DNA of 64,000 nt from Methanofervidicoccus abyssi (GTDB lineage: Archaea; AGJL01; Methanococci; Methanococcales; Methanococcaceae), in assembly GCF_004310395.1 (NCBI RefSeq), contig NZ_BFAX01000001.1, positions 62,001 to 126,000 on the forward strand, written 5' to 3'. Below, piece by piece: positions 1 to 64,000 of the stretch. Every line of letters begins with the position of its first letter. Positions within the stretch are counted from its first letter, which is position 1. Below the pieces are notes generated by a model. That model was not told the origin of the DNA. It ran no database searches and was given only the letters and a program-made list of their open reading frames with translations. Both the position numbers and the translations under genes were made by a program.

Positions 1-2
1 AG

Positions 3-113
3 GCATTTAATATACCTTTTGCGGATACTGTAGCACTCTTTATAATCGTGGCTGGACCTGTTGGAACGCTAGCATTTTCTATGGTTATGAGAAAAGGAGA
101 TAAAAATAAATAA
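3..113 (+). CDS. C-terminal end of a small membrane protein (truncated by window edge)
   Basis: Only the last 36 codons are present, open from the window edge to a TAA at 111-113. The visible peptide has one hydrophobic stretch (ADTVALFIIVAGPVG, then TLAF) followed by a basic hydrophilic tail ending RKGDKNK, as in small integral membrane subunits. The tail is reminiscent of Mrp/Eha/Ehb-type antiporter-like hydrogenase subunits, but too little is visible to assign a family. It converges with the guide RNA and mcm on the other strand. Confidence 0.55.
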   Translation, partial: AFNIPFADTVALFIIVAGPVGTLAFSMVMRKGDKNK

Positions 114-174
114 CGGTGTCAGTCCGCCCATCAATCATCACAGGTCAGAAGCTACCACCGATCATCATCCACCA
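114..174 (-). ncRNA. Box C/D guide sRNA (2'-O-methylation guide)
   Basis: Read on the minus strand, all four boxes occur in order with correct spacing: C box ATGATGA (168-162), D' box CTGA (148-145), C' box GTGATGA (141-135) and D box CTGA (122-119). GGTG before box C pairs with CACC after box D to close the terminal stem. The guide segments are 13 nt (161-149, upstream of D') and 12 nt (134-123, upstream of D). By the D+5 rule the predicted targets are the U of AAGCUACCACCGA and the first C after the G in UCCGCCCAUCAA. The segment is clearly GC-richer than the DNA around it and lies in the gap between mcm and the preceding gene. The rRNA or tRNA targets are not identified here. Confidence 0.88.
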
Positions 175-199
175 TTTAAAATTAGATGCCTTCACATGT

Positions 200-214
200 T
201 TATATAATTTTCCT
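200..214 (-). promoter_or_regulatory. TATA box/BRE of the box C/D sRNA
   Basis: On the minus strand, GGAAAA followed by TTATATAAAC lies about 26-32 nt upstream of the sRNA 5' stem. This is the usual archaeal BRE-TATA to start-site distance. It overlaps the last codon and stop of mcm, so the sRNA appears to be transcribed from its own promoter inside the mcm 3' end. Confidence 0.55.
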
Positions 215-2375
215 ATGTAATCCTATAGTATCCAAATCTCGGTGAGTATATCTCGGCATTTCTCTTTAACTTATCCAATAGATCCTCTGCCTCCTTCTTA
301 GATATACCAAATTCAGAGGCTCTCTCTATTATATCATCTTCTGAAGCTAAACCATCGTTAGAGAGTGCAGAGAGTTCCTTTATAATCTCTAGTATCTTGT
401 CCATCTTGTCGTATTTTGACTTGGGTAGTTGCCCCATGATTTTTCCTATGTCGTATTTCCCTGTTTCTGGATCGTAGGCAACCTGATTTAGACACTCCTC
501 TATAATCTCGATGGCTACCTTTGCATCCCCCTCTTCAACTTTTTTTGATAACCTTGCCTTTGCATGCATCTCGGATATCCTTATAATAGCTTCTAACTGT
601 CTGGCTGTAACTGGTATTGGGTTATCTCCCTCTCCCAACCTTCTCATATTTACATAGAAGTCCTTAATGATCTTCTTTGCAGCTTTTGTTAGATGTGGGT
701 TCTTTAACTTCTTTTCATCTACATCATCCTCCATAAAGAGTTCCTGGTTCTCCTCGAAGTATACACAGTTTCTAGCGTAGATGATATAACTCTTCATTAG
801 GTTTTCGTCTACTACGATACCGTCTACCTCAATAGGTTTTAATACAGAGTAATCCTTAGTTACTGTCTCTATATGGACATCTAAAATATGTTCTGCAATC
901 TCTTCATCTCTTCTTCTATCTGGTATGTCTCTAAGTGGGAATATTAGATCGAATCTACTCAGGAGTGGAGGAGGTATATCTATCTGTTCAACAATCCCTA
1001 AGTTGGGATCGAATCTTCCCCTCTTTGGGTTACAGGCTGCAAGGACAGCACATCTTGCAGGGAGTTTTACATTTATACCTCCTTTATTTACATGGATAGT
1101 CTGAGACTCCATGGCCTCGAGGATGTATTTCATAACATTCTTATCCACTGTAAGTTCATCTATACAGGCAGTACCTCCGTTAGATTTTACAAACACCCCA
1201 GGCTTCACCACCCATCCATCCCCTATATCTGTACTCTCTTTTAAAACGTTGGCTGTAAGACCTCCACCTGTTGCTGTAGTAACTGAAGCGTAGGCGTTCT
1301 GAGGGAAAAGTCTTGCTATCTTCCTTAACATGGTAGATTTCCCTACCCCAGGATCTGTAATTAGAAGTATGTGGCTGTCTCTCCTTAGAGGAGTACCATC
1401 AGGTAGAAATTTTGTACATCCCTTTATCTGTTGTAGGAATATTGCCTTTTTTACAATATTATATCCCTTAATCTGTGCTATGAGGTAATTAGATAGTATA
1501 TCCACTATGTTCTTCTTTTTACCTAGTTCATTCAGTACCTCTATAAGATCAGGTTTAAGAACATCTCTAACTTCTATCTTCTGATAATCCTCGATCAGGG
1601 ATACACTGTTACTCCTTACACATATCTCAAAAATAGGCATGTTTAGGCTGGAACGGATTCTTTTTCTCATAACAGTTCCTACAACTTTTACCCTTCCTGA
1701 GTATATCCCCTGGGAGTTCTCCAGAAACACTTTTATACTCTTTGGTGGATCTTCTGGATTCTTCATCAGATCTATAGGTTGTTGTATCTCCAACTCCTGG
1801 ATATTCACATAGATAGAGCTATCTAAGTCTAACTCCATCTCCACCCTACGATCATTTTTCTCACATACTTTACATATATACTTCGGTATCTTTTCGAAGT
1901 AGTTATATGTTGTATGTGTTATGTTCCATCCACACTCAGGACATACGAACCGGGCCACCTTAAGTAGGGCACATACTTTACCTGCAGATATGATATCTCC
2001 TTCAAATGTTAAAAGTTTGTTAATGTCAAAGGAGTTTATATTTTCTATTTTCTTCTCACAACCTATAGGGTTCTTTAGAGATATACAAATCTTTTCTAAT
2101 TCCTTTTCTGTCCTACTATCTTCCCCAAAAACTTCCTTGTAGGTTTCTTTAAATACGTCGAGGAGGGTTTTTTCAACTTCTATAGGATACTCTAGGATTA
2201 TATCGTTTACTTCACAAGCTTCTGGAAAATTCCTTAAGAAATCCTCTATATCAAACTCGAAAATATTATTCTTTATAGTACTCTCTGATAGTTTACGTTT
2301 AATATACTGCTTTATTTTGTCTTTATATTTCTCTTCAAATTCTTCTTTATCGTATTCTATTGTAAATTTGTCCAT
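213..2375 (-). CDS. mcm: Replicative DNA helicase MCM
   Basis: Minichromosome maintenance protein of about 720 residues, the hexameric 3'-5' helicase that unwinds DNA at the fork. Visible features in order: an N-terminal OB region with a CxxC...CxxC zinc ribbon (about residues 145-171), the AAA+ core with Walker A TDPGVGKST (about 340), Walker B ACIDEL (about 405), sensor-1 Asn in the CNPKRGRF segment, and arginine finger LLSRFDL (about 475). A C-terminal winged-helix region follows. No intein interrupts the ATPase motifs. I chose ATG 2375 because GGTGA precedes it directly; GTG 2384 in the same frame is an alternative. It is transcribed alone. PCNA and a GINS gene lie within 5 kb, as in other Methanococcales replication neighbourhoods. 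Confidence 0.96.
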   Translation of the reverse strand: MDKFTIEYDKEEFEEKYKDKIKQYIKRKLSESTIKNNIFEFDIEDFLRNFPEACEVNDIILEYPIEVEKTLLDVFKETYKEVFGEDSRTEKELEKICISLKNPIGCEKKIENINSFDINKLLTFEGDIISAGKVCALLKVARFVCPECGWNITHTTYNYFEKIPKYICKVCEKNDRRVEMELDLDSSIYVNIQELEIQQPIDLMKNPEDPPKSIKVFLENSQGIYSGRVKVVGTVMRKRIRSSLNMPIFEICVRSNSVSLIEDYQKIEVRDVLKPDLIEVLNELGKKKNIVDILSNYLIAQIKGYNIVKKAIFLQQIKGCTKFLPDGTPLRRDSHILLITDPGVGKSTMLRKIARLFPQNAYASVTTATGGGLTANVLKESTDIGDGWVVKPGVFVKSNGGTACIDELTVDKNVMKYILEAMESQTIHVNKGGINVKLPARCAVLAACNPKRGRFDPNLGIVEQIDIPPPLLSRFDLIFPLRDIPDRRRDEEIAEHILDVHIETVTKDYSVLKPIEVDGIVVDENLMKSYIIYARNCVYFEENQELFMEDDVDEKKLKNPHLTKAAKKIIKDFYVNMRRLGEGDNPIPVTARQLEAIIRISEMHAKARLSKKVEEGDAKVAIEIIEECLNQVAYDPETGKYDIGKIMGQLPKSKYDKMDKILEIIKELSALSNDGLASEDDIIERASEFGISKKEAEDLLDKLKRNAEIYSPRFGYYRIT

Positions 2376-2460
2376 TGTCACCACAACTTTTTAATTTGTA
2401 AGTATAATATAAATACATCAAAATAGAAAATTATCAAAATAATCATTATATTAATCAGTT

Positions 2461-2492
2461 TAAAATATTAATTAATTAAAATATTAATTAAA
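2461..2492. repeat. Tandem 16-bp AT repeat upstream of mcm
   Basis: The unit TAAAATATTAATTAAT occurs twice in a row (second copy with a last-base mismatch) in the 277-bp region between the divergent starts of mcm and the next gene. It is pure A/T and may be simple low-complexity drift or part of the promoter region; no function can be read from it. Confidence 0.4.
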
Positions 2493-2652
2493 TACTGAAT
2501 TAACCTTGTAATGTAGTTTGGGATAGTTAATATATATCTCTGATGTGAAGTGAACTTTATGATTTAACCCTTCTAAACAAAAATTATTAATATATAGAAC
2601 TTTAATCAATTTTTCTATATCCATTTTTTCTATTATGATCTTGGTGATATAG

Positions 2653-2898
2653 ATGGTGTCTGAAAATATAAAAAATTTTGTCGAGGAGATAAGAAATCAA
2701 GTCCAGAAAGAAGCTAAGTATATCGAGTTAGTTTTTACAATTTATTACCTGATAAATTTAGTGGAACCTAGTAAAAGAGAAAGTTTTCAGGAGGCTATTA
2801 ACAACGCTGAGAGTATAGAAGATGTCTACGAAATACTTGATGCCTTAAAACTCCAGATTGGGGCGCAAGGTGTTAAAAAGTTACTTAGGAATCTATAA
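2653..2898 (+). CDS. Small conserved-looking protein of unknown function (81 aa)
   Basis: I do not recognise this family. The start is supported by GGTGATATAG just before the ATG. The product is a small soluble helical protein with charged amphipathic segments (NFVEEIRNQVQKEAKYIE; the last third is LQIGAQGVKKLLRNL) and no membrane segment, cysteine or catalytic motif. It is divergent from mcm across an AT-rich intergenic region and convergent, 8 bp apart, with the EamA-like gene. Codon use matches the neighbours, so it is probably a real gene. Confidence 0.6.
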   Translation: MVSENIKNFVEEIRNQVQKEAKYIELVFTIYYLINLVEPSKRESFQEAINNAESIEDVYEILDALKLQIGAQGVKKLLRNL

Positions 2899-2906
2899 AT
2901 CATTTT

Positions 2907-3365
2907 TTAACTATTCATAGACAGTAGTACTATTCCCAAGATCACTAATATAATACCTATTATCTGATTGGTAGATAGATACTCTCTGAGGAAAATAACT
3001 GCCAATATGGTAGTGATAGCAGGACCTATAGAGGATAGAGGTACAACGATACTAGCCTTTCCCTTATTGAGCATGTAGTAAAGTAGTAGACTCCCCAACA
3101 CCACCATTACAGCGGATATTACACCGTAGATCAGTATTTTTCCTTGTATCTGCCATAGTCTCTGAGGATCTTTTATAATTATAAAGATAGAGAGTATCAT
3201 TCCTACGATATTAACTATAATCCACTGTATAAAGGGATCCTTTTCAGAAACTATCTTTGCAAAGAAAGTGCCCACACCGTAGAGGATCGCTATAAGGATC
3301 CCAACTATAACGTCATTGTTTATACTAATCACCCTGAAATTGTCAGAGATTAATAACTTTAGCAT
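2907..3365 (-). CDS. EamA/DMT-family small transporter (half-size)
   Basis: A 152-residue integral membrane protein with a single EamA-like domain: about four to five hydrophobic helices, including VIVGILIAILYGVGTFFAK, IIVNIVGMILSIFII, a GVISAVMVVLGSLLLYYML segment, and a C-terminal TTILAVIFLREYLSTNQIIG motif. The PLSSIGPAITTILAVIFLREYLS stretch is typical of the drug/metabolite transporter superfamily. Half-size members work as dimers; the substrate cannot be inferred. The start is uncertain. ATG 3365 overlaps the end of serA by 23 nt, while GTG 3332 would avoid the overlap. It is downstream of serA on the same strand and probably cotranscribed. Confidence 0.75.
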   Translation of the reverse strand: MLKLLISDNFRVISINNDVIVGILIAILYGVGTFFAKIVSEKDPFIQWIIVNIVGMILSIFIIIKDPQRLWQIQGKILIYGVISAVMVVLGSLLLYYMLNKGKASIVVPLSSIGPAITTILAVIFLREYLSTNQIIGIILVILGIVLLSMNS

Positions 3366-4917
3366 CCCTTATATTCTCTAAATTTTTCAACTTCTCCAAC
3401 ACATCTTCAGGTATCACATGATCTACGTTGAGGACCATTATACTCTCTCCTCCAGGTTCCTTCCTACCGACCTGCATCCCTGCAATGTTTATACCGTAGT
3501 CTCCTAGGAGTAATCCCACCTTACCTATCATCCCAGGCCTATCTATGTGTCTGATTATACAGATAATACCTTCAGGTTTTATATCTACCCTGTATCCGTT
3601 GATCTCCCTAAGTACAGGCCTACCTTCTATTACAGAACCAACTAAGGATATACTTTCTGAATTACCTTCTGCTAACACTTTTATGGCGTTACCATACTCA
3701 CTCTCAGATATTGTGCCTTCAATTACCTTTATATTTCTATTTTTAGCTACTGTAGGTGCATTTATAAGATTGACACCTGCAAGGAGTATAGGAGACAACA
3801 TACCTATGAGGAAGGATCTCTTCACCATCTCTGTATCTTCCTTTGCTAACTCACCAGAATATATTAACTTCACTTTCTCTATGGACCTGTCAAGTAGTTG
3901 TATGGTCATAAGTCCCAACTTCTCTGCAAGATCCATATAAGGTTTTAACTTTCCCATCTTTTCAGATGGTATTGCAGGGAGATTTACAATATTCTCTGCA
4001 GGTTCTCCCCTAAGTATCTTTACAACCTGTTCTGCAACGATAATACCTGCACTTTTCTGGGCCTCTTCTGTGGAAGCACCCTGATGGGGAGTACCTATAA
4101 CGTTGTCCAGTGTAAGTAGAGGATTATTCTTTGGAGGTTCTTCTTCGAAAACATCCAGTGCTGCAGCCCTTATTTTCCTATTTCTTAGAGCCTCGTAGAG
4201 GGCCTTCTCATCTATCAGTCCCCCTCTAGCACAGTTTATAATTATTACATTTTTTTTCATCAGTGATATCTGTTCCCTACCTATTATATGCCTAGTTTTT
4301 GGAGTTAAGGGGACGTGGAGGGTGATAAAATCACTAACCTTACAGAGTTCATTTATATCACTTAATAACTTAACACCTAAACTCCTTGCAACCTCTTCAG
4401 ATATATAGGGATCGTAGCCTACAATATTCATACCAAATGCCTTCGCTCTCTTCACAACCTGCTGCCCTATTCTACCTAGTCCAATAACTCCAAGGGTTTT
4501 ACCATAAAGTTCTACACCTTTAAAGGATTTCCTATCCCACTCTCCTCTCTTTAAGGAGGCTGTAGCCTGAGGTATATTCCTCGCTGCAGATAACATCAAA
4601 CCCATAGTTAACTCTGCGACAGAGATGGAAGATGCATCTGGAGAATTAACCACTATGATACCTTTCTCTGTTGCATACTGGATATCTATATTGTCTACAC
4701 CAACACCAGCCCTTGCAATAATTTTTAATTTTTTTGCGTGCTCTAAGATATCTCTTGTCAACTTTGTTCCACTTCTAATAACTATAACATCTATATCTTT
4801 TATTTTTCTCTTTAATTCCATCTTATTCAGGTTAGTTGCTATTTCCACTTCTCCGACTCTTTTGAGTATCTCTACAGCATCTTTGTGTATTTCGTCTGTT
4901 ATAAGAATATTCACCAT
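3343..4917 (-). CDS. serA: D-3-phosphoglycerate dehydrogenase
   Basis: Catalyses the first step of serine synthesis, NAD-dependent oxidation of 3-phosphoglycerate to 3-phosphohydroxypyruvate. The long form (about 524 residues) has the N-terminal 2-hydroxyacid dehydrogenase fold with NAD motif GVIGLGRIGQ (about 145), catalytic Arg in NCARGG, Glu in FEEEPP and His in GTPHQG. An intervening (ASB) domain and a C-terminal ACT domain (starting near RHIDRPGMIGKVG) complete it. The ACT domain usually mediates serine feedback. ATG 4917 (MVNILITDE) fits the family and follows GTGAGGTTT; a GTG three codons earlier is an alternative. It overlaps the downstream EamA-like gene. Confidence 0.96.
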   Translation of the reverse strand: MVNILITDEIHKDAVEILKRVGEVEIATNLNKMELKRKIKDIDVIVIRSGTKLTRDILEHAKKLKIIARAGVGVDNIDIQYATEKGIIVVNSPDASSISVAELTMGLMLSAARNIPQATASLKRGEWDRKSFKGVELYGKTLGVIGLGRIGQQVVKRAKAFGMNIVGYDPYISEEVARSLGVKLLSDINELCKVSDFITLHVPLTPKTRHIIGREQISLMKKNVIIINCARGGLIDEKALYEALRNRKIRAAALDVFEEEPPKNNPLLTLDNVIGTPHQGASTEEAQKSAGIIVAEQVVKILRGEPAENIVNLPAIPSEKMGKLKPYMDLAEKLGLMTIQLLDRSIEKVKLIYSGELAKEDTEMVKRSFLIGMLSPILLAGVNLINAPTVAKNRNIKVIEGTISESEYGNAIKVLAEGNSESISLVGSVIEGRPVLREINGYRVDIKPEGIICIIRHIDRPGMIGKVGLLLGDYGINIAGMQVGRKEPGGESIMVLNVDHVIPEDVLEKLKNLENIRDAKVINL

Positions 4918-5009
4918 AAACCTCACTTCCCACTTTATGGTTCTTTTTTATTATGTTTGTTCTTCATGAGAAATCCTATTCTCAAAAATTATTCTTAATT
5001 ATATATATT

Positions 5010-5215
5010 AAGTCTTACTGACTAACGGGATTAAAATGTGGGATTTCTCTCCTCCTTCTATAAAGGTTTGGGGGTGTTATATCTCCAATCCTGAGAGGAA
5101 TAGACTTACCTGAAAGAGTGCGAGATCGGTGATATCTTCTTGATAAACCTATGGGGAACTGAGATTGATATGTACTGAAAATGCAGATGCCACAGGTCTC
5201 CACAGTTTCCCATAA
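5010..5215 (+). ncRNA. Candidate structured RNA (speculative)
   Basis: A TATA-like TTATATATATTAA (about 4998-5010) is followed by about 200 nt of GC-richer sequence in a gap that lacks a gene. GGGGAACTG (5153-5161) plus AGA pairs with TCT and CAGTTTCCC (5197-5211), giving about 12 pairs around a three-base bulge and closing a 32-nt loop. Strand and ends are guesses. It is not SRP RNA, RNase P RNA or a tRNA as far as I can see. Part of it could simply be a variant of the dispersed palindromic element. Confidence 0.3.
5026..5048 (+). repeat. Dispersed palindromic element, partial copy
   Basis: Shares ATGTGGGATTTCT exactly with the copy at 8955-8980 and the block GGATTTCT with the copy at 25404-25439. 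Only the right arm is recognisable. Confidence 0.4.
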
Positions 5216-5672
5216 AATAGAAGTTAAAATAAAAGTAAAGAGATAAACAGTTACTCTAAAACTTTTTAACATTTCTGAACAACTCAAGGAAAGATAGAGA
5301 GATAAAGGCGATGAAACTTCTATCCTTTTGTCAGATGGTTTAACAATATATTACTTTCGGTTATATTTTATACTTATTAATTATTATTTACCATTATTTT
5401 ACTTATTGGAATATTTAAACATTTTTGCTCTACACACCTAACGTATATAAAGTACTCTTAAATTTACTTCAGTAGATTATTATAGGATGTGATTATACTA
5501 ACAACTTCTAAGATAGAAAATTTTAAATAGATGAAAATATACCTGTTATAATCATAGAATCTATTAAAATCGGAATACTGTAAAATTAAAGCTTATTATT
5601 TCTCTTTTTCTTTTCTGAAATTAAAAGGGGGATTATAATAATATTTTTTAAATATTTAACAGGTGAAATTAA

Positions 5673-6419
5673 ATGTTTAAAGCAACTATCAGTAATGCAA
5701 AGGAGTTTAAAAAAATAGTTGAAGCAATGAGTAACGTAGTTGATGAAATCTCATTTGAAGTAGATGAAAAGGGTTTGAGGGCAAGTGCAGTGGATCCTTC
5801 TCACGTAGCATTGGTGAGTATAGATATTCCAAGGGAGGCCTTTGAGGAATACCTTGCAGATCCTCATGAAATAGGTGTAGATTTAGGAGTATTTAAAAAG
5901 ATCATGAAAAGGGCGAAATCAGAGGAGAAGTTAATCTTAGAACTGGACGAAGAGAAGAATAGATTAAATATTATCTTAGAGAATAATGCAACAAGGAAGT
6001 TTTCACTCTCACTCTACGATGTCAGTTCCTCAAATGTTAAAGTTCCAGATCTAAACTATCCAAATGAGATAGTTATAAAAGCGGGAGCATTCAAAGAAGC
6101 CCTGAAAGATGCTGAGCTGGTTAACGATCATGTTACCCTACAGACAGATGGTGAAGGTAGATTTATAGTATTATCAAAGGGAGATGTGAATCAGTGTGAA
6201 ACTATTTTCGATGAAAGTAGTGAGGCAGTATTGGATATGAGAATCACGGAGCCTGTAAAGAGCACTTTCAGTCTCTCATATTTAGAAGATATTACAAAGG
6301 CAGTTTCCTCAGACGATATACTTCACATACACTTAGGATCTGACATACCTGTAAAGATAGAGTTCAACATTGCAGATGGGAAGATCCTCTTCCTCCTGGC
6401 TCCGAGAATAGAATCCTAA
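5673..6419 (+). CDS. pcn: DNA polymerase sliding clamp PCNA
   Basis: Homotrimeric ring that tethers DNA polymerase, FEN-1, ligase and other partners to DNA. The 248 residues match the usual PCNA length and run from [19 protein letters not shown] through the interdomain loop region to the C-terminal LLAPRIES, which lies near the partner-binding pocket. The start has AGGTGA six bases upstream. It heads an operon with a GINS subunit and ribosomal proteins L44e and S27e, the order known from Methanocaldococcus. The FEN-1 encoded at 22452-23420 has a PCNA-binding tail that should dock here. Confidence 0.97.
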
Positions 6420-6438
6420 ACTTTTTTACCGGGAAATT

Positions 6439-6993
6439 ATGTATAAAAATATTGTAGATGCATTTTTTAATGAGTTGAAAAATGACAAATTGACAAAATT
6501 ACATGAAAATTTCTACGAAGATGTTAAAAAATATATTGAGAATAAAAAGTATAAAAGTGAAAGAGAGTACAGACGTATACTGTATTACATCAAAGAGTTG
6601 AAAAAGTTAAGATTATACAAAGCATTTTATGGAGATAGGGAGAATCTCTTAGAAGAGGAGAGGGAAATATTAAAAGTTATTGAGAGTATTGAAGGTATAT
6701 CCAGCTTAAGGAGAGAAGTAGAAGAGGCCAAGATAGAGGTATCAGAAGATTCAAAATCTCAAGAGATACCAAAACATATAAATACCCAGAGGTACATTGA
6801 CATTGTAAGAGTCTTAACCAAGTTTCCAGAATTTACAGATGGAAAGGTAGTGTACAACTTAGATGAGAACGATATCGTATCTTTAGATAGAAGAATATCT
6901 AAAATATTGGAGAAGTATAAGATAGTTAAAAGAATAAAAGGTGAATTTTATGAAAATGAAAAAAAAGATAAAAAGGTACTGCCCTTACTGTAA
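6439..6993 (+). CDS. gins51: GINS replication factor subunit (Gins51/Gins15-like)
   Basis: Subunit of the GINS complex that links MCM and other fork proteins. The 184-residue protein has the helical N-terminal A-domain typical of GINS ([32 protein letters not shown]), an acidic linker around residues 105-115, and a small C-terminal beta-rich B-domain ([30 protein letters not shown]). Assignment rests on these features and on its place between PCNA and L44e, where Methanocaldococcus carries a GINS homolog. Its last 44 nt overlap the L44e gene in another frame, so the C-terminal [12 protein letters not shown] may be shaped by that overlap. Confidence 0.82.
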
Positions 6994-7231
6994 AAAACAT
7001 ACTGTACATACTGTAGAGCTGGCTAAGAAGAGGAAGGCAAGTGAATTAACCTGGGGTCAGAGGCAGTTCAGAAGAGTTACTTCAGGTTATGGAGGTTACC
7101 CAAGACCTCTTCCAAGTGGTTCAAAACCTGTTAAAAAGTTAGACTTGAGATACAAATGCTCAGAATGTGGAAGAATGCATACTAGACGTAGTGGTGGTTT
7201 TAGAGCGAGGGTGTTTGAATTGGTAGAGTAA
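6950..7231 (+). CDS. rpl44e: Ribosomal protein L44e
   Basis: Large-subunit zinc-binding protein (L36a/L44 family), 93 residues. The zinc-binding pairs are CPYC near the N-terminus and CSEC near residue 70. The family block [19 protein letters not shown] and the basic C-terminal [13 protein letters not shown] are clear. ATG 6950 has GGTGA upstream (AAAGGTGAATTTTATG). A GTG nine bases earlier belongs to that ribosome binding site. It overlaps the GINS gene by 44 nt and is followed 19 bp later by S27e, the conserved archaeal order. Confidence 0.96.
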
Positions 7232-7250
7232 TTTTATAGATGGAGGTGAG

Positions 7251-7439
7251 ATGTTGGATCTGATACCAAAACCAAGGAGTAGGTTTTTAAGGGTACAGTG
7301 TCCAGAGTGTGGTAACGAGCAGGTTATATTTGGATGTCCTGCAACTGTTGTAAAATGTATAGGGTGTGGGAGAGTAATTGCAGAGCCAAGGGCGTCTAAA
7401 GGACTGATAAAGGCTAAGATATTAGAGGTATTGGAGTAA
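7251..7439 (+). CDS. rps27e: Ribosomal protein S27e
   Basis: Small-subunit zinc-ribbon protein of 62 residues with the CPECG...CIGCG metal site and the family sequence [21 protein letters not shown] strong GGAGGTGAG ribosome binding site abuts the ATG. It is the last gene of the PCNA operon. In many archaea aIF2-alpha and Nop10 follow; they do not follow here, and hypE comes next after 85 bp. Confidence 0.96.
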
Positions 7440-7476
7440 ATTTTTATTTTTATTTATTTTTATGTTTCGATTTTTA
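7440..7476 (+). terminator. Likely T-run terminator after S27e
   Basis: A succession of T-runs (AATTTTTATTTTTATTTATTTTTATG, then GATTTTTATAG) starts directly at the S27e stop codon. Oligo-T stretches without a stem are the usual intrinsic terminator in Methanococcales. Confidence 0.45.
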
Positions 7477-7524
7477 TAGATTAGTTTTCATTAAAAATTT
7501 TAAATATATTATTTTAGGGATATT

Positions 7525-8529
7525 ATGAAGATAACGAGGATGCACGGTGCTGGGGGAAAGTTAATGCAGGAACTTATTGAGAAGGTGATACTGGGCAATT
7601 TAGAGTTAACTTCTGTGGAAGGAGGAGTGGGGTTGAGAGAGTTAGACGACGGAGGAACTGTGCCCCTTGGAGACAGGGAGATAATTTTCACCATAGATGG
7701 ACACACAGTTAAACCTATATTTTTTCCAGGAGGGGACATAGGTAAGTTGGCAGTCTGTGGTGCTGTTAACGATATAGCAGTTATGGGAGGAGAACCGGTA
7801 GCCCTTTCCCTTTCTCTGATAATACCTGAAGGTTTCCCCATTGATAAGTTAGATAGAATAATGAAGTCTATAAATGAGACATCTAAAGAGGCAGGAGTAC
7901 CTATAATCACTGGAGATACCAAGGTATCCAACGTAGATGACATAGTAATAACTACTGCAGGTATAGGTATAACTGAAAGAGGGAAGGTTATAAGGGATAG
8001 TGGCATGAAGGAAAGGGATGTTATTATAGTCTCTGGCAACATTGGAGAGCATGGGATGACTATACTTTTGGCAAGGGAGAACTTCGATTTTAAGAGTAAT
8101 CTAAAATCTGATGTTGCACCTCTCAATAAACTCATAAAAAAAGTGCTTGACAGTGGTGTAGAAGTACATGCCATGAAGGATCCAACGAGGGGGGGTCTCG
8201 CCAGTGCCCTAAACGAAATGGTGGAGAAGAGTGGCCTTGGAATAAATATATACGAAGAGAAGATACCTATAAGTGAAGAAGTACAATCCCTCTCCGAAGC
8301 CCTTGGTATAGATCCTTTAACGGTAGCTAATGAGGGAAAGGTTGTTATGGCAGTGAAGAAAGAGGACGGAGAAAAGGCATTGGAGGTACTACGCTCTCAT
8401 CCTCTTGGAAGGAACGCCCAGATCATAGGTGAAGTTGTGTCAGATCACAAGATGGTGGTGATGGAAACCTTAGTTGGTAGAAGGATAATAGATACCCCAA
8501 TGGGAGATCCTATACCTAGAGTATGTTGA
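7525..8529 (+). CDS. hypE: [NiFe]-hydrogenase maturation factor HypE
   Basis: Converts the carbamoyl group received from HypF into a thiocyanate on its C-terminal cysteine, providing the CN ligands of [NiFe] hydrogenases. The 334 residues contain the AIR-synthase-like ATP fold (LDDGGTVPLGD, GGDIGKLAVCGAVNDIAVMGG, MKDPTRGGLASALNEM) and end in the signature DPIPRVC with the modified Cys as last residue. This tail separates it from the related selenophosphate synthetase. It stands alone between the ribosomal operon and a long gap, with a ribosome binding site of the AGGGAT type. Confidence 0.96.
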   Translation: MKITRMHGAGGKLMQELIEKVILGNLELTSVEGGVGLRELDDGGTVPLGDREIIFTIDGHTVKPIFFPGGDIGKLAVCGAVNDIAVMGGEPVALSLSLIIPEGFPIDKLDRIMKSINETSKEAGVPIITGDTKVSNVDDIVITTAGIGITERGKVIRDSGMKERDVIIVSGNIGEHGMTILLARENFDFKSNLKSDVAPLNKLIKKVLDSGVEVHAMKDPTRGGLASALNEMVEKSGLGINIYEEKIPISEEVQSLSEALGIDPLTVANEGKVVMAVKKEDGEKALEVLRSHPLGRNAQIIGEVVSDHKMVVMETLVGRRIIDTPMGDPIPRVC

Positions 8530-8835
8530 TTATTTTTATTTCTAACGGTATAATATAGTGTTAGGTACAGTTAAAAAATTAAAAAAGTAAGCAATATAAA
8601 ACCTTTAGTTCTCATTAAAGTAACAATCAATGTTAAAAAGTAGAGAGGAAATATAACATTTTTTTATATCTTATTAATAATTTAATATTTTTAATATTTT
8701 ATATAAAATTTTTAATGAGATCTGGATTATTACTTATTTGATTGATATATTACTACTTGGTAGGATGTATGGTTAATATAAAAATAAAATTCTACAAAAA
8801 TAATAAAAACAATAAAATATCCCAAATAATATTAT

Positions 8836-8860
8836 ACACTTTAGATAGTATCTAAAGTGT
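8836..8860. promoter_or_regulatory. Perfect 12-bp inverted repeat (possible operator)
   Basis: ACACTTTAGATA and TATCTAAAGTGT are exact reverse complements separated by one base. The half-site TATCTAAAGT recurs upstream of the small gene at 33560. It lies about 300 bp after hypE and 320 bp before the PHP gene, so it is not at an obvious promoter position. Confidence 0.45.
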
Positions 8861-8954
8861 AACAATTTTTAGCATGGTAGGAAGAAAAATAATTCTTACC
8901 GTAAGTTGTATAATAGCTTCATTCATATGTAAGACTTAAGTTAAATGGGTGTTG

Positions 8955-8980
8955 TACAAACCTGGAGATGTGGGATTTCT
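8955..8980 (+). repeat. Dispersed palindromic element, partial copy
   Basis: CCTGGAGATGTGGGATTTCT aligns with ACTGGAGAAGTAAGTAGGATTTCT at 25404-25439 and shares a 13-nt exact block with 5026-5048. Confidence 0.45.
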
Positions 8981-9182
8981 ATATCCTAAAACTCCTTCAC
9001 TGAAAAGGGGTAGAGAGAAGATTACTCGCTACGAACGTTTCAAACTTTATAAAAAGTAATGGATGATCAGATGTTTGGGTATTTAGGTTTGAGTAATAAG
9101 AATCTAATTTTTCGTAATAATCAACTTTTTATAATCTTATAAAAAAGTAAAATCATTAAATAGAGATAACGGTGAAAATTAA

Positions 9183-9878
9183 ATGAAAGTAGATATGCAT
9201 GTCCATACTATAAAGTCTAGTTGTTCCTTGAACCCCCCAAGATTGTTGAAAAAACTGTGCTCAAAGATGAAAATACTCCCCATGATATGTGATCACAACA
9301 CACTTACAGAGACGGATTTTGGAATACCGGGAGAAGAGATACCTACAGACAGGGGGGAATTCATAGGTCTATTTTTAAATGAAGAGGTAAATGAGAAAGA
9401 TATATTTGAGGCCATGGATAAGGTGAAAGAACAGGGGGGATTGATATACCTGCCTCATCCATTTGATGAAAAGAGGCGTAGATCTCTCTGTAAATACAAC
9501 ATCCTAAACGACAAGGACTTTAAAAGAAGGGTGGATATTGTAGAGGTTTTTAACAGTAGGTGCGAAGATAACAGGCCTAACGAAATGGCCTACAAGTACG
9601 CTAAAATGAACAATATGCTAATGGGTGTAGGGAGTGACTCTCACTTCCCGTGGGAGTTGGGCAATGCATATCTGATAGTTGAAGAATTCGATAGAGATAA
9701 TCCCAAAGAGTTTTTAAAAGTACTTAAGAAAAACAACAGGGATGGTTTTAAATACTATGGAAAATTAGGAAATCCTATAAATATGTTATGTAGTAAACTC
9801 TCAAAGAGAATAAACAACTCAGGCTCCTTGAGACTCCCAAAGTTAAAATTTAACAAGAATATGATAAGATACCTATAG
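9183..9878 (+). CDS. PHP-domain metal-dependent phosphoesterase
   Basis: A 231-residue protein with the PHP fold: N-terminal MHVHT, metal site CDHNTLTE near residue 37, [12 protein letters not shown] in the middle and [13 protein letters not shown] (about 150) near the end. These supply the His/Asp/Glu ligands of a multinuclear metal centre. Family members hydrolyse phosphoesters in nucleotides, histidinol phosphate or polymerase-associated contexts. The substrate here is unknown. It is 13 bp upstream of aspS on the same strand and probably shares its promoter. Confidence 0.85.
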
Positions 9879-9891
9879 TACGGAGGATAAC

Positions 9892-11220
9892 ATGGATGTT
9901 AAAGTAGATAGTTTAAAGACGTGGAGAAGGACACACTACACAGATGAGATAAAAGGAGAGATGGATGGAGAAGAAGTAACAGTCATGGGATGGATAAATT
10001 CCATAAGAAAGTTAGGTAAGTTGGTGTTTGTAATACTGAGGGACAGAGAGGGGATGATACAGATAGTTATTCCAAAGCAGAAGGTCTCCGAGGAGGTATT
10101 TAAGATCGGGAAATCTCTTGGAAGGGAGGATGTTGTTGCTGTTAAGGGAAAGGTAGTAGCAAACGAGAAAGCTCCTGGAGGATGTGAAATAGTACCGATG
10201 GAGATCAAGGTACTGAGCAAGGCACACTCTCCTCTTCCACTGGATCCGTCAGAGAAAGTACCTGCAGACTTGGATACAAGACTTGACAACAGGTTTTTAG
10301 ATCTTAGAAGGCCCAAGATAACTGCACTCTTTAAAGTAAAATCTGAGATGTTAAAATCTGTAAGGAACACTTTCTACGACGAAGGATTTATAGAGGTTAA
10401 TACACCGAAACTTGTGGCAAGTGCTACAGAGGGAGGTACAGAACTTTTTCCACTATCTTACTTTGAGAAGGAGGCTTTCTTAAGTCAGAGTCCTCAGTTA
10501 TACAAACAGATGCTAATGGCTGCAGGTTTTGACAGAGTATTTGAGATAGGCCCTATATTCAGGGCAGAAGAGCACAATACCAGGAGGCATCTAAATGAAG
10601 CGGTATCTATAGACTGTGAGATGTCCTTTGCAGATGACAGGGATGCCATGGAGATTCTCGAAAAGGTAGTGCATAATACTCTTCTTCATCTAAAAGATCA
10701 CTGTAAGAAAGAACTGGAGATACTAGATGTAGATCTAAAGATACAGGATACTCCATTTCCAAGATTAACATACGACGAAGTCGTTGATATTGTAAATACA
10801 AAAGGAGTGGATATGGAGTGGGGGGAGGACCTTTCAAGGGCTGGGGAGAAGGCGTTAGGGGAATATATGGAAGGGTTCTACTTCATAATTAACTGGCCCA
10901 GAGACATTAGGCCGTTTTACACCTTACCAAAGGAGGAGGATCCAAAACTTTGTAAGGCTTTTGATCTGATGTATAGGGATCTGGAGATTGCCTCAGGTGC
11001 CCAGAGAAATCATATATATGACCTTTTAGTAGATAGCATTAAGAGAATGGGATTGAATCCCGAAAGTTTCGAGAGTTACCTTCAGGCTTTTAAATATGGA
11101 ATGCCCCCTCATGCAGGTTGGGGACTAGGTGCAGAGAGATTTATGATGGTGTTAGGGAGACAGAAAAATATCAGGGAGTGTATTCTCTTCCCAAGAGATA
11201 GACATAGACTTACACCTTAA
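9892..11220 (+). CDS. aspS: Aspartyl-tRNA synthetase (archaeal type)
   Basis: Class II synthetase charging tRNA-Asp; the archaeal form in methanogens often also charges tRNA-Asn for the amidotransferase route. The 442 residues show the N-terminal OB anticodon-binding domain ([23 protein letters not shown]) and the class II catalytic core. Motif 2 is in [20 protein letters not shown] and motif 3 in [21 protein letters not shown]. Length is normal for archaea. GGAGGATAAC precedes the ATG. Whether this enzyme is discriminating cannot be decided from the sequence alone here. Confidence 0.96.
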
Positions 11221-11432
11221 ATATTGTTTTCCTAACTATAAAAAAGAATAAAAGGAGAAATAAAAGGAGAATAATTTCTATCAGTTTCTTCGATAAATGT
11301 AGACATTTCTATTTTTTATATCATTTTTTTATTTTATACAGTTTTTAATATGGTTAATAATAAATATTAAGAAAATAATCATAAATTGCTTATAATAAAT
11401 AAAATCATAATAAATAAAATTAGGTGAAGATA

Positions 11433-11720
11433 ATGGTATCTAAGGAAGATGTAATAAAAGCTTTAAAGAATGTTATAGATCCTCATATAGGAATAAGTAT
11501 CGTAGATATGGGGTTGGTAAAGAACGTAGAGATAGATGAAGAAAATAACGTATCCTTTGAACTGATACCTACAAATCCTGCGTGTATGAGTGTAATGGGC
11601 ATGGCGTTGGGAGCAAAGGAAGAGGTTAAGAAGATAGATGGGGTAAAAGATGTTAAAGTTGTAGTAAAGGGGCATATAATGGAGGATGATATCAACAAGA
11701 TAATAAACAGCAGCGAGTAA
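11433..11720 (+). CDS. MIP18/DUF59-family Fe-S assembly-type protein
   Basis: A 95-residue protein of the MIP18 (DUF59, SufT/PaaD-like) family: the block VIDPHIGISIVDMGLVKNVEI and the conserved Cys in TNPACMSVMGM are visible. Family members take part in delivery or assembly of Fe-S clusters. ATG 11433 has AGGTGA six bases upstream. A GTG nine bases earlier lies within that site. It is followed 32 bp later by hisS and is likely cotranscribed, although no functional link is obvious. Confidence 0.88.
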   Translation: MVSKEDVIKALKNVIDPHIGISIVDMGLVKNVEIDEENNVSFELIPTNPACMSVMGMALGAKEEVKKIDGVKDVKVVVKGHIMEDDINKIINSSE

Positions 11721-11752
11721 ATATCCTATTTTTCTCTTTTTAAGGTGGAAGG

Positions 11753-13003
11753 ATGTTCAGTAGGCCTAAGGGGACGAGGGATTTTCTACCTGAAGAGATG
11801 AAGAAGAGGAGGATTGTAGAGGAGAAACTTAGGAGAGTTTTTGAGAGTTATAACTTTAAGGAGATACTTACACCTACCTTCGAGAGTTTTCAACTACTAT
11901 CTAAAAAGACGGGGGAGGAGATAAGGAGACAACTCTTTGTATTTAAGGACCATGGAGGTAGGGAGATGGGCCTCAGGCCTGAGATTACTTCTTCCGTTGT
12001 CAGGCTCTATCTAAACGAACTTAAAAATCGCCCTAAACCTCTAAAACTCTACTACTTCACAAACTGTTTTAGATACGAGAATCCTCAGGCTGGGAGATAC
12101 AGGGAGTTTTGGCAGATGGGATGTGAGTTAATAGGTAGTAAGTATTCTATAGCAGATGGGGAAGTTATAAATCTTGCCATGGATGGTTTAGATGCTGTAG
12201 GTTTGGAGTATGAGATCCATATAGGCCACTTAGGAGTGCTTAAAGGTATATTTAAGAAGTTTAACCTTTCAGAAGAGAAGGAGTTGGATATAAGGAGACT
12301 TATAGACAAGGAAGATTACGGGGGACTTAGAGATTATTTGGAGAGTATAGAGTCTTCCCAGGAGTTAAAAGAGACGATATTTACACTCCTGAAATTTAAG
12401 GGAGATAGGGAGATACTGGAAGAGGTAAAGGAGGTGTTGAAGGATTATCCTCTATCACTCCAGGCTCTAGAGAACTTAGAGGAAATATTAGAATTCGTAA
12501 AGAAAGAAGACATAATTATAAATTTCGGGATAGCACGGGGATTGGATTACTATACAGGTATGGTATTTGAGATATATGGGAAGAAAGAGGGAGCTAGACA
12601 GTTATGTGGAGGAGGTAGATACGATAACTTAATAGAACTCTTTGGAGGGGAACCTACACCTGCAGTTGGTTTTGCCTATGGATTTGACAGGATAATGTTG
12701 AATATCCCTGATTTTGAGGTAGAGGAAAATGTTATACTGATAGTACCTGTTAAAAAAGATAAGGACTTACTGAAGAAATCTTTAAAGATTGCAGATGAAC
12801 TTAGGAGAAGGGGGAAGGTTGTAGAAGTGGATCTGATGAACAGGAGGTTGAACAAGGCTCTTAACTACGCTGACACCCTCGGAATTAAGAAGGTTGTAAT
12901 TGTAGGAGAAAGGGAACTGGAGAAAGGGATGGTATTGGTAAAAGATATGGAAAGTGGAGATCAGATAGGTGTGAAGTTGGGAGAATTAGGAGAGTTTGTT
13001 TAA
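11753..13003 (+). CDS. hisS: Histidyl-tRNA synthetase
   Basis: Class II enzyme charging tRNA-His. The 416 residues begin with the typical [15 protein letters not shown]. They include motif 2 ([20 protein letters not shown]), the histidine-specific loops [13 protein letters not shown] and [16 protein letters not shown], motif 3 ([13 protein letters not shown]), and a C-terminal anticodon-binding domain from about residue 325. GGTGGAAGG precedes the ATG. Length is normal for the family. Confidence 0.96.
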
Positions 13004-13262
13004 ATATTTATTTCGGATATTTACAGCATTATTTGTTGATTCCATCTTATTAATTTAACCTCGGTTTTATACTGGTTGTATTGGAATCCTTTGTTATGGT
13101 TTGTTATTATTTAGGTAATTAGCAGGTGAATTTAAAAAATCTCTATAAGTTTTTTTGTTCTTTTTTGTTAATTATTATTAATTATCCTGCTAAAATTAAT
13201 TAATATAAAAAAATAAATCTTTATTTTAAAATCCTTTTCTTTATTTTATCTTATTCTATAAT

Positions 13263-14489
13263 TTAAGATTTTATAGTAGTATCTTTTTTTAACAAAACAA
13301 ACACTCTATCATTTTCTCTGGCAATACCTCTGATCTTAACACCAACTCTCTTCCCTCTCTTAGCTACCTTTACAGGTTTATGGTCGATCTCCATAGATTC
13401 AACCTTTTCCTCTATACATCCTGTCTTATTTCCCATTATAATTATAGTGTCCCCAATCCTCAAATCTCCAGTTAATTTAATCTCTGCCACTCCTATCTTC
13501 TTGTAGAAATTCGTTACAACCCCCACTTCAACCTTCCTGTATGGAGAAGCGTTTCCCTCTATCTCATACTGGAAGTCATGTCTATCTATCCTATCTCTAA
13601 AGTAAAAACCTGTATCAAACTCCCTGTTGTAGGATTTAAGAAGTTCCTTTTTAAAGTAAGGTAACTTCTCGTAGTAGGTACCATCTAATACAGCATCTAT
13701 AGCCTCCCTGTAAACTTTCACAGTTCTCATTACATAGTCGGCGTTTTTACTTCTTCCCTCTATTTTAAAACTATCTAACACCTCTATAAGTTCTGGAATA
13801 TGTTCTATCATACAGAGATCCTTAGGAGATAGGAGATATTTCCCCTCACAGATCAACTCATGGATACCGTCGTGGTGCTCATTTATCAACTTCCACCTTC
13901 TTCTACATGGTTGGAGGCAATCCCCACAGTTTGCATTCCTGTTGAATAGGTAGGCACTTAGGAAGCACCTACCACTTATAGCTACACATAGCGCCCCATG
14001 GACAAAACCCTCCAACTCTAAATCTATACCTTCCTCTTTTAACTTCTTCCTTATCTCCCTTATCTGGTTTAAAGTCAACTCTCTGGATAGTATAACCCTT
14101 TTTGCAAACTTGGAGTAGAACTTTGCAGTTATGGAGTTTGTGATATTTGTCTGAACACTTGCATGTACCTTTAAACCGTAATCCCTTGCAAGCATCATAG
14201 CCCCTACATCACTAACTATAACTGCATCTACCTCAGATTCAACTGCAAAGTCTAAAATTTCTTCTAACTTCTTCAGATCTCTCTCGTATATTACGGTATT
14301 TAAACAGAGGTAGATCTTTCTGTTGTTATCGTGGGCTATCTTCACACCCTCCTTCAACTCCTCCCTTGTAAAGTTTTTGGCAGTTATCCTCATGTTGAAC
14401 TCCTTCAATCCACAGTATATCCCATCTGCCCCGTAATCAACTGCAGTCTTAAGACATGTTAGATCCCTTGCAGGAGCCAGTAGTTCCAC
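13263..14489 (-). CDS. U32 family peptidase-like protein
   Basis: The N-terminus ELLAPARDLTCLKTAVDYGADGIY, the motif LEGFVHGALCVAISGRC and the cysteine set NCGDCLQPC (about residues 185-195) are hallmarks of the U32 family. A small beta-barrel C-terminal domain follows (about 310-408). Bacterial relatives act in collagenase-like proteolysis, tRNA/rRNA hydroxylation (TrhP, RlhA) or ubiquinone hydroxylation (UbiU/V), so 'peptidase' may be a misnomer. I chose the GTG at 14489, which gives the family's ELLAPARD start after GGAGGTGATAAAGGTG. It overlaps the ABC-class ATPase gene by 41 nt and is translationally coupled to it in all likelihood. Confidence 0.88.
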   Translation of the reverse strand: MELLAPARDLTCLKTAVDYGADGIYCGLKEFNMRITAKNFTREELKEGVKIAHDNNRKIYLCLNTVIYERDLKKLEEILDFAVESEVDAVIVSDVGAMMLARDYGLKVHASVQTNITNSITAKFYSKFAKRVILSRELTLNQIREIRKKLKEEGIDLELEGFVHGALCVAISGRCFLSAYLFNRNANCGDCLQPCRRRWKLINEHHDGIHELICEGKYLLSPKDLCMIEHIPELIEVLDSFKIEGRSKNADYVMRTVKVYREAIDAVLDGTYYEKLPYFKKELLKSYNREFDTGFYFRDRIDRHDFQYEIEGNASPYRKVEVGVVTNFYKKIGVAEIKLTGDLRIGDTIIIMGNKTGCIEEKVESMEIDHKPVKVAKRGKRVGVKIRGIARENDRVFVLLKKDTTIKS

Positions 14490-15837
14490 CACCTTTATCA
14501 CCTCCTATCCTCTTCAGTTCTCTACTTAACTCTAAGTAATACTTACTCAATTCTTCTCTGAAATACTCTAGATCAAGGTACTTCGCTTCGTGGTCCTCGA
14601 GATAGATAGCCCTATCTGCCAGTGCAGTTAGTAGATCTAAACTACTGGTAGTGATGATGAAGGCAGAGGTTAATTTTTCCCTCTCCTTCATCATAATTTC
14701 TGAGAGAGATTTCACTCCTTCAAACCACTTAGACAGCAAACCACTTACAAGAAGATTCACTGCAGAGTTATCTTCGTCTATAAGGATAACATCTACGCCA
14801 TTAGTCATAGCCCGCTGGATCCTGTAGGCCATAGTCATAGATGTTGAGGCTCTCCCTACGACCTTCTTAGGAGTTCCTTTCAATCCCTTCGGTAGTTTCT
14901 CGAAGAATAGGCTGATATCACAACCTTGCATATCCATAGAGCCTCCCGTAATCTTGGCAAGATCTCTGGTTGTGATTATATACTCCCTCCCATCACCTAG
15001 GAGGTGATCGTCTTGACCACTCTCTATACCTTCAAGTAGTGTAGTCTTCCCCTGGGCATTTCTCCCAGTAATAATGAATATTTCCCTCTTCTTAATACCT
15101 AGTCCTGTAATTACTCTTCCATCATACAACTCCACTTCTACAGGGTTTAACTCTCTAGGAGTTATAAAAGGTACATTTACCCCTTCCTTAGGTCCTGCTA
15201 TTCGAAAGTGTCTTCTTACAGGTGTATAACTCCTGGCAGGCTTAGAGTTGTCCCCTATGAAGGCTACAAGGTCTAGAGTATCTAACCTATTCCTTAGATC
15301 CTTCTGATTAACTATATTGATATTCTCCTTCTTTAGTAGGGAATAAGATATTCTATCTATGTAGTCCTCCAATTCCTGGGAGAGTTCATCTATTTTTCTA
15401 CCAATACTCCTTGGATCCCTCTCAGAGAATATCATCCTTAAAAGTAGATGTATCCTGTTTCCCTCTATGTAATTGTATCTATCTGCCCTCCAGAGGTTAC
15501 TCCCTATATTCATATCACAATTTACTACGGTGAGAGGCTCGTAGAGTTCTCTGTACCTCCTTCCAAGATTTCCTGAAAGTGGAGAAAACTTTCCTTTTTT
15601 CATCTCCTCCTTAATACATTCGATAATCCTGGCGGTACTTCCTTCTAATCCCTTAGAATTTAGATCGATAAGATCTTCCCTTCTGAAAACAAAGGGCAGG
15701 ACTACCTTTACCTTTCCATCTCCCTGATCACTGACGTAAAAGAGTTTATTTTTGTTTGAAGATGTTAAGGCAGATTTGTTTAAATTTGGGTTTTTGATAT
15801 TCTTTACTATCTCTTTTATAAATTCCCAGGTATTCAT
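14449..15837 (-). CDS. Predicted ABC-class ATPase (COG3044-type)
   Basis: A 462-residue P-loop protein with Walker A GRNAQGKTTLLEG (about residue 255), a GGSMDMQGCDISLFF segment, a signature-like RASTSMTMAYRIQRAM and Walker B VDVILIDEDNSAVNLL (about 360). This pattern matches the cytosolic 'ATPase of the ABC class' family (PF09818), which has no transmembrane domain and no established role. The N-terminal half has a KPARSYTPVRRHF stretch and no recognised domain. The C-terminal tail (GGDKGGGTTGSCKGSNMS) lies over the start of the U32 gene and looks like a by-product of the overlap. The pairing suggests a shared function. Confidence 0.75.
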   Translation of the reverse strand: MNTWEFIKEIVKNIKNPNLNKSALTSSNKNKLFYVSDQGDGKVKVVLPFVFRREDLIDLNSKGLEGSTARIIECIKEEMKKGKFSPLSGNLGRRYRELYEPLTVVNCDMNIGSNLWRADRYNYIEGNRIHLLLRMIFSERDPRSIGRKIDELSQELEDYIDRISYSLLKKENINIVNQKDLRNRLDTLDLVAFIGDNSKPARSYTPVRRHFRIAGPKEGVNVPFITPRELNPVEVELYDGRVITGLGIKKREIFIITGRNAQGKTTLLEGIESGQDDHLLGDGREYIITTRDLAKITGGSMDMQGCDISLFFEKLPKGLKGTPKKVVGRASTSMTMAYRIQRAMTNGVDVILIDEDNSAVNLLVSGLLSKWFEGVKSLSEIMMKEREKLTSAFIITTSSLDLLTALADRAIYLEDHEAKYLDLEYFREELSKYYLELSRELKRIGGDKGGGTTGSCKGSNMS

Positions 15838-16379
15838 CTATATCACTATATACTTTTACTTTTCCCCGCATACTAATACTATGTTATATATACAGTCTCC
15901 ACTAAATCTGGAGAAAATGATTATTATAATAAACCATAATCTTAAACAAAAACAAAATGTCTTAAAAACCTTGAGAGTGAATATTAAATCTATATTTATA
16001 TTGATTGCACTTATTAGCAGATTCTCTGTTATATTGTAAGTCTTCAAAAATGTATACTCCCAACTACTATCATTAATTACAGTTTATATCACAATGAACA
16101 TTATCGTCTTATTTCAAACACTTAGAACATTAGAGTGATAAAAGAGTAATAAGTTTTTATTCTCTTTGTTTATTTAGGTGTTTTAAAAATTTTTATTTTT
16201 TGTTTTTTAATTATTCTTTTTATAATTATATAATTAATATTTTTTATTGAGATCTTCGATGATTTATTGTTTAGTATAAATAATTTGTCCAAGACTATAT
16301 ATATTATTAGATTATATCTTCTGAAGAAGCCAAGAATAGTAACAATAAATATAAATGATAAGAAGTAATAATATTATAT
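15838..16379. other. 542-bp AT-rich gene-free region
   Basis: It separates the divergently transcribed ATPase and cbiE genes. A hairpin at 15896-15914 (TCTCCA, 7-nt loop, TGGAGA) lies within 60 bp of the ATPase start. Two open frames of 95 and 63 codons on opposite strands overlap each other and have low-complexity Ile/Phe-rich products, so I do not call them. Otherwise nothing is visible. Confidence 0.6.
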
Positions 16380-17009
16380 ATGAGAGTATATATTGTAGGT
16401 ATAGGACCAGGAAGTAAGGAGTACCTCACATTAAAGGCTGTTGAAACTGTAAAGAACGCTGATATCGTTGTAGGTAGTAAAAGAGCCTTAGAACTCTTCG
16501 ACATTGAGGAAGATAAGTGGTATATCTTATCTAAAAATATTGTAGAGGATTTAAAAAAAGTAATAGAATATGCTAAAAAAGAGAAGAAAAGTGTTGTAAT
16601 ACTATCAACAGGAGATCCTTGTTTTAGCGGATTGTTAAAAACTCTGTTAAAGTACAACATAGTAAATAGAGAAGATATAGAAGTTATTCCTGGTATCTCT
16701 TCTATCCAAGTTGCAGCCTCCAAACTTAAAATCTCCTGGGAGGACTACCACATACTCACTCTCCATGGTAAAGAGGAGAATAGGAAAGTATTGCTGGATC
16801 TTATTAAAGATAATAAAAAGGTGATCTTTTTACCAAATAAAAATCTGAAGGAGGATATAGAGTATCTGATAGAGAACGGTGTAGATGAAAATAAAGAAAT
16901 AGTAATATGTGAAAATTTAACGTATCCAAAGGAGAGGATAATAGAGTGTAAATTAAAAGAAGTCTTACATTTAAATCTATCCTATCTTGTTGTATGTGTA
17001 GTGAAGTAA
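16380..17009 (+). CDS. cbiE: Cobalt-precorrin-7 (C5)-methyltransferase CbiE
   Basis: SAM-dependent tetrapyrrole methylase of the anaerobic cobalamin pathway, needed for the corrinoid of methyl-H4MPT:CoM methyltransferase. The 209 residues show the family motifs: N-terminal VGIGPGSKEYLTLKAVE, the STGDPCFSG loop (about 80), EVIPGISSIQVAASKL (about 105) and a C-terminal IVICENLTYPKERI. The length fits CbiE alone, with no CbiT fused. The ATG lies in very AT-rich sequence with no clear GGTGA. The secreted-protein gene follows 18 bp downstream. Confidence 0.92.
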   Translation: MRVYIVGIGPGSKEYLTLKAVETVKNADIVVGSKRALELFDIEEDKWYILSKNIVEDLKKVIEYAKKEKKSVVILSTGDPCFSGLLKTLLKYNIVNREDIEVIPGISSIQVAASKLKISWEDYHILTLHGKEENRKVLLDLIKDNKKVIFLPNKNLKEDIEYLIENGVDENKEIVICENLTYPKERIIECKLKEVLHLNLSYLVVCVVK

Positions 17010-17027
17010 CAGGAAGAAGGGGTAGTT

Positions 17028-17465
17028 ATGCTTAAACTCTCTAATATCAAATATCTTCTACCTGTTCTCATAATCTTAACTTCTGTACAAGGTATAAATT
17101 TAGTATGTGCTGAAGAGTCCTTTAGTAAGATTGTAGAAGACAGTCCGTACCCAGAGTTTATATATATAGATAAGGAAATACTACCTAAGATCCTCAAAAA
17201 CTATGGTGTTGATATACCTTCCTTTCTCCTTTTCTTTGTAGATGGAGTATATATTAACCTAGAAAATCCTGAAGAAAAAGCTGTTAAGACACCAATATGG
17301 TTCTTAGTAAAGATAGCCAAATCTCTAAATCTACTGGATGAGAATATAAATGCAGAAGGAGGGTTTATATTTATGGACTCTAAATATGTGGGAAAACCTG
17401 AGTATTATATGAAATATGGAAATCCCGCCTGGAGATATAATTATATACTCCAAAGACTACGTTGA
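17028..17465 (+). CDS. Secreted protein of unknown function, N-terminal part (frame likely broken)
   Basis: I do not recognise the family. The first 30 residues form a signal peptide or anchor: a basic start (MLKLSNIKY), a hydrophobic core LLPVLIILTSVQ and then NLVCAEES. The rest looks extracytoplasmic, e.g. YPEFIYIDKEILPKILKN and GVYINLENPEEKAVKTP. The frame ends at TGA 17463 soon after entering sequence that reads better in the +1 frame. The +1 frame continues as the next entry. Skipping one base at about 17427 (CCC-G-CCT) would give one protein of about 244 residues. Confidence 0.6.
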   Translation: MLKLSNIKYLLPVLIILTSVQGINLVCAEESFSKIVEDSPYPEFIYIDKEILPKILKNYGVDIPSFLLFFVDGVYINLENPEEKAVKTPIWFLVKIAKSLNLLDENINAEGGFIFMDSKYVGKPEYYMKYGNPAWRYNYILQRLR

Positions 17466-17760
17466 GATTATCAAATTTGAGAAAGAAGATACTACCCATG
17501 TCAGTATAGTAGTTAAAAAAGAGAGTTTGACAGACACCATGAGAAATGAATATATAATAGGAAAAATGATAGAAAATATAGATAATATAAATGGTATTAA
17601 AGTTAGAGAATCCAACGTCCGAGTTGAAGGAGAGTTAATATTCATCGATATGATAATGGATGCAAATATCTCGGATATAGACAAACTTACAAATATAACA
17701 ATAACAAATATAAATAATAAAATAAAGGGATATGATGGATATACTTCAGTTCTTACCTGA
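17416..17760 (+). CDS. C-terminal part of the same unknown secreted protein (+1 frame)
   Basis: This frame overlaps the previous one by 50 nt and continues with [26 protein letters not shown] and a hydrophilic C-terminal region ([20 protein letters not shown]). It has no good ribosome binding site of its own before the ATG at 17416, and its protein starts inside a beta-rich region. This supports a single original gene broken by a one-base insertion, a sequence error, or a programmed +1 shift. A separate, translationally coupled gene is the other possibility. It overlaps the FUN14 gene start by 29 nt. Confidence 0.5.
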
Positions 17761-18037
17761 TTTAGGTGTTGGATTTATAAGTGGAGTGGTTGTAGGGTGG
17801 GGAATAAAGGTAGCTTTAAAGATAGTTGCTGCTCTAATAGCCCTCTACTTCTTAAGTTTGCTCTATTTGGCAAAACTAGGTGTGATTACTATAAATAAAG
17901 ATGCACTCTTAGGGTTGTTGGGAAGTGTAGAGAACTCTCTTGTATCCTTTGGAGGTCAGATAGTGGGACTGATTCATTCCCTTTCTCTGGGTACAGGATT
18001 TGTGGCAGGATTTATAGTAGGATTTAAGAAAGGATAA
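17732..18037 (+). CDS. FUN14-family membrane protein
   Basis: A 101-residue integral membrane protein with FUN14 features: a Gly-rich first helix ([20 protein letters not shown]), a second helix ([21 protein letters not shown]) and a C-terminal glycine-patterned helix ending [13 protein letters not shown]. Archaeal FUN14 proteins have no established function; eukaryotic FUNDC1 is a mitophagy receptor. AAGGGAT precedes the ATG ATG pair. It overlaps the preceding secreted-protein frame by 29 nt, so the two may work together at the cytoplasmic membrane. Confidence 0.82.
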
Positions 18038-18079
18038 ATAGCGTGTATTTCCCTTTGCACTTCTTTTTGATTGTAATTG

Positions 18080-19114
<1,035 letters not shown>

Positions 19115-19148
19115 CTACAGCCTTAGTCTTTTTGATGTGAAGAAGGAT

Positions 19149-19928
19149 TTAAATGGACTCTTTATCTTCTTTTTCACTTTTTCCCAATATCTGACTCTTA
19201 AACTCTTTTGCTATCTTTATAGCTCTCATAGTAGCCAGGTCTTTCTCAATGTAAGACTCTGCTAATTCTCTGGCTAAGAAACTTAGTTCTTTTCCAAAAG
19301 ATGTCTTCTTCTTTATTATAGGTTCTCCTCTAATCCAATGTTCTTCTACATCTTCATCGTAGGGTAATATTGCAATAATATTGTCTATCACATCCTCATA
19401 ATTTACAATGCCTCTATCCTTGTTTATAATAGTACCTATCACATCAATACCTAAGGTATCTAACAACTCCAAGGTTTTTAATGTCCCTCCTATTCCAGGT
19501 ATACTATCTTCGCCAACTACTATCATTTTACAGGCGAGTTCCTCATTAGAGAAGAGTATATTTCCTTCGGTGATGTTCGGTGGTAGATCGAGTATAACTA
19601 CTTCGTAATCTTCATCGATATAATTTATCAGATCTATAAATTTTCTTATATCAAAATCTGTGTTGAATGCGTTAGGAGTAGAGTCACTAACTATAATAGA
19701 GAGGTTCTCATATTCGTGTATAATTTCATCTATTGTATACATTCCATTTAAGTAGGTATTTATTGTCTCTGGAACGGATTCCATATTAAAAAATAGAGCA
19801 CTGTTGCCACCGTATATATCACAGTCTATATATATCGTTTTTATAATATCGCTGATATAATATGCAATATTTATTGCAAGGGTTGTTTTTCCAGTGCCTC
19901 CCTGAATGTTGTAAAATCCTATCTTCAT
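19149..19928 (-). CDS. MinD/ParA-like P-loop ATPase with altered Walker A
   Basis: A 259-residue SIMIBI ATPase. The N-terminus reads KIGFYNIQGGTGKTTLAINIAYYIS; in MinD/ParA proteins the deviant Walker A is KGGxGKT, and here the first, signature lysine is Gln. Walker A' (TIYIDCDIYGG) and Walker B (YEVVILDLPPNITEG) are intact. No membrane-targeting amphipathic tail is obvious; the C-terminus is charged and acidic (GKSEKEDKESI). No ParB or MinC-like partner is adjacent. The neighbour is deoxyhypusine synthase downstream. The role could be in positioning or partitioning, or in cofactor or cluster handling. Confidence 0.82.
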   Translation of the reverse strand: MKIGFYNIQGGTGKTTLAINIAYYISDIIKTIYIDCDIYGGNSALFFNMESVPETINTYLNGMYTIDEIIHEYENLSIIVSDSTPNAFNTDFDIRKFIDLINYIDEDYEVVILDLPPNITEGNILFSNEELACKMIVVGEDSIPGIGGTLKTLELLDTLGIDVIGTIINKDRGIVNYEDVIDNIIAILPYDEDVEEHWIRGEPIIKKKTSFGKELSFLARELAESYIEKDLATMRAIKIAKEFKSQILGKSEKEDKESI

Positions 19929-20081
19929 AATATCTCCTGAAAAAATTGTTATTAATTAATAGATAAAGATATTTAATTTAAATATAGTTATGATATATAT
20001 TATTATTATAAATTATTATAACTATAATAAGAGTTATATTAATTATTAATTTTTTAACCTTGATATTAAAAGGTGTCCTTT

Positions 20082-20996
20082 ATGGATCTAACTGTAATTC
20101 AAAAGGAGATTCTTCAAGAGTTGATAAATATCTACGAGGAAAAAAATAGGCCTGTTAAGGGAACTGAGATAGCAAAGAGATTGAATAGAAACCCTGGAAC
20201 TATAAGAAATCAGATGCAAGCCTTGAAGGCACTGAACTTGGTAGATGGTGTACCTGGCCCTAGAGGTGGGTATATTCCAACGAGTTACACCTACAAGGTA
20301 TTAGGTTTAACCTACGAAGATATCATAGAGGTACCTATATACAAAGGAGATAAAAAGGTTGAGGGTGTGTGTGTTGAAAAGATAATCTTCGATACTGTTG
20401 CCCATGAGAAGGCCTGCTCTTCCATGATACAGATAAGAGGAGATACAAGGTTGTTCAAGGAAGGGGATATAATAAGAGTAGGTCCTACATATCACAACAA
20501 GATCGTAGTATTTGGTAAAGTTATTGGAAGAGATGATATAAACCATATACTCCTAATAAATGTTATGGGGGTTGCAAGCGTTCCAAACATAAAAGTGGAA
20601 ACTGTGGCCATAAAGGAAAAACTTATATGGATAGAACCTACTACGAAGATAAAGGATACTGCCAGAATCCTCTATGAAAATAGTATAAGTGGAGTACCTG
20701 TTATATCTAACGGTAAGTTAGTTGGGGTATTTACCTATCATGACTTAGCCCATGCAATCTCCAAGAATATGGAAAATCAACCTGTAGAGAAGGTAATGAC
20801 AAGAGATCCTATCACCATCACACCAGACAAGAAAATATACGACGCTCTTATACTCATGGAAGAGAAGGATATAGGTAGGCTGATAGTAGTAGATAAGGAT
20901 GGAAGAGTAGTAGGTATTATTACAAAGACTGATGTTTTAAAACTTATTGGAGGAGCACTTTTTAACAAGATACTGAAAAATATAAAGGGAGATTAA
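20082..20996 (+). CDS. HTH-CBS transcriptional regulator
   Basis: A 304-residue protein with an N-terminal winged HTH (VIQKEILQELINIYEEKNRPVKGTEIAK..., with GTIRNQMQALKALNLVDG as recognition part), a middle domain (about 85-190) and a C-terminal pair of CBS domains (from WIEPTTKIKDTARILYENSISGVPVI to ITPDKKIYDALILMEEKDIGRLIVV). CBS pairs commonly bind adenosyl ligands. It belongs to the archaeal COG2524-like group. AGGTG lies six bases before ATG 20082; the upstream in-frame GTG is part of that site. Its stop overlaps the thiC stop (convergent), so an effect on thiC is possible but unproven. Confidence 0.88.
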   Translation: MDLTVIQKEILQELINIYEEKNRPVKGTEIAKRLNRNPGTIRNQMQALKALNLVDGVPGPRGGYIPTSYTYKVLGLTYEDIIEVPIYKGDKKVEGVCVEKIIFDTVAHEKACSSMIQIRGDTRLFKEGDIIRVGPTYHNKIVVFGKVIGRDDINHILLINVMGVASVPNIKVETVAIKEKLIWIEPTTKIKDTARILYENSISGVPVISNGKLVGVFTYHDLAHAISKNMENQPVEKVMTRDPITITPDKKIYDALILMEEKDIGRLIVVDKDGRVVGIITKTDVLKLIGGALFNKILKNIKGD

Positions 20997-22282
20997 TCCT
21001 TAAATATACTCTCCGCTATCAATAAAGCACAGAGATCTCCACAGACACTACAAGCTTTCTCATTAGAAGAAGGCAATTCTTCTCTCATCTTCTTAGGTTT
21101 CTCCTTATCAAAGGCTAGTTGAAACTGTTTCTCCCATAGGTGATGTTTCCTAGCGAGGGCCATCTCTTTCTCCATCTCCCAAGCTATCTTATTACCTCTT
21201 GCAATATCTGCAGCCTGGGCTGCTATCTTTGTAGCAATAAGTCCCTCCTTTACATCCTCCTCCTTCATCAGTCTAACATGTTCTGCAGGGGTAACATAAC
21301 ATAGGAAGTTTGCACCTGCATATCCAGCAATGGCTCCCCCTATAGCTGCAGTGATATGATCGTAACCTGGTGCCATATCTGTTACAACAGGACCTAGTAC
21401 ATAGAAGGGAGCATTTTTACAGATGGATTTCTGTAGCCTTACGTTACTCTCTATGTTGTTGAGAGGAATATGACCAGGACCTTCTACCATGGCCTGCACC
21501 CCAGCCTCCCTACACCTCTCTACAAGTTCACCCAGTACAATAAGTTCATGTATCTGAGCCCTATCTGTACCATCACATAGACATCCAGGCCTCATCCCAT
21601 CTCCTAAACTTATAGTTACATCATACTCCTTCAGTATCTCTAACAGGTAGTTAAAGTTCTCGTAGAGAGGATTTTCCTTACCATGATGGATGATATATGC
21701 AGCCAAAAATGCCCCTCCTCTACTTACTATCCCCATTATTCTATTACTCTTCTTCAAAGTTTCCACAGTTTCCTTAGTGATACCGCAGTGAAGAGTCATA
21801 AAATCTACCCCTTCCTTAGCCTGCCTCTCTATGACCTTAAATATTAAATCTTCATCCATATCTACTACGCTTCCATACTTCTTCTTGGACTCAACTCCTA
21901 CCTCGTATATAGGTACAGTCCCTATAGGTAATTTAGTGTGCTTCATAATAGTTTTTCTTATCTCAGGTAAGTTTCCTCCAGTACTTAAGTCCATTATAGC
22001 GTCTGCACCGTATTTGTTGGCAATTTCAGTTTTTCTTATTTCCATTTCTATATCTACACAGTCTGGAGAGGTCCCAATATTTACATTTACCTTTGTTCTT
22101 AAACCTTCTCCAATACCAACAGGTGTTGTATCTCTATGAACATTTTTTGGGATAACAACGTATCCCCTGGCAATAAGTTTTCTCAACCTCTCAGGATCTA
22201 TTCTCTCCTTTTTAGCAACTTCCTTCATCTCTTCTGTTATTATCTTATTTTTGGCATCTATCATCTGAGTCATAGGATTCAC
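20993..22282 (-). CDS. thiC: Phosphomethylpyrimidine synthase ThiC
   Basis: Radical SAM enzyme that rearranges aminoimidazole ribotide to HMP phosphate for thiamine. The 429 residues contain RDTTPVGIGEGLRTKVNVNIG, MDLSTGGNLPEIR, RPGCLCDGTDRAQ, MVEGPGHIPLNNIE and APGYDHITAAIGGA, followed by the C-terminal cluster-binding CSVCGDLCALL. The spacing C-x2-C-x3-C is one residue shorter than the usual C-x2-C-x4-C, as seen in some archaeal paralogs. No TPP riboswitch is visible in the 169 bp upstream. Two neighbouring starts (MNPM, then MTQM) are possible. Confidence 0.95.
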   Translation of the reverse strand: MNPMTQMIDAKNKIITEEMKEVAKKERIDPERLRKLIARGYVVIPKNVHRDTTPVGIGEGLRTKVNVNIGTSPDCVDIEMEIRKTEIANKYGADAIMDLSTGGNLPEIRKTIMKHTKLPIGTVPIYEVGVESKKKYGSVVDMDEDLIFKVIERQAKEGVDFMTLHCGITKETVETLKKSNRIMGIVSRGGAFLAAYIIHHGKENPLYENFNYLLEILKEYDVTISLGDGMRPGCLCDGTDRAQIHELIVLGELVERCREAGVQAMVEGPGHIPLNNIESNVRLQKSICKNAPFYVLGPVVTDMAPGYDHITAAIGGAIAGYAGANFLCYVTPAEHVRLMKEEDVKEGLIATKIAAQAADIARGNKIAWEMEKEMALARKHHLWEKQFQLAFDKEKPKKMREELPSSNEKACSVCGDLCALLIAESIFKD

Positions 22283-22451
22283 CAGAATAAAAAAAATTAT
22301 TATAATAATAATATTATATTAGAGTTTATAATCTACTAAGGTTTGGTATTTATAACTTTTATACTTACCATTTATTAACCATTTATTAATAATTTAATAT
22401 ATCAAAATTTTTAATTATAATTTTATAATCAAATATTAAAATGGTGAGTAG

Positions 22452-23420
22452 ATGGGAGTGCAGTTTGGTGATTTTATCCCAAAGAAGGAGATAACCTTAA
22501 AGGATCTCAAGGGTAAAACCTTGGCTATAGATTCGATGAATATTCTATATCAGTTTCTCTCCAGTATAAGATTGAAGGATGGTAGTCCCTTGAGGAATTC
22601 AAAGGGAGAGATCACATCTACCTACAACGGTCTCTTCTATAAGAATATATACATGTTGGAAGAAGGTATTACTCCTGTATGGATTTTCGATGGAAAACCA
22701 CCTAAGTTGAAGTACATGACATGGAAGGAGAGAAAGAAGATGAAGGAAAAGGCAGAAGAGGAATATAAAAAGGCGAAGGAGGAAGGAAAATTGGAAGAGA
22801 TGTACAAGTATGCAAAGAGAGTTAACTATCTAGATCCAAAGATAATAAATAACTCAAAGAAACTGTTAAAACTTATGGGAATACCATACGTGGAGGCACC
22901 TTCAGAGGGAGAGGCCCAGTGTTCCTACATGGTGAAGAAGGGAGATGCCTATGGAGTAGTTAGTCAGGATTACGATGCACTTCTCTATGGAGCTAGTAGA
23001 GTCGTTAGAAACATAACTACAAATAAGCCTTTGGAGTTGATAGAGTTGGATACTGTATTAAATCATCTGGGTATAACCTTGGAGGATCTCATAGATATGG
23101 CGATACTCATAGGTACAGATTACAACATAGGAGGGGTAAAGGGTATAGGTCCAAAGAAGGCGTTAGAGATTGTAAAGAATAAGAAGATGAAACTCTATTC
23201 AAAGTACATTCCAAACTATGAGGAGATAAAGGAGATATTCAGAAATCCAAAGATAACTGACAACTACGAGATAAAGTTAGAGTATCCAGATATAGAGGGC
23301 TTAAAGAAGTTTCTTATAGATGAGATGGACTTTTCAGAGAAACGTGTGCTCCCACATATTAAAAAGTTGGAGAAAATACATGAGAGAAAGTACCAATCTA
23401 CATTAGAGGCATGGTTCTAA
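22452..23420 (+). CDS. fen: Flap endonuclease 1
   Basis: Structure-specific 5' nuclease that removes Okazaki fragment flaps. The 322 residues show the N-region (MGVQFGDFIPKKEI, AIDSMNILYQFL), the active-site acidic residues in WIFDGKPP, PYVEAPSEGEAQ, VVSQDYDALL and IGTDYNIGG, the helix-hairpin-helix GGVKGIGPKKALEIV, and a C-terminal PCNA-binding box QSTLEAWF. The clamp encoded at 5673 is the expected partner. GGTGAGTAG precedes the ATG. It starts a run of four same-strand genes ending with a dUTPase. Confidence 0.96.
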   Translation: MGVQFGDFIPKKEITLKDLKGKTLAIDSMNILYQFLSSIRLKDGSPLRNSKGEITSTYNGLFYKNIYMLEEGITPVWIFDGKPPKLKYMTWKERKKMKEKAEEEYKKAKEEGKLEEMYKYAKRVNYLDPKIINNSKKLLKLMGIPYVEAPSEGEAQCSYMVKKGDAYGVVSQDYDALLYGASRVVRNITTNKPLELIELDTVLNHLGITLEDLIDMAILIGTDYNIGGVKGIGPKKALEIVKNKKMKLYSKYIPNYEEIKEIFRNPKITDNYEIKLEYPDIEGLKKFLIDEMDFSEKRVLPHIKKLEKIHERKYQSTLEAWF

Positions 23421-23448
23421 TTTTATAAAAAAACGCTGAAGTGAGAAA

Positions 23449-24042
23449 ATGATCAAGATATATAGGTTTACAGGACTCTCGGCACTTTTAATTATTTTAC
23501 TGATACTTCTACTTCTATTCTTCCTTATTTTACTAATATCTCCATTTATTATATTACTCACATTTCTTATAATTCTCTATCTTGTGTATAGGAAATTTAA
23601 AAAATCTATATCTAAACTCCTGAAAAACTTAAGAAAGAAAAAGATAAAGATATCAGGTAAATCTACCAAGGGAGAGGTAGAGATACATTTTGCAAAGAAC
23701 ATACCCCTAGAATCTGGAAATGACCTTAAAAATATGAGCACTTTGGAAATAGACCCAGAGCTGGATGATTTTGTAAAGTATCTAATAAGTAAAGGTTTTA
23801 AATACGACAGTGAAAGTGGAACACTGTATTGTGAAAATAAATCAGTTTATCCCCTCTATAAGGAAACATACCCTGTCAATAATATAATTAGACTCTATAA
23901 CTCCAAACCTGATAGAGATATTATAGTTTTGGGACTTAAGGGAACGCCTAACAATCCTAAGTTTATTTACATTATACCTGTAGAAGAAGCTAAGGAGAGG
24001 ATGTCCATAGAAGAACTTAAAAGGTATCTAAAAAAGTTTTAA
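23449..24042 (+). CDS. Membrane-anchored protein of unknown function (197 aa)
   Basis: I do not recognise the family. Residues 9-47 are extremely hydrophobic (LSALLIILLILLLLFFLILL, then ISPFIILLTFLIILYLVY) and should form one or two membrane helices. A strongly basic stretch (RKFKKSISKLLKNLRKKKIKISGK) follows, consistent with a cytoplasmic side. The rest is a soluble mixed alpha/beta domain (LEIDPELDDFVKYLISKGFKY, FIYIIPVEEAKERMS). It lies 28 bp after fen and 13 bp before another unknown gene, so it is probably in the fen-dut operon. Confidence 0.7.
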   Translation: MIKIYRFTGLSALLIILLILLLLFFLILLISPFIILLTFLIILYLVYRKFKKSISKLLKNLRKKKIKISGKSTKGEVEIHFAKNIPLESGNDLKNMSTLEIDPELDDFVKYLISKGFKYDSESGTLYCENKSVYPLYKETYPVNNIIRLYNSKPDRDIIVLGLKGTPNNPKFIYIIPVEEAKERMSIEELKRYLKKF

Positions 24043-24055
24043 ACAGGGTAATGTT

Positions 24056-24553
24056 ATGGATGTATATGAGGTACTGTTTCAGAAATGTTTGGAACATATG
24101 GTTATAGTGGATGGTAAAAAAATTCCTCTCTGGGCTATATCCAAAGAAGATATCGAAGAAGAAAAAGTATGTTTTGACTTAGAGTGGGAGAGTCTTCAAG
24201 ATCTGGTAATATTTCTCTATGAGCTTAAAATAGAACAGAGGAACTCCAAGGAACTTATAAAGTTTCCTATAGAGAAGATACTGATAGGTATTGCATTTTT
24301 GAAATCTAAGAAATCTGGATATTCAAACACAGATGACACGAGTAATATTTGTATAAACTATCTAAGTGATATTATAACTGCAAGGATAAACTGTATATCT
24401 AAATACTACTATCTCATAAAAAAACCACTAAATACAAATATCTTTGACGAAGTTATTCTTAAATTTCCTCAAAAAAAAGATATTAGGACTAACAACATAG
24501 AAGATATAAAAGAGATTGTTTTTAAACTTAAAAATTTACAGTTTGATATATAG
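24056..24553 (+). CDS. Unknown soluble protein (165 aa) in the fen-dut run
   Basis: I do not recognise this family. The product is acidic to neutral and has no membrane helix. It begins MDVYEVLFQKCLEHMVIVDGKKIP; a WAISKEDIEEEKVCF segment and a Ser/Thr/Asn-rich loop (KSGYSNTDDTSNICIN) follow. Spacing to the upstream gene is 13 bp, with GGGTAATGTT before the ATG. About 100 bp separates it from the dUTPase start. Codon use resembles the neighbours. Confidence 0.62.
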   Translation: MDVYEVLFQKCLEHMVIVDGKKIPLWAISKEDIEEEKVCFDLEWESLQDLVIFLYELKIEQRNSKELIKFPIEKILIGIAFLKSKKSGYSNTDDTSNICINYLSDIITARINCISKYYYLIKKPLNTNIFDEVILKFPQKKDIRTNNIEDIKEIVFKLKNLQFDI

Positions 24554-24656
24554 AACCTTTTTCCTACTCCGTCCAGTGGACATAATCTACTTACTATGGA
24601 GGTTGAGGTTTTTTGTAAGTTTTCTATCTCTTTTAAAATATATTTTTGGGATAACT

Positions 24657-25127
24657 ATGATCTTAGGACCTAAGCTATCTAAGAAGTTCGTAGAGATAAT
24701 GGATGATACACAGGTACAACAGTGTGGTATAGATCTGAGAGTTGGGAGTATATATAGGATAGAAGGAGAAGGAGTCCTAGACTACAGCAATGAAAAGAGA
24801 AAACTTCCAAGTTATAGAAAGATATTCTCTTCAGAGAATGACATTAAGATCTCCCTTGACAGAGGAATATATCTTATAAAGGTGGCAGATAAAATTAAGA
24901 TACCTGAAGATATGGCTGCCTTGGTATATCCAAGGAGTAGTTTATTAAGAATGGGATGTACTCTATACACTGCAGTACATGATCCAGGATACGAAGGATA
25001 TCCTGAGTATCTTTTAAATGTGATGAACCCCATCACAATATATAGGTATGCGAGGGTTGCCCAGATCCTCTTTATCAGAAGTAGTGGTGTAGTTGGTACC
25101 TACTCCGGTATTTATCAGAAAAGATAA
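24657..25127 (+). CDS. dut: dUTP diphosphatase (archaeal, dCTP-deaminase family)
   Basis: Hydrolyses dUTP to dUMP and pyrophosphate, keeping uracil out of DNA and supplying dUMP. From ATG 24657 the protein has 156 residues, the size of the archaeal dUTPase subfamily and shorter than the bifunctional deaminase. Motifs: QQCGIDLRVGSIYRI, ALVYPRSSLLRMG, TAVHDPGYEGYPEY and the C-terminal TYSGIYQKR. The frame is open for 47 further codons upstream, but that part is Phe/Leu/Tyr-rich and unlike the family. It closes the fen run, joining flap repair and dUTP removal in one transcription unit. Confidence 0.87.
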   Translation: MILGPKLSKKFVEIMDDTQVQQCGIDLRVGSIYRIEGEGVLDYSNEKRKLPSYRKIFSSENDIKISLDRGIYLIKVADKIKIPEDMAALVYPRSSLLRMGCTLYTAVHDPGYEGYPEYLLNVMNPITIYRYARVAQILFIRSSGVVGTYSGIYQKR

Positions 25128-25215
25128 TTACTTTAGTTTCTTTTAACTATAATAAAAAATAATATTAACATTATAAATAATTTAAAAAAATAAAATTTAT
25201 AAAACTTATAAGAAG

Positions 25216-25248
25216 AGAAATCTCACTTTTTTAGTATATAGTATAGTC
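25216..25248 (-). repeat. Dispersed palindromic element, reverse copy
   Basis: AGAAATCTCACTTTTTT followed by AGTATATAGTATAGTC matches the reverse complement of the consensus (CTATACTGAGTACTGGAG, then AATAGGAGATTTCT) at both ends. Confidence 0.5.
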
Positions 25249-25403
25249 TAAGAAACAAAGGCTTATTTTACCCAGTGTGTTTATTCTTTATTTAGATATT
25301 AAACTTTAAGATTTATTTTTTATTTTTTATGATCCTTGAGTATATTAAACTCTGTTAAGAATATAACAGGTGAAAAGTAAAGTATAACTTTTATCTTTCT
25401 GGA

Positions 25404-25439
25404 CTACGGTAAGTACTGGAGAAGTAAGTAGGATTTCTG
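25404..25439 (+). repeat. Dispersed palindromic element, forward copy
   Basis: CTACGGTAAGTACTGGAGAAGTA aligns with CTATACTGAGCACTGGAGGAATA in the 36500-36546 copy (about 17 of 23 identical), and then ends in AGGATTTCTG. Confidence 0.55.
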
Positions 25440-25496
25440 TTAGATATTTTCTCAATATTGTTATTCTCAACACCAAATATTACAGTTTTAAAAAAT

Positions 25497-26825
25497 TTAC
25501 TCTTTATATCTTTCCTTTCCTCCTATGTTTCTAATCACTTCTAAGAAATGCTTTTTTAACTTAGGTAGTTCTTCTCTGTTATAGCTATAAATTCTAAAGG
25601 TAATACTTTTAAACCCTTTCTCTACCTTCTCCTTCTGATAGACATCTAAGATCTCAACGTCGAACATTCCCTTTAAGAGTTTCAGTATGATCTTTTCATC
25701 TACGCTCTCTCTGAAGAGCACGGATATATCGTAGAAGTACCTATTTAAGTTTTTCTTTTTCCATTCTTCCAATTCTTCCTCTCCCATAAGAGATACGTTG
25801 GCTATGTTTATCCTTACCTCCTTACCATTTTTACTTAAAACTATAGTATCATCCACAATATCCTTCAAAATTCCATAATGAATATTTCCTGTGTAGATGT
25901 GCTTCAATGCCACCTCCTTACCTATGGACTCCTCCAACTTCTCCATCTCCTCGATAATCGCCCCAACAGCCTTGTTTGAATATCTCAATCCCCTTACAGC
26001 CTCACTTCCAAAGTGTTTAGCAGCCTCCTTCATTATATTAACAAAGGATTCTCTGTCCTTTCTGGCAACTACGTCTTTTATCTTTATACATTCCTTTATA
26101 AAGGTTTCATGGATATGTCCTATCTGGGGGTTGTACATCTGGATATCTGCATATAGGTAGGGATTCTGCCCTATAATTCTCCCTATAATGTTTATCATTA
26201 GTTCGTATATAGGTGAAGCATATTTCCTAGACTCCTTTATATCTACATTCAACTCCTTTAACGTTGTCCCAAGGGATATATAGGCGTAATGAGTTAAGCC
26301 CTGGATAACCCCCATCACCTTATCGTGCTCTCTTGGAGACATTATCACCACTCTTGCCCCTTCCCTCTCCAGGAAGTCCATTAATTTTTTAAACCAGGGA
26401 TTTGACATGTGTTCTTTAGAAGGTGTGAGTATTACAACCTGTCTTTTCAGAGATGGAGTGGAAGGTCCGAACATGGGATGAGTAGGTATAACACATACTC
26501 CTTCCCTGGCATACTCCTCCATGGTTTTAGCAGGTATCTCCTTTATAGATGTGATGTCCATGAAGAGAGAACCTTCTCTGACATGGGGTGCTACTTCTCT
26601 TATTACACTCTCTGTGACATTTATAGGTACAGCTACTATTACAATATCTCCCTTTTTTGCAGCCTCTATATTGTCTCTTGTAAATGTCACTCCTAACTCT
26701 TTTTCTACATTTCTTCCCTTATCTACATCCCTTCCAGTGACAACTACATCAAAATCTCTACTCTTCAAGAATCTTGCAAACCACTTTCCCAACCCATCAG
26801 TTCCACCGATTATCGAGACTATCAT
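25497..26825 (-). CDS. tyrA: Prephenate dehydrogenase
   Basis: Makes 4-hydroxyphenylpyruvate from prephenate on the tyrosine branch. The 442 residues begin with an NAD(P) Rossmann motif (VSIIGGTDGLGKWFARFL). They carry the TyrA catalytic region THPMFGPSTPSLKRQVVILTP with its active-site His, and VIQGLTHYAYISLG. Beyond the usual 280-residue core there is a C-terminal extension of about 150 residues (from KHIYTGNIHYGILKDIV), as in the Methanocaldococcus protein; it may be regulatory. It is divergent from rad50. Confidence 0.93.
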   Translation of the reverse strand: MIVSIIGGTDGLGKWFARFLKSRDFDVVVTGRDVDKGRNVEKELGVTFTRDNIEAAKKGDIVIVAVPINVTESVIREVAPHVREGSLFMDITSIKEIPAKTMEEYAREGVCVIPTHPMFGPSTPSLKRQVVILTPSKEHMSNPWFKKLMDFLEREGARVVIMSPREHDKVMGVIQGLTHYAYISLGTTLKELNVDIKESRKYASPIYELMINIIGRIIGQNPYLYADIQMYNPQIGHIHETFIKECIKIKDVVARKDRESFVNIMKEAAKHFGSEAVRGLRYSNKAVGAIIEEMEKLEESIGKEVALKHIYTGNIHYGILKDIVDDTIVLSKNGKEVRINIANVSLMGEEELEEWKKKNLNRYFYDISVLFRESVDEKIILKLLKGMFDVEILDVYQKEKVEKGFKSITFRIYSYNREELPKLKKHFLEVIRNIGGKERYKE

Positions 26826-26928
26826 AGTTACTCCTTTAGTTTTTTATTGATAAAATTATTATAATAGTTTTATAAAAATTATTAATAATTTTAATAAGAA
26901 GTGATCATTGTTTATCTTGGTGGAGAAT

Positions 26929-29900
26929 ATGATATTAAAGAGTATTACTTTGGAGAATTTCAGGAGTCATAGATATACCCAGTTATCTTTTAACAAAGGT
27001 ATTACAACGATAATAGGTCCTAATGGTAGTGGAAAATCCTCTATATTCGAGGCTATGAGTTTTGCACTCTATGGAATCTCAGATTATACGATAGAGGAGT
27101 TGATAAGGAAGGGAACAGGAAGGTTCAAAGTGGAACTTACATTTGAGTTAGGTGGTAATATCTACAGGGTGGTTAGGAGCAGGGGCAGGAGATCTTCTGG
27201 AGATAGTGTAAATAAGTTATATATAAATGGAAGACTCTATGCAGAGGGCAGTAAGGAGGTTAATAAGAGGATAAAGGAGATCTTAGGCATAAATCACGAT
27301 GTATTTCTAAATGCTATCTATATAAAACAGGGTGAGATAGACAATCTTATAAATATCAGACCTGCTGAGAGAAAGAAGATCATTGGAGAGATCTTGGGTG
27401 TAGGTAGGTATGAGAAAGTTTGGAGGGAGATGGGAGATGTTATAAGTAGATTTAAAAATAAGTTAGAGAATATAAAAGGACAACTTTCGAGAAAGGAAGT
27501 GATGGAAGAGGAGATTAAGGAAGTGAAAAAAGAGATAGAAAATATGGAGAGAGAATTGAATAGGTTAAAGGAAGATTGTAAGGAGATAGAAGGTGAGTAT
27601 CAGAATAAGAAAAATATTTTAGAAGAATACAATGAAAAGGAAAGGAAATACAACGAGTTGACGAGTAAGATTGATAATATTGATAACCGTATTAAAAGAT
27701 TTGAAAATGAAAAGGAGAATTTAGAGAGAGATCTTGAGAGTATCAGGGATCGGATGGATATACTTAAAGATACGGAGATGAACTACAAGAGATACTGTAA
27801 GATCGAGGAGGAGTTGAAGAATGAGGTACTCGCTGAGATGGATAGATACGAGGAATACTATCAGCGCTACAAAGGACTTGATGAGGTTAGGAATAAGTTG
27901 GAGAAGAATATAGAAGATATCAATAGGAAGATGAAGGAAGAAGGAGTTGGGGATATTCAGTTAGAAGATGTAGAGAAGAAGATAGATGTTATAAAGAGAA
28001 GATTGAAAGAGTTAGAAGAGATATGGGAAAAACTCTCTGAGTTGGAGAATTTGAATAGTAGGTTAGAAGAGATAAATGGATATATAGAGGAGCTGAATAG
28101 GTGTAAAGAGGGGTATTTGGAATACAAGAAAATAGATAAAAAATTGGGAGAGTTGGAGACTAAAATTTTGGAACTTGAGAAGTTAAAGGTGGAAAAGAAA
28201 AATATAAAAAGTGCAATAAAGAAGTTGAAAGATGAGATATCGAAGTTAAAGGAAGAGTTAAAGCCTTTAAAGGAGATTGAAGAGAAAATAAAAAAGGAGG
28301 ATGAATTGGAAAATAAGTTAAAGGAGTACAAGGAAAAATTCCAGGAATTAAATAGTGAGATAACAGAAAGAAAAACTAAGATAAAGGAGTTAGAGGAGAT
28401 TATAGAGAAACTCAGTAAGGCCGGTAACAAGTGTCCCCTCTGTCAGTCCGATATTGACGATTCCAAGAAGGAGAGTCTCCTAAGTAAATATAGAGAAGAT
28501 CTTGAAAAAATGGAAAACGAGTTAGAGAAACTTTACGAAGAACAGGAGATGTGTAGAAAAGAGATATTCAGGTTAGAGGGATTATTGAAAGAGATAAGTA
28601 GTTTGAAAAATGAATACGGGAGATTGAAGGAGAAGGAGAGAAACCTCCAGAACAAATTGCAGGAGTTGGATAAATACAGTAAAGAACTTCAGCATGTAAA
28701 TAATGAGATAAAGAAGTATATAGATGCGGAAAAGGAGAAGGAAGAGTTGAAGAAGAAGAAAGAGAGTTTGGAGGAAATGTATAGAAGATATCAAACCTCT
28801 GAGGATTATCTAAAGGGAGTAAATAGGGAGGAACTACTAAAGAGGAAGAAAGAACTTTCAGAGGTTGTAAGGGATTATAACAAGGAGAGGATAAATGAAG
28901 AGAGAGAATACCTTAGTGGTGAGTTAGATAGATGGACTGACATTAAGATGTGGATAGTAGATAAGAGGGAGAAAGAGAAGGAGTTAAATAATGTTCTTAA
29001 TGAGATGAAAAATATCAAAAAATACTTTGATCACTATATGAATTTAAAGGAAAAGAAGGACTCCTTAGAGAAAGATAGAGAAAAGTACAGGAGAGATTAC
29101 GAGAGATATGAAAAAGCCCGAGCAGTGTTGGAGGACTACTCAAAAAAATATAACGTAGATATTTTCAACTTGATAGACACGCTGGAAAAAAGTATTAGGG
29201 TAGTAGAGGAGACATTGAAAACCTGTATGAGTAAGAGGGAAGAGTATAGAAGGGAGATAGAATCCCTAAAATACGATAGTGAGGATCACAATAGGATAAA
29301 GAAAGAGGTTGATGAGATTCTTAATAATCTGACCTCTATGGAGAGAGAGATAGGAGAATATAACGGCCGCTTAAAGTCTCGCAGGAGAGATTTGAAGAAC
29401 CGCCTTGAAGAACTAGATAAATTAAAGGAGTTAGAAAAAGAAAAAGAGAAATTAGAAAGATTTATAAAATATTTAGAAAATATTAGAGAAAAAGTATTTT
29501 CCAAGGATGGGTTTCAACAATACCTTAGAAAGAGATATACTCCTCTTATCCAGAGATACACAAACGAGATATTCAGTGAATTTGAGTTGCCTTACCACTA
29601 CATCCAGATAAAGGAGGATTACGATATTCTAGTAGATGAATTCCCTGTAAAGAATCTAAGTGGGGGAGAACAGATAGCAGTCTCATTGGCACTACGTTTA
29701 GGTATAGCAAAGGCTCTATGTAGCAGTTTGCAGTTTATCATATTGGACGAACCTACTGCCTTCTTAGATGAGGATAGACGTAAAAAACTGTTAGATATAT
29801 TTAAAAGTATAAAAACTATCTCCCAGATATTCATAATATCCCATCATCAGGAGTTAGAGCAGATAGCAGACAGCACAATCCATGTCACTAAGAGAGGAGG

Positions 29901-29931
29901 TATCTCCTACGTATCCCAGGGGATAACGTGA
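26929..29931 (+). CDS. rad50: DNA double-strand break repair ATPase Rad50
   Basis: SMC-like ATPase of the Mre11-Rad50 complex. The 1000 residues have Walker A IGPNGSGKSS (about 29-38), a Q-loop in YIKQGEIDNLI, two long coiled-coil arms, a zinc hook CPLC at 502-505, the ABC signature LSGGEQIAVSLALRLG (about 910) and Walker B/D-loop FIILDEPTAFLDED (about 940). ATG 26929 follows GGTGGAGAAT; the frame is open seven codons further from a TTG. Mre11, HerA and NurA are not next to it: upstream is the divergent tyrA, downstream a PIN gene overlapping the stop by 4 nt. Confidence 0.96.
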   Translation: MILKSITLENFRSHRYTQLSFNKGITTIIGPNGSGKSSIFEAMSFALYGISDYTIEELIRKGTGRFKVELTFELGGNIYRVVRSRGRRSSGDSVNKLYINGRLYAEGSKEVNKRIKEILGINHDVFLNAIYIKQGEIDNLINIRPAERKKIIGEILGVGRYEKVWREMGDVISRFKNKLENIKGQLSRKEVMEEEIKEVKKEIENMERELNRLKEDCKEIEGEYQNKKNILEEYNEKERKYNELTSKIDNIDNRIKRFENEKENLERDLESIRDRMDILKDTEMNYKRYCKIEEELKNEVLAEMDRYEEYYQRYKGLDEVRNKLEKNIEDINRKMKEEGVGDIQLEDVEKKIDVIKRRLKELEEIWEKLSELENLNSRLEEINGYIEELNRCKEGYLEYKKIDKKLGELETKILELEKLKVEKKNIKSAIKKLKDEISKLKEELKPLKEIEEKIKKEDELENKLKEYKEKFQELNSEITERKTKIKELEEIIEKLSKAGNKCPLCQSDIDDSKKESLLSKYREDLEKMENELEKLYEEQEMCRKEIFRLEGLLKEISSLKNEYGRLKEKERNLQNKLQELDKYSKELQHVNNEIKKYIDAEKEKEELKKKKESLEEMYRRYQTSEDYLKGVNREELLKRKKELSEVVRDYNKERINEEREYLSGELDRWTDIKMWIVDKREKEKELNNVLNEMKNIKKYFDHYMNLKEKKDSLEKDREKYRRDYERYEKARAVLEDYSKKYNVDIFNLIDTLEKSIRVVEETLKTCMSKREEYRREIESLKYDSEDHNRIKKEVDEILNNLTSMEREIGEYNGRLKSRRRDLKNRLEELDKLKELEKEKEKLERFIKYLENIREKVFSKDGFQQYLRKRYTPLIQRYTNEIFSEFELPYHYIQIKEDYDILVDEFPVKNLSGGEQIAVSLALRLGIAKALCSSLQFIILDEPTAFLDEDRRKKLLDIFKSIKTISQIFIISHHQELEQIADSTIHVTKRGGISYVSQGIT

Positions 29932-30332
29932 TCCTGGTGGTGCCTGATACCAACTTTTTAATATACAGTGTTAAACATGGAATAAACATAGACTACGAGT
30001 TAGACAGGTTATTTAATATATATAAGGTTATAATACTGAAGTGTGTAAGGGAGGAGTTGGAAAAACTTAGGGAGAGGTTAAAGGGCAAGGATAGATACTC
30101 TGTATTACTTCTTCTATCTCTTATCAGAACGTATGAAGAAGAACGTGAAAATATCCCTGGGAAATATACCGACGAGATAATACTGAACTACGCCTTAAAA
30201 TGTAGGGAGGAGGAAAAAAAGGTTGTGGTATGTACAAATGATAAAGAATTGAAGGGAAAACTCCTTGATATAGGCATTCCTGTAGTAGTTGTTAAACAGA
30301 AGAAGTACTTTGAACTACAAGGGTATATATAA
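29928..30332 (+). CDS. PIN-domain protein coupled to rad50
   Basis: A 134-residue PIN-fold nuclease candidate. The first acidic residue is in VVPDTNFLIYS, a second in the LEKLRERLKGKDRY helix region, and the last acidic site in VVVCTNDKELKGKLL, the usual PIN arrangement. The GTG start overlaps the rad50 TGA stop (GTGA), so translation should be coupled. No antitoxin-like gene is adjacent, and the architecture resembles archaeal Fcf1/Utp24-like or stand-alone PIN proteins more than VapC toxins. A role in repair or RNA processing is inference only. Confidence 0.8.
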   Translation: MILVVPDTNFLIYSVKHGINIDYELDRLFNIYKVIILKCVREELEKLRERLKGKDRYSVLLLLSLIRTYEEERENIPGKYTDEIILNYALKCREEEKKVVVCTNDKELKGKLLDIGIPVVVVKQKKYFELQGYI

Positions 30333-30341
30333 GGTGATAGA

Positions 30342-31397
30342 ATGGAGGTATTAGAATATCTCAAAGAGTTGTCTCTCGCAGATGGTATCTCTGGTAGGGA
30401 AGACAGTATAAGGAGTATAATGGAGAGAGAACTTAAAAAGTACTGTGAAGAAGTATTCACAGACAGATTAGGTAACCTAATAGGTAGGATGGGAGATAAG
30501 GGGCTTAAACTTATGTTAGCTGCCCATATGGATGAGATTGGTTTAATGGTGAAGTACATAGATGAGAAAGGATTCCTGAAATTTATAAAAGTTGGAGGTA
30601 TTAACGATCAGATGCTTCTAAATCAGAAAGTTGTAGTACATACAAGGAATGGTAAAAGAATTATTGGAGTCTTAGGTTCAAAGCCACCCCACAAGATGAA
30701 AGAGGAAGAGAGAAACAAGATGATAAAATACGAGGACATGTTTATAGATATTGGGGCAAAGGATAGAGAGGATGCGAAGAAAATGGGAGTGGATATTGGA
30801 GATTGGATAACCTTCAAATCGGAGTTTGACATCCTTGGAAACAACAGGGTAACATGTAAAGCCTTTGATAACAGGATAGGTTGTGCCATCCTATTAGAGG
30901 TTGCTAAAAGGTTAAAAGAAGAGGATATAAAATGCCAGGTGTATTTCGTAGGTACAGTTCAAGAGGAAGTAGGATTAAAGGGTGCTAAAACTTCTGCCTT
31001 CAGAATAAACCCAGACGTAGCAATTGCTCTGGATGTAACTATCTGTGGAGATCATCCAGGGATCAACATAGAAGAAGCTCCTGTGGAGTTGGGAAAGGGT
31101 CCTGTTGTCTGTATAGTAGATGGTGCTGGAAGAGGACTTATTGCTCACAGAGATGTATTGAAGATGATAGAAGATGTCTCTAAAAAGTACAACATCCCAG
31201 TACAGTATGAGGTTGGAGATGGAGGTACAACAGATGGGACTGCCATATATCTTACAAGGGAGGGGATACCTACAGGAGTTATCTCTGTACCTGCTAGATA
31301 TATCCATACTCCCGTAGAGGTCATAGATCTATCTGATTTGGAGAATGCCGTTAATTTGATAGTTAAATGTGTCGGAGAGGTGGACAAGTACTTCTGA
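30342..31397 (+). CDS. M42 family metallo-aminopeptidase (TET-like)
   Basis: A 351-residue di-zinc peptidase. The expected metal-site blocks are visible: [13 protein letters not shown] (first His), [18 protein letters not shown] (bridging Asp), [19 protein letters not shown] (catalytic Glu pair), [13 protein letters not shown] (Asp) and [13 protein letters not shown] (last His). M42 enzymes form dodecameric TET particles that trim peptides after proteasomal cleavage. GGTGATAGA precedes the ATG, 9 bp after the PIN gene, so it likely shares the rad50 transcript. Older annotations call such proteins endoglucanases. Confidence 0.93.
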
Positions 31398-31797
31398 AGA
31401 GATTATAATCCCACTAAAATTATAGCTAATTAAAACTTAAAATAAAAATGATAAAAAAGAACCTAAAAAAATCTAAAAGGTGAAATAAACAAAAAATGTG
31501 ATTTTATTAATTAATAATAAAATAGTGAATCTCGCTTTATTTTCGGAAATACTCTAATTACTAGAATGGACAAGATAAGATCTTGTTAAATCTTTTTCTT
31601 CTTGGAGGCATCTAATCCTACTCTAATAGTCTAATAGTATGAATAAAACTCTGTCAACAATGAAATTACTCTCTTTCCAAAATATAGAGGAGTTTTTTTA
31701 TTTTTTACCTTAGTAGATTTATTTTTTTGATTATTATAATTATTTTTGAATTGTGGTTTAGTTAATTATTTAAAAAGAAGTAATCTAAGGCGATATT
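31398..31797. other. 400-bp gene-free region with inverted repeats
   Basis: It holds a divergent reverse copy of the dispersed element (31528-31558) and a perfect palindrome ACAAGAT-AAG-ATCTTGT (31570-31586). A T-rich stretch (31694-31708 and 31720-31727) precedes nob1. No coding frame is supported. Confidence 0.6.
31528..31558 (-). repeat. Dispersed palindromic element, divergent reverse copy
   Basis: AATCTCGCTTTATTTTCGG followed by AAATACTC. The block TTTTC...AAATACTC is shared with the reverse copy at 41534-41559, and the AATCTC end with the consensus. Confidence 0.35.
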
Positions 31798-32277
31798 ATG
31801 ATAAAAGTATTGGACGCTTCTTCTTTTATCCATGGGTATAACCCATCCTTAGAGGAAGGAGAGCACTATACTACCAGCAGTATAGTTGAGGAAGTAAAGA
31901 GTAAGAAGGATATTATATATCTTGCCTTAGAATATGGAAAATTGTTTATCAAAGAACCTAAAAAAAAGACTGTGGAGATGGTAAAAAAAGCTTCTGTAGA
32001 AACTGGAGACACCTTATCTCAGAGCGATATAGAAGTACTTGCCTTGGCTATCGATTTAGGAGGGGTACTCTATACAGACGACTATGGCCTACAGAATGTA
32101 GCGAGAAAACTATCTGTCCCATTTAAACCTATACTATCCAAGGGGATAAGAAAAGAGTTTAGATGGAGATTAGTATGTAAAGGATGTAAAAAAATATACA
32201 GTATAGATCATAAAGAGGATATCTGCGAGATCTGTGGAAGCCCCCTGGAGAGAAAGATGATCAAAAAAAGAAGATAA
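31798..32277 (+). CDS. nob1: Ribosome maturation endonuclease Nob1
   Basis: PIN-domain RNase that trims the 3' end of 16S rRNA precursors. The 159 residues start with IKVLDASSFIHGYNP (first PIN Asp) and contain LSQSDIEVLALAIDLGGVLYTDDYGLQNVA (remaining acidic residues). They end in a zinc ribbon with CKGC and CEIC pairs and a basic tail. This PIN plus zinc-ribbon layout is specific to Nob1. GCGATATT precedes the ATG; it is a single-gene unit. Confidence 0.93.
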   Translation: MIKVLDASSFIHGYNPSLEEGEHYTTSSIVEEVKSKKDIIYLALEYGKLFIKEPKKKTVEMVKKASVETGDTLSQSDIEVLALAIDLGGVLYTDDYGLQNVARKLSVPFKPILSKGIRKEFRWRLVCKGCKKIYSIDHKEDICEICGSPLERKMIKKRR

Positions 32278-32457
32278 TTATGTAAAGAATAAAATAACCT
32301 CAGTTTTCATCAAAGTAATAGTTATATAACAACACATAAGTTTTTTCTCTCTTCTACTCGACAAGATTTTCCAACAGGGTGATAGTATCTTACCAATAGG
32401 ATAAAATTTCTCTTGTTTAGTAGTAATTCCGTATTATTTTTTATTTTTTATTTGTAT

Positions 32458-33402
32458 TTAAATATTCTTTATATCCTCCCAGCAGGCCTTTAAAACCTGG
32501 ACAGAATGTTTAAAGGTTTCAAGTTCCTCAGGGCTTATCCTTATAGGCACTATCTCCTCGATACCTTTCCTACCTAACTTAACAGGTACCCCTATACATA
32601 TACCACTTATACTGTCTATCTCTCCATCCAGGTATGTAGAAAGTGTTAATACTCTCTTGTCGTCGTTGATTATTGTTTTTATCACATTAACCACAGCAGA
32701 GGCGGGACCATACTCTGATCCTCCTTTTAATCTAATTATCTCTTCCCCCCTACTCTTCACAAGTTCCACTATCTCCTTGTATGGTAGGTTCTCGTAACCT
32801 GGCATCCTACTTATAGGAATTCCCCCAATCGCCGTTGCACTTAAAAGAGGTACCATTGTATCTCCATGCTCCCCTATTATTCTCGTCCTAACCTCCCCTA
32901 TATGTACCCCAAAGTACTTTGCAATAGCCACTTTAAACCTCATAGAATCTAAATGAGTACCTAATCCAAATACCTGACTTCTGTCATAGCCACTTTCAAA
33001 GAGCGCTTTCTGGGTCATAATATCTACAGGATTTGTTATTATAAACAATTTAGTATCACAGGTTTTAGATATATCTTTGACGTAGTTCTTAATAATCTTT
33101 GCATTTGCCTTTGCAAGATCCAGCCTGGACATCCCATCCTTCCTGGGCACCCCTGCAGAGATTATTGTAATCTCACTACCATCTACAGCATCTGGGATCT
33201 CCTTATCACTGTAGATCTCTATCTCTGCATCCCTGGCTTCTGCTGCAAGGGCATCGTACATATCCATTCTAATACCCTCTAATTTTTTTAGAGACTTCTC
33301 CCTGGATATAAGAACTATATGTTTTATAGAAGGTTCCCTTGCAAGTAAAAAGGACACTGTAGATCCTATCCTCCCAGAAGCTCCAATAACAGATATCTTC
33401 AC
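32458..33402 (-). CDS. mdh: Malate/lactate-type dehydrogenase (archaeal malate dehydrogenase)
   Basis: NAD(P)-dependent 2-hydroxyacid dehydrogenase of the LDH/MDH superfamily, 314 residues. The N-terminus KISVIGASGRIGSTVSFLLA is the nucleotide site. ISAGVPRKDGMSRLDL contains the mobile-loop arginine, ITNPVDIMTQ is typical, and IIGEHGDTMVPL contains the catalytic His. In Methanocaldococcus the matching enzyme prefers NADPH and also reduces sulfopyruvate-like substrates. That could serve coenzyme M or methanopterin synthesis as well as the partial TCA cycle. GGTGA lies before the ATG. Confidence 0.93.
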   Translation of the reverse strand: MKISVIGASGRIGSTVSFLLAREPSIKHIVLISREKSLKKLEGIRMDMYDALAAEARDAEIEIYSDKEIPDAVDGSEITIISAGVPRKDGMSRLDLAKANAKIIKNYVKDISKTCDTKLFIITNPVDIMTQKALFESGYDRSQVFGLGTHLDSMRFKVAIAKYFGVHIGEVRTRIIGEHGDTMVPLLSATAIGGIPISRMPGYENLPYKEIVELVKSRGEEIIRLKGGSEYGPASAVVNVIKTIINDDKRVLTLSTYLDGEIDSISGICIGVPVKLGRKGIEEIVPIRISPEELETFKHSVQVLKACWEDIKNI

Positions 33403-33520
33403 CCTCTCACCTATAATACTTTTGAATAGAAAGTATTAAATATTATTACTAATGATTATATTATTAATAACCATTTATCTTTAGAAAGTAATATATAGTT
33501 AAAGTTTTTTTTAGTATATC

Positions 33521-33534
33521 TAAAGTATACTTTA
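33521..33534. promoter_or_regulatory. Palindrome TAAAGTATACTTTA upstream of a small gene
   Basis: A perfect 14-bp palindrome 26 bp before the ATG at 33560 and 119 bp before the divergent mdh start. Directly 5' of it sits TATCTAAAGT, the half-site also found in the palindrome at 8836-8860. The position suits an operator for the small gene or for mdh. Confidence 0.45.
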
Positions 33535-33559
33535 ACACTGTATCTAGGAGGTATTTACT

Positions 33560-33778
33560 ATGGAAAGAGATAGTAGTATCCTAGATATAGAGGAGATAGA
33601 CATTTTAGCTATTGGACTACTACTCACAGCCCCTATGATGTCTGAATATGAGATGAAATGTATTATATGCAAACTGAAAAAAATAGCAAGAAAAAAGAAA
33701 ATGATGAATTACAAAAGTATTAATGAGATACTAGACGACTGGGCTAATAAAGCCTACCAGTTAACTATGAAGTATTAA
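33560..33778 (+). CDS. Small protein of unknown function (72 aa)
   Basis: I do not recognise the family. AGGAGGT lies seven bases upstream of the ATG, which makes the gene credible. The acidic N-terminus (ERDSSILDIEEIDI) is followed by a short hydrophobic stretch LAIGLLLTAPMM, a CIICKLKKIARKKK segment with a CxxC pair, and an amphipathic C-terminal helix (EILDDWANKAYQLTMKY). The hydrophobic part is short for a membrane span. A palindromic candidate operator precedes it, and it converges on the tiny membrane gene at 33783-33923. Confidence 0.6.
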   Translation: MERDSSILDIEEIDILAIGLLLTAPMMSEYEMKCIICKLKKIARKKKMMNYKSINEILDDWANKAYQLTMKY

Positions 33779-33782
33779 ACTA

Positions 33783-33923
33783 CTATATCATCAGGAAATA
33801 GGGGATAAGGGAGAGTAATATAATTATCCCTATGAATACAGTTAGTAGTTTCTTTAACTCCTTATCATAATTTTTATTATATTTTTTATTTTTATTATAT
33901 TTATTTTTACCTTTCTTTTTCAT
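33783..33923 (-). CDS. Tiny basic single-span membrane protein (46 aa)
   Basis: The first 25 residues are extremely Lys/Asn/Tyr-rich (MKKKGKNKYNKNKKYNKNY). Then comes one membrane helix (LLTVFIGIIILLSLIPYFLMI) that runs to the stop. By the positive-inside rule the basic part should be cytoplasmic. GAGGGATATCT precedes the ATG, and the start lies inside the end of cyaB (17-nt overlap), as expected for a coupled third gene of the HTH-ACT/cyaB operon. The low-complexity A-rich coding sequence makes a chance frame possible. Confidence 0.5.
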   Translation of the reverse strand: MKKKGKNKYNKNKKYNKNYDKELKKLLTVFIGIIILLSLIPYFLMI

Positions 33924-34476
33924 AGATATCCCTCAACTCCAAATAAGATAGTCTTATCAACCTCTCATCACTGATATTTAAAGATCTGATTAAGTCCATA
34001 AGATCCTTCATGGCATCTTCTCTCTCAGATTCGGATTTAACAGTTTTTTCAAATTCGGCGAAATATCCTATTCCCTCTACCTCGTCAATAGATACAGTTA
34101 TATCTCCACTGTTTTTGTATATCTCCCTTATCTTCTTAATTGGAGGTAGTGATTTAAATCCAAGTTTTTCTAGTATTACCTTAGTAACATCTCCATCATT
34201 TACAATAACCTGATACTCCTCCCTAGTCTTTGATTTATCGTCTATCTTTGGCCCCTTGTAAGTTAAATAGTAGTTTATATACTTCTTGTGGAAATCTACA
34301 GCTTTTCTAACCCTAAGTGCCTCGTCAGTTTTTCTAAAATCCCTATCTATGCCGTTAAAGTAGGTATCGATTTCCTCCATTTTAGTATATTTTTTAAATC
34401 CTAAATTTTCCAGTTTGCGGATAAGATTTGGTATTTCATCTTTCTTCAATCTAACTTTTAATTCTACTTCAATCAT
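33907..34476 (-). CDS. cyaB: CYTH-domain protein (class IV adenylate cyclase CyaB family)
   Basis: A 189-residue CYTH (triphosphate tunnel metalloenzyme) protein. It has the N-terminal EVELKVRL signature, DTYFNGIDRDFRKTDEALRVRK, YYLTYKGPKIDDKSKTREEY and a C-terminal VSIDEVEGIGYFAEFEKT. Family members hydrolyse or cyclise nucleoside or thiamine triphosphates and polyphosphate. Cyclase activity cannot be read from the sequence. Its ATG overlaps the stop of the upstream HTH-ACT regulator by 4 nt, so the two are coupled. Confidence 0.88.
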   Translation of the reverse strand: MIEVELKVRLKKDEIPNLIRKLENLGFKKYTKMEEIDTYFNGIDRDFRKTDEALRVRKAVDFHKKYINYYLTYKGPKIDDKSKTREEYQVIVNDGDVTKVILEKLGFKSLPPIKKIREIYKNSGDITVSIDEVEGIGYFAEFEKTVKSESEREDAMKDLMDLIRSLNISDERLIRLSYLELRDIYEKER

Positions 34477-34907
34477 AATACCACCAAACTTTTAATATAG
34501 GGCTTTAATACTCTCTTTAACTCTTCCACATCTACGTTCTCTATCTCAAGCCAGATAACCACATTGTTCTTTTCCTTTTCAAGAGTTGTTGATAATATAT
34601 TACCTCCTATCTCCGATATCTTCGAAGATATATCTGCTAGTAATCCTATCCTATCCTCAGCCACTATCCTGATCTTCCTAGTTAGTAAACTGATATTGCC
34701 TCTCTCTATTAGATACCTTCCTTCTTCTGTTAAATAAACCCCTCCATTTTTACCCTTTTTTGTAATTACTAGCCCTAAATCCCTTAAAACCCTTATATAT
34801 CTATCTACATTCTTCGGATGTATATTTAGCTTACTGGAGATCTCTTTAACTGTGTTACACTCTGTTAGAAGTTCCATTATTTTTTTAGTCGTACCCTCAA
34901 CCCTCAT
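34473..34907 (-). CDS. HTH-ACT transcriptional regulator
   Basis: A 144-residue protein with an N-terminal winged HTH (KIMELLTECNTVKEISSKLNIHPKNVDRYIRVLRDLGL, wing KKGKNGGVYLTEEGRYLI) and a C-terminal ACT domain (RIVAEDRIGLLADISSKISEIGGNIL). The ACT part should bind an amino acid or similar small ligand. It is coupled by a 4-nt overlap to cyaB, so it may control that gene in response to an amino-acid-like signal. It is divergent from moaC, with under 100 bp between starts, and might regulate that promoter as well. Confidence 0.87.
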   Translation of the reverse strand: MRVEGTTKKIMELLTECNTVKEISSKLNIHPKNVDRYIRVLRDLGLVITKKGKNGGVYLTEEGRYLIERGNISLLTRKIRIVAEDRIGLLADISSKISEIGGNILSTTLEKEKNNVVIWLEIENVDVEELKRVLKPYIKSLVVL

Positions 34908-35003
34908 CTTCCCACAGAGGTATAATTTTACTATATCGTAACTGTTATTTATTATTAATTATTACCTTGTTATTAAATTTTAACAGTTAAAAAGGTGAAA
35001 AAA

Positions 35004-35462
35004 ATGTTGACCCATGTGGATGAAAAGGGAGTGAAGATGGTAGATATCTCAGATAAAGAAGATAAAAATAGAGTATGTATTGCAAGGGGCTTTATTAAAT
35101 TAAAACCTTCCACAGTAGAGGCAATATCTAAGGGAGAAGTAATAAAGGGAGATGTACTAACTACAGCCCAGGTTGCAGCGATAATGGCCGTGAAAAACAC
35201 TCCAAGTATAATACCTTTATGTCATCCTATCCCTATAACTGGAGTAGATGTTAAATTTAAAACTAAGAAAGACGGTATAGAAGTAGAGGTGAAAGTAAGA
35301 ACTACTTATAAAACAGGTGTAGAGATGGAAGCACTTACAGGAGTTTCAGTGGCACTTTTAACAATATGGGATATGGTAAAATCTATTGAGAAAGATAAAA
35401 ATGGACAATATCCAGATACCGAGATAGATAGTATAAAGGTTGTAAGTAAGAAAAAGGAGTAA
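35004..35462 (+). CDS. moaC: Cyclic pyranopterin monophosphate synthase MoaC
   Basis: Second step of molybdopterin synthesis, needed for the tungsten/molybdenum formylmethanofuran and formate dehydrogenases of methanogens. The 152 residues contain the family's [37 protein letters not shown] and [23 protein letters not shown], the last with the catalytic Lys/Asp region. ATG 35004 has AAAGGTGA upstream; the in-frame GTG nine bases earlier is part of that site. Dph2 follows 11 bp later. Confidence 0.95.
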
Positions 35463-35473
35463 GGTTTGATAGG

Positions 35474-36436
35474 ATGTGGGATTTGGAAAAGGAGAAGGTT
35501 ATAAGAGAGATATTAAGGTATAAGGGAAAGAGAATACTATTCCAGGCTCCTGAAGGGTTGAAGTTAAATGTGGAGAGGGAGATAGATAGTATAAAGAGAT
35601 ACTTTAAAGATAGAGGTTGGAAAGATATGGAATTTATAATGTGGGGAGGGAGTGCCTTTGGGGCCTGTGATATATGTGACAAGGAGGGGAAGTATCTAAA
35701 TGTAGATCTTATTATACACTATGGGCATGAAGAATTGCCTTACGTAAGATCGGAGATACCTGTTGTCTATATTCCAGTTTATTACAAACCTGATAGAGAA
35801 CATTTGATGGGGATCTACAGAGATATCGATAGAATACTTGGAAAGTATAAAGATCCTGTAATAACTACTACTGTACAGTTCAAAAAGATTCTCAGTAGGT
35901 ATAATCCCCATTTAATACTTGGTTGTAGGGCCGATATAATCTTAGATGATAATAGAGATATTCTCTATATAGGAAGTGGAAGATTCCACCCCTTAATGTT
36001 AGCATATAAATTTAGAAAGGAGATACCTGTATATAACCCTATAACAAGAGAGTTCTTCAAGATAGGGAGAGATGAAGTTGAAAGTTTTATAAAAAAGAGG
36101 TTAGGAGTAATATCCAAGTTGTATCTAAATCCCCCCAGGAAAATTGGAGTTATACTATCTACAAAAAAGGGCCAGTGTAGAATAAGTGTATTCGAGAGAA
36201 TAATTAAGATACTCAAGGAGAGAGGTATAAAATATATTCCAATTGTCTTAGATAACATCAACCCTGAAGACCTCGTATATAACGTAGATGCCTACGTTGT
36301 ATGTGCCTGTCCAAGGATAGTGCTAGATGACTATATAAAATATAGAAAGATACTTCTAACACCTAAGGAGTTTGAGATGTATATAAATAATGACTTCAAT
36401 TACCAATTGGATGAAATACGTCCTGAGGATTTTTAG
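35474..36436 (+). CDS. dph2: Diphthamide biosynthesis radical enzyme Dph2
   Basis: Non-canonical radical SAM enzyme that adds the 3-amino-3-carboxypropyl group to the target histidine of aEF2. The 320-residue length and the three separated cluster cysteines fit: GACDIC (Cys65/68), LGCRAD (Cys151) and VVCACPRIV (Cys277/279). There is no CxxxCxxC motif, as expected for this family. Archaeal Dph2 acts as a homodimer. The gene is likely cotranscribed with moaC without an evident functional link. Confidence 0.92.
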   Translation: MWDLEKEKVIREILRYKGKRILFQAPEGLKLNVEREIDSIKRYFKDRGWKDMEFIMWGGSAFGACDICDKEGKYLNVDLIIHYGHEELPYVRSEIPVVYIPVYYKPDREHLMGIYRDIDRILGKYKDPVITTTVQFKKILSRYNPHLILGCRADIILDDNRDILYIGSGRFHPLMLAYKFRKEIPVYNPITREFFKIGRDEVESFIKKRLGVISKLYLNPPRKIGVILSTKKGQCRISVFERIIKILKERGIKYIPIVLDNINPEDLVYNVDAYVVCACPRIVLDDYIKYRKILLTPKEFEMYINNDFNYQLDEIRPEDF

Positions 36437-36499
36437 TAGGTAGAGTAGTTAAACTATTAAAAAATCTTAAGATACTTGATAAAGAATAAAAAAGGATAA

Positions 36500-36546
36500 A
36501 ATCTCGAGTTCTCACCTATACTGAGCACTGGAGGAATAGGAGATTT
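36500..36546. repeat. Dispersed palindromic element, clearest hairpin copy
   Basis: AAATCTC at the left end and GAGATTT at the right end are perfect complements. Inside them TTCTCACC can pair with GGAGGAA. The element lies 64 bp after dph2 and about 95 bp past the hdrB stop, between convergent genes, and could fold in the 3' end of either transcript. Confidence 0.6.
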
Positions 36547-36641
36547 AATTTTATTATATATTTTATTATACATTATTATTATATTTATTGTTCTAATTAT
36601 GTTCTAATTTATGTTTAAAAATATTATAAATAAAGTAAAAA

Positions 36642-37538
36642 TTATTTCTTCAACCCCAACTTCTCAAGCACTGGATCACAAGATATAAAGTGTAGATCTA
36701 GGGCGACATCTTCAGGTTTCATACCCATGGCAAGGCCCAACAACTGGGAGTAGTGTATAACTGGTAATGAATACTCTCTTCCAAATTTCTCTTTTATCTC
36801 TATCTGTCCCCTGTCAAACTGTAGATGACAGAATGGACATACTTCTGTAATACAGTCCCCTCCTGAGTTAAGTACATTTCTTATTTTCATCTCTGTGATT
36901 TTCAGTGCTGTCTCTAAGTCTCTAGCTCTTACACCTCCTCCAGCACCACAGCACATCTGTTTATCTGGGTAGTTAATAGATTTAGCACCTATAGCCTCTA
37001 CAAGGGCATCGAAGGATTTTGGCCTTTCTGCACTCTCTATCTTTTTTATATCAGTTGGTTTCAAATAGTGACATCCGTAATGAACAGCTACGTTTAAGTT
37101 CAATGGCCTTACGACCTTCTCCCTTATGGCATCTGGGCCGTAGTCGAAGTAGAGTACCTCTGGCAGATGTCTAACACGTACCTTTCCCTTGTACTCGTAG
37201 CCGTATTTTGAAAGGATCTTATTAACCTTCTCCCTTGTCCTCTCGTTCTCATGGAGTATATGGTTTGCCTCGTAGAGAGAACCGTAGCAACCGTTACAGA
37301 TAGTTAGTATATCTAACCCTTTCTCCTCTGCAACACAGAGGTTCCTCCCTGCAAGGGTTAGCCATGTTAGTAAATCGAAGGAACCAAATACTCCTGGGGC
37401 GGGACAACAGGAAGCCTTCTCAAAGGGATGTAACTTTATACCTAACTTATCCAACGCCTTATAGGTTGCACTCTCTATACCAGGATACCTGTTAGGTGCA
37501 ATACATCCAAGGAAAAAAATGAATTCCATCTCCTTCAT
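36642..37538 (-). CDS. hdrB: CoB-CoM heterodisulfide reductase subunit B
   Basis: Catalytic subunit that binds the two non-cubane [4Fe-4S] clusters splitting CoM-S-S-CoB at the end of methanogenesis. The 298 residues carry the two CCG-type motifs ([12 protein letters not shown] near residue 41; [15 protein letters not shown] near 193) plus [16 protein letters not shown] and [20 protein letters not shown] precedes the ATG. hdrC lies 12 bp upstream in the same operon; hdrA is not in this window. Confidence 0.95.
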
Positions 37539-37550
37539 AGTTTCACCTTT

Positions 37551-38138
37551 TTAGTCAACCTCTGTCCAGTCCTTAGTTTTAATCTCCTCTAATTTCTTAG
37601 TTTCAGGGTTGATACCTGCATTTTTACAGAATCCAGTATCTTCCATAATTCCCCTTATATGCTCCAATACTTCTGGATACTTGTAGGTTGTTGGAGGTAC
37701 CTCAGTTAAGCCTATGTTCTTCCTAACATCCTTTATCTTGTCGTTTATAGGTACTGCATGACCAGTTAAAAATACGTAAAGTGCAGTTTTTCTATGGGCT
37801 AGGGCAACGTATCCCATCTGGAAGGCTACATTTCTCATAGCTTTGATGATTTCTGTGATCTTAACATCTCTTGGACATCTCTCGTAGCAGGTATAACATG
37901 TTGTACATTTCCAAAGGTCTTCACTTTTTATATAATCTCCATATCCGAATAAGGCGGCTCTTATTAACTTTCTCGTTCTATATGCAGTTACTCTTCCACT
38001 TGGACATCCTCCTGTACAGGTCCCACACTGGTAGCACCGAGAAAAAGATCTTATTATATTTTCTTCTCCTATGTTTTGTCCAATCTCCACCATTTTTTTT
38101 GGAAGTTTTGGATTAAAGTCTTTGGCACTTATAACCAT
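37551..38138 (-). CDS. hdrC: CoB-CoM heterodisulfide reductase subunit C
   Basis: Electron-carrying subunit of soluble heterodisulfide reductase. The 195 residues contain two [4Fe-4S] motifs, [14 protein letters not shown] (about 35) and [14 protein letters not shown] (about 78), in the typical HdrC arrangement. A C-terminal region ([20 protein letters not shown]) follows. GGTGATACC precedes the ATG. It is the first gene of the hdrCB unit, with its promoter in the AT-rich gap to the right. Confidence 0.95.
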
Positions 38139-38541
38139 GGTATCACCTCTATTTTTACTATGGAATGGTGTATATTTAAATGGTAGTTATTGATACCTTT
38201 CTATAATACAGATGTATAAACCCTTTTAATTAACAGTGAAGCTTATAAATAATGTAAGTTAATATTAATTATAGAATAATCTAATAAAGAGAAAATACAG
38301 ATAAAAAATTAATAATGTAGATATTGTCCCCTACTTTACACTGTATATTAAGAAAAATAGAATAAATTTCTGTTAATCTTTGTTCTTTTTATAATAATTT
38401 TTTAATCTTGTTATTTATTGTTTTTAATTTTTTAATATTATTTTTAAGTATATACTTTTAATATGGATATTCATGCCTATGATATCATAGATATCATAAT
38501 ACCACCCAACCTGAAATGATATAAAGAATGGTGATTTCTAC
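38139..38541. other. 403-bp AT-rich region between divergent hdrC and the HTH gene
   Basis: It must hold the hdrCB promoter and that of the HTH gene. Apart from the perfect inverted repeat at 38478-38498 I see long A/T runs and no coding frame. Confidence 0.6.
38478..38498. promoter_or_regulatory. Perfect 9-bp inverted repeat, probable autoregulatory operator
   Basis: TATGATATC and GATATCATA are exact complements around a 3-bp ATA centre, ending 43 bp before the ATG of an HTH gene. The position just upstream of a predicted DNA-binding protein suggests autoregulation. Confidence 0.55.
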
Positions 38542-38952
38542 ATGATAGAAGTCAGAGGGAAGTCCCCCAAGGAGATTATTGAAAAGTTGAAGAAGATGGA
38601 ATTAGGGGGGGAGGATGAAATCTATATAAACACAGAACTATCGAAAGATCTGATAATATATCTACTGGAGAATAGCAACGTAAATACTATATATCTACCA
38701 CCTTCCAAGTACAGACGTACTAAGAAAAAACTTATTAACGCCTTAAAAGAAATTGGTTTAACTGTTAAATCTCTAAAAGTAAGGGTAGGAAGGCCATCTA
38801 AAAACAGAGAAATTGTAACAAGATATATGGATAAGAAACCTTGGGAAATATCTAGGATCACAGGGTTGAATTTAAAAACTGTGGAGTATCATTACTATAA
38901 GATTAAGAATAATAGTGAATATAAAGATCGAAAAAATAAAAATAATATATAA
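38542..38952 (+). CDS. HTH protein, DUF1699-like
   Basis: A 136-residue protein. The N-terminal half is a small alpha/beta unit (MIEVRGKSPKEIIEKLKKM, YINTELSKDLIIYLLENSN). A basic GRPSKNREIVTRYMDKKPW stretch and a C-terminal HTH with the recognition-like segment EISRITGLNLKTVEYHYYKIKN follow. It resembles archaeal DUF1699 proteins, whose role is not established; the family name is from memory and moderately sure. GGTGATTTCTAC precedes the ATG, and a perfect palindrome sits 43 bp upstream. The tail (KDRKNKNNI) is low-complexity. Confidence 0.7.
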   Translation: MIEVRGKSPKEIIEKLKKMELGGEDEIYINTELSKDLIIYLLENSNVNTIYLPPSKYRRTKKKLINALKEIGLTVKSLKVRVGRPSKNREIVTRYMDKKPWEISRITGLNLKTVEYHYYKIKNNSEYKDRKNKNNI

Positions 38953-39258
38953 AAATGTTCCTGAATGTTTTAAAAGGGAAGATTTCAATTTAAATAATAT
39001 AAAATATATTACAGTCTTCTCCCCAAGTAATTTAAAATATAATAGTCAAATCTAAAGGAGTTTCTCTTCGCTCTACCTTTATTAGTCGGGCTTCATCAGG
39101 AAATCTTTGAAGGAATAAAACTCTCACATCCTCATATCAACAATATATCCACTAGGATATGGTTATTAACAAAAATTTTTTGTTATTTCTTATTGAAGAG
39201 AAATTTGGAGTTTTATAAGATTCCGTCTATTCAGTAACACTTATATTTAATGTTTTGT
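38953..39258. other. 306-bp gene-free region
   Basis: Between the convergent HTH and DUF92 genes. It holds a short hairpin (39145-39160, ATATCC / GGATAT with a 4-nt loop) and a GC-richer tract (39055-39130). That tract includes AAATCT...TTTCTC sequence faintly like the dispersed element. No coding frame is seen. Confidence 0.5.
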
Positions 39259-39984
39259 TTAAATCCAAAACATCTCATGGATTTTATACATCACCACAGC
39301 AGAGATACATCCTACTATCGTGCATATAAAGTTAACATGTTCGTTGTTCAATATTCCCTTTCTTTCAAAGAGTGCTCCAGAGAGACTATCTGAGAGGTTC
39401 CCTAAGATACCTGAGAAGGTACCAATTATAAGAAGGTAGTTGTTGTTGAAAAGTAAAGTGGCTAAAAGACCTATGAGAAAACCACCTACCACACCTACAA
39501 CGACACCCCATAACGTTATGCCTCCATCAGTACCCTTCTCAACCTTCTCAAAGGTGGTTATCAGCCTTGGAGTTTCTTCAGATAGGACACCTAACTCGGA
39601 GGAGAAGGTATCTGAAGTGGCTGCAGAGATAGCCCCCACGTATCCAAAGAGGGCTGTATTATAATCTAGGATACCGAAGATATACATTATCACTACTAAA
39701 ATTGCCACCAACCCATTTGCAAGTACATTTTTTAGAGATCTTCTCTCCTCATAAAGATTCATAGATTCTTTTTTAGAACGTCCTATCTTACTGACTAAAC
39801 TACCTAACATCAGGAAACTTAATATTATCAGTAGCCATTTTATATCTGTTCCCATCAGTATGACAAAGGCCATTAGAGTTGAGACTGCTATACCAACGTC
39901 ATCCAAGTAACCTTTCTTCTTTATTATATATGCTAAGATCATTATCACCATAAAGGAATATATAAACTTTAGATATATCTTCAT
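39259..39984 (-). CDS. DUF92 integral membrane protein
   Basis: A 241-residue polytopic membrane protein with about seven hydrophobic helices. The conserved region between helices (GAISAATSDTFSSELGVLSEETPRLITTFEKVEKGTDGGITLWG) and GILGNLSDSLSGALFERKGI mark DUF92/TMEM19. The plant relative VTE6 is a CTP-dependent phytyl-phosphate kinase, so an archaeal role in isoprenoid phosphate metabolism is plausible but not shown. ATG 39984 has GGTGA six bases upstream. Confidence 0.85.
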   Translation of the reverse strand: MKIYLKFIYSFMVIMILAYIIKKKGYLDDVGIAVSTLMAFVILMGTDIKWLLIILSFLMLGSLVSKIGRSKKESMNLYEERRSLKNVLANGLVAILVVIMYIFGILDYNTALFGYVGAISAATSDTFSSELGVLSEETPRLITTFEKVEKGTDGGITLWGVVVGVVGGFLIGLLATLLFNNNYLLIIGTFSGILGNLSDSLSGALFERKGILNNEHVNFICTIVGCISAVVMYKIHEMFWI

Positions 39985-40093
39985 CACATTTCACCAGAAG
40001 ACTAAAAGTTGTTTTTAACCTTAAAAACTAATAAATAATAATTATAACTTTTAAAATATTTCGAAGTTTTATAAAAAGAATATGGTGGTATCA

Positions 40094-41359
40094 ATGGAGA
40101 GTAGTAAAAGAGAGAAAGATATTTACCTATTTAAAAAGGCTATTAAGGAGTTGAAAAGTAAAAAGGGAAAGGGTACTGAGTTAATTAGCCTCTATATACC
40201 GGCAAGGAGGAGGATATCTGATGTAGCTCAGTATCTAAGAGAGGAACTCTCCCAATCTTCCAACATCAAAAGTAAAACAACGAGGAAAAACGTCCAATCT
40301 GCAATTGAGGCAATTCTCCAAAGGTTAAAACTCCTAAAAGAACCTCTTGAGAAAGGAGTTATTATATTCTCAGGGATGGTTCCCAGAGGAGGGCCAGGGA
40401 CTGAAAAGATGGAGACATATGTATTGGAACCACCTGAACCAATAAAGACGTTTATATACAGATGTGATTCTCAGTTCTACACAGAACCATTGGAGGAGTT
40501 CCTAGAGGAGAAAGATACATACGGTATTATACTTATAGATAGAAGTGAGGCTACAATTGGGATTGTTAAAGGTAAGAATATACAGATACTTAAGAGGCTA
40601 ACTAGTGGGGTTCCTGGGAAGTTCAAGGCTGGTGGACAATCTGCAAGGAGATTGGAAAGGCTAATAGACGACGCTGCACATCAATTTATGAAAAGGGTAG
40701 GAGAGTATGCAAATGAGGAGTTTCTACCTCTGTTGAAGGAGAAGAAATTAAAGGGAATACTTATTGGAGGGCCAGGGAATACGAAGATCGAGTTTGTAAA
40801 GAAAGGATACCTCAACCATGAACTGAGGAAGATAATTATCGATACATTTGACATATGTTATACCGAGGAGTTTGGAATAAGGGAACTATTGGAAAAAGCT
40901 TCTGATGTTTTAAAGGACATAGAGTTAATAAAAGAGAAGGAAGTTATTCAGAGATTCTTTAAAGAACTTATAAAGGAAGATGGTGGTCTCGCAGCCTACG
41001 GTGAAAAGGAGGTTATGAGATATCTCCAGATGGGTGCCGTAGATACCCTCATCATCACTGATAATATCAATATGTCCAGAGTAACTGTAAAGTGTAACAA
41101 CTGTAGTTACACCCAGGAGATAAATGTAAAAAACGATGAACTCCAAAAATTCGAAGAGAATCTTAAAACGAAATCCTGTCCACAGTGTGGTGGTATGTTG
41201 TATATCGCTGATAAAGAAGATATTATCGAGTACTTTGCCAAACTCTGTGAAGAGTCTGGAACAACCTTAAAGATTGTATCTACAGATACTGAAGAAGGTA
41301 GTCAGATATACAAGGCATTCAAAGGTATCGCCGCTATTTTGAGGTATAAAATAGACTAA
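40094..41359 (+). CDS. prf1: Peptide chain release factor aRF1
   Basis: Omnipotent release factor recognising all stop codons. From ATG 40094 there are 421 residues, with the stop-decoding NIKS motif (about 57-60), the catalytic GGQ in KFKAGGQSARR (about 180-182) and a C-terminal mini-domain with zinc pairs CNNC and CPQC. GGTGGTATCA precedes this ATG; an in-frame ATG four codons earlier is possible. In a selenocysteine-using archaeon this factor competes with SelB at UGA codons that precede a SECIS. Confidence 0.96.
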   Translation: MESSKREKDIYLFKKAIKELKSKKGKGTELISLYIPARRRISDVAQYLREELSQSSNIKSKTTRKNVQSAIEAILQRLKLLKEPLEKGVIIFSGMVPRGGPGTEKMETYVLEPPEPIKTFIYRCDSQFYTEPLEEFLEEKDTYGIILIDRSEATIGIVKGKNIQILKRLTSGVPGKFKAGGQSARRLERLIDDAAHQFMKRVGEYANEEFLPLLKEKKLKGILIGGPGNTKIEFVKKGYLNHELRKIIIDTFDICYTEEFGIRELLEKASDVLKDIELIKEKEVIQRFFKELIKEDGGLAAYGEKEVMRYLQMGAVDTLIITDNINMSRVTVKCNNCSYTQEINVKNDELQKFEENLKTKSCPQCGGMLYIADKEDIIEYFAKLCEESGTTLKIVSTDTEEGSQIYKAFKGIAAILRYKID

Positions 41360-41533
41360 TTAGAATAATTAAATCTGGCTTCTTCTCTAAGGGCAAAGAT
41401 CTCAATAAAATAATAAATAAAATAATAAGTGTTATAATAAATGAAAATTTATTTAGAGTAGATAAAAATTAAAAATAAAAATCTTAAAAGATTGTAGGGA
41501 CAAACACATAAAATTAACCTGTTTAACGACGGT

Positions 41534-41559
41534 AATTCGCCCTTTTCAAATACTCGGAG
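41534..41559 (-). repeat. Dispersed palindromic element, weak reverse copy
   Basis: AATTCGCCCTTTTC followed by AAATACTCGGAG; it matches the reverse copy at 31528-31558 best. Confidence 0.3.
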
Positions 41560-41840
41560 AAAATTCGGGGAAGTGTAATATAACAGAAGTTTTATACCCT
41601 TTTATTTATAAACTTTTTATTATAGCCTTCAACAAACCTTTTAAACTAACAACTAACTGTTAAAAAGTAAAATTATAAAGAGAATGATTAAAATCAAAAA
41701 TAAAAAATAAAAGGAGAGGCTATCCTTACCTTCGGATGTTCCTGGACACTTTTTTATTTATTAATACATAACATTTTTAAATAATAAAAATTAAAAAATT
41801 TTAATATCTAAATAAAGGTAATAACCAGATAAAAAAGTTA

Positions 41841-41894
41841 AATGACTCTTATTCCCCGAGCTATATCGAGTGCTAGAGAAATAGAGAGATTTCT
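41841..41894 (+). repeat. Dispersed palindromic element, hairpin copy
   Basis: The right arm (GTGCTAGAGAAATAGAGAG, then ATTT) aligns with the 36500-36546 copy at about 24 of 33 positions. The left arm AAATGACTCTTATTCCCC pairs with it imperfectly. Confidence 0.55.
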
Positions 41895-41977
41895 GTAACC
41901 ATCCTTCTTAGAAGTTTATTTTTAATTTTTTTATTTTTTTGTTATTCTTTGGCTTCTCCTTTTAATGGAACCTAAAT

Positions 41978-42733
41978 TTATATATTAAAAAATCTTTTTG
42001 TATTGTTGTAGATTAACTTAACAACTTCCTTGTAACTATAACCTTCTTCCTTCTTTATACTGTATATCGCTTCTATGACCTTTATAACGTTGAGGGGCGT
42101 ATTTTTTTTACCTTTAACAGGTGTGAGATAAGGACTGTCTGTCTCAACTAAGATGTTTTCAAGATCTAAATTCTTAACAAGATCTCTATGATGTGGAGAA
42201 ATGCATATAAGTGTAGATATAGAGATGTAATGTCCATTCTCTATCAACTCCTTTGCAAGTTTTTCATCTCCACTGTAACAGTGGAACATGGATACTACCC
42301 GGTTGTTGATAATGTTGTAGCACTCCCTTTCCAATCCCCTTCCATGGACTACTAAAGGTTTATCTAACTCCTCAGAGATAGATATAAATCTCTCGAATAT
42401 CTCCTTTTGACGAGGGAGATTTTCATCCTTTATATCTAAACCTACTTCCCCTACTGCGACTATATACTTTTCACAGTTTTTTACTATGTTGTAAACTTCT
42501 TTTATAACCTTCTCATCTGCTCTTACACTGTGGGGATGAAATCCCAGGGTAAGATAGATATCAGGATGTCTCTTTTTGATCTCTAAGGCTCTCTTACAAC
42601 CCCCAATACCTACTCCACTTGTGACTATCTCTATATTTTTTTCTCTACAGGTGTTTATAACTTCTTCTCTATCTCTGTTGAATTTTTTATCTTCTAAATG
42701 GCAGTGGGCGTCAATGTATCTTATACCTTCCAT
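41978..42733 (-). CDS. TatD-family metal-dependent hydrolase
   Basis: A 251-residue amidohydrolase-fold protein. YIDAHCHLE gives the first metal ligands, VAVGEVGLDIKDENLPRQ the bridging Glu, PLVVHGRG and SMFHCYSGD the His ligands, and LVETDSPYLTP the final Asp. Family members are 3'-5' DNases or act in D-aminoacyl-tRNA or RNA turnover. I chose ATG 42733, because upstream to GTG 42769 the sequence (MIRIENLLIGET) is not family-like. It is separated from the por operon by an AT-rich gap with a TATA-like TTATATATAGGTATATA. Confidence 0.87.
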   Translation of the reverse strand: MEGIRYIDAHCHLEDKKFNRDREEVINTCREKNIEIVTSGVGIGGCKRALEIKKRHPDIYLTLGFHPHSVRADEKVIKEVYNIVKNCEKYIVAVGEVGLDIKDENLPRQKEIFERFISISEELDKPLVVHGRGLERECYNIINNRVVSMFHCYSGDEKLAKELIENGHYISISTLICISPHHRDLVKNLDLENILVETDSPYLTPVKGKKNTPLNVIKVIEAIYSIKKEEGYSYKEVVKLIYNNTKRFFNI

Positions 42734-42959
42734 TGTTTCGCCTATCAATAGATTTTCTATCCTTATCACTATTTTTTCTTCTTAGATTAACACACCTTCA
42801 AGAAAAGAGAATAAAAATAATAATAATCGTTTATAATAAAATATTTTCTAAACACTGAGATAAAGATTGGTAATTTTTATTATAAAAAAGAATATCCAAC
42901 TGTGAAATTATAAAAAGTCCTTATTTAAAATTAGAAAGATTATATATAGGTATATAAAA

Positions 42960-43373
42960 TTATATATAGGTATATATTCTCTTAAGTTTTGAAACCAGCC
43001 TCTCCCTCTTGCTTACTATGTTCTCTTCTCTGTACTGTAGTGCTCCAGTTGGGCATACGCTTTTACACATCTCTACATCGTACATGTAACATCCATGACA
43101 TTTAAAGGCCTTTCCAGTGTTAGGATCTATCCTTATTATTCCAAAAGGACATGCATCCACACATAAACCACAGCCTATACACCTATCATTTACTACTACC
43201 TTGTCTTCTATCCACTCTATGGCTCCAACTGGACATACGTTGTAACAGGGAGCGTCCTCACAGTGCATACACTTTATAGGAGTTTTATCTATTACTACTA
43301 TTCCATTTGTTGGACATACCCTTTCACAACTTTTACAACCTATACAGAGTTTGGCGTTAGGTATTAATTTCAT
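42960..43373 (-). CDS. porF: Polyferredoxin PorF of pyruvate oxidoreductase
   Basis: A 137-residue iron-sulfur protein with four [4Fe-4S] cysteine sets: CIGCKSCERVCP, CMHCEDAPCYNVCP, CIGCGLCVDACP and CHGCYMYDVEMCKSVCP. In Methanococcus, PorE and PorF deliver or carry electrons for anabolic pyruvate synthase. It is the last gene of porGDABEF, 14 bp after porE. The product ends in a short basic tail (SKLKRIYTYI). Confidence 0.9.
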   Translation of the reverse strand: MKLIPNAKLCIGCKSCERVCPTNGIVVIDKTPIKCMHCEDAPCYNVCPVGAIEWIEDKVVVNDRCIGCGLCVDACPFGIIRIDPNTGKAFKCHGCYMYDVEMCKSVCPTGALQYREENIVSKRERLVSKLKRIYTYI

Positions 43374-43387
43374 CTTTCCACCTAAAA

Positions 43388-43894
43388 TTACAGCTTAGTG
43401 TCAACCTTTGCGGCGATTGTTATCTTTGAGATCATAGAATTCTTTTTAAATTCTTTTTTCCTCAATTTATCCATAATCTCAAGGTTTTTACTTCTCTTTT
43501 CGAATATAATATCGTTTATATCTACTACCTCTAAGCACTTCTTGGGACAGGCCTTAACACAGGCGTACTCATTATTTCTCTCGATACAGAGGGAGCATTT
43601 ATGGGCTATGTCTGTCATAGTTATGGCACCGAAGGGACAAGCTAAGGCACACAATCCACAGCCTATACACTTGGATCCATCTAAGTATATTATCTCTCCT
43701 CTCTTCTCGATAGCATCTACTGGACATACTTCTTTACATGGTGCAAGGGCACAGTGTTGACAGACTATAGGTAGGTATCTTCCTTTGTGTTCCATAATTC
43801 CTATTCTACTTACTCCTCCATGTACAGAAGCACATGCCTTAATACAGACACCACAGTTATTACATTCATCGTTAGTCATTATAATTTTTTTCAT
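43388..43894 (-). CDS. porE: Polyferredoxin PorE of pyruvate oxidoreductase
   Basis: A 168-residue iron-sulfur protein with four cysteine sets: CNNCGVCIKACASV, CQHCALAPCKEVCP, CIGCGLCALACP and CSLCIERNNEYACVKACP. The last 50 residues lack cysteines and form a basic helix (LEIMDKLRKKEFKKNSM). It is close to PorF in architecture and the two probably form a pair. It is separated from porB by 12 bp. Confidence 0.9.
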   Translation of the reverse strand: MKKIIMTNDECNNCGVCIKACASVHGGVSRIGIMEHKGRYLPIVCQHCALAPCKEVCPVDAIEKRGEIIYLDGSKCIGCGLCALACPFGAITMTDIAHKCSLCIERNNEYACVKACPKKCLEVVDINDIIFEKRSKNLEIMDKLRKKEFKKNSMISKITIAAKVDTKL

Positions 43895-43906
43895 TTTTTT
43901 CCCTCC

Positions 43907-44800
43907 TTATTCCAATCCTAAGAGTTTGCATTTTTCATCTACGTATTTCTGGAGGATCTCAATATCTTCATCTGTTAGATGTCTGTACCTCTTCTGCATC
44001 CTTATATACTCCTTTAAAGGTTTCCTCTTTGTAGGTCTGTAGGTGATCCTGAACTCTCCGTATTCGATCTCGTAAAGTGGGAAGAAACCTGTCTCAACTG
44101 CCAACCTTCCTACTTCTATAGTATTTTCTGGGTTGTATCCCCATCCTACTGTACATGGCTGTAGTACATGGATAAAAGTAGGCCCTTCTATCTCACAGGC
44201 CTTTTTAATTTTCTTCATCAGATCCTCAGGATAACTGATACATGCAGTTGCAACGTATGGAATTCCATGAGCTGCTGCAATCATAGCCATATCTTTCTTA
44301 GGCCTGTCTTCTCCCTTACTCTTCTTTCCTGCAGGAGCAGTTGTTGCAGAGGCAAAGAGAGGCGTGGCACTACTCCTCTGGACTCCAGTGTTCATGTAGG
44401 CCTCGTTGTCATACATTATGTACACCATGTCATGTCCCCTCTCCAGTGCTCCACTTAGAGACTGGAAACCTATATCTGCAGTACCTCCATCTCCAGTTAT
44501 TGCTACGACAGTTATCTTCCTATCCTTGAACTTACCTCTCTTTTTCAGTGCCTTTATCGCCTTCTCTATACCACTTGCCACAGCCCCTCCACATTCAAAG
44601 GCGGTATGTATCCAAGGTACCCTCCAGGCAGTCTCAGGATATGGGGTGGAGAATACCTCTAAACATCCTGTGGCACTTACTACTATTACATCCCTTCCAA
44701 CAGTCTTCAAGACCATCCTGGCGAGAATAGAAGCACCACATCCTGCACATCCCCTGTGGCCAGGGGCAAATAACTCCTCTCTTGGAAATCTCTTATTCAT
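43907..44800 (-). CDS. porB: Pyruvate:ferredoxin oxidoreductase beta subunit
   Basis: Binds thiamine diphosphate for reversible oxidation of pyruvate to acetyl-CoA; in autotrophic methanogens it runs as pyruvate synthase. The 297 residues show [11 protein letters not shown] with cluster cysteines, [10 protein letters not shown], the TPP motif [21 protein letters not shown] plus [14 protein letters not shown], and [22 protein letters not shown] precedes the ATG. It is 11 bp downstream of porA. Confidence 0.96.
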
Positions 44801-44811
44801 AGTATCACCTA

Positions 44812-45972
44812 TTATTCTTTAAGACCTATCCACTTAGTTTCTCCATCTTCAGATTCTTCGAGATGTTTAATTATCTCTTCTATATTTTGAAGGGTAATAT
44901 CCCTCCCTCCCAAACCTACGATGTAGTTACATACCTTCTTGCCCTTCAATGTTGCCATTATCTCTATACCTAAGGCTCCCATGTTAAACCCTAATGAGAT
45001 ATTCTTATCTAACACTCCAACGTTCTCAGTTTCCTTTAACATCTCCTTTATATCCTCCTTTGGAAATGGTCTGTAGGTCCTAACTCTTAGGAGTCCTACG
45101 TTCTTCCCCTTCTCTTTAAGACTATCTATCACGTACTTTATAGTTCCACAGACACTACCCATAGCTACAAGTACAGTATCTGCATCTTCTAAGTTGTAGC
45201 CCTCTACTAAACCGTTCCCATACCTCCTGTTGAATATCTCATAGTATTCCTCATTTACCCTCTTTATTACTTTCTTAGCCTTTTCCATAGCATCACTTAT
45301 TTGCTTCCTAGTTTCCATATAACATTCAGGTACTCCTACTGGTCCTTGGGTTATAGGTCTATCTGGATCTAGATAGGCATGTTTAGGCTCATAAACCCCC
45401 AGATAATCTCTAACCTTCTTCTCATCTGGTATGTGGACTGGTTCCACGGTATGGGTAAGTATAAACCCATCTATACATACCATAACTGGTAGTAGAACAT
45501 CTTCATCCTCTGCAATTTTATAAGCCTGTATTATACTGTCAAGTGTTTCCTGGTTATCCTCTGCATAGATCTGTATCCATCCAGTATCCCTCTCAGATAT
45601 AGAATCTTGATGATCACACCATATGTTTATAGGTGCTGAAAGTGCCCTGTTTGTATTGAGCATAACCACAGGTAACCTCATACCAGCAGCTATATACAAC
45701 ATCTCATGCATCAATGCTAATCCCTGAGATGCAGTTGCTGTAAATGTCCTTACTCCAGTTGCAGAAGCACCTATACAGGCAGCCATTGCCGAATGTTCAC
45801 TCTCTGCTTTGATATATTCTGCATCCAATTCCCCATCTGCGATAAACTTAGCCAATACCTCAATACATTCACTCTGGGGAGTTATAGGATATGCTGCAAT
45901 AACCTCCACCTTGGATAACTTTGCAGCTATAGCGGCTGCAGTGGTTCCAGTAATAACATCGACTCTCTCCAT
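44812..45972 (-). CDS. porA: Pyruvate:ferredoxin oxidoreductase alpha subunit
   Basis: A 386-residue subunit with the pyrimidine-binding domain: [70 protein letters not shown], and a C-terminal transketolase-like domain ([11 protein letters not shown]-like segment, [16 protein letters not shown]). The AYPITPQS...E pattern is diagnostic. ATG 45972 has AGGTG six bases upstream; the in-frame GTG nine bases earlier belongs to this site. Confidence 0.96.
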
Positions 45973-45982
45973 AATACACACC

Positions 45983-46243
45983 TTATTTCTCTTCCCTTAC
46001 CTTAGTTATGGCGTTTGTAGGGCATTCCTTAGAACATATTAAACATCCTTTACAGTAGTCGTAGTTTATCCTGAAGTTTTCATTCTCATCCTCGTATATT
46101 GCCCCTTCTGGACAGAATATATAACATATCTCACACTTTACACACTTCTCAGTATTTAAGATAGGTCTAAAGGTCCTCCAGTTTCCGGTTTTATTTCTAG
46201 TTGTATTTCCAGGTTCGTATATAATAGCACCTATTGTAACCAT
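45983..46243 (-). CDS. porD: Pyruvate:ferredoxin oxidoreductase delta subunit (ferredoxin)
   Basis: An 86-residue two-cluster ferredoxin subunit with CVKCEICYIFCPEGA and CKGCLICSKECPTNA. The N-terminal GNWRTFRPILNTEKC is typical of PorD. It is 12 bp after porG and adjacent to porA in the conserved gene order. Confidence 0.95.
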   Translation of the reverse strand: MVTIGAIIYEPGNTTRNKTGNWRTFRPILNTEKCVKCEICYIFCPEGAIYEDENENFRINYDYCKGCLICSKECPTNAITKVREEK

Positions 46244-46255
46244 ACATTACACCTT

Positions 46256-46786
46256 TTACTTTTCTGAGATAATATTATACGCTACTTCTGCAGCTTTTGT
46301 GTTTTTCTCCCCAAGTTCTCCCCTAAATGTATCCAGTATCGCCCTTTTAAGGGAATCAAAAGATATCAACTTAGTGGCACCTACAAATGCTCCTAACATT
46401 GTGGTGTTAACTATAGGAACACCGAGAATATCCAAAGCTATCCCTGTGGCATCAATAGTGTATGTCTTAAAATCCAAGTCTAGATCATCTTTAGTTGTGT
46501 TTACAATCACTATTCCATCTTTCTTTAACCCCTCTACAACATTGACGGTATCTAAAAGTGTGGCATCCTGGACTACCACATAGTCTGGATTGTATACTTG
46601 GGATCTAACAATAATCTTCTTATGATCTATCCTAGTAAATGCCATAACTGGAGCTCCTCTTCTCTCAACACCAAAAAAAGGAAATCCTTGGGAGTATTTA
46701 CCGTCGTAAAATGCAGCTTTTGCTAAAATTTTGGCGGCGGTAACTGCCCCCTGCCCACCTCTACCGTGAAATCTGATCTCTATCAT
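46256..46786 (-). CDS. porG: Pyruvate:ferredoxin oxidoreductase gamma subunit
   Basis: A 176-residue subunit with the family N-terminus [24 protein letters not shown] and the segments [34 protein letters not shown] and [12 protein letters not shown]. It starts the porGDABEF operon. GAGGTGGGGTT precedes the ATG, and the 155-bp AT-rich gap to scpA should contain the operon promoter. Gamma subunits of related 2-oxoacid oxidoreductases are similar, but the porGDABEF order supports pyruvate. Confidence 0.95.
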
Positions 46787-46941
46787 AACCCCACCTCAAA
46801 AAAATTAATCATTATTAATCATTACAAAATAAGTAGTGGTATATAAATTTTTTTATTTTTCTACAATTGTCGAATTAAACTAACCCATCTTATAATAATT
46901 TAAATATTAAAATATATAACAATATAATAATATTAAATTAA

Positions 46942-47646
46942 TTATAACCCTTTTAGTTTAGTATATACAGCTTTGTTGGTACTTTCTTCCTTGTACTTAA
47001 CTACCATCTCTTTGAATACATCCTCCTGAAAGATCTCCACTTTACCTTCGTTTGCAAGATATAGGCAGGGTAAAAAGTTTTTAACTTTATCTCTCCTATC
47101 TGGAAACTTCTTCTGGAATACAATAACACCTTCTTTCCTTAGTTCTAAAATTAAATTCTCCATAAGTTTAGAGATATCGTATTTTTCCATTTCCTCTATA
47201 ACTTCGTAAAGTGTATTCTCCGTTTTATCTTTTTTCTTTCTCCTATTCCTTTTCACCTTTATGAGTTCCAATTTTAGAGTATCTATTAGATCATCAACTG
47301 TAAACTGTTTTTTATCCTTCAGATGTTCATTATCTACACTGTTTTCCTTTTTTTGAGAGCTTTCATCGATATCTTCATAACTTCTACTATCTTCAAGAGA
47401 ATTATCTTCAACATCATCATCCTCGAAGGTGTATTCACATTTCTCGTAAAGAATCTGGGACTTCATCCTCAGTAGTATCCCCCCAACTAATATAACATCT
47501 GCAGAGAGCCTTATATCGAATCTTTCAAGTTCTTTAAGTGTTTTTATGTACTCATCTGCTATCTTGGCAACGTTAATGTCCCAAGGGCCAATATTTCCCT
47601 TTTGAATACTCTCCTTAATTATTCTTACCCAAAGTTCAAACTCCAT
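46942..47646 (-). CDS. scpA: Segregation and condensation protein ScpA (kleisin)
   Basis: Kleisin bridging SMC heads in chromosome condensation. The 234 residues contain the N-terminal helical domain (FELWVRIIKESIQKGNIGPWDINVAKIADEYIKTLKEL; ADVILVGGILLRMKSQIL) and a C-terminal winged helix (KVEIFQEDVFKEMVVKY). Between them, about residues 72-115, is a highly acidic low-complexity linker (FEDDDVEDNSLEDSRSYED). No smc or scpB gene is adjacent in this window. It is 18 bp downstream of the M50 protease gene and probably cotranscribed. Confidence 0.92.
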   Translation of the reverse strand: MEFELWVRIIKESIQKGNIGPWDINVAKIADEYIKTLKELERFDIRLSADVILVGGILLRMKSQILYEKCEYTFEDDDVEDNSLEDSRSYEDIDESSQKKENSVDNEHLKDKKQFTVDDLIDTLKLELIKVKRNRRKKKDKTENTLYEVIEEMEKYDISKLMENLILELRKEGVIVFQKKFPDRRDKVKNFLPCLYLANEGKVEIFQEDVFKEMVVKYKEESTNKAVYTKLKGL

Positions 47647-47664
47647 AATACCACAGTAATTACT

Positions 47665-48261
47665 TTAAAAAAATGCCCAATAAAATAGAGGTAATGCCAC
47701 AATTGCCCATATTATAGGATTCCAAGATAACACCTTAAAGCCATCGAATGGAGGTACAGGTAGTAAGTTGAAGGCTGCCAGGTAGAGGTTTATATATACA
47801 CCGAAATACAATATATGGGAGATAATGGTAAATGGAGGTAAGAAAATGGAAAATACAGAGAAAAGGATGGCTAAGAACACGTTGGACAGGGGACCTGAGA
47901 GGGCAATTATACCACTCTCTTCTGAAGTCAGATAATCTTTGAAGATATACACAGCCCCAGGGGCTATAAAGGTAAATCCTATTAGTATTTTTAGAATGAG
48001 TGCTATAGCTAATCCTTCAAACCATGCTCTAAATTCACTATAGGCTCCAAAATACCTTGCTACTGTCCTATGGGCCAATTCATGAAAGATAAAACTACTA
48101 CCTACGATAAGTATAGCTATTATAAATCTATAGAGAAATACTGGATCATTAAATATATAAAACCCTCTTCCAGGCCATGCAAAGATTAAGGCTATTGCAA
48201 CTGTAGAGATAACTAAATCTCTGATCTCATCGAGAGAAAAGTGGAAGATACTGTAATTCAT
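47665..48261 (-). CDS. Membrane metalloprotease, M50 (site-2-protease-like)
   Basis: A 198-residue polytopic membrane protein. The zinc motif HELAH is at 60-64 within a hydrophobic helix, and the third ligand is in NLLPVPPFDGFK (Asp about 173), the M50 pattern. About six hydrophobic segments are seen and no CBS or PDZ domain, as in minimal archaeal S2P homologs. GGTGATAGT precedes the ATG. Substrates are unknown; regulated intramembrane proteolysis of a membrane regulator is the usual role. Confidence 0.9.
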   Translation of the reverse strand: MNYSIFHFSLDEIRDLVISTVAIALIFAWPGRGFYIFNDPVFLYRFIIAILIVGSSFIFHELAHRTVARYFGAYSEFRAWFEGLAIALILKILIGFTFIAPGAVYIFKDYLTSEESGIIALSGPLSNVFLAILFSVFSIFLPPFTIISHILYFGVYINLYLAAFNLLPVPPFDGFKVLSWNPIIWAIVALPLFYWAFF

Positions 48262-48508
48262 ACTATCACCAAATAATAAATAATTGTTATTATATATTGT
48301 TTATTTATTAAAATAAGGATTGAAACCTTATCAACAAAGAAGACAAGTGTATCTACCCTTAATTCCCTTGTATATGTAGTTTATATCACCAGTGAAATTA
48401 TAGATGGTCTTCTATACTTCTTTTTTAATGGTTTATGATCATGAGAATTTTTATTGATATTTAATAATATTTTAACTACTATTATAATTATAATTGTAAT
48501 TATTATAT

Positions 48509-49822
48509 TCACTCCAATGCTCCTAAATATTTACTTAAAAGTCCTTTCTTCTTTAGATACTTAAGTAGTTGATTAGGTTTATTGTATTCTTTTATTAAGT
48601 TTCCAAGAGATGCATCTCCCCTGGAGAGAACGCACTGTATAACCATAGAGTTGAAATTCTCATAACTAACACGTACGCCATGTCTCTTCAGGGATTTTTC
48701 AATGTATTTAATAGTAGCTTTAGACTCCATATTAAATGGTTCTCTCTCAAATTCTGTACAGGGTTTTGGAATGAATGGGTTTATACTTATAGATACTTTC
48801 CTAAATTTCTTTTTAACATCCTTAGATAGACTTATTATCTCCTCTATATCCTCCTTCTCTTCTGTGGGCAATCCTACCATAAAATATAGTTTTATACCAT
48901 CTATACCTTTCTCCTTTGCAACCTCCAGCGCCCTCTCTATATCTTCATTGGATATATCCTTTCCAATATAATCTCTCAACCTTTCACTTCCTGCCTCTGG
49001 TGCAATAGTTAGGGTTTTAATATCCAATACCTCTAATAGTTCTTCACTTACTGTATCTACCCTTAATGAAGAAGGAGATATTTGTATATTATACCTCTCC
49101 TTTATATACTTACATAAATCTACTATGTATTTATAATCTCCAACTGAAGGAGCTATAAGTGCCACCTTATCAGCATCTGTATGTTTCAGCCCTTCATCTA
49201 CAAGATAGGTTAGATCCTCCAAACTTCTAAATCTAGGAGGGTAGTATATACTCCTAGCCATACAGAACTTACATCTCCTTGGACAGCCCCTGCCTATCTC
49301 CAGGAGATACGCCTTTCCATAGGCTCCTGATGGATGAGTAAATTGGTTTATTGGATAATCCTCAATGCCAAGTTTTTTGGGATACACTCTCTTTATACTT
49401 TTGAAGTTCTCTTTACTTTTACCGTGATACTCCGGGAAGTAGGTACCCTCTACATCTACCTCTCTGTTAATTAGACGGTACATAATATCAGTACTCTCGA
49501 TCTCTCCTATTACAAATACATCGAAGAAATCACTTAGAGGTAGAGGATTACTCATACTACAGGGACCTCCCCCAATAAAGATAGCTTCTGGGTTCTTATT
49601 CTTAAGTTTCTCTACTATTTTCACTACGTTGAAGTAATCGTTCTCGTACTGTAGGGTGATAATTATAGCATCCCTGTTCTTTATCTGAGAGTAGTTCTCT
49701 AAGAAGTACATATCACAACGGATATCTCTATACTTATTTAGGTGATGGTGAAGGATATGCATAGCTAAGCAGGAAATTCCTCCTTTAAATTTATTAGGGT
49801 ATATCAGTGCTACGTTCTTCAT
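48509..49822 (-). CDS. Radical SAM protein with B12-binding-like N-terminus
   Basis: A 437-residue protein. The first 150 residues look like a cobalamin-binding-type Rossmann domain (VALIYPNKFKGGISCLAMHIL, IFIGGGPCSMSNPLPLSDFFDVFVIGE). The radical SAM core has CPRRCKFC at 180-187, followed by IAPEAGSERLRDYIGK and GIKLYFMVGLPTEEKEDIEEI. The His of a true B12 DxHxxG motif is not obvious, so cobalamin binding is uncertain. The C-terminal part (GVRVSYENFNSMVIQCVLSRGD) matches archaeal and bacterial radical SAM proteins of unknown substrate. It is a single-gene unit. Confidence 0.86.
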   Translation of the reverse strand: MKNVALIYPNKFKGGISCLAMHILHHHLNKYRDIRCDMYFLENYSQIKNRDAIIITLQYENDYFNVVKIVEKLKNKNPEAIFIGGGPCSMSNPLPLSDFFDVFVIGEIESTDIMYRLINREVDVEGTYFPEYHGKSKENFKSIKRVYPKKLGIEDYPINQFTHPSGAYGKAYLLEIGRGCPRRCKFCMARSIYYPPRFRSLEDLTYLVDEGLKHTDADKVALIAPSVGDYKYIVDLCKYIKERYNIQISPSSLRVDTVSEELLEVLDIKTLTIAPEAGSERLRDYIGKDISNEDIERALEVAKEKGIDGIKLYFMVGLPTEEKEDIEEIISLSKDVKKKFRKVSISINPFIPKPCTEFEREPFNMESKATIKYIEKSLKRHGVRVSYENFNSMVIQCVLSRGDASLGNLIKEYNKPNQLLKYLKKKGLLSKYLGALE

Positions 49823-49862
49823 AGTAATACCTGATGGATATTAATATTTAGACATATGCAAC

Positions 49863-49878
49863 CGAAAAATATATATAA
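49863..49878 (+). promoter_or_regulatory. BRE/TATA box of tRNA-Ser
   Basis: CGAAAAATATATATAA is a near-ideal archaeal BRE plus TATA box, about 50-60 bp upstream of the mature tRNA. A 5' leader of about 25-30 nt would result. Confidence 0.6.
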
Positions 49879-49926
49879 GAATTATTTTATTTATTTACTT
49901 TTAGGATCTTGTTTTAGGACCTTAGA

Positions 49927-50013
49927 GCGGAGGTGGCCGAGCCTGGACTAAGGCGCCGGACTTGAAATCCGGTGGGGCTCTGCCCCGCAAGGGTTCAAAT
50001 CCCTTCCTCCGCG
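49927..50013 (+). tRNA. tRNA-Ser (anticodon UGA)
   Basis: An 87-nt tRNA with acceptor GCGGAGG/CCTCCGC and discriminator G. The anticodon stem CCGGA/TCCGG closes the loop CTTGAAA (anticodon TGA), and a long variable arm GGGGCTCTGCCCC precedes a T-arm with GGTTCAAATCC. The long variable arm and G73 are serine hallmarks. The 3' CCA is not encoded (CCT follows). It decodes UCN codons beginning UCA. A T-run (TTTTT) follows within a few bases as likely terminator. Confidence 0.97.
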
Positions 50014-50117
50014 CCTTTTTCTCTGAGTAGTTTGATAATGTTGATTTTTATAATACTTGATTTAACTTAAGTTAATAAATTTAACATAGATTAAATCAAT
50101 GTTCTTACGGTGGTACA

Positions 50118-52076
50118 ATGGGAGATGTAAAAACAGTTGCCTTAGCAGGTCAACCTAACGTTGGAAAGACAACGATATTCAACGAACTAACTGGAATGAC
50201 CCAGTGTGTAGGTAACTGGCCAGGTGTAACTGTAGAGAAGAAAGAAGGTTCAATGATTTATAAAGGGATGAAGTTCAACATAGTCGATCTACCAGGAACC
50301 TACTCTCTAAAAGCAGACTCCTTAGATCAGAAGATAGCAAGGGATTTCATAATTGAAAATAAAGATGCTATTATTGTAGATATAATAGACACAAACAACC
50401 TTAGTAGAAACCTCTACTTAACACTGCAGTTGATAGAACTTGGGAGATCACCGATAATATGTTTAAACTTCATAGATGAGGCGGAGAAGTATGGTATCTC
50501 AGTAGATGATAAGAAACTTAGTGATAGATTAGGAGGGCTTCCAGTTGTAAAAACTTCAGGTAGGTACAAGATAGGCATAGAAGATTTAAAGGAGACAATA
50601 CTAAATTACAAACCTATACCCTGTGAAATTAGATACTCTGAACTATTAGAGAATACCTTAGATAAGATCGTTGAAAAGTTGGAAAGATATTCCCTACCTA
50701 CAGATGAGAAGTTTAAAGGAGTTCCAAAAAGATGGCTAGCTATATCCTTCCTCGAGAGTGATCCTGAGGTTTTAGAGTTATTTAAGAAGAATGAAGATCT
50801 TTTAAAGGAGGTAAAGAAAATAAAAGAAGAGTTGGAAAGAGAGCTAAGACATGATACAGAGAGTTATGTTGCCGAGGAAAGATATAAAAAAGTAGATGAG
50901 ATACTGAAAGATATCTGGAAGGAGAACATAATATTCGATGATATAGACAAAATACTCCTTCACCCTGTCTACGGGATGATAATTTTTGCCATTGTTATGT
51001 ATGTAACCTATAGTGTTGTTATAGGGTTAGGTAATATATGCATAGAATACATTAAGACATTTTTTGAGTATTTAGGAGTGTATGCAAGTAGGATAGTTCC
51101 AGAACCATTCACAGGAGTTGTGGTGGATGGGATAATCAAGGGAGTAGGGTCAGTACTTATCTTTTTCCCATATATAGCCTTTATGATGTTTTCTCTAACT
51201 CTATTGGAGAATTTTGGATATCTAACTAGGGTTTCAGCTCTCTTCCATAAGATAATGGCCAGAATGGGCCTTAGTGGAAGTTCTACAATACCTATTATAG
51301 TGAGTTTTGGATGTAACGTCCCGGGTATAATGGCTACTAGGATAATTTCTGATACTCTTAGGCGAATTAGTACCCTCCTTGTACTACCTCTTGTCCCATG
51401 TGCTGCCAGGTTTGAAGTAATTACATTTATGGCTGCTACGTTCTTTGAAAAGCATGTTGCTTTATTTGCAATGGGAATAGTGAGTATAACTCTCATCCTC
51501 TTAAGTCTAGTATCTTACGTTATTGGTAAGTATATAGTAAAAGGTAAGCCTGAAGAACCTATCTTCGAACTACCTCCCTACAGATTACCAGATTGGAATT
51601 ATATTCTTAAAAGAACCTGGGTATATACAAAATACTTTCTAATAAAGGCAGGAACTGTGATATTGGCAGGTTCTATACTGTTCTATTACTTACTTTACTA
51701 TCCAAGTGAAGAGAACTGTTACGGTATGATAGTGGGAAAGATATTAGAACCTATAACTCAACTTATGGGGATAGATTGGAGAGGGGCACTTGCACTACTC
51801 TCTGGAATCATTGCCAAAGAGTTGGTAGTATCTACCATGACGATGGCTTACGGTGGAATTCCTAACATAGTTGAATCACTAACTCCACTACAGGCCTTTG
51901 TCTTTACCTTAGTTACTGTATTATACATTCCATGTTTAGCTACAATAGCAACTTTATTCCATGAAACAGGAAAGAGTGTAAAATGGACTTTATTTGCAGT
52001 AGGGTATAACTTGACATTGGCTACATTGGTAGGCATAGTGGTATATAACATTGGACAGCTCTTAGGCTTTGCATAA
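50118..52076 (+). CDS. feoB: Ferrous iron transporter FeoB
   Basis: Cytoplasmic-membrane Fe(II) transporter with a G-protein domain. The 652 residues begin with G1 GQPNVGKTT; the G3 element VDLPGTYSL and G4 NFIDEAEKYG follow. A helical spacer comes next, then about ten membrane helices with the conserved VSFGCNVPGIMATR (metal-site Cys) and VPCAARFEVI, and a second ICGAK-like block (SGIIAKELVVSTM). GGTGGTACA precedes the ATG. A functional feoA is expected next to it but only a decayed remnant follows at 52081. Confidence 0.96.
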   Translation: MGDVKTVALAGQPNVGKTTIFNELTGMTQCVGNWPGVTVEKKEGSMIYKGMKFNIVDLPGTYSLKADSLDQKIARDFIIENKDAIIVDIIDTNNLSRNLYLTLQLIELGRSPIICLNFIDEAEKYGISVDDKKLSDRLGGLPVVKTSGRYKIGIEDLKETILNYKPIPCEIRYSELLENTLDKIVEKLERYSLPTDEKFKGVPKRWLAISFLESDPEVLELFKKNEDLLKEVKKIKEELERELRHDTESYVAEERYKKVDEILKDIWKENIIFDDIDKILLHPVYGMIIFAIVMYVTYSVVIGLGNICIEYIKTFFEYLGVYASRIVPEPFTGVVVDGIIKGVGSVLIFFPYIAFMMFSLTLLENFGYLTRVSALFHKIMARMGLSGSSTIPIIVSFGCNVPGIMATRIISDTLRRISTLLVLPLVPCAARFEVITFMAATFFEKHVALFAMGIVSITLILLSLVSYVIGKYIVKGKPEEPIFELPPYRLPDWNYILKRTWVYTKYFLIKAGTVILAGSILFYYLLYYPSEENCYGMIVGKILEPITQLMGIDWRGALALLSGIIAKELVVSTMTMAYGGIPNIVESLTPLQAFVFTLVTVLYIPCLATIATLFHETGKSVKWTLFAVGYNLTLATLVGIVVYNIGQLLGFA

Positions 52077-52080
52077 AATA

Positions 52081-52260
52081 GGAGATGATACCTTATTAAA
52101 GAAATAAGGAGTGATATAAAAAACTCCATGATTTAGGTATTGTGCCTGGTACAAGAATAACTGTCATATCAAACGAGAAGAGAGAGATATAACGAGATCC
52201 ATAATTGTAGAGTAGAAGCTGTTTGACCTTCTTTACTCTATAAAAGATGAAATTTTCAAT
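52081..52260 (+). pseudogene. feoA: feoA remnant downstream of feoB
   Basis: One frame reads KKLHDLGIVPGTRITVIS, then NEKREI and a stop. This matches the FeoA core motif (L.LGI.PGT.I.VI). A preceding fragment GDDTLLKK lies in another frame, and a following fragment SIIVE, then SRSCLT, in further frames fits the usual C-terminal PIIVEV.GS..AL part. At least two stops and a frame change prevent a full SH3-like FeoA of about 75 residues. It starts only 5 bp after feoB, the usual operon position. Confidence 0.72.
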
Positions 52261-52869
52261 CTTAATACTATTTTATATAATTGTTGAAATACAGAACTTT
52301 TTTAAATTAAAATTACCAGGAAGACTCGATAAAATAATAATAAATCAGTACTCGTAAATAAAATAATTATTAAATAAAATAATTATATTAATTATAAAAA
52401 ATTAAACAAAAAAGATTAAAAAATAAAACCTTTTTATTCTAAAACATAATAATATATCTTCTCTACTTCTGAACATTGGAACGGAGGAACGGAGGGATTC
52501 TCTCTAATATCTTCTAACCATGTCTGTTGGAGATTCTCAATATCATGGGAATAATTTTTTATCATTATCCCAGTTTAGAAAACATCCCTCGGATAAGGAA
52601 TATGGTTAATTTTTTTACTTTATTATCATTATTTTATTAGTTGTTTTTAAGATCAAGGTTATAAAAATTAATATATAACCAAAAAATAAAAATTTTAAAA
52701 AATGTTAAATATTTAATTAGACGGTAAGAAGTTAAAATACAACCTTTACTCTTTAGACCACATTATAACACTTTTTATTTTTTTATTATTTTTTTATTTA
52801 TTATTTTATCGGGGATTTTTAATAGAAATATTTTTGGGTAATAACAATTATACAGTAAATAAATTCATT
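52261..52869. other. 609-bp AT-rich gene-free region with clustered hairpins
   Basis: After the feoA remnant there is a long A/T stretch. Then come a copy of the dispersed element (52463-52505, with a tandem GGAACGGA repeat at 52478-52493) and two further hairpins at 52509-52534 (ATCTTCTAAC / GTTGGAGAT) and 52546-52572 (TGGGAATAAT / ATTATCCCA). A T-rich tract (52772-52804) probably terminates mvk transcription. No coding frame. Confidence 0.65.
52463..52505 (+). repeat. Dispersed palindromic element, divergent copy
   Basis: CTACTTCTGAACATTGGA aligns with CTATACTGAGCACTGGA of the 36500-36546 copy, and the segment ends GGAGGGATTCTC. Confidence 0.4.
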
Positions 52870-53868
52870 TTACCCCTTTTGATTTTCTGATTTCATGCCC
52901 ACCTTACACTCAAATACATCTAAAACCTCCAATTCTTTTAGAGACTTCAACAGTTCTTCTCTTCTATCTTCATCTGTCAATATTATAACAATACCCCCAC
53001 CACCTGCACCTGAGAGTTTTGCACCGTATCCGTATCTACTACCTAACTCTACAACCTTGTCTATCTTGCTGGTAGAAACTCCCAACTCCCTCAGTAGTTC
53101 ATGATTTTTCACCATAAGACATCCCAACTCCTCCCATGTGGATACTTCCTCAACTTTATCCACTATTTTACCTATGGATCTAAAGATCTCTTCCTTTCTC
53201 GGATGTTCTGCAACCTCCTTAACAAGTTCAGCGGTTTTTTTCTTCCTCTTTTCGACATGGACCACTAAGAAATGGCAACCTTTAAGAAGTTTGTAGAGTT
53301 TAGTACCTTTCAAAACCTCGAAATCATTACTGTTTTTGATCTTCAAGACACTGTTGTAGATAACAGTTGCAGTATCTGTAATACTGGCCCTTCCCTGGAC
53401 CTCTTTCTCTACTGAAAAACATATTTTACATAACTCTTTCTTTGGAATGGAGATGGCGTTGGTAGATAGAAAAGATTTTATCGTAGTAGCTACCACAGAA
53501 GCAGAAGATCCCAGCCCACAACTTATAGGGATATCGGAGGATATGTCTAACTTAAATGGTTTAAAATCTTCGTACCCCCTATCTTTTAAGTAATTTACTA
53601 TGGATTTAATGGCGCAGAGGACGTATTTTACACCACTATTGTAATTCTTTAGATCTAATTTAGGGATATTCTCTATATCCAAGGTAAGAGATCTTCCTAA
53701 ATCCTTAAGATTTATAACTATATCCTTCTCACTTTCAAAGATCTTCCCCCTGGTTCTTAGATCTACAGCCATGGAGATGGCACCGTAACCTTCAACTACA
53801 GCATGTTCTCCAAAGAGTATAACCTTAGAAGGTGCCTCAACTGTGCCCACAAATGCCCCTTTTATCAT
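52870..53868 (-). CDS. mvk: Mevalonate kinase
   Basis: Phosphorylates mevalonate for archaeal isoprenoid lipid synthesis. The 332-residue GHMP kinase has VEAPSKVILFGEHAVVEGYGAI (motif 1), the ATP loop SCGLGSSASVVATT (about 115), and GAKLSGAGGGGIVIIL near the C-terminus (motif 3). ATG 53868 overlaps the selB stop (ATGA), the usual tight coupling; GTG 53874 is an alternative. Cotranscription with selB appears to be an accident of gene order. Confidence 0.95.
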   Translation of the reverse strand: MIKGAFVGTVEAPSKVILFGEHAVVEGYGAISMAVDLRTRGKIFESEKDIVINLKDLGRSLTLDIENIPKLDLKNYNSGVKYVLCAIKSIVNYLKDRGYEDFKPFKLDISSDIPISCGLGSSASVVATTIKSFLSTNAISIPKKELCKICFSVEKEVQGRASITDTATVIYNSVLKIKNSNDFEVLKGTKLYKLLKGCHFLVVHVEKRKKKTAELVKEVAEHPRKEEIFRSIGKIVDKVEEVSTWEELGCLMVKNHELLRELGVSTSKIDKVVELGSRYGYGAKLSGAGGGGIVIILTDEDRREELLKSLKELEVLDVFECKVGMKSENQKG

Positions 53869-55268
53869 TTCCACCTTATCAACCTCCTTAGGATAACTTC
53901 ATCCCTATTTTCCACCTCCTCATCAAATTCTGCCACTAAGTATCCCTTGGTTCCAAAGGTTCCTTTTATTCTTCCCTTAATATTTTTTTCAGGGATTACT
54001 ACTTCATATCCAATGAATCTCTCAGCTTCTTCCTTAGAGTTAGCCAAACCTACGACAAGTATTCTATTTTTATCTATCTTAATCCTACCTCTCTTGAAGA
54101 TCATTCTTTTAATATTCAACTCCTCAACTTTTCTAAAATCTACTATCTCACCTTTACCACATATCCTTAAGGTTGTAGGTGGTAGATCCAGCCTGGTTAT
54201 AAGTATATCCTCTCCTATCTCTGCTACAGCCTTTTCCTCCAATTGAAATACACAGTAGCACTCCTCTCCTCCTTTAATCTCTCTTAAGATGATGTTTTCC
54301 ATACTTCCATCTATTTCCATCTTCTTAAAAGGTATCATCCTTGCAGGTATTACCAACATCCCTATATTTAAATGTATTCTCATCCTAGGTTTCAAAGGAT
54401 ACTTAAATAGAGGAGATATTTTTATCCTTGCAACTATACTATCTACAACCTTTAACTTAGTATCTAGGGACGTTAGGACACATCCCCTAAACAACTCCTT
54501 TGAATCTACTCCCTGAACAGCCATCCCTATCCTATCCCCTGAATAAGCTTCATCCACATTCTCCTTACATTTCTGAATACTTTTAACCTTTACAGTACTA
54601 TTCAGTGGTAGTATCTTTAACTCATCCCCTACTTTCACCTTTCCTCTAAGTACAGTACCTGTGATAACTGTACCGATACCTTTTATTGGAAATGCATGAT
54701 CTATGGGCATTTTAAAGTAGTCTTCAGTGTTCCTTACTATTTCCATTTTATCTAGCATTTCCCTTATAGTATCTTTTAACACCTCTATCCCAATACCTTC
54801 CTTTGCAGATATCTTGAGAATTTTACTTCCCTTTAAATTCTCCGTTGAGCTGAGTATAGCCTTCATGAACTCTTCAGTTCTTTTAACTTCTTCCTCGGAA
54901 GCGATATCTATTTTGTTTATAACTACTATAGTAGGTATGTTGAAGTAGTCCAGTATTAGGAGGTGTTCTCCAGTTTGGGTTTTTGGCCCTTCTTTAGCAT
55001 CCACTACCAAAAGAGCTAGATCTATGATCTCGGCAGCACCAACTACCGCCCTTATGAGATCTGCATGCCCAGGAGCATCTACTAAAGTAACTAGATAATT
55101 CTTCAATTTAAAGAAGGAGAAACCAAGATCTATGGTAATGCCCCTTCTCTTAGATTCTGGTAATCTATCTAAGGAAGATGTTGAAGGTATCTCTGTTAGG
55201 ATCTTTGCCAAGGTTGTCTTCCCATGGTCTATATGTCCAAATATACCTACGTTTATATTCTTCACCAT
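53865..55268 (-). CDS. selB: Selenocysteine-specific elongation factor SelB
   Basis: Delivers Sec-tRNA to UGA codons marked by a SECIS element. The 467-residue GTPase shows GHIDHGKTTLAKIL (G1), a SKRRGITIDLGFSFF switch, VDAPGHADLIRAVVGA (G3) and VINKIDIA (G4). Two beta-barrel domains and a short fourth domain without the bacterial winged-helix repeats follow, as in the archaeal type. It differs from aIF2-gamma and EF-1A in the RRGITIDLGFSFF block and total length. ATG 55268 has GGTGATATCA upstream. It implies a full selenocysteine system elsewhere in the genome. Confidence 0.94.
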   Translation of the reverse strand: MVKNINVGIFGHIDHGKTTLAKILTEIPSTSSLDRLPESKRRGITIDLGFSFFKLKNYLVTLVDAPGHADLIRAVVGAAEIIDLALLVVDAKEGPKTQTGEHLLILDYFNIPTIVVINKIDIASEEEVKRTEEFMKAILSSTENLKGSKILKISAKEGIGIEVLKDTIREMLDKMEIVRNTEDYFKMPIDHAFPIKGIGTVITGTVLRGKVKVGDELKILPLNSTVKVKSIQKCKENVDEAYSGDRIGMAVQGVDSKELFRGCVLTSLDTKLKVVDSIVARIKISPLFKYPLKPRMRIHLNIGMLVIPARMIPFKKMEIDGSMENIILREIKGGEECYCVFQLEEKAVAEIGEDILITRLDLPPTTLRICGKGEIVDFRKVEELNIKRMIFKRGRIKIDKNRILVVGLANSKEEAERFIGYEVVIPEKNIKGRIKGTFGTKGYLVAEFDEEVENRDEVILRRLIRWK

Positions 55269-55611
55269 TGATATCACCATAATTCTTTATAGTACTTCTA
55301 TCTGGTGATTGATTAAAAAATACTTAAGTTCCTAATAGGAATCGTGATAAAAATTAATAATTATAAGAATAAAAAAATAAAGATAAATAAATCAAAAAAC
55401 AGACATTCTTAAAATACCTAAACACTGAAAAAGAAATACCTTGAGAGATAAGTATGGATTTTATTCCCCTTTTTATGGTAATTTATTATTTTATTTTTCT
55501 ATTCTATCATAAATATATAAGGCTTTTATTTATTTTTTAAATTGTTACTTTTAGTAGCTATCAATAATCATTGTACACAATGTTATATTAATTATTTACA
55601 GGGGAGATATT
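55269..55611. other. 343-bp intergenic region between selB and the HisA-like gene
   Basis: The divergent promoters lie here. A perfect inverted repeat TTCCTA-A-TAGGAA (55329-55341) sits about 60-70 bp upstream of the selB start. A segment at 55418-55442 (ACCTAAACACTGAAAAAGAA) faintly resembles the dispersed element. The rest is A/T-rich. Confidence 0.55.
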
Positions 55612-56292
55612 ATGGAGATTATCCCAGTATTGGATATAATGAGTGGTATAGCAGTTTGTGGTAGAGGTGGAGATAGGAAAAACTACAGGCCCTTAAAAAC
55701 AGTTTTATGCAACTCATCAGACCCTCTGGAGGTGGCAAGAAGATACAGAAGGGAAGGGGCAGAAAAGATATATATTGCAGACTTAGATGCTATAACGAAG
55801 AAGGGCAACAACTTCTGTATAATAAAGAGTATAGAGGGATACAAAATTTTAGATGGGGGTATTACCTCGAAGTTGGAACTGGAAAATCTTAGATCTTTAA
55901 ATATATGTGATAAGGTCGTTGTAGGAACAGAAACCTTAAGAGATTTAGATCTGTTAAATGAAGACATAATACTTAGTTTAGACTTTAAGAATGGCGAGTT
56001 GTTAAGTCCCATAAACTATACCTTAGAAGAGATCTTAGATAGATTAAATAGCTCTATACCTTTAATAATACTGGATATATCTTCTGTAGGTACCCAAAGA
56101 GGTATAAATTGGAATCTGGTGGAAGAAGTTATGAAGAAGGTGGAAAATCCTATATACGTTGGTGGTGGGGTAAGAGATGAGAAAGATCTTAAAAGATGCT
56201 ACGATATGGGTATTCAGGGCGTACTTATAGGCACTGGGATACACAGGGGCACTTTAAATCTAAGGGAGATAATTGAGAGATATAGGGATTAA
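55612..56292 (+). CDS. HisA/HisF-family TIM-barrel protein
   Basis: A 226-residue half-barrel-type protein with IIPVLDIMSGIAVCGRGGDRKNY at the N-terminus and IYIADLDAITKKGNN. The two phosphate-binding glycine loops (ILDGGITSKLELENL; IYVGGGVRDEKDLKRCYDMGIQGVLIGTGIHRG) are clear. It is shorter than HisA and lacks parts of the HisA core, and methanogens carry such HisA-like paralogs besides real hisA. The substrate is unknown. GGGGAGATATT precedes the ATG. comE follows 6 bp later, which hints at a role in cofactor synthesis. Confidence 0.85.
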   Translation: MEIIPVLDIMSGIAVCGRGGDRKNYRPLKTVLCNSSDPLEVARRYRREGAEKIYIADLDAITKKGNNFCIIKSIEGYKILDGGITSKLELENLRSLNICDKVVVGTETLRDLDLLNEDIILSLDFKNGELLSPINYTLEEILDRLNSSIPLIILDISSVGTQRGINWNLVEEVMKKVENPIYVGGGVRDEKDLKRCYDMGIQGVLIGTGIHRGTLNLREIIERYRD

Positions 56293-56298
56293 GGTGGT

Positions 56299-56868
56299 AT
56301 GTTGCTAAGAAGAATAGATGCAATAAGGATACTTATGGAATATATAAGAGATGAAATAGTAGTCTGTAATATAGGATTTCCCAGTAGGGAGTTATACCAT
56401 ATAAAAGATAGACCGGAGAACTTCTACATGTTAGGATCTATGGGTCTCTGTTCTTCTATAGGCTTAGGTTTAGCTCTATCCCTGAATAAGAAGGTAATAG
56501 CTATAGAAGGGGATGGATCTCTACTTATGAACTTAGGTGCCTTATCTACCATAGGCTATACACAGCCAAATAACTTTATGCTCTATATTATAGATAACTC
56601 AGCCTATGGTTCTACAGGTAATCAAAAAACACATACAGTAAATACCAGTCTATGTGGAATAGCAAGGGCCTGTGGAATAGATGCTGTGGAGGTATCCCAG
56701 GAAGAAAATCTAAGAAGAATAATAGAAGAAGCTCTCAATGATAACAAAACTAAGGTTATAGTAGTTAAGGTGGAACCCTACAACGAGAAGGTTGAGAACG
56801 TCCCCCTACATCCTATGTATATAAAATTCAGATTTATGGAGAGTATTAAACGCCATAGAAAAAGCTAA
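56299..56868 (+). CDS. comE: Sulfopyruvate decarboxylase beta subunit ComE
   Basis: TPP-dependent decarboxylation of sulfopyruvate to sulfoacetaldehyde in coenzyme M synthesis, with ComD. The 189 residues are the TPP-binding half: NIGFPSRELYHIKDRPENFYMLGSMGLCSSIGLGLAL, the TPP/Mg motif IEGDGSLLMNLGAL and YIIDNSAYGSTGNQKTH. The alpha subunit gene comD is not adjacent in this window. The related phosphonopyruvate decarboxylases are single-chain, so the length supports ComE. GGTGGT precedes the ATG. Confidence 0.9.
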   Translation: MLLRRIDAIRILMEYIRDEIVVCNIGFPSRELYHIKDRPENFYMLGSMGLCSSIGLGLALSLNKKVIAIEGDGSLLMNLGALSTIGYTQPNNFMLYIIDNSAYGSTGNQKTHTVNTSLCGIARACGIDAVEVSQEENLRRIIEEALNDNKTKVIVVKVEPYNEKVENVPLHPMYIKFRFMESIKRHRKS

Positions 56869-57117
56869 GAATAAAGTTAAAATTTTCTGCCTATTTATCT
56901 TTTAGTATTTTTAGGTAAAGAAAGGGAAAAAAATCTACAGTGGTAGGAGATATCACTATCTATCTCTAAAATATTAATGAAGTTCGTAATGGTAGATTTA
57001 CTCTCAAAAAAGTAAGATTTTAAAAATAAAAAAACTCTTATCCCAAATATAAAATTTTAAAATTTTCTGGTAAAAACTGTTGACATTACCGTATTTTCGG
57101 TTTATTATTATACCATT

Positions 57118-58410
57118 TCATAAATCTATCTTATCTTGTAGTCTTATCTTAACAGTTTTGGCATGATTGTGTAGTCCCTCGATCTCTGCAAGGGTTATAA
57201 CAGTCTCAGATATACATTCCAATCCTTCTTTACTAAGTTCCTGTATTGAAATCTTCTTTAAAAAGTAATCTACACTTAAACCTGAGTATATCCTTGAGCA
57301 ACCTCCAGTTGGTAGGACGTGGTTTGTTCCAGTAGCATAGTCCCCAACAGGTACTGGTGTGTACTCCCCAAGGAATACACTCCCTGCATTCTCGATATAT
57401 TTGAGAATCTCTCTGGGATTTTCAGTGATGATCTCTAAATGTTCAGGAGCGTACTCGTTGGAGAATTCAATACACTCCGTAATATCTCCGTAGAGTATAG
57501 CCATATTTTTAAGGGATCTCTCTAAGATATTCCTACGTTCTGTATTCTTCATCAACTCTAAAATCTTATTCTTTATAGAAATAGCCTTCTCCCTGGAAGT
57601 GGTAAGTAATATACAGGAGGAGTTGGGATCGTGCTCTCCCTGGGCTAGGAGATCCATAGCGACATACTCATCTTTTGCCTCTTCATCGCATATTATCAAC
57701 ACCTCAGAAGGTCCTGCAGGGAAGTCTATCTTCACCTCACTACCACTTACCAACATCTTTGCACATGTTACATATATATTTCCAGGTCCAACTATTATAT
57801 CCACTTTAGGTATTGTTTCAGTACCGTAGGCTAAGGCCCCTATAGCCTGGGCACCTCCTACTTTATATATCTCATCTGCCCCTGCAATATGGGAAGCCAC
57901 TAGAGTAACAGGGTTTATCCCCTTTCCATAAGGTGGAGATACAACCACTACCCTTTTAACTCCTGCTACTTTGGCAGGTACAACAGTCATAAGTACAGTA
58001 GAAGGATAAAACGCCCTTCCTCCAGGTACATAACACCCTGCACTCCTTACAGGCCTTACTATCTGTCCAGTTTTTATTCCATCTTTTTCAATCTCCCATT
58101 CTTTAATGCTTTCTAACTGTATCTCGTGGAACCTCTTTATATTTTCGTACGCCCTCTCTATGGCAGATACAACCTTATAATCTACTTTCTCGTACGCCTC
58201 TTCTATCTCTTCTTTATAAACCTTAAAGTCCTCAATATCTACTCTATCAAACTTCTTAGTGTATTCCCTTAAAGCTTCATCCCCCCTATTTTTAACGTTG
58301 TCAAGTATCTCCTTAACTGTTGGTATTATTTCCTCTAGGTTCATCTTATTTCTATTTATTATACTGTATTTTTCCTCTTCTGTTAATTCCTTAATTCCCT
58401 TAACTATCAT
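57118..58410 (-). CDS. hisD: Histidinol dehydrogenase
   Basis: Last two oxidations of histidine synthesis, L-histidinol to L-histidine. The 430 residues contain [69 protein letters not shown], the zinc-site segments [15 protein letters not shown] and [10 protein letters not shown], and [16 protein letters not shown]. The length is typical. It lies 4 bp after cgi121 on the same strand. Confidence 0.96.
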
Positions 58411-58414
58411 ACTA

Positions 58415-58873
58415 TCACTTTATTATCTCCATAACACTTATCTTCTCACAAACTCTTTTAATAATATCTTCCTCATTTTTGAAGTACTCTTCTTTAATGT
58501 TGTATATTTTTCTAATCTTCTCCAACTTTTCAGGGCTTAGGTCCAATACAGAGTTATCTATCCTTCCACCTGTATGTTTTAATATCTCCCTCAATGTACT
58601 TTCATCTTGACATACTATGCAGATATTTCTTCCCTCTCCAGTTTTCACTCCTATCATCTCTATGGCGGTAGATATCTGTCTCTGTGCAGAAGCCCTTACA
58701 AGGATCTCCATCCAGAAACTGTTTGTAATAGGTTCTTTAGACTTCACCTGATTTATAACATGTAGAATGTGTTTTTCTGTTGCTATAACTTCTCCGTTTA
58801 ATATTTGAAAGGGGAGATCCAATTTAAATATATCTTCCTTTATAACACAGTCCCTCACACCTACGACTATCAT
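58415..58873 (-). CDS. cgi121: KEOPS complex subunit Cgi121
   Basis: Subunit of the KEOPS complex that makes t6A in tRNA with Kae1 and Bud32. From ATG 58873 the 152 residues show the short beta-rich N-terminus (MIVVGVRDCVI), SFWMEILVRASAQRQISTAIEMIGVKTGEG, the hallmark helix region, and LKHTGGRIDNSVLD. GTGATAACT precedes this ATG. The frame is open for 28 more codons upstream but that part (SDSIYTNGVRRYHSDRTR) is unlike the family. It is coupled to hisD, 4 bp downstream. Confidence 0.87.
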   Translation of the reverse strand: MIVVGVRDCVIKEDIFKLDLPFQILNGEVIATEKHILHVINQVKSKEPITNSFWMEILVRASAQRQISTAIEMIGVKTGEGRNICIVCQDESTLREILKHTGGRIDNSVLDLSPEKLEKIRKIYNIKEEYFKNEEDIIKRVCEKISVMEIIK

Positions 58874-59230
58874 AGTTATCACAATCCTAGTTCTATCAGA
58901 GTGGTATCTTCTAACCCCATTAGTATATATAGAATCGCTGTCCTTTGATGAATCCATATAATCAATGTTATTTGAAGATCTATTTCATCTCTTAAGTGTT
59001 CAGGATATTCAAGGAGAATATTTAAAATTTTACATTTATTTGTGTTTTAAAGATCTTATGATTTTTAACAATCTTCTTTGTACTATTATTATTTTATAAT
59101 TAAATTTATTTAATTCTATTTTGAAATTTATTATTTTATTTAAAACACCCTAGATGAACTGTTGGTTAGTGTAAACAGCTGTAATACACATACTTATATT
59201 TTTATAATAAATTGATCATAAGATGTATAT
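58874..59230. other. 357-bp AT-rich region between divergent cgi121 and DUF99 genes
   Basis: Besides the promoters I see one small hairpin (59005-59021, ATATTC / GAATAT) and a CTGTT...AACAG inverted repeat (59159-59178). The left 84 bp are the open but unlikely N-terminal extension of cgi121. Confidence 0.5.
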
Positions 59231-59782
59231 ATGGTGCATATTAAGGACGAAATAGGAGTGTTAGGAATAGATGATGGACCTTTCAACAAGGGAAGTAAAA
59301 TAGTAATTCTGATAGGTACTTACTTCAGAGGCAATAAGATATTAGATGGCGTTTATTTTAAAAGGATTAAAAAGGACGGTATGGATTCTACGGAAAAGAT
59401 TGTTGAAATTGTAAAAGGAAAACATAGGAAAAAGATAAATGTAATTTTTTTAGATGGTATAACTTTTGGAGGTTTTAACATTGCTGACATTCATGAGATA
59501 TACGAGAAAACTAACATCCCAGTAGTCGCCATAATGAACAACCTACCAGACTATGGGAAGATAGAGAAAGTTTTAATGAAATACTTTAAGGACTACGAAG
59601 ACAGAATATCTATATTAAGATCTATGCCAAAACCTGAGAGATTTGAAGATATATATGTCCAGTATGTAGGAATAGAGAGAGAAACCCTGGAATTGATTAT
59701 TAAAAAGACTAGATTGAGAAGTAAGGTTCCCGAGTGTTTAAGGGTTTCTCATATCATAGGAAGGGGATTTCTCCACCTCTAA
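59231..59782 (+). CDS. DUF99 protein (UPF0215, endonuclease V-like)
   Basis: A 183-residue archaeal DUF99 protein: IKDEIGVLGIDDGPFNKGSKIVILIGTYFRG at the N-terminus, VIFLDGITFGGFNIADIHEIYEKTNIPVVAIMNNLPDYGKI in the middle and a C-terminal KVPECLRVSHIIGRGFL. The fold is distantly related to endonuclease V, with the Asp of VLGIDDGPF and of IFLDGITFGG as candidate acidic sites. The function is not established. Its stop overlaps the stop of the MBL gene by 4 nt (convergent). Confidence 0.87.
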   Translation: MVHIKDEIGVLGIDDGPFNKGSKIVILIGTYFRGNKILDGVYFKRIKKDGMDSTEKIVEIVKGKHRKKINVIFLDGITFGGFNIADIHEIYEKTNIPVVAIMNNLPDYGKIEKVLMKYFKDYEDRISILRSMPKPERFEDIYVQYVGIERETLELIIKKTRLRSKVPECLRVSHIIGRGFLHL

Positions 59783-60411
59783 AATTCCAATCTTAGTAGT
59801 AGGGATTTTACATCTAAGTTGTGAGTATGAGCATCTTCTCCGTGTCCAGGTAGTATCTTAGATATACCTTTCTCTTGAATTATTCTGTGGAGTTTTAAGA
59901 TTGAAGATTTTAACTCCTCTAAGTTTCCAGTGGGAAAATCCCATCTACCTACACTATAGGCAAATAGAGTATCTCCCGTTATCATATAGTTACCACATAT
60001 TAGAGAGATACTACCCTTTGTATGCCCAGGAGTTTCTACAACTTCAATATTACATCTTTTTAACTCATCTAATACTTCCTCTAAAGGTATCACCTCCTTT
60101 GGTGGGATCATCTTACTGTTAAAGAGCGAAGAGAGTGTAATATCACTACCTCTCTTTAATACCTCTACCTCTTCGTTGTGAATTATAACTGGCACATGGA
60201 AGTATTCCTGGTAGAGGTAGTCCCCTCCTGTATGATCATAATGACAATGCGTATTTATTATAAAGTCTATATCCTTTACGATATTTTCTATTTTCTCCAA
60301 AGTAGGAAAAAAGCCTTCTGGCATTCCGGGATCCACAAGGATATTTTTTCTACCTACTATAAGATACTTGTTGCACTCGTATCCTTTTCCCTCTATTTTA
60401 TATACTCTCAT
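59779..60411 (-). CDS. Metallo-beta-lactamase-fold hydrolase (glyoxalase II-like)
   Basis: A 210-residue MBL protein. The zinc motif NTHCHYDHTGGD is at 54-65, further ligands lie in VVETPGHTKGSISLICG and YMITGDTLFA, and the last His in SKILPGHGEDAHT. The GDTLF block and C-terminal ILPGHG resemble glyoxalase II or persulfide dioxygenase-like enzymes. The exact substrate is open. It is a single gene in front of an AT-rich promoter region shared with the divergent tyrS. Confidence 0.88.
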   Translation of the reverse strand: MRVYKIEGKGYECNKYLIVGRKNILVDPGMPEGFFPTLEKIENIVKDIDFIINTHCHYDHTGGDYLYQEYFHVPVIIHNEEVEVLKRGSDITLSSLFNSKMIPPKEVIPLEEVLDELKRCNIEVVETPGHTKGSISLICGNYMITGDTLFAYSVGRWDFPTGNLEELKSSILKLHRIIQEKGISKILPGHGEDAHTHNLDVKSLLLRLEF

Positions 60412-60561
60412 GCTATCTCTTCATTATTTTTTTATCTTTTTTATCATAATTTTTTAATTTCAGAATAAAATATGGACATAATTATATACTTGGCAACAAT
60501 TGTTATAAAAATTATAATAATAAGGAGGATCTAAAATATTAAAAAAATAAAGAGGGTAATT

Positions 60562-61512
60562 ATGGTAGATAAAGGAGATATAATAGAAAAAATAGCAAAA
60601 AACACTGTCGAGATAGTAACTGTTGAAGAGTTGAAAAAAATCTTAGAGAAACAAGATAAAAAAGCCTATATCGGATTTGAACCCAGTGGTAGAATACACC
60701 TGGGCCACTATCTACAGATTAAGAAGATGATAGATCTACAGAATGCAGGTTTTGAGATAGTAATCTTACTGGCTGATCTCCATGCCTACCTTAATCAGAA
60801 AGGTAGTATGGAGAAGATACACCAGTTGGCAGAAGAAAACATAAGAGTATTTAAGGCTATGGGATTATCTACTGCAAAGTATATCTACGGTAGTGAGTTT
60901 CAGTTAGAGAGAGATTACACATTAGACGTCCATAGAATAGCTCTAAAAACTACCTTAAAAAGGGCTAGGAGGAGTATGGAGTTGATAGCAAGGGAAGAAG
61001 AGAATCCCAAGGTTGCAGAAGTGATATATCCGTTAATGCAGGTAAACGACATAAAACACTTAAAGGTAGATGTGGCAGTTGGTGGTATGGAACAGAGAAA
61101 GATTCATATGTTAGCAAGGGAAGTACTACCATCCGTAGGGTGGAAGTCTCCAGTTTGTATTCACAACCCTGTACTCACAGGTTTAGATGGAAAGGGAAAA
61201 ATGTCTTCCTCTAAGAATAACTTTATAGCAGTAGATGACGACCCAGATACTATTAGATCCAAAATAAAGAAGGCTTACTGTCCTATAGGTGTTGTAGAAG
61301 GGAATCCTATATTAGAGATGGCAAAATACTTCTTAGAGTATCCACTAACTGTGGAAAGACCTGAAAAATTTGGAGGAAATATTTACGTTGAAAACTATAA
61401 TATGTTGGAGAAGTTATATAGGGAGAAAGATATTCACCCGATGGATCTAAAGAACACTGTTGCAGAAAAGATTATTGAGATACTTACTCCCATCAGGGAA
61501 AAGGTGGAATAA
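60562..61512 (+). CDS. tyrS: Tyrosyl-tRNA synthetase (archaeal type)
   Basis: Class I synthetase, 316 residues, the short archaeal/eukaryotic form. The HIGH-type motif is [11 protein letters not shown] (about 51) and [12 protein letters not shown] holds the KMSKS-type signature (about 215). [43 protein letters not shown] and [19 protein letters not shown] are family blocks. The Archaea-specific anticodon recognition of the C1-G72 pair applies to this form. GAGGGTAATT precedes the ATG. Confidence 0.96.
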
Positions 61513-61730
61513 AATTAAATACTCAAAAGAGTGTAGCAGGAGGTATGAGTTTATTTATCCTTATTATATCCATGGGTAAGTGGATTTATACTTTTTGATT
61601 TTTATCATAATTAATATTTAGTTTAGTAACCTGTCTAATTGGGAAGATCTTCTCATTTCCCCAACAATTATTTTTAAATAGTTAATAAATAATAAGATAT
61701 AATAATTATACCAACTTCAATGGGATACCT

Positions 61731-61907
61731 ATGGAAGAAGACAGAAAAATCAGAAAGTTACTTCACATCTTAAAACATACGGAGGAACACTTAGAAGAAT
61801 TAATAAAATACATCGAGGAGTGTAATTACAACTCTGAACCCTATAAAACCATATACAACAAGTTAAAAGAAGAAAATGATAAATTAAGGGAAAAACTTAA
61901 AGGTTAA
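61731..61907 (+). CDS. Small helical/coiled-coil protein (58 aa)
   Basis: An uncalled short frame encoding MEEDRKIRKLLHILKHTEEHLEELIK...KLREKLKG. The composition is almost entirely amphipathic helix, with leucine/isoleucine heptads in both halves separated by a CNYNSEPYKT turn. This suggests a helical hairpin or coiled-coil dimer. It has strong coding character against an AT background, with GGGATACCT before the ATG. Its stop overlaps the purP stop (convergent) by 4 nt. Function unknown. Confidence 0.68.
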   Translation: MEEDRKIRKLLHILKHTEEHLEELIKYIEECNYNSEPYKTIYNKLKEENDKLREKLKG

Positions 61908-62992
61908 GATATCACTCTATCTATCATATCCATCTCCAAAGCCAACCTTATCTCCCTTGCTATCCTCTGGCCCATACTTAGGGGCTCTCCATGGTAGAGG
62001 AAAGAGTAAGGACTTCCATTCATAAATGAGTTTGTTCCCCCGTCTATTCTTGCACTCATCTCAAATACTATTAATTCCAAGTTTTCATTACACAGTGTCT
62101 GGAGACAGAAGGGCCCTATCATACCTGGAGGTACTATCTCCTTTGATTTTGCTACCAATCTATCTCCCATTTCAAAGACTTGAGGAAGAAGACTCTCCCT
62201 AATAACCACTGGGATATTACCTGTAATTACATAGGAAGGTTCTATATCCAATTCCAACTGATCCCTTGCTGGGATCCTAACTAACCCGTCAATATTGCTC
62301 TCATACCTACGATCTATACCCATAAGTTCCACTGTATCTTTAAGGGGGGAATAGAAGTAGTGAAGACAGAAGTTCGTCCCAACAACGTACTCTTCTATAT
62401 GAACATTCTCCACATCTTGCTGAGAAATTACTCCCTTCTCTTTTAGTGTATTTATCTTTCTCCTAAACTCCTCCTCAGATGTGCAGATGAAGTATCCCCT
62501 TCCACCTCTTGCCCCTGGGAATTTAACTATCACTGGGGTATCTATCTCCTCTGGACTGTTGTATTTTCTTGGAATCCTTAAACCACTCTCCCTTAGGAGT
62601 TTCCCCTCGAGATCTCTCTGAGATTCCCATCTAAGTATCTTTCTATTCCCAAAGATAGGTACCTGAAACTCCTCCTCCACCTTATCCAGTCCACAGTATG
62701 CGATAAAGGAACCATGAGGTATTACTATAGTATTCATCTCTCTTAACGTCTCCTGTATTTCGTCCTTAGAAATATCTGAAAACCTGTCTACATACACAAA
62801 CTTATCTGCTACCTTGAATCTCTTATAGGGAATATCCCTGTCTTTAGTGGTAATTACTACAGTGGAGAAACCTTCCAACTTAGCACCTTTAAGTATATGG
62901 AGGGAAGTATGACTCCCCAAAGTGGCTATAGTGATCTCATCTCTGTTGTATTCGTCGAATATTTCCAAGATCTCCCCTTTAGAGATTACCAT
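61904..62992 (-). CDS. purP: FAICAR synthetase PurP
   Basis: Archaeal ATP- and formate-dependent synthesis of FAICAR from AICAR, replacing the folate-dependent step of PurH. The 362 residues have an N-terminal preATP domain (ITIATLGSHTSLHILKGAKLEGF) and an ATP-grasp fold with PVIVKFPGARGGRGYFICTSEEEF and EEYVVGTNFCLHYFYSP. The metal/nucleotide site is LELIVFEMSARIDGGTNSFMNGSPYSFLY. GGTGAAAAA precedes the ATG. PurP has been shown in Methanocaldococcus to use formate. Confidence 0.94.
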   Translation of the reverse strand: MVISKGEILEIFDEYNRDEITIATLGSHTSLHILKGAKLEGFSTVVITTKDRDIPYKRFKVADKFVYVDRFSDISKDEIQETLREMNTIVIPHGSFIAYCGLDKVEEEFQVPIFGNRKILRWESQRDLEGKLLRESGLRIPRKYNSPEEIDTPVIVKFPGARGGRGYFICTSEEEFRRKINTLKEKGVISQQDVENVHIEEYVVGTNFCLHYFYSPLKDTVELMGIDRRYESNIDGLVRIPARDQLELDIEPSYVITGNIPVVIRESLLPQVFEMGDRLVAKSKEIVPPGMIGPFCLQTLCNENLELIVFEMSARIDGGTNSFMNGSPYSFLYHGEPLSMGQRIAREIRLALEMDMIDRVIS

Positions 62993-63141
62993 TTTTTCAC
63001 CTACGGTATATCGATCTTTGACAGAAATTTTTAGTATTCAGAAACATCAAATTTTTAGTTTTTATTATTTTAATCAATTTTTAATAATTTTATTTTTCAG
63101 TTAATTTTATTATCGATATAATTAATAATTTTAATTGTCTT

Positions 63142-64000
63142 TTAATCTCTCCTGATGTAGATAGTCTCTGTTGGGAATGCCATCTCTATACTTTCTCTGT
63201 CAAACGCCTCCTTGATTTTAAAGTTTATCTCATCTATGGTGTTGAGGTAGTAGTCAAATCCAAAGTTTCTTACGAAATACTCCACCCTGATATCCAGGGA
63301 GTATGTGTTGAACCTGTAAAAGGTTATCCTTATAGGAGGTAATGTACCAGGATGATTTTCTATTATCTCTCTGATGATCTCCTTTGCCTTCTTTATCTTT
63401 TCCACTGGTGTATCGTAGGTCAATCCAATATATACAAGTACCCTCCTCTTCCTCATCTCGGAGAAGTTTTCAATATTTACATTTACAAGGTTAGTATTTG
63501 GCACTACTATTAGGGAATCGTCAAAGGTCCTTATTTTTGTACTCCTTACTCCTATATCTTCAACTATTCCCTCTCCACCTTCAAACTTTATCCAATCCTT
63601 TATCTTGAAGGGTTTATCTACAAATATAAGAATACCTGCGATAAAGTTTTTAATAGTATCTTGGGCTGCCAATGCAACTGCCAAACCACCAATACCTAAA
63701 CCTGCAAGAAGTGCTGTTATGTCATAACCTATCGTCTTTAATGCTGTAAGTATTCCAAGTATCACTATAAGTATCTTTAACAATTTCCTAAGTGGAGATA
63801 TTAGTTGATCGTCAAATTTAGTCTCTGAGGCTTCTACTATGGGCTGGATGTAGTATTCCACTATATCATCTAAGAGATTCAGTGCAAACCATGTGGAACA
63901 TAGGATAATAACAACTTTAATAGAGTTGTCTAAGATGGTGTGTAGATTGTCTGGAAGTGTTAAAAACTTAAGTCCAAGGTATATAGATGCTGCAAGTATA
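63142..64000 (-). CDS. MscS-family mechanosensitive channel (N-terminus outside window)
   Basis: The frame stays open to the window edge; a GTG at 63861 is internal, so the gene is truncated on its N-terminal side. The visible 286 residues include membrane helices (VVIILCSTWFALNLLDDI; LIVILGILTALKTIGYDITALLAGLGIGGLAVALAAQ, the pore-lining Gly/Ala pattern) and the MscS beta-domain (IFVDKPFKIKDWIKFEGGEGIVEDIGVRSTKIRTFD). A C-terminal vestibule ending ETIYIRRD follows. It protects cells from osmotic downshock by opening in response to membrane tension. Confidence 0.93.
   Translation of the reverse strand, partial: ILAASIYLGLKFLTLPDNLHTILDNSIKVVIILCSTWFALNLLDDIVEYYIQPIVEASETKFDDQLISPLRKLLKILIVILGILTALKTIGYDITALLAGLGIGGLAVALAAQDTIKNFIAGILIFVDKPFKIKDWIKFEGGEGIVEDIGVRSTKIRTFDDSLIVVPNTNLVNVNIENFSEMRKRRVLVYIGLTYDTPVEKIKKAKEIIREIIENHPGTLPPIRITFYRFNTYSLDIRVEYFVRNFGFDYYLNTIDEINFKIKEAFDRESIEMAFPTETIYIRRD

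What the first reader, a model, noticed from the sequence alone, without database searches (positions are those of the whole stretch)
52081..52260. Decayed feoA directly behind an intact feoB
The FeoA core LHDLGIVPGTRITVIS is legible but interrupted by stops and frame changes, 5 bp after feoB. Loss of feoA suggests FeoB functions alone here or with another FeoA in the genome.
Basis: partly seen in the sequence, partly recalled or inferred. Interest (0 to 1): 0.5.

Follow-up and report, generated by a model that had tools for sequence, protein, structure and literature searches.

The report
Decayed feoA behind working feoB
A methane-producing archaeon has lost the small iron-uptake gene feoA beside its intact ferrous-iron transporter gene feoB, while one intact feoA survives elsewhere in its genome and probably does the job; it looks like an ordinary gene loss after duplication.

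Summary
Window 52080-52215, just behind an intact feoB (50118-52076), is a feoA remnant. Five same-genus relatives carry an intact feoA downstream of feoB. Against the best match, G028, the window copy shows net losses of 34, 1 and 43 nt, each breaking the frame, so a sequencing error is unlikely. The remnant ends at 52215, not 52260.

FeoB looks functional: full length, over the family cut-off, dN/dS about 0.1. A profile search finds one intact FeoA in the 99.67% complete genome, on another contig behind VIT1-family and DUF2115 genes; five relatives keep it too. Where both copies exist, the feoB-linked one tends to diverge faster (1 of 3 comparisons significant). Likeliest reading: a redundant copy was lost and the distant FeoA serves FeoB. 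This is untested; FeoB working alone is not excluded. Split feoA/feoB (Helicobacter pylori) and FeoB-only methanogens are published.

In passing: a lineage-specific dispersed intergenic repeat lies about 240 nt downstream (at least 34 matches in this genome).

The parts
50118..52076 (+). intact feoB, 652 aa
   Evidence: TIGR00437 feoB equivalog 516.4 bits, cut-off 315.65; PF02421, PF07670, PF17910 and PF07664 over cut-off; dN/dS about 0.1
52080..52215 (+). feoA remnant (pseudogene), same place as the intact feoA downstream of feoB in G028, G032, G025, G030 and G026
52124..52171 (+). legible FeoA core LHDLGIVPGTRITVIS
   Evidence: PF04023 20.4 bits over 52103-52171
52087..52094 (+). first lesion: 8 nt between anchors where G028 has 42 (net loss 34); FeoA N-terminal part gone; the ATG left at 52085 opens 4 codons
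52095..52179 (+). central block, one nt shorter than in G028; 72 of 85 nt identical to G028 allowing one gap
52180..52200 (+). third lesion: 21 nt between anchors where G028 has 64 (net loss 43)
49927..50013 (+). tRNA gene upstream of feoB
   Evidence: Rfam RF00005 58.9 bits
52452..52598 (+). copy of a dispersed intergenic repeat family (not part of feoA)

Best explanation
Part of this genus holds two FeoA genes: one next to feoB, and one alone in a TIGR00267(VIT1-family)-DUF2115-FeoA-glycosyltransferase cluster. In this genome the feoB-linked copy became dispensable and decayed through several deletions. FeoB stays functional and most likely uses the distant FeoA, made in trans as a small partner of its G domain. 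Shown here: the decay, an intact FeoB under purifying selection, and a single profile-detectable intact FeoA elsewhere in a setting shared with relatives. Inferred: that the two copies were redundant, and that the distant FeoA serves FeoB.
For: Intact feoA lies next downstream of feoB in 5 relatives, G028, G032, G025, G030 and G026, and next upstream in 3 more of the genus, G022, G023 and G029. The remnant scores 108 against G028's feoB-linked feoA but 38.5 against the genome's own second feoA, so it is not a fresh copy of that gene. Net losses of 34, 1 and 43 nt each break the frame. FeoB: G000-G028 dN 0.083, dS 0.659; distance to G030 is dN 0.172 for G000, 0.170 for G028 and 0.163 for G032. 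One intact FeoA in the genome at E <= 0.001: C2:94779-94949, 41.2 bits (41.7 bits). The same gene order, judged by ORF similarity, is seen in G028, G024, G027 and G032; in G025 the DUF2115-FeoA adjacency follows from coordinates. Where both copies exist the linked FeoA differs more than the distant one: G028-G032 20/67 against 7/67 residues, Fisher p 0.009; G028-G025 19/67 against 10/67, p 0.09; G032-G025 7/68 against 3/70, p 0.20 (counts taken from the identities). In G030-G026, where no second FeoA was found, the linked copy is not faster than FeoB (5/70 against 72/645, p 0.42).
Against: No interaction, expression or transport data. Only one of three rate comparisons is significant, and the three share branches. 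The linked FeoA of the relatives is still constrained (G028-G032 dN 0.175, dS 1.869; G032-G025 0.053, 0.308), so it is not simply useless there. FeoB distances to G032 and G025 are slightly larger from G000 (dN 0.105, 0.104) than from G028 (0.091, 0.092), so a small acceleration is not ruled out. No FeoB was found in G024, which keeps the distant FeoA; but its contig C48 ends inside the tRNA that precedes feoB in the window, so this may be an assembly gap. FeoA trees are weakly supported at depth.
Confidence: 0.72

Rival explanations
1. FeoB works alone in this organism; the remaining distant FeoA serves another partner or function, for example the nearby VIT1-family protein.
For: Johnson et al. 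(PMC8351635, passages read) report 59 methanogen/methanotroph genomes, 21 of them complete, with FeoB but no FeoA. The H. pylori paper states that in some species FeoB suffices without FeoA or FeoC (PMC10353542 section 3.1). The distant FeoA sits two genes behind a VIT1-family gene (PF01988 60.6 bits, TIGR00267 203.1 bits). No FeoB was found in G024, which keeps this FeoA.
Against: The G024 absence may be an assembly gap. In 8 of 8 other genomes of the genus with a whole or nearly whole feoB an intact feoA lies beside it. The Johnson survey used BLASTp with a Methanosarcina query and may have missed short divergent FeoA (inference).
Confidence: 0.2
2. The broken frame is a sequencing or assembly error in an intact feoA.
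For: One of the three lesions is a single nucleotide, and only one assembly of this genome could be read.
Against: Two further net losses of 34 and 43 nt, with the N-terminal coding part gone; assembly 99.67% complete, 0.04% contamination; feoB next to it is one open frame.
Confidence: 0.04
3. The remnant keeps a non-protein or short-peptide function.
For: The central block is still identical to G028 at 72 of 85 nt.
Against: The core frame has 25 codons and no ATG. Rfam has no match here at the gathering threshold. The similarity is what a recent loss would leave (inference).
Confidence: 0.04

Closest known systems
Split Feo system of Helicobacter pylori (PMC10353542; abstract and section 3.1 read)
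   Same: feoB and a functional feoA lie at distant loci; feoA sits beside unrelated genes
   Different: Here an archaeon, with a decayed feoA still visible behind feoB and a distant copy that relatives hold in addition to the linked one; the requirement for FeoA, shown in H. pylori, is untested here
FeoB-only methanogens (PMC8351635; abstract and passages read)
   Same: Methanogen with feoB and no intact feoA beside it
   Different: Here the profile search finds one intact FeoA elsewhere, so the genome is not FeoB-only
feoA-feoB neighbours of Methanococcales (FeoA match in 35 of 36 genomes; a match to the FeoB query in 36 of 36, in G024 and G031 to its GTPase part only)
   Same: Intact FeoB, feoA adjacent by ancestry
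   Different: The adjacent feoA is a pseudogene in this one of the 6 same-genus genomes with feoA downstream of feoB that could be read

Membership tests
FeoB (TIGR00437) | Full-length match over the curated cut-off | tested here: met
   516.4 bits against 315.65, profile 1-594 of 594
FeoB (TIGR00437) | Fe2+ transport | not testable with these tools
   no assay
FeoA (PF04023), remnant 52080-52215 | Profile score over the gathering cut-off | tested here: not met
   20.4 bits against 23, profile positions 21-43 of 74
FeoA (PF04023), remnant 52080-52215 | One open frame with start codon | tested here: not met
   stops in all three frames; three frame-breaking net losses
feoA pseudogene | Intact ortholog at the same place in relatives | tested here: met
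   5 of 8 same-genus relatives with a readable feoB have it downstream; the other 3 have it upstream
FeoA (PF04023), distant copy C2:94779-94949 | Profile score over cut-off, open frame | tested here: met
   41.2 and 41.7 bits, 71 aa open frame; no NCBIfam match at E <= 0.001
Split Feo system (H. pylori type) | Distant feoA required for FeoB function | not testable with these tools
   needs deletion or complementation

The most novel reading that the evidence does not exclude
The surviving FeoA is not a FeoB partner but a partner or regulator of another iron protein (for example the VIT1-family protein encoded two genes away), and FeoB in this lineage has become FeoA-independent.
Probability: 0.12. 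Interest if true: 0.5.

Novelty: new member of a known kind. Interest (0 to 1): 0.22.

Why it matters
It looks like a step in the splitting of a feoA-feoB pair in archaea: the genus has genomes with both FeoA copies, genomes in which only the linked copy was found, and now one with only the distant copy intact. That gives a natural test of whether FeoB needs FeoA, and which one. It also shows that a genome without feoA beside feoB should not be scored as FeoB-only without a profile search of the whole genome.

Tried and rejected
Sequencing error: judged unlikely because of three separate lesions; no reads or second isolate could be examined.

Remnant as a fresh duplicate of the distant FeoA: rejected, DNA score 38.5 against 108 to G028's linked feoA.

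Does the sister genome G027 share the decay? Not answerable. Its feoB is cut at a contig edge (C226:1-660), and contig C54, next to mevalonate kinase, starts past the remnant.

Is G024 a genome with FeoA but no FeoB? Not answerable; its contig C48 ends inside the tRNA that precedes feoB in the window.

FeoA trees: 24 of the 30 proteins were used; one of the two trees added the remnant core. Dropped: G023_c1, G023_c2, G018_120, G020_C1, G021_C1 and G019_C1. The other-family (f2) FeoA and some further copies listed were not used. With the remnant, the linked FeoA of G028, G032, G025, G030, G026 and G022 group with it (80/93); without it the deep fork has 40/85. The order of duplication is left open.

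Does the downstream repeat explain the decay? No evidence: it begins about 240 nt after the remnant, and G027 has a copy in the same gap. Repeat as structured RNA: fold z-scores -0.42 to -2.61 in the 7 copies folded; consensus fold of 7 pairs with 0 compensatory changes in 17 copies. That alignment held 17 of the 25 distinct copies extracted (29 rows, 4 of them the same place twice); dropped: L156, L160, L169, L172, L080, L175, L158 and L170.

One search failed on a file name; the same work was done. No structure prediction was run.

Full report
Observation. feoB is open from 50118 to 52076 and scores 516.4 bits to TIGR00437 (cut-off 315.65), with four FeoB-type Pfam domains over their cut-offs. 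Three bases further on, 52080-52215 aligns to feoA. The three forward frames carry 3, 4 and 5 stops, one of them the old feoA stop. PF04023 reaches 20.4 bits there, below its cut-off of 23. The stretch 52216-52260 is not part of it.

Relatives. Twelve genomes of the genus, this one included, were searched. Intact feoA lies next downstream of feoB in G028, G032, G025, G030 and G026 (about 40 to 490 bases between the matched stretches) and next upstream in G022, G023 and G029 (about 130 to 360 bases). G025's feoB lacks its first 59 codons at a contig end. G027's feoB is cut after 220 codons by a contig end; G024 and G031 gave only matches to the GTPase part. The window therefore comes from a relative of Methanothermococcus; the order Methanococcales and a finer name (Methanofervidicoccus-like) are recalled, not tested.

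The lesions. Against G028, 8 nt stand where G028 has 42 (N-terminal part), the central stretch is 74 nt between anchors against 75, and 21 nt stand where G028 has 64. Each loss breaks the frame. The DNA score to G028 is 108; the highest of 1000 dinucleotide shuffles is 53.5. The remnant scores 62.5-108 against the five relatives' feoA downstream of feoB, 31.5-46 against the three upstream feoA, and 18-38.5 against the six distant copies. It is therefore the old downstream feoA.

FeoB is still under selection. Nei-Gojobori dN/dS is about 0.13 (0.083/0.659) against G028, and about 0.10 (0.035/0.364) over the 220 codons available in G027. Distances to the outlying G030 are alike (dN 0.172 for G000, 0.170 for G028, 0.163 for G032), as are those to G026 (0.186, 0.195, 0.180). 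Distances to G032 and G025 are slightly larger from G000 (0.105, 0.104) than from G028 (0.091, 0.092). There is no clear acceleration.

The other FeoA. The 1,308,147-base genome (5 contigs, 99.67% complete) has one intact FeoA at E <= 0.001, at C2:94779-94949, 71 aa. Upstream lie a TIGR00267/VIT1-family gene and a DUF2115 gene, downstream a family 2 glycosyltransferase. The same order, by ORF similarity, was read in G028, G024, G027 and G032, and the DUF2115-FeoA adjacency in G025 follows from coordinates. So 6 of 12 genomes of the genus hold the distant copy. In G022, G023, G026, G030 and G031 the DUF2115 gene was found (in all but G026 with the VIT1-type gene beside it), and the profile search found no FeoA there. 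The ORF list starts at 80 aa and cannot show this by itself. In G029 the DUF2115 gene lies about 170 bases from a contig end and cannot be judged.

Why the linked copy went. In genomes holding both, the linked FeoA has changed more than the distant one: 20/67 against 7/67 residues in G028-G032 (p 0.009), 19/67 against 10/67 in G028-G025 (p 0.09), and 7/68 against 3/70 in G032-G025 (p 0.20). In G030-G026, with no second copy found (genomes 89% and 81% complete), the linked FeoA is no faster than FeoB (p 0.42). The three comparisons share branches, and the linked copy is still constrained in those relatives (dN well below dS), so this is a trend, not proof. It fits a weaker constraint on a partly redundant copy that was finally lost here.

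Function. In Bacteroides fragilis FeoA, an SH3-like protein, stabilises GTP-bound FeoB (PMC8980893, abstract). In Helicobacter pylori feoA and feoB are at distant loci and both are needed; the same text says that FeoB suffices in some other species (PMC10353542, abstract and section 3.1). In Shewanella oneidensis neither gene alone supports uptake (PMC8749426, passages). By analogy the distant FeoA most likely serves FeoB here (about 0.7). FeoB alone remains possible: 59 FeoB-only methanogen/methanotroph genomes, 21 of them complete, have been reported (PMC8351635, passages), though that survey used BLASTp with one query species.

Literature check. Searches for FeoA with FeoB and pseudogene (15 of 21 papers listed), with FeoB and methanogen (17 of 17), with paralog and archaea (15 of 43), with FeoB generally (15 of 335), for stand-alone, orphan or second FeoA (6 of 6) and for Methanofervidicoccus (5 of 5) listed no paper on this case by title and start of abstract. 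The library is open-access only. PMC8417812, on Methanothermococcus single-cell genomes, has 0 occurrences of 'feo' in its main text and one general mention of iron transport proteins.

A side finding. About 240 nt past the remnant lies a copy of a dispersed intergenic repeat. A sequence model built from 17 copies (3 from this genome, 14 from G027) gives 34 matches here at E <= 0.001, 74 in G027, 66 in G028, 2 in G026, 2 in G030 and 0 in the other 32 of 37 genomes; only 89 candidates per genome were scored, so the counts are lower bounds. It shows no compensatory base changes. Its nature is unknown.

Verdict. A pseudogene, most likely an ordinary loss after duplication, useful mainly as a natural experiment on FeoA dependence.

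Noticed in passing
window 52452-52598 (+); also G000:C2:170690-170824, C2:96303-96441, C3:4428-4558 and others: Dispersed intergenic repeat of about 120-147 nt. A sequence model from 17 copies matches 34 places in this genome at E <= 0.001, 74 in G027, 66 in G028, 2 in G026, 2 in G030 and 0 in the other 32 of 37 genomes; 89 candidates per genome were scored, so these are lower bounds. Many weaker G028 matches are shorter (about 95 nt) and may be a related family. It has a short imperfect inverted pair near the ends, no compensatory changes and no Rfam match in the window at the gathering threshold. Nature unknown; a small non-autonomous mobile element is a guess.
   Followed up: partly
L143 67-185 (G027:C54): The sister genome has a copy of the same repeat in the same gap before mevalonate kinase, so the insertion probably predates their split.
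   Followed up: partly
G000:C2:93497-94952 (L072 1498-2953): A FeoA lies behind a VIT1-family (TIGR00267) gene and a DUF2115 gene, a possible iron-related cluster.
   Followed up: partly
feoB-linked FeoA of G028 (L063), G032 (L064) and G025 (L065): These three have Arg where the window remnant, G030 and G026 have Gly in the LGIVPG motif.
   Followed up: no
window 117-172 (-): Match to the archaeal C/D-box RNA sR2, 45.8 bits against a gathering score of 42.
   Followed up: no
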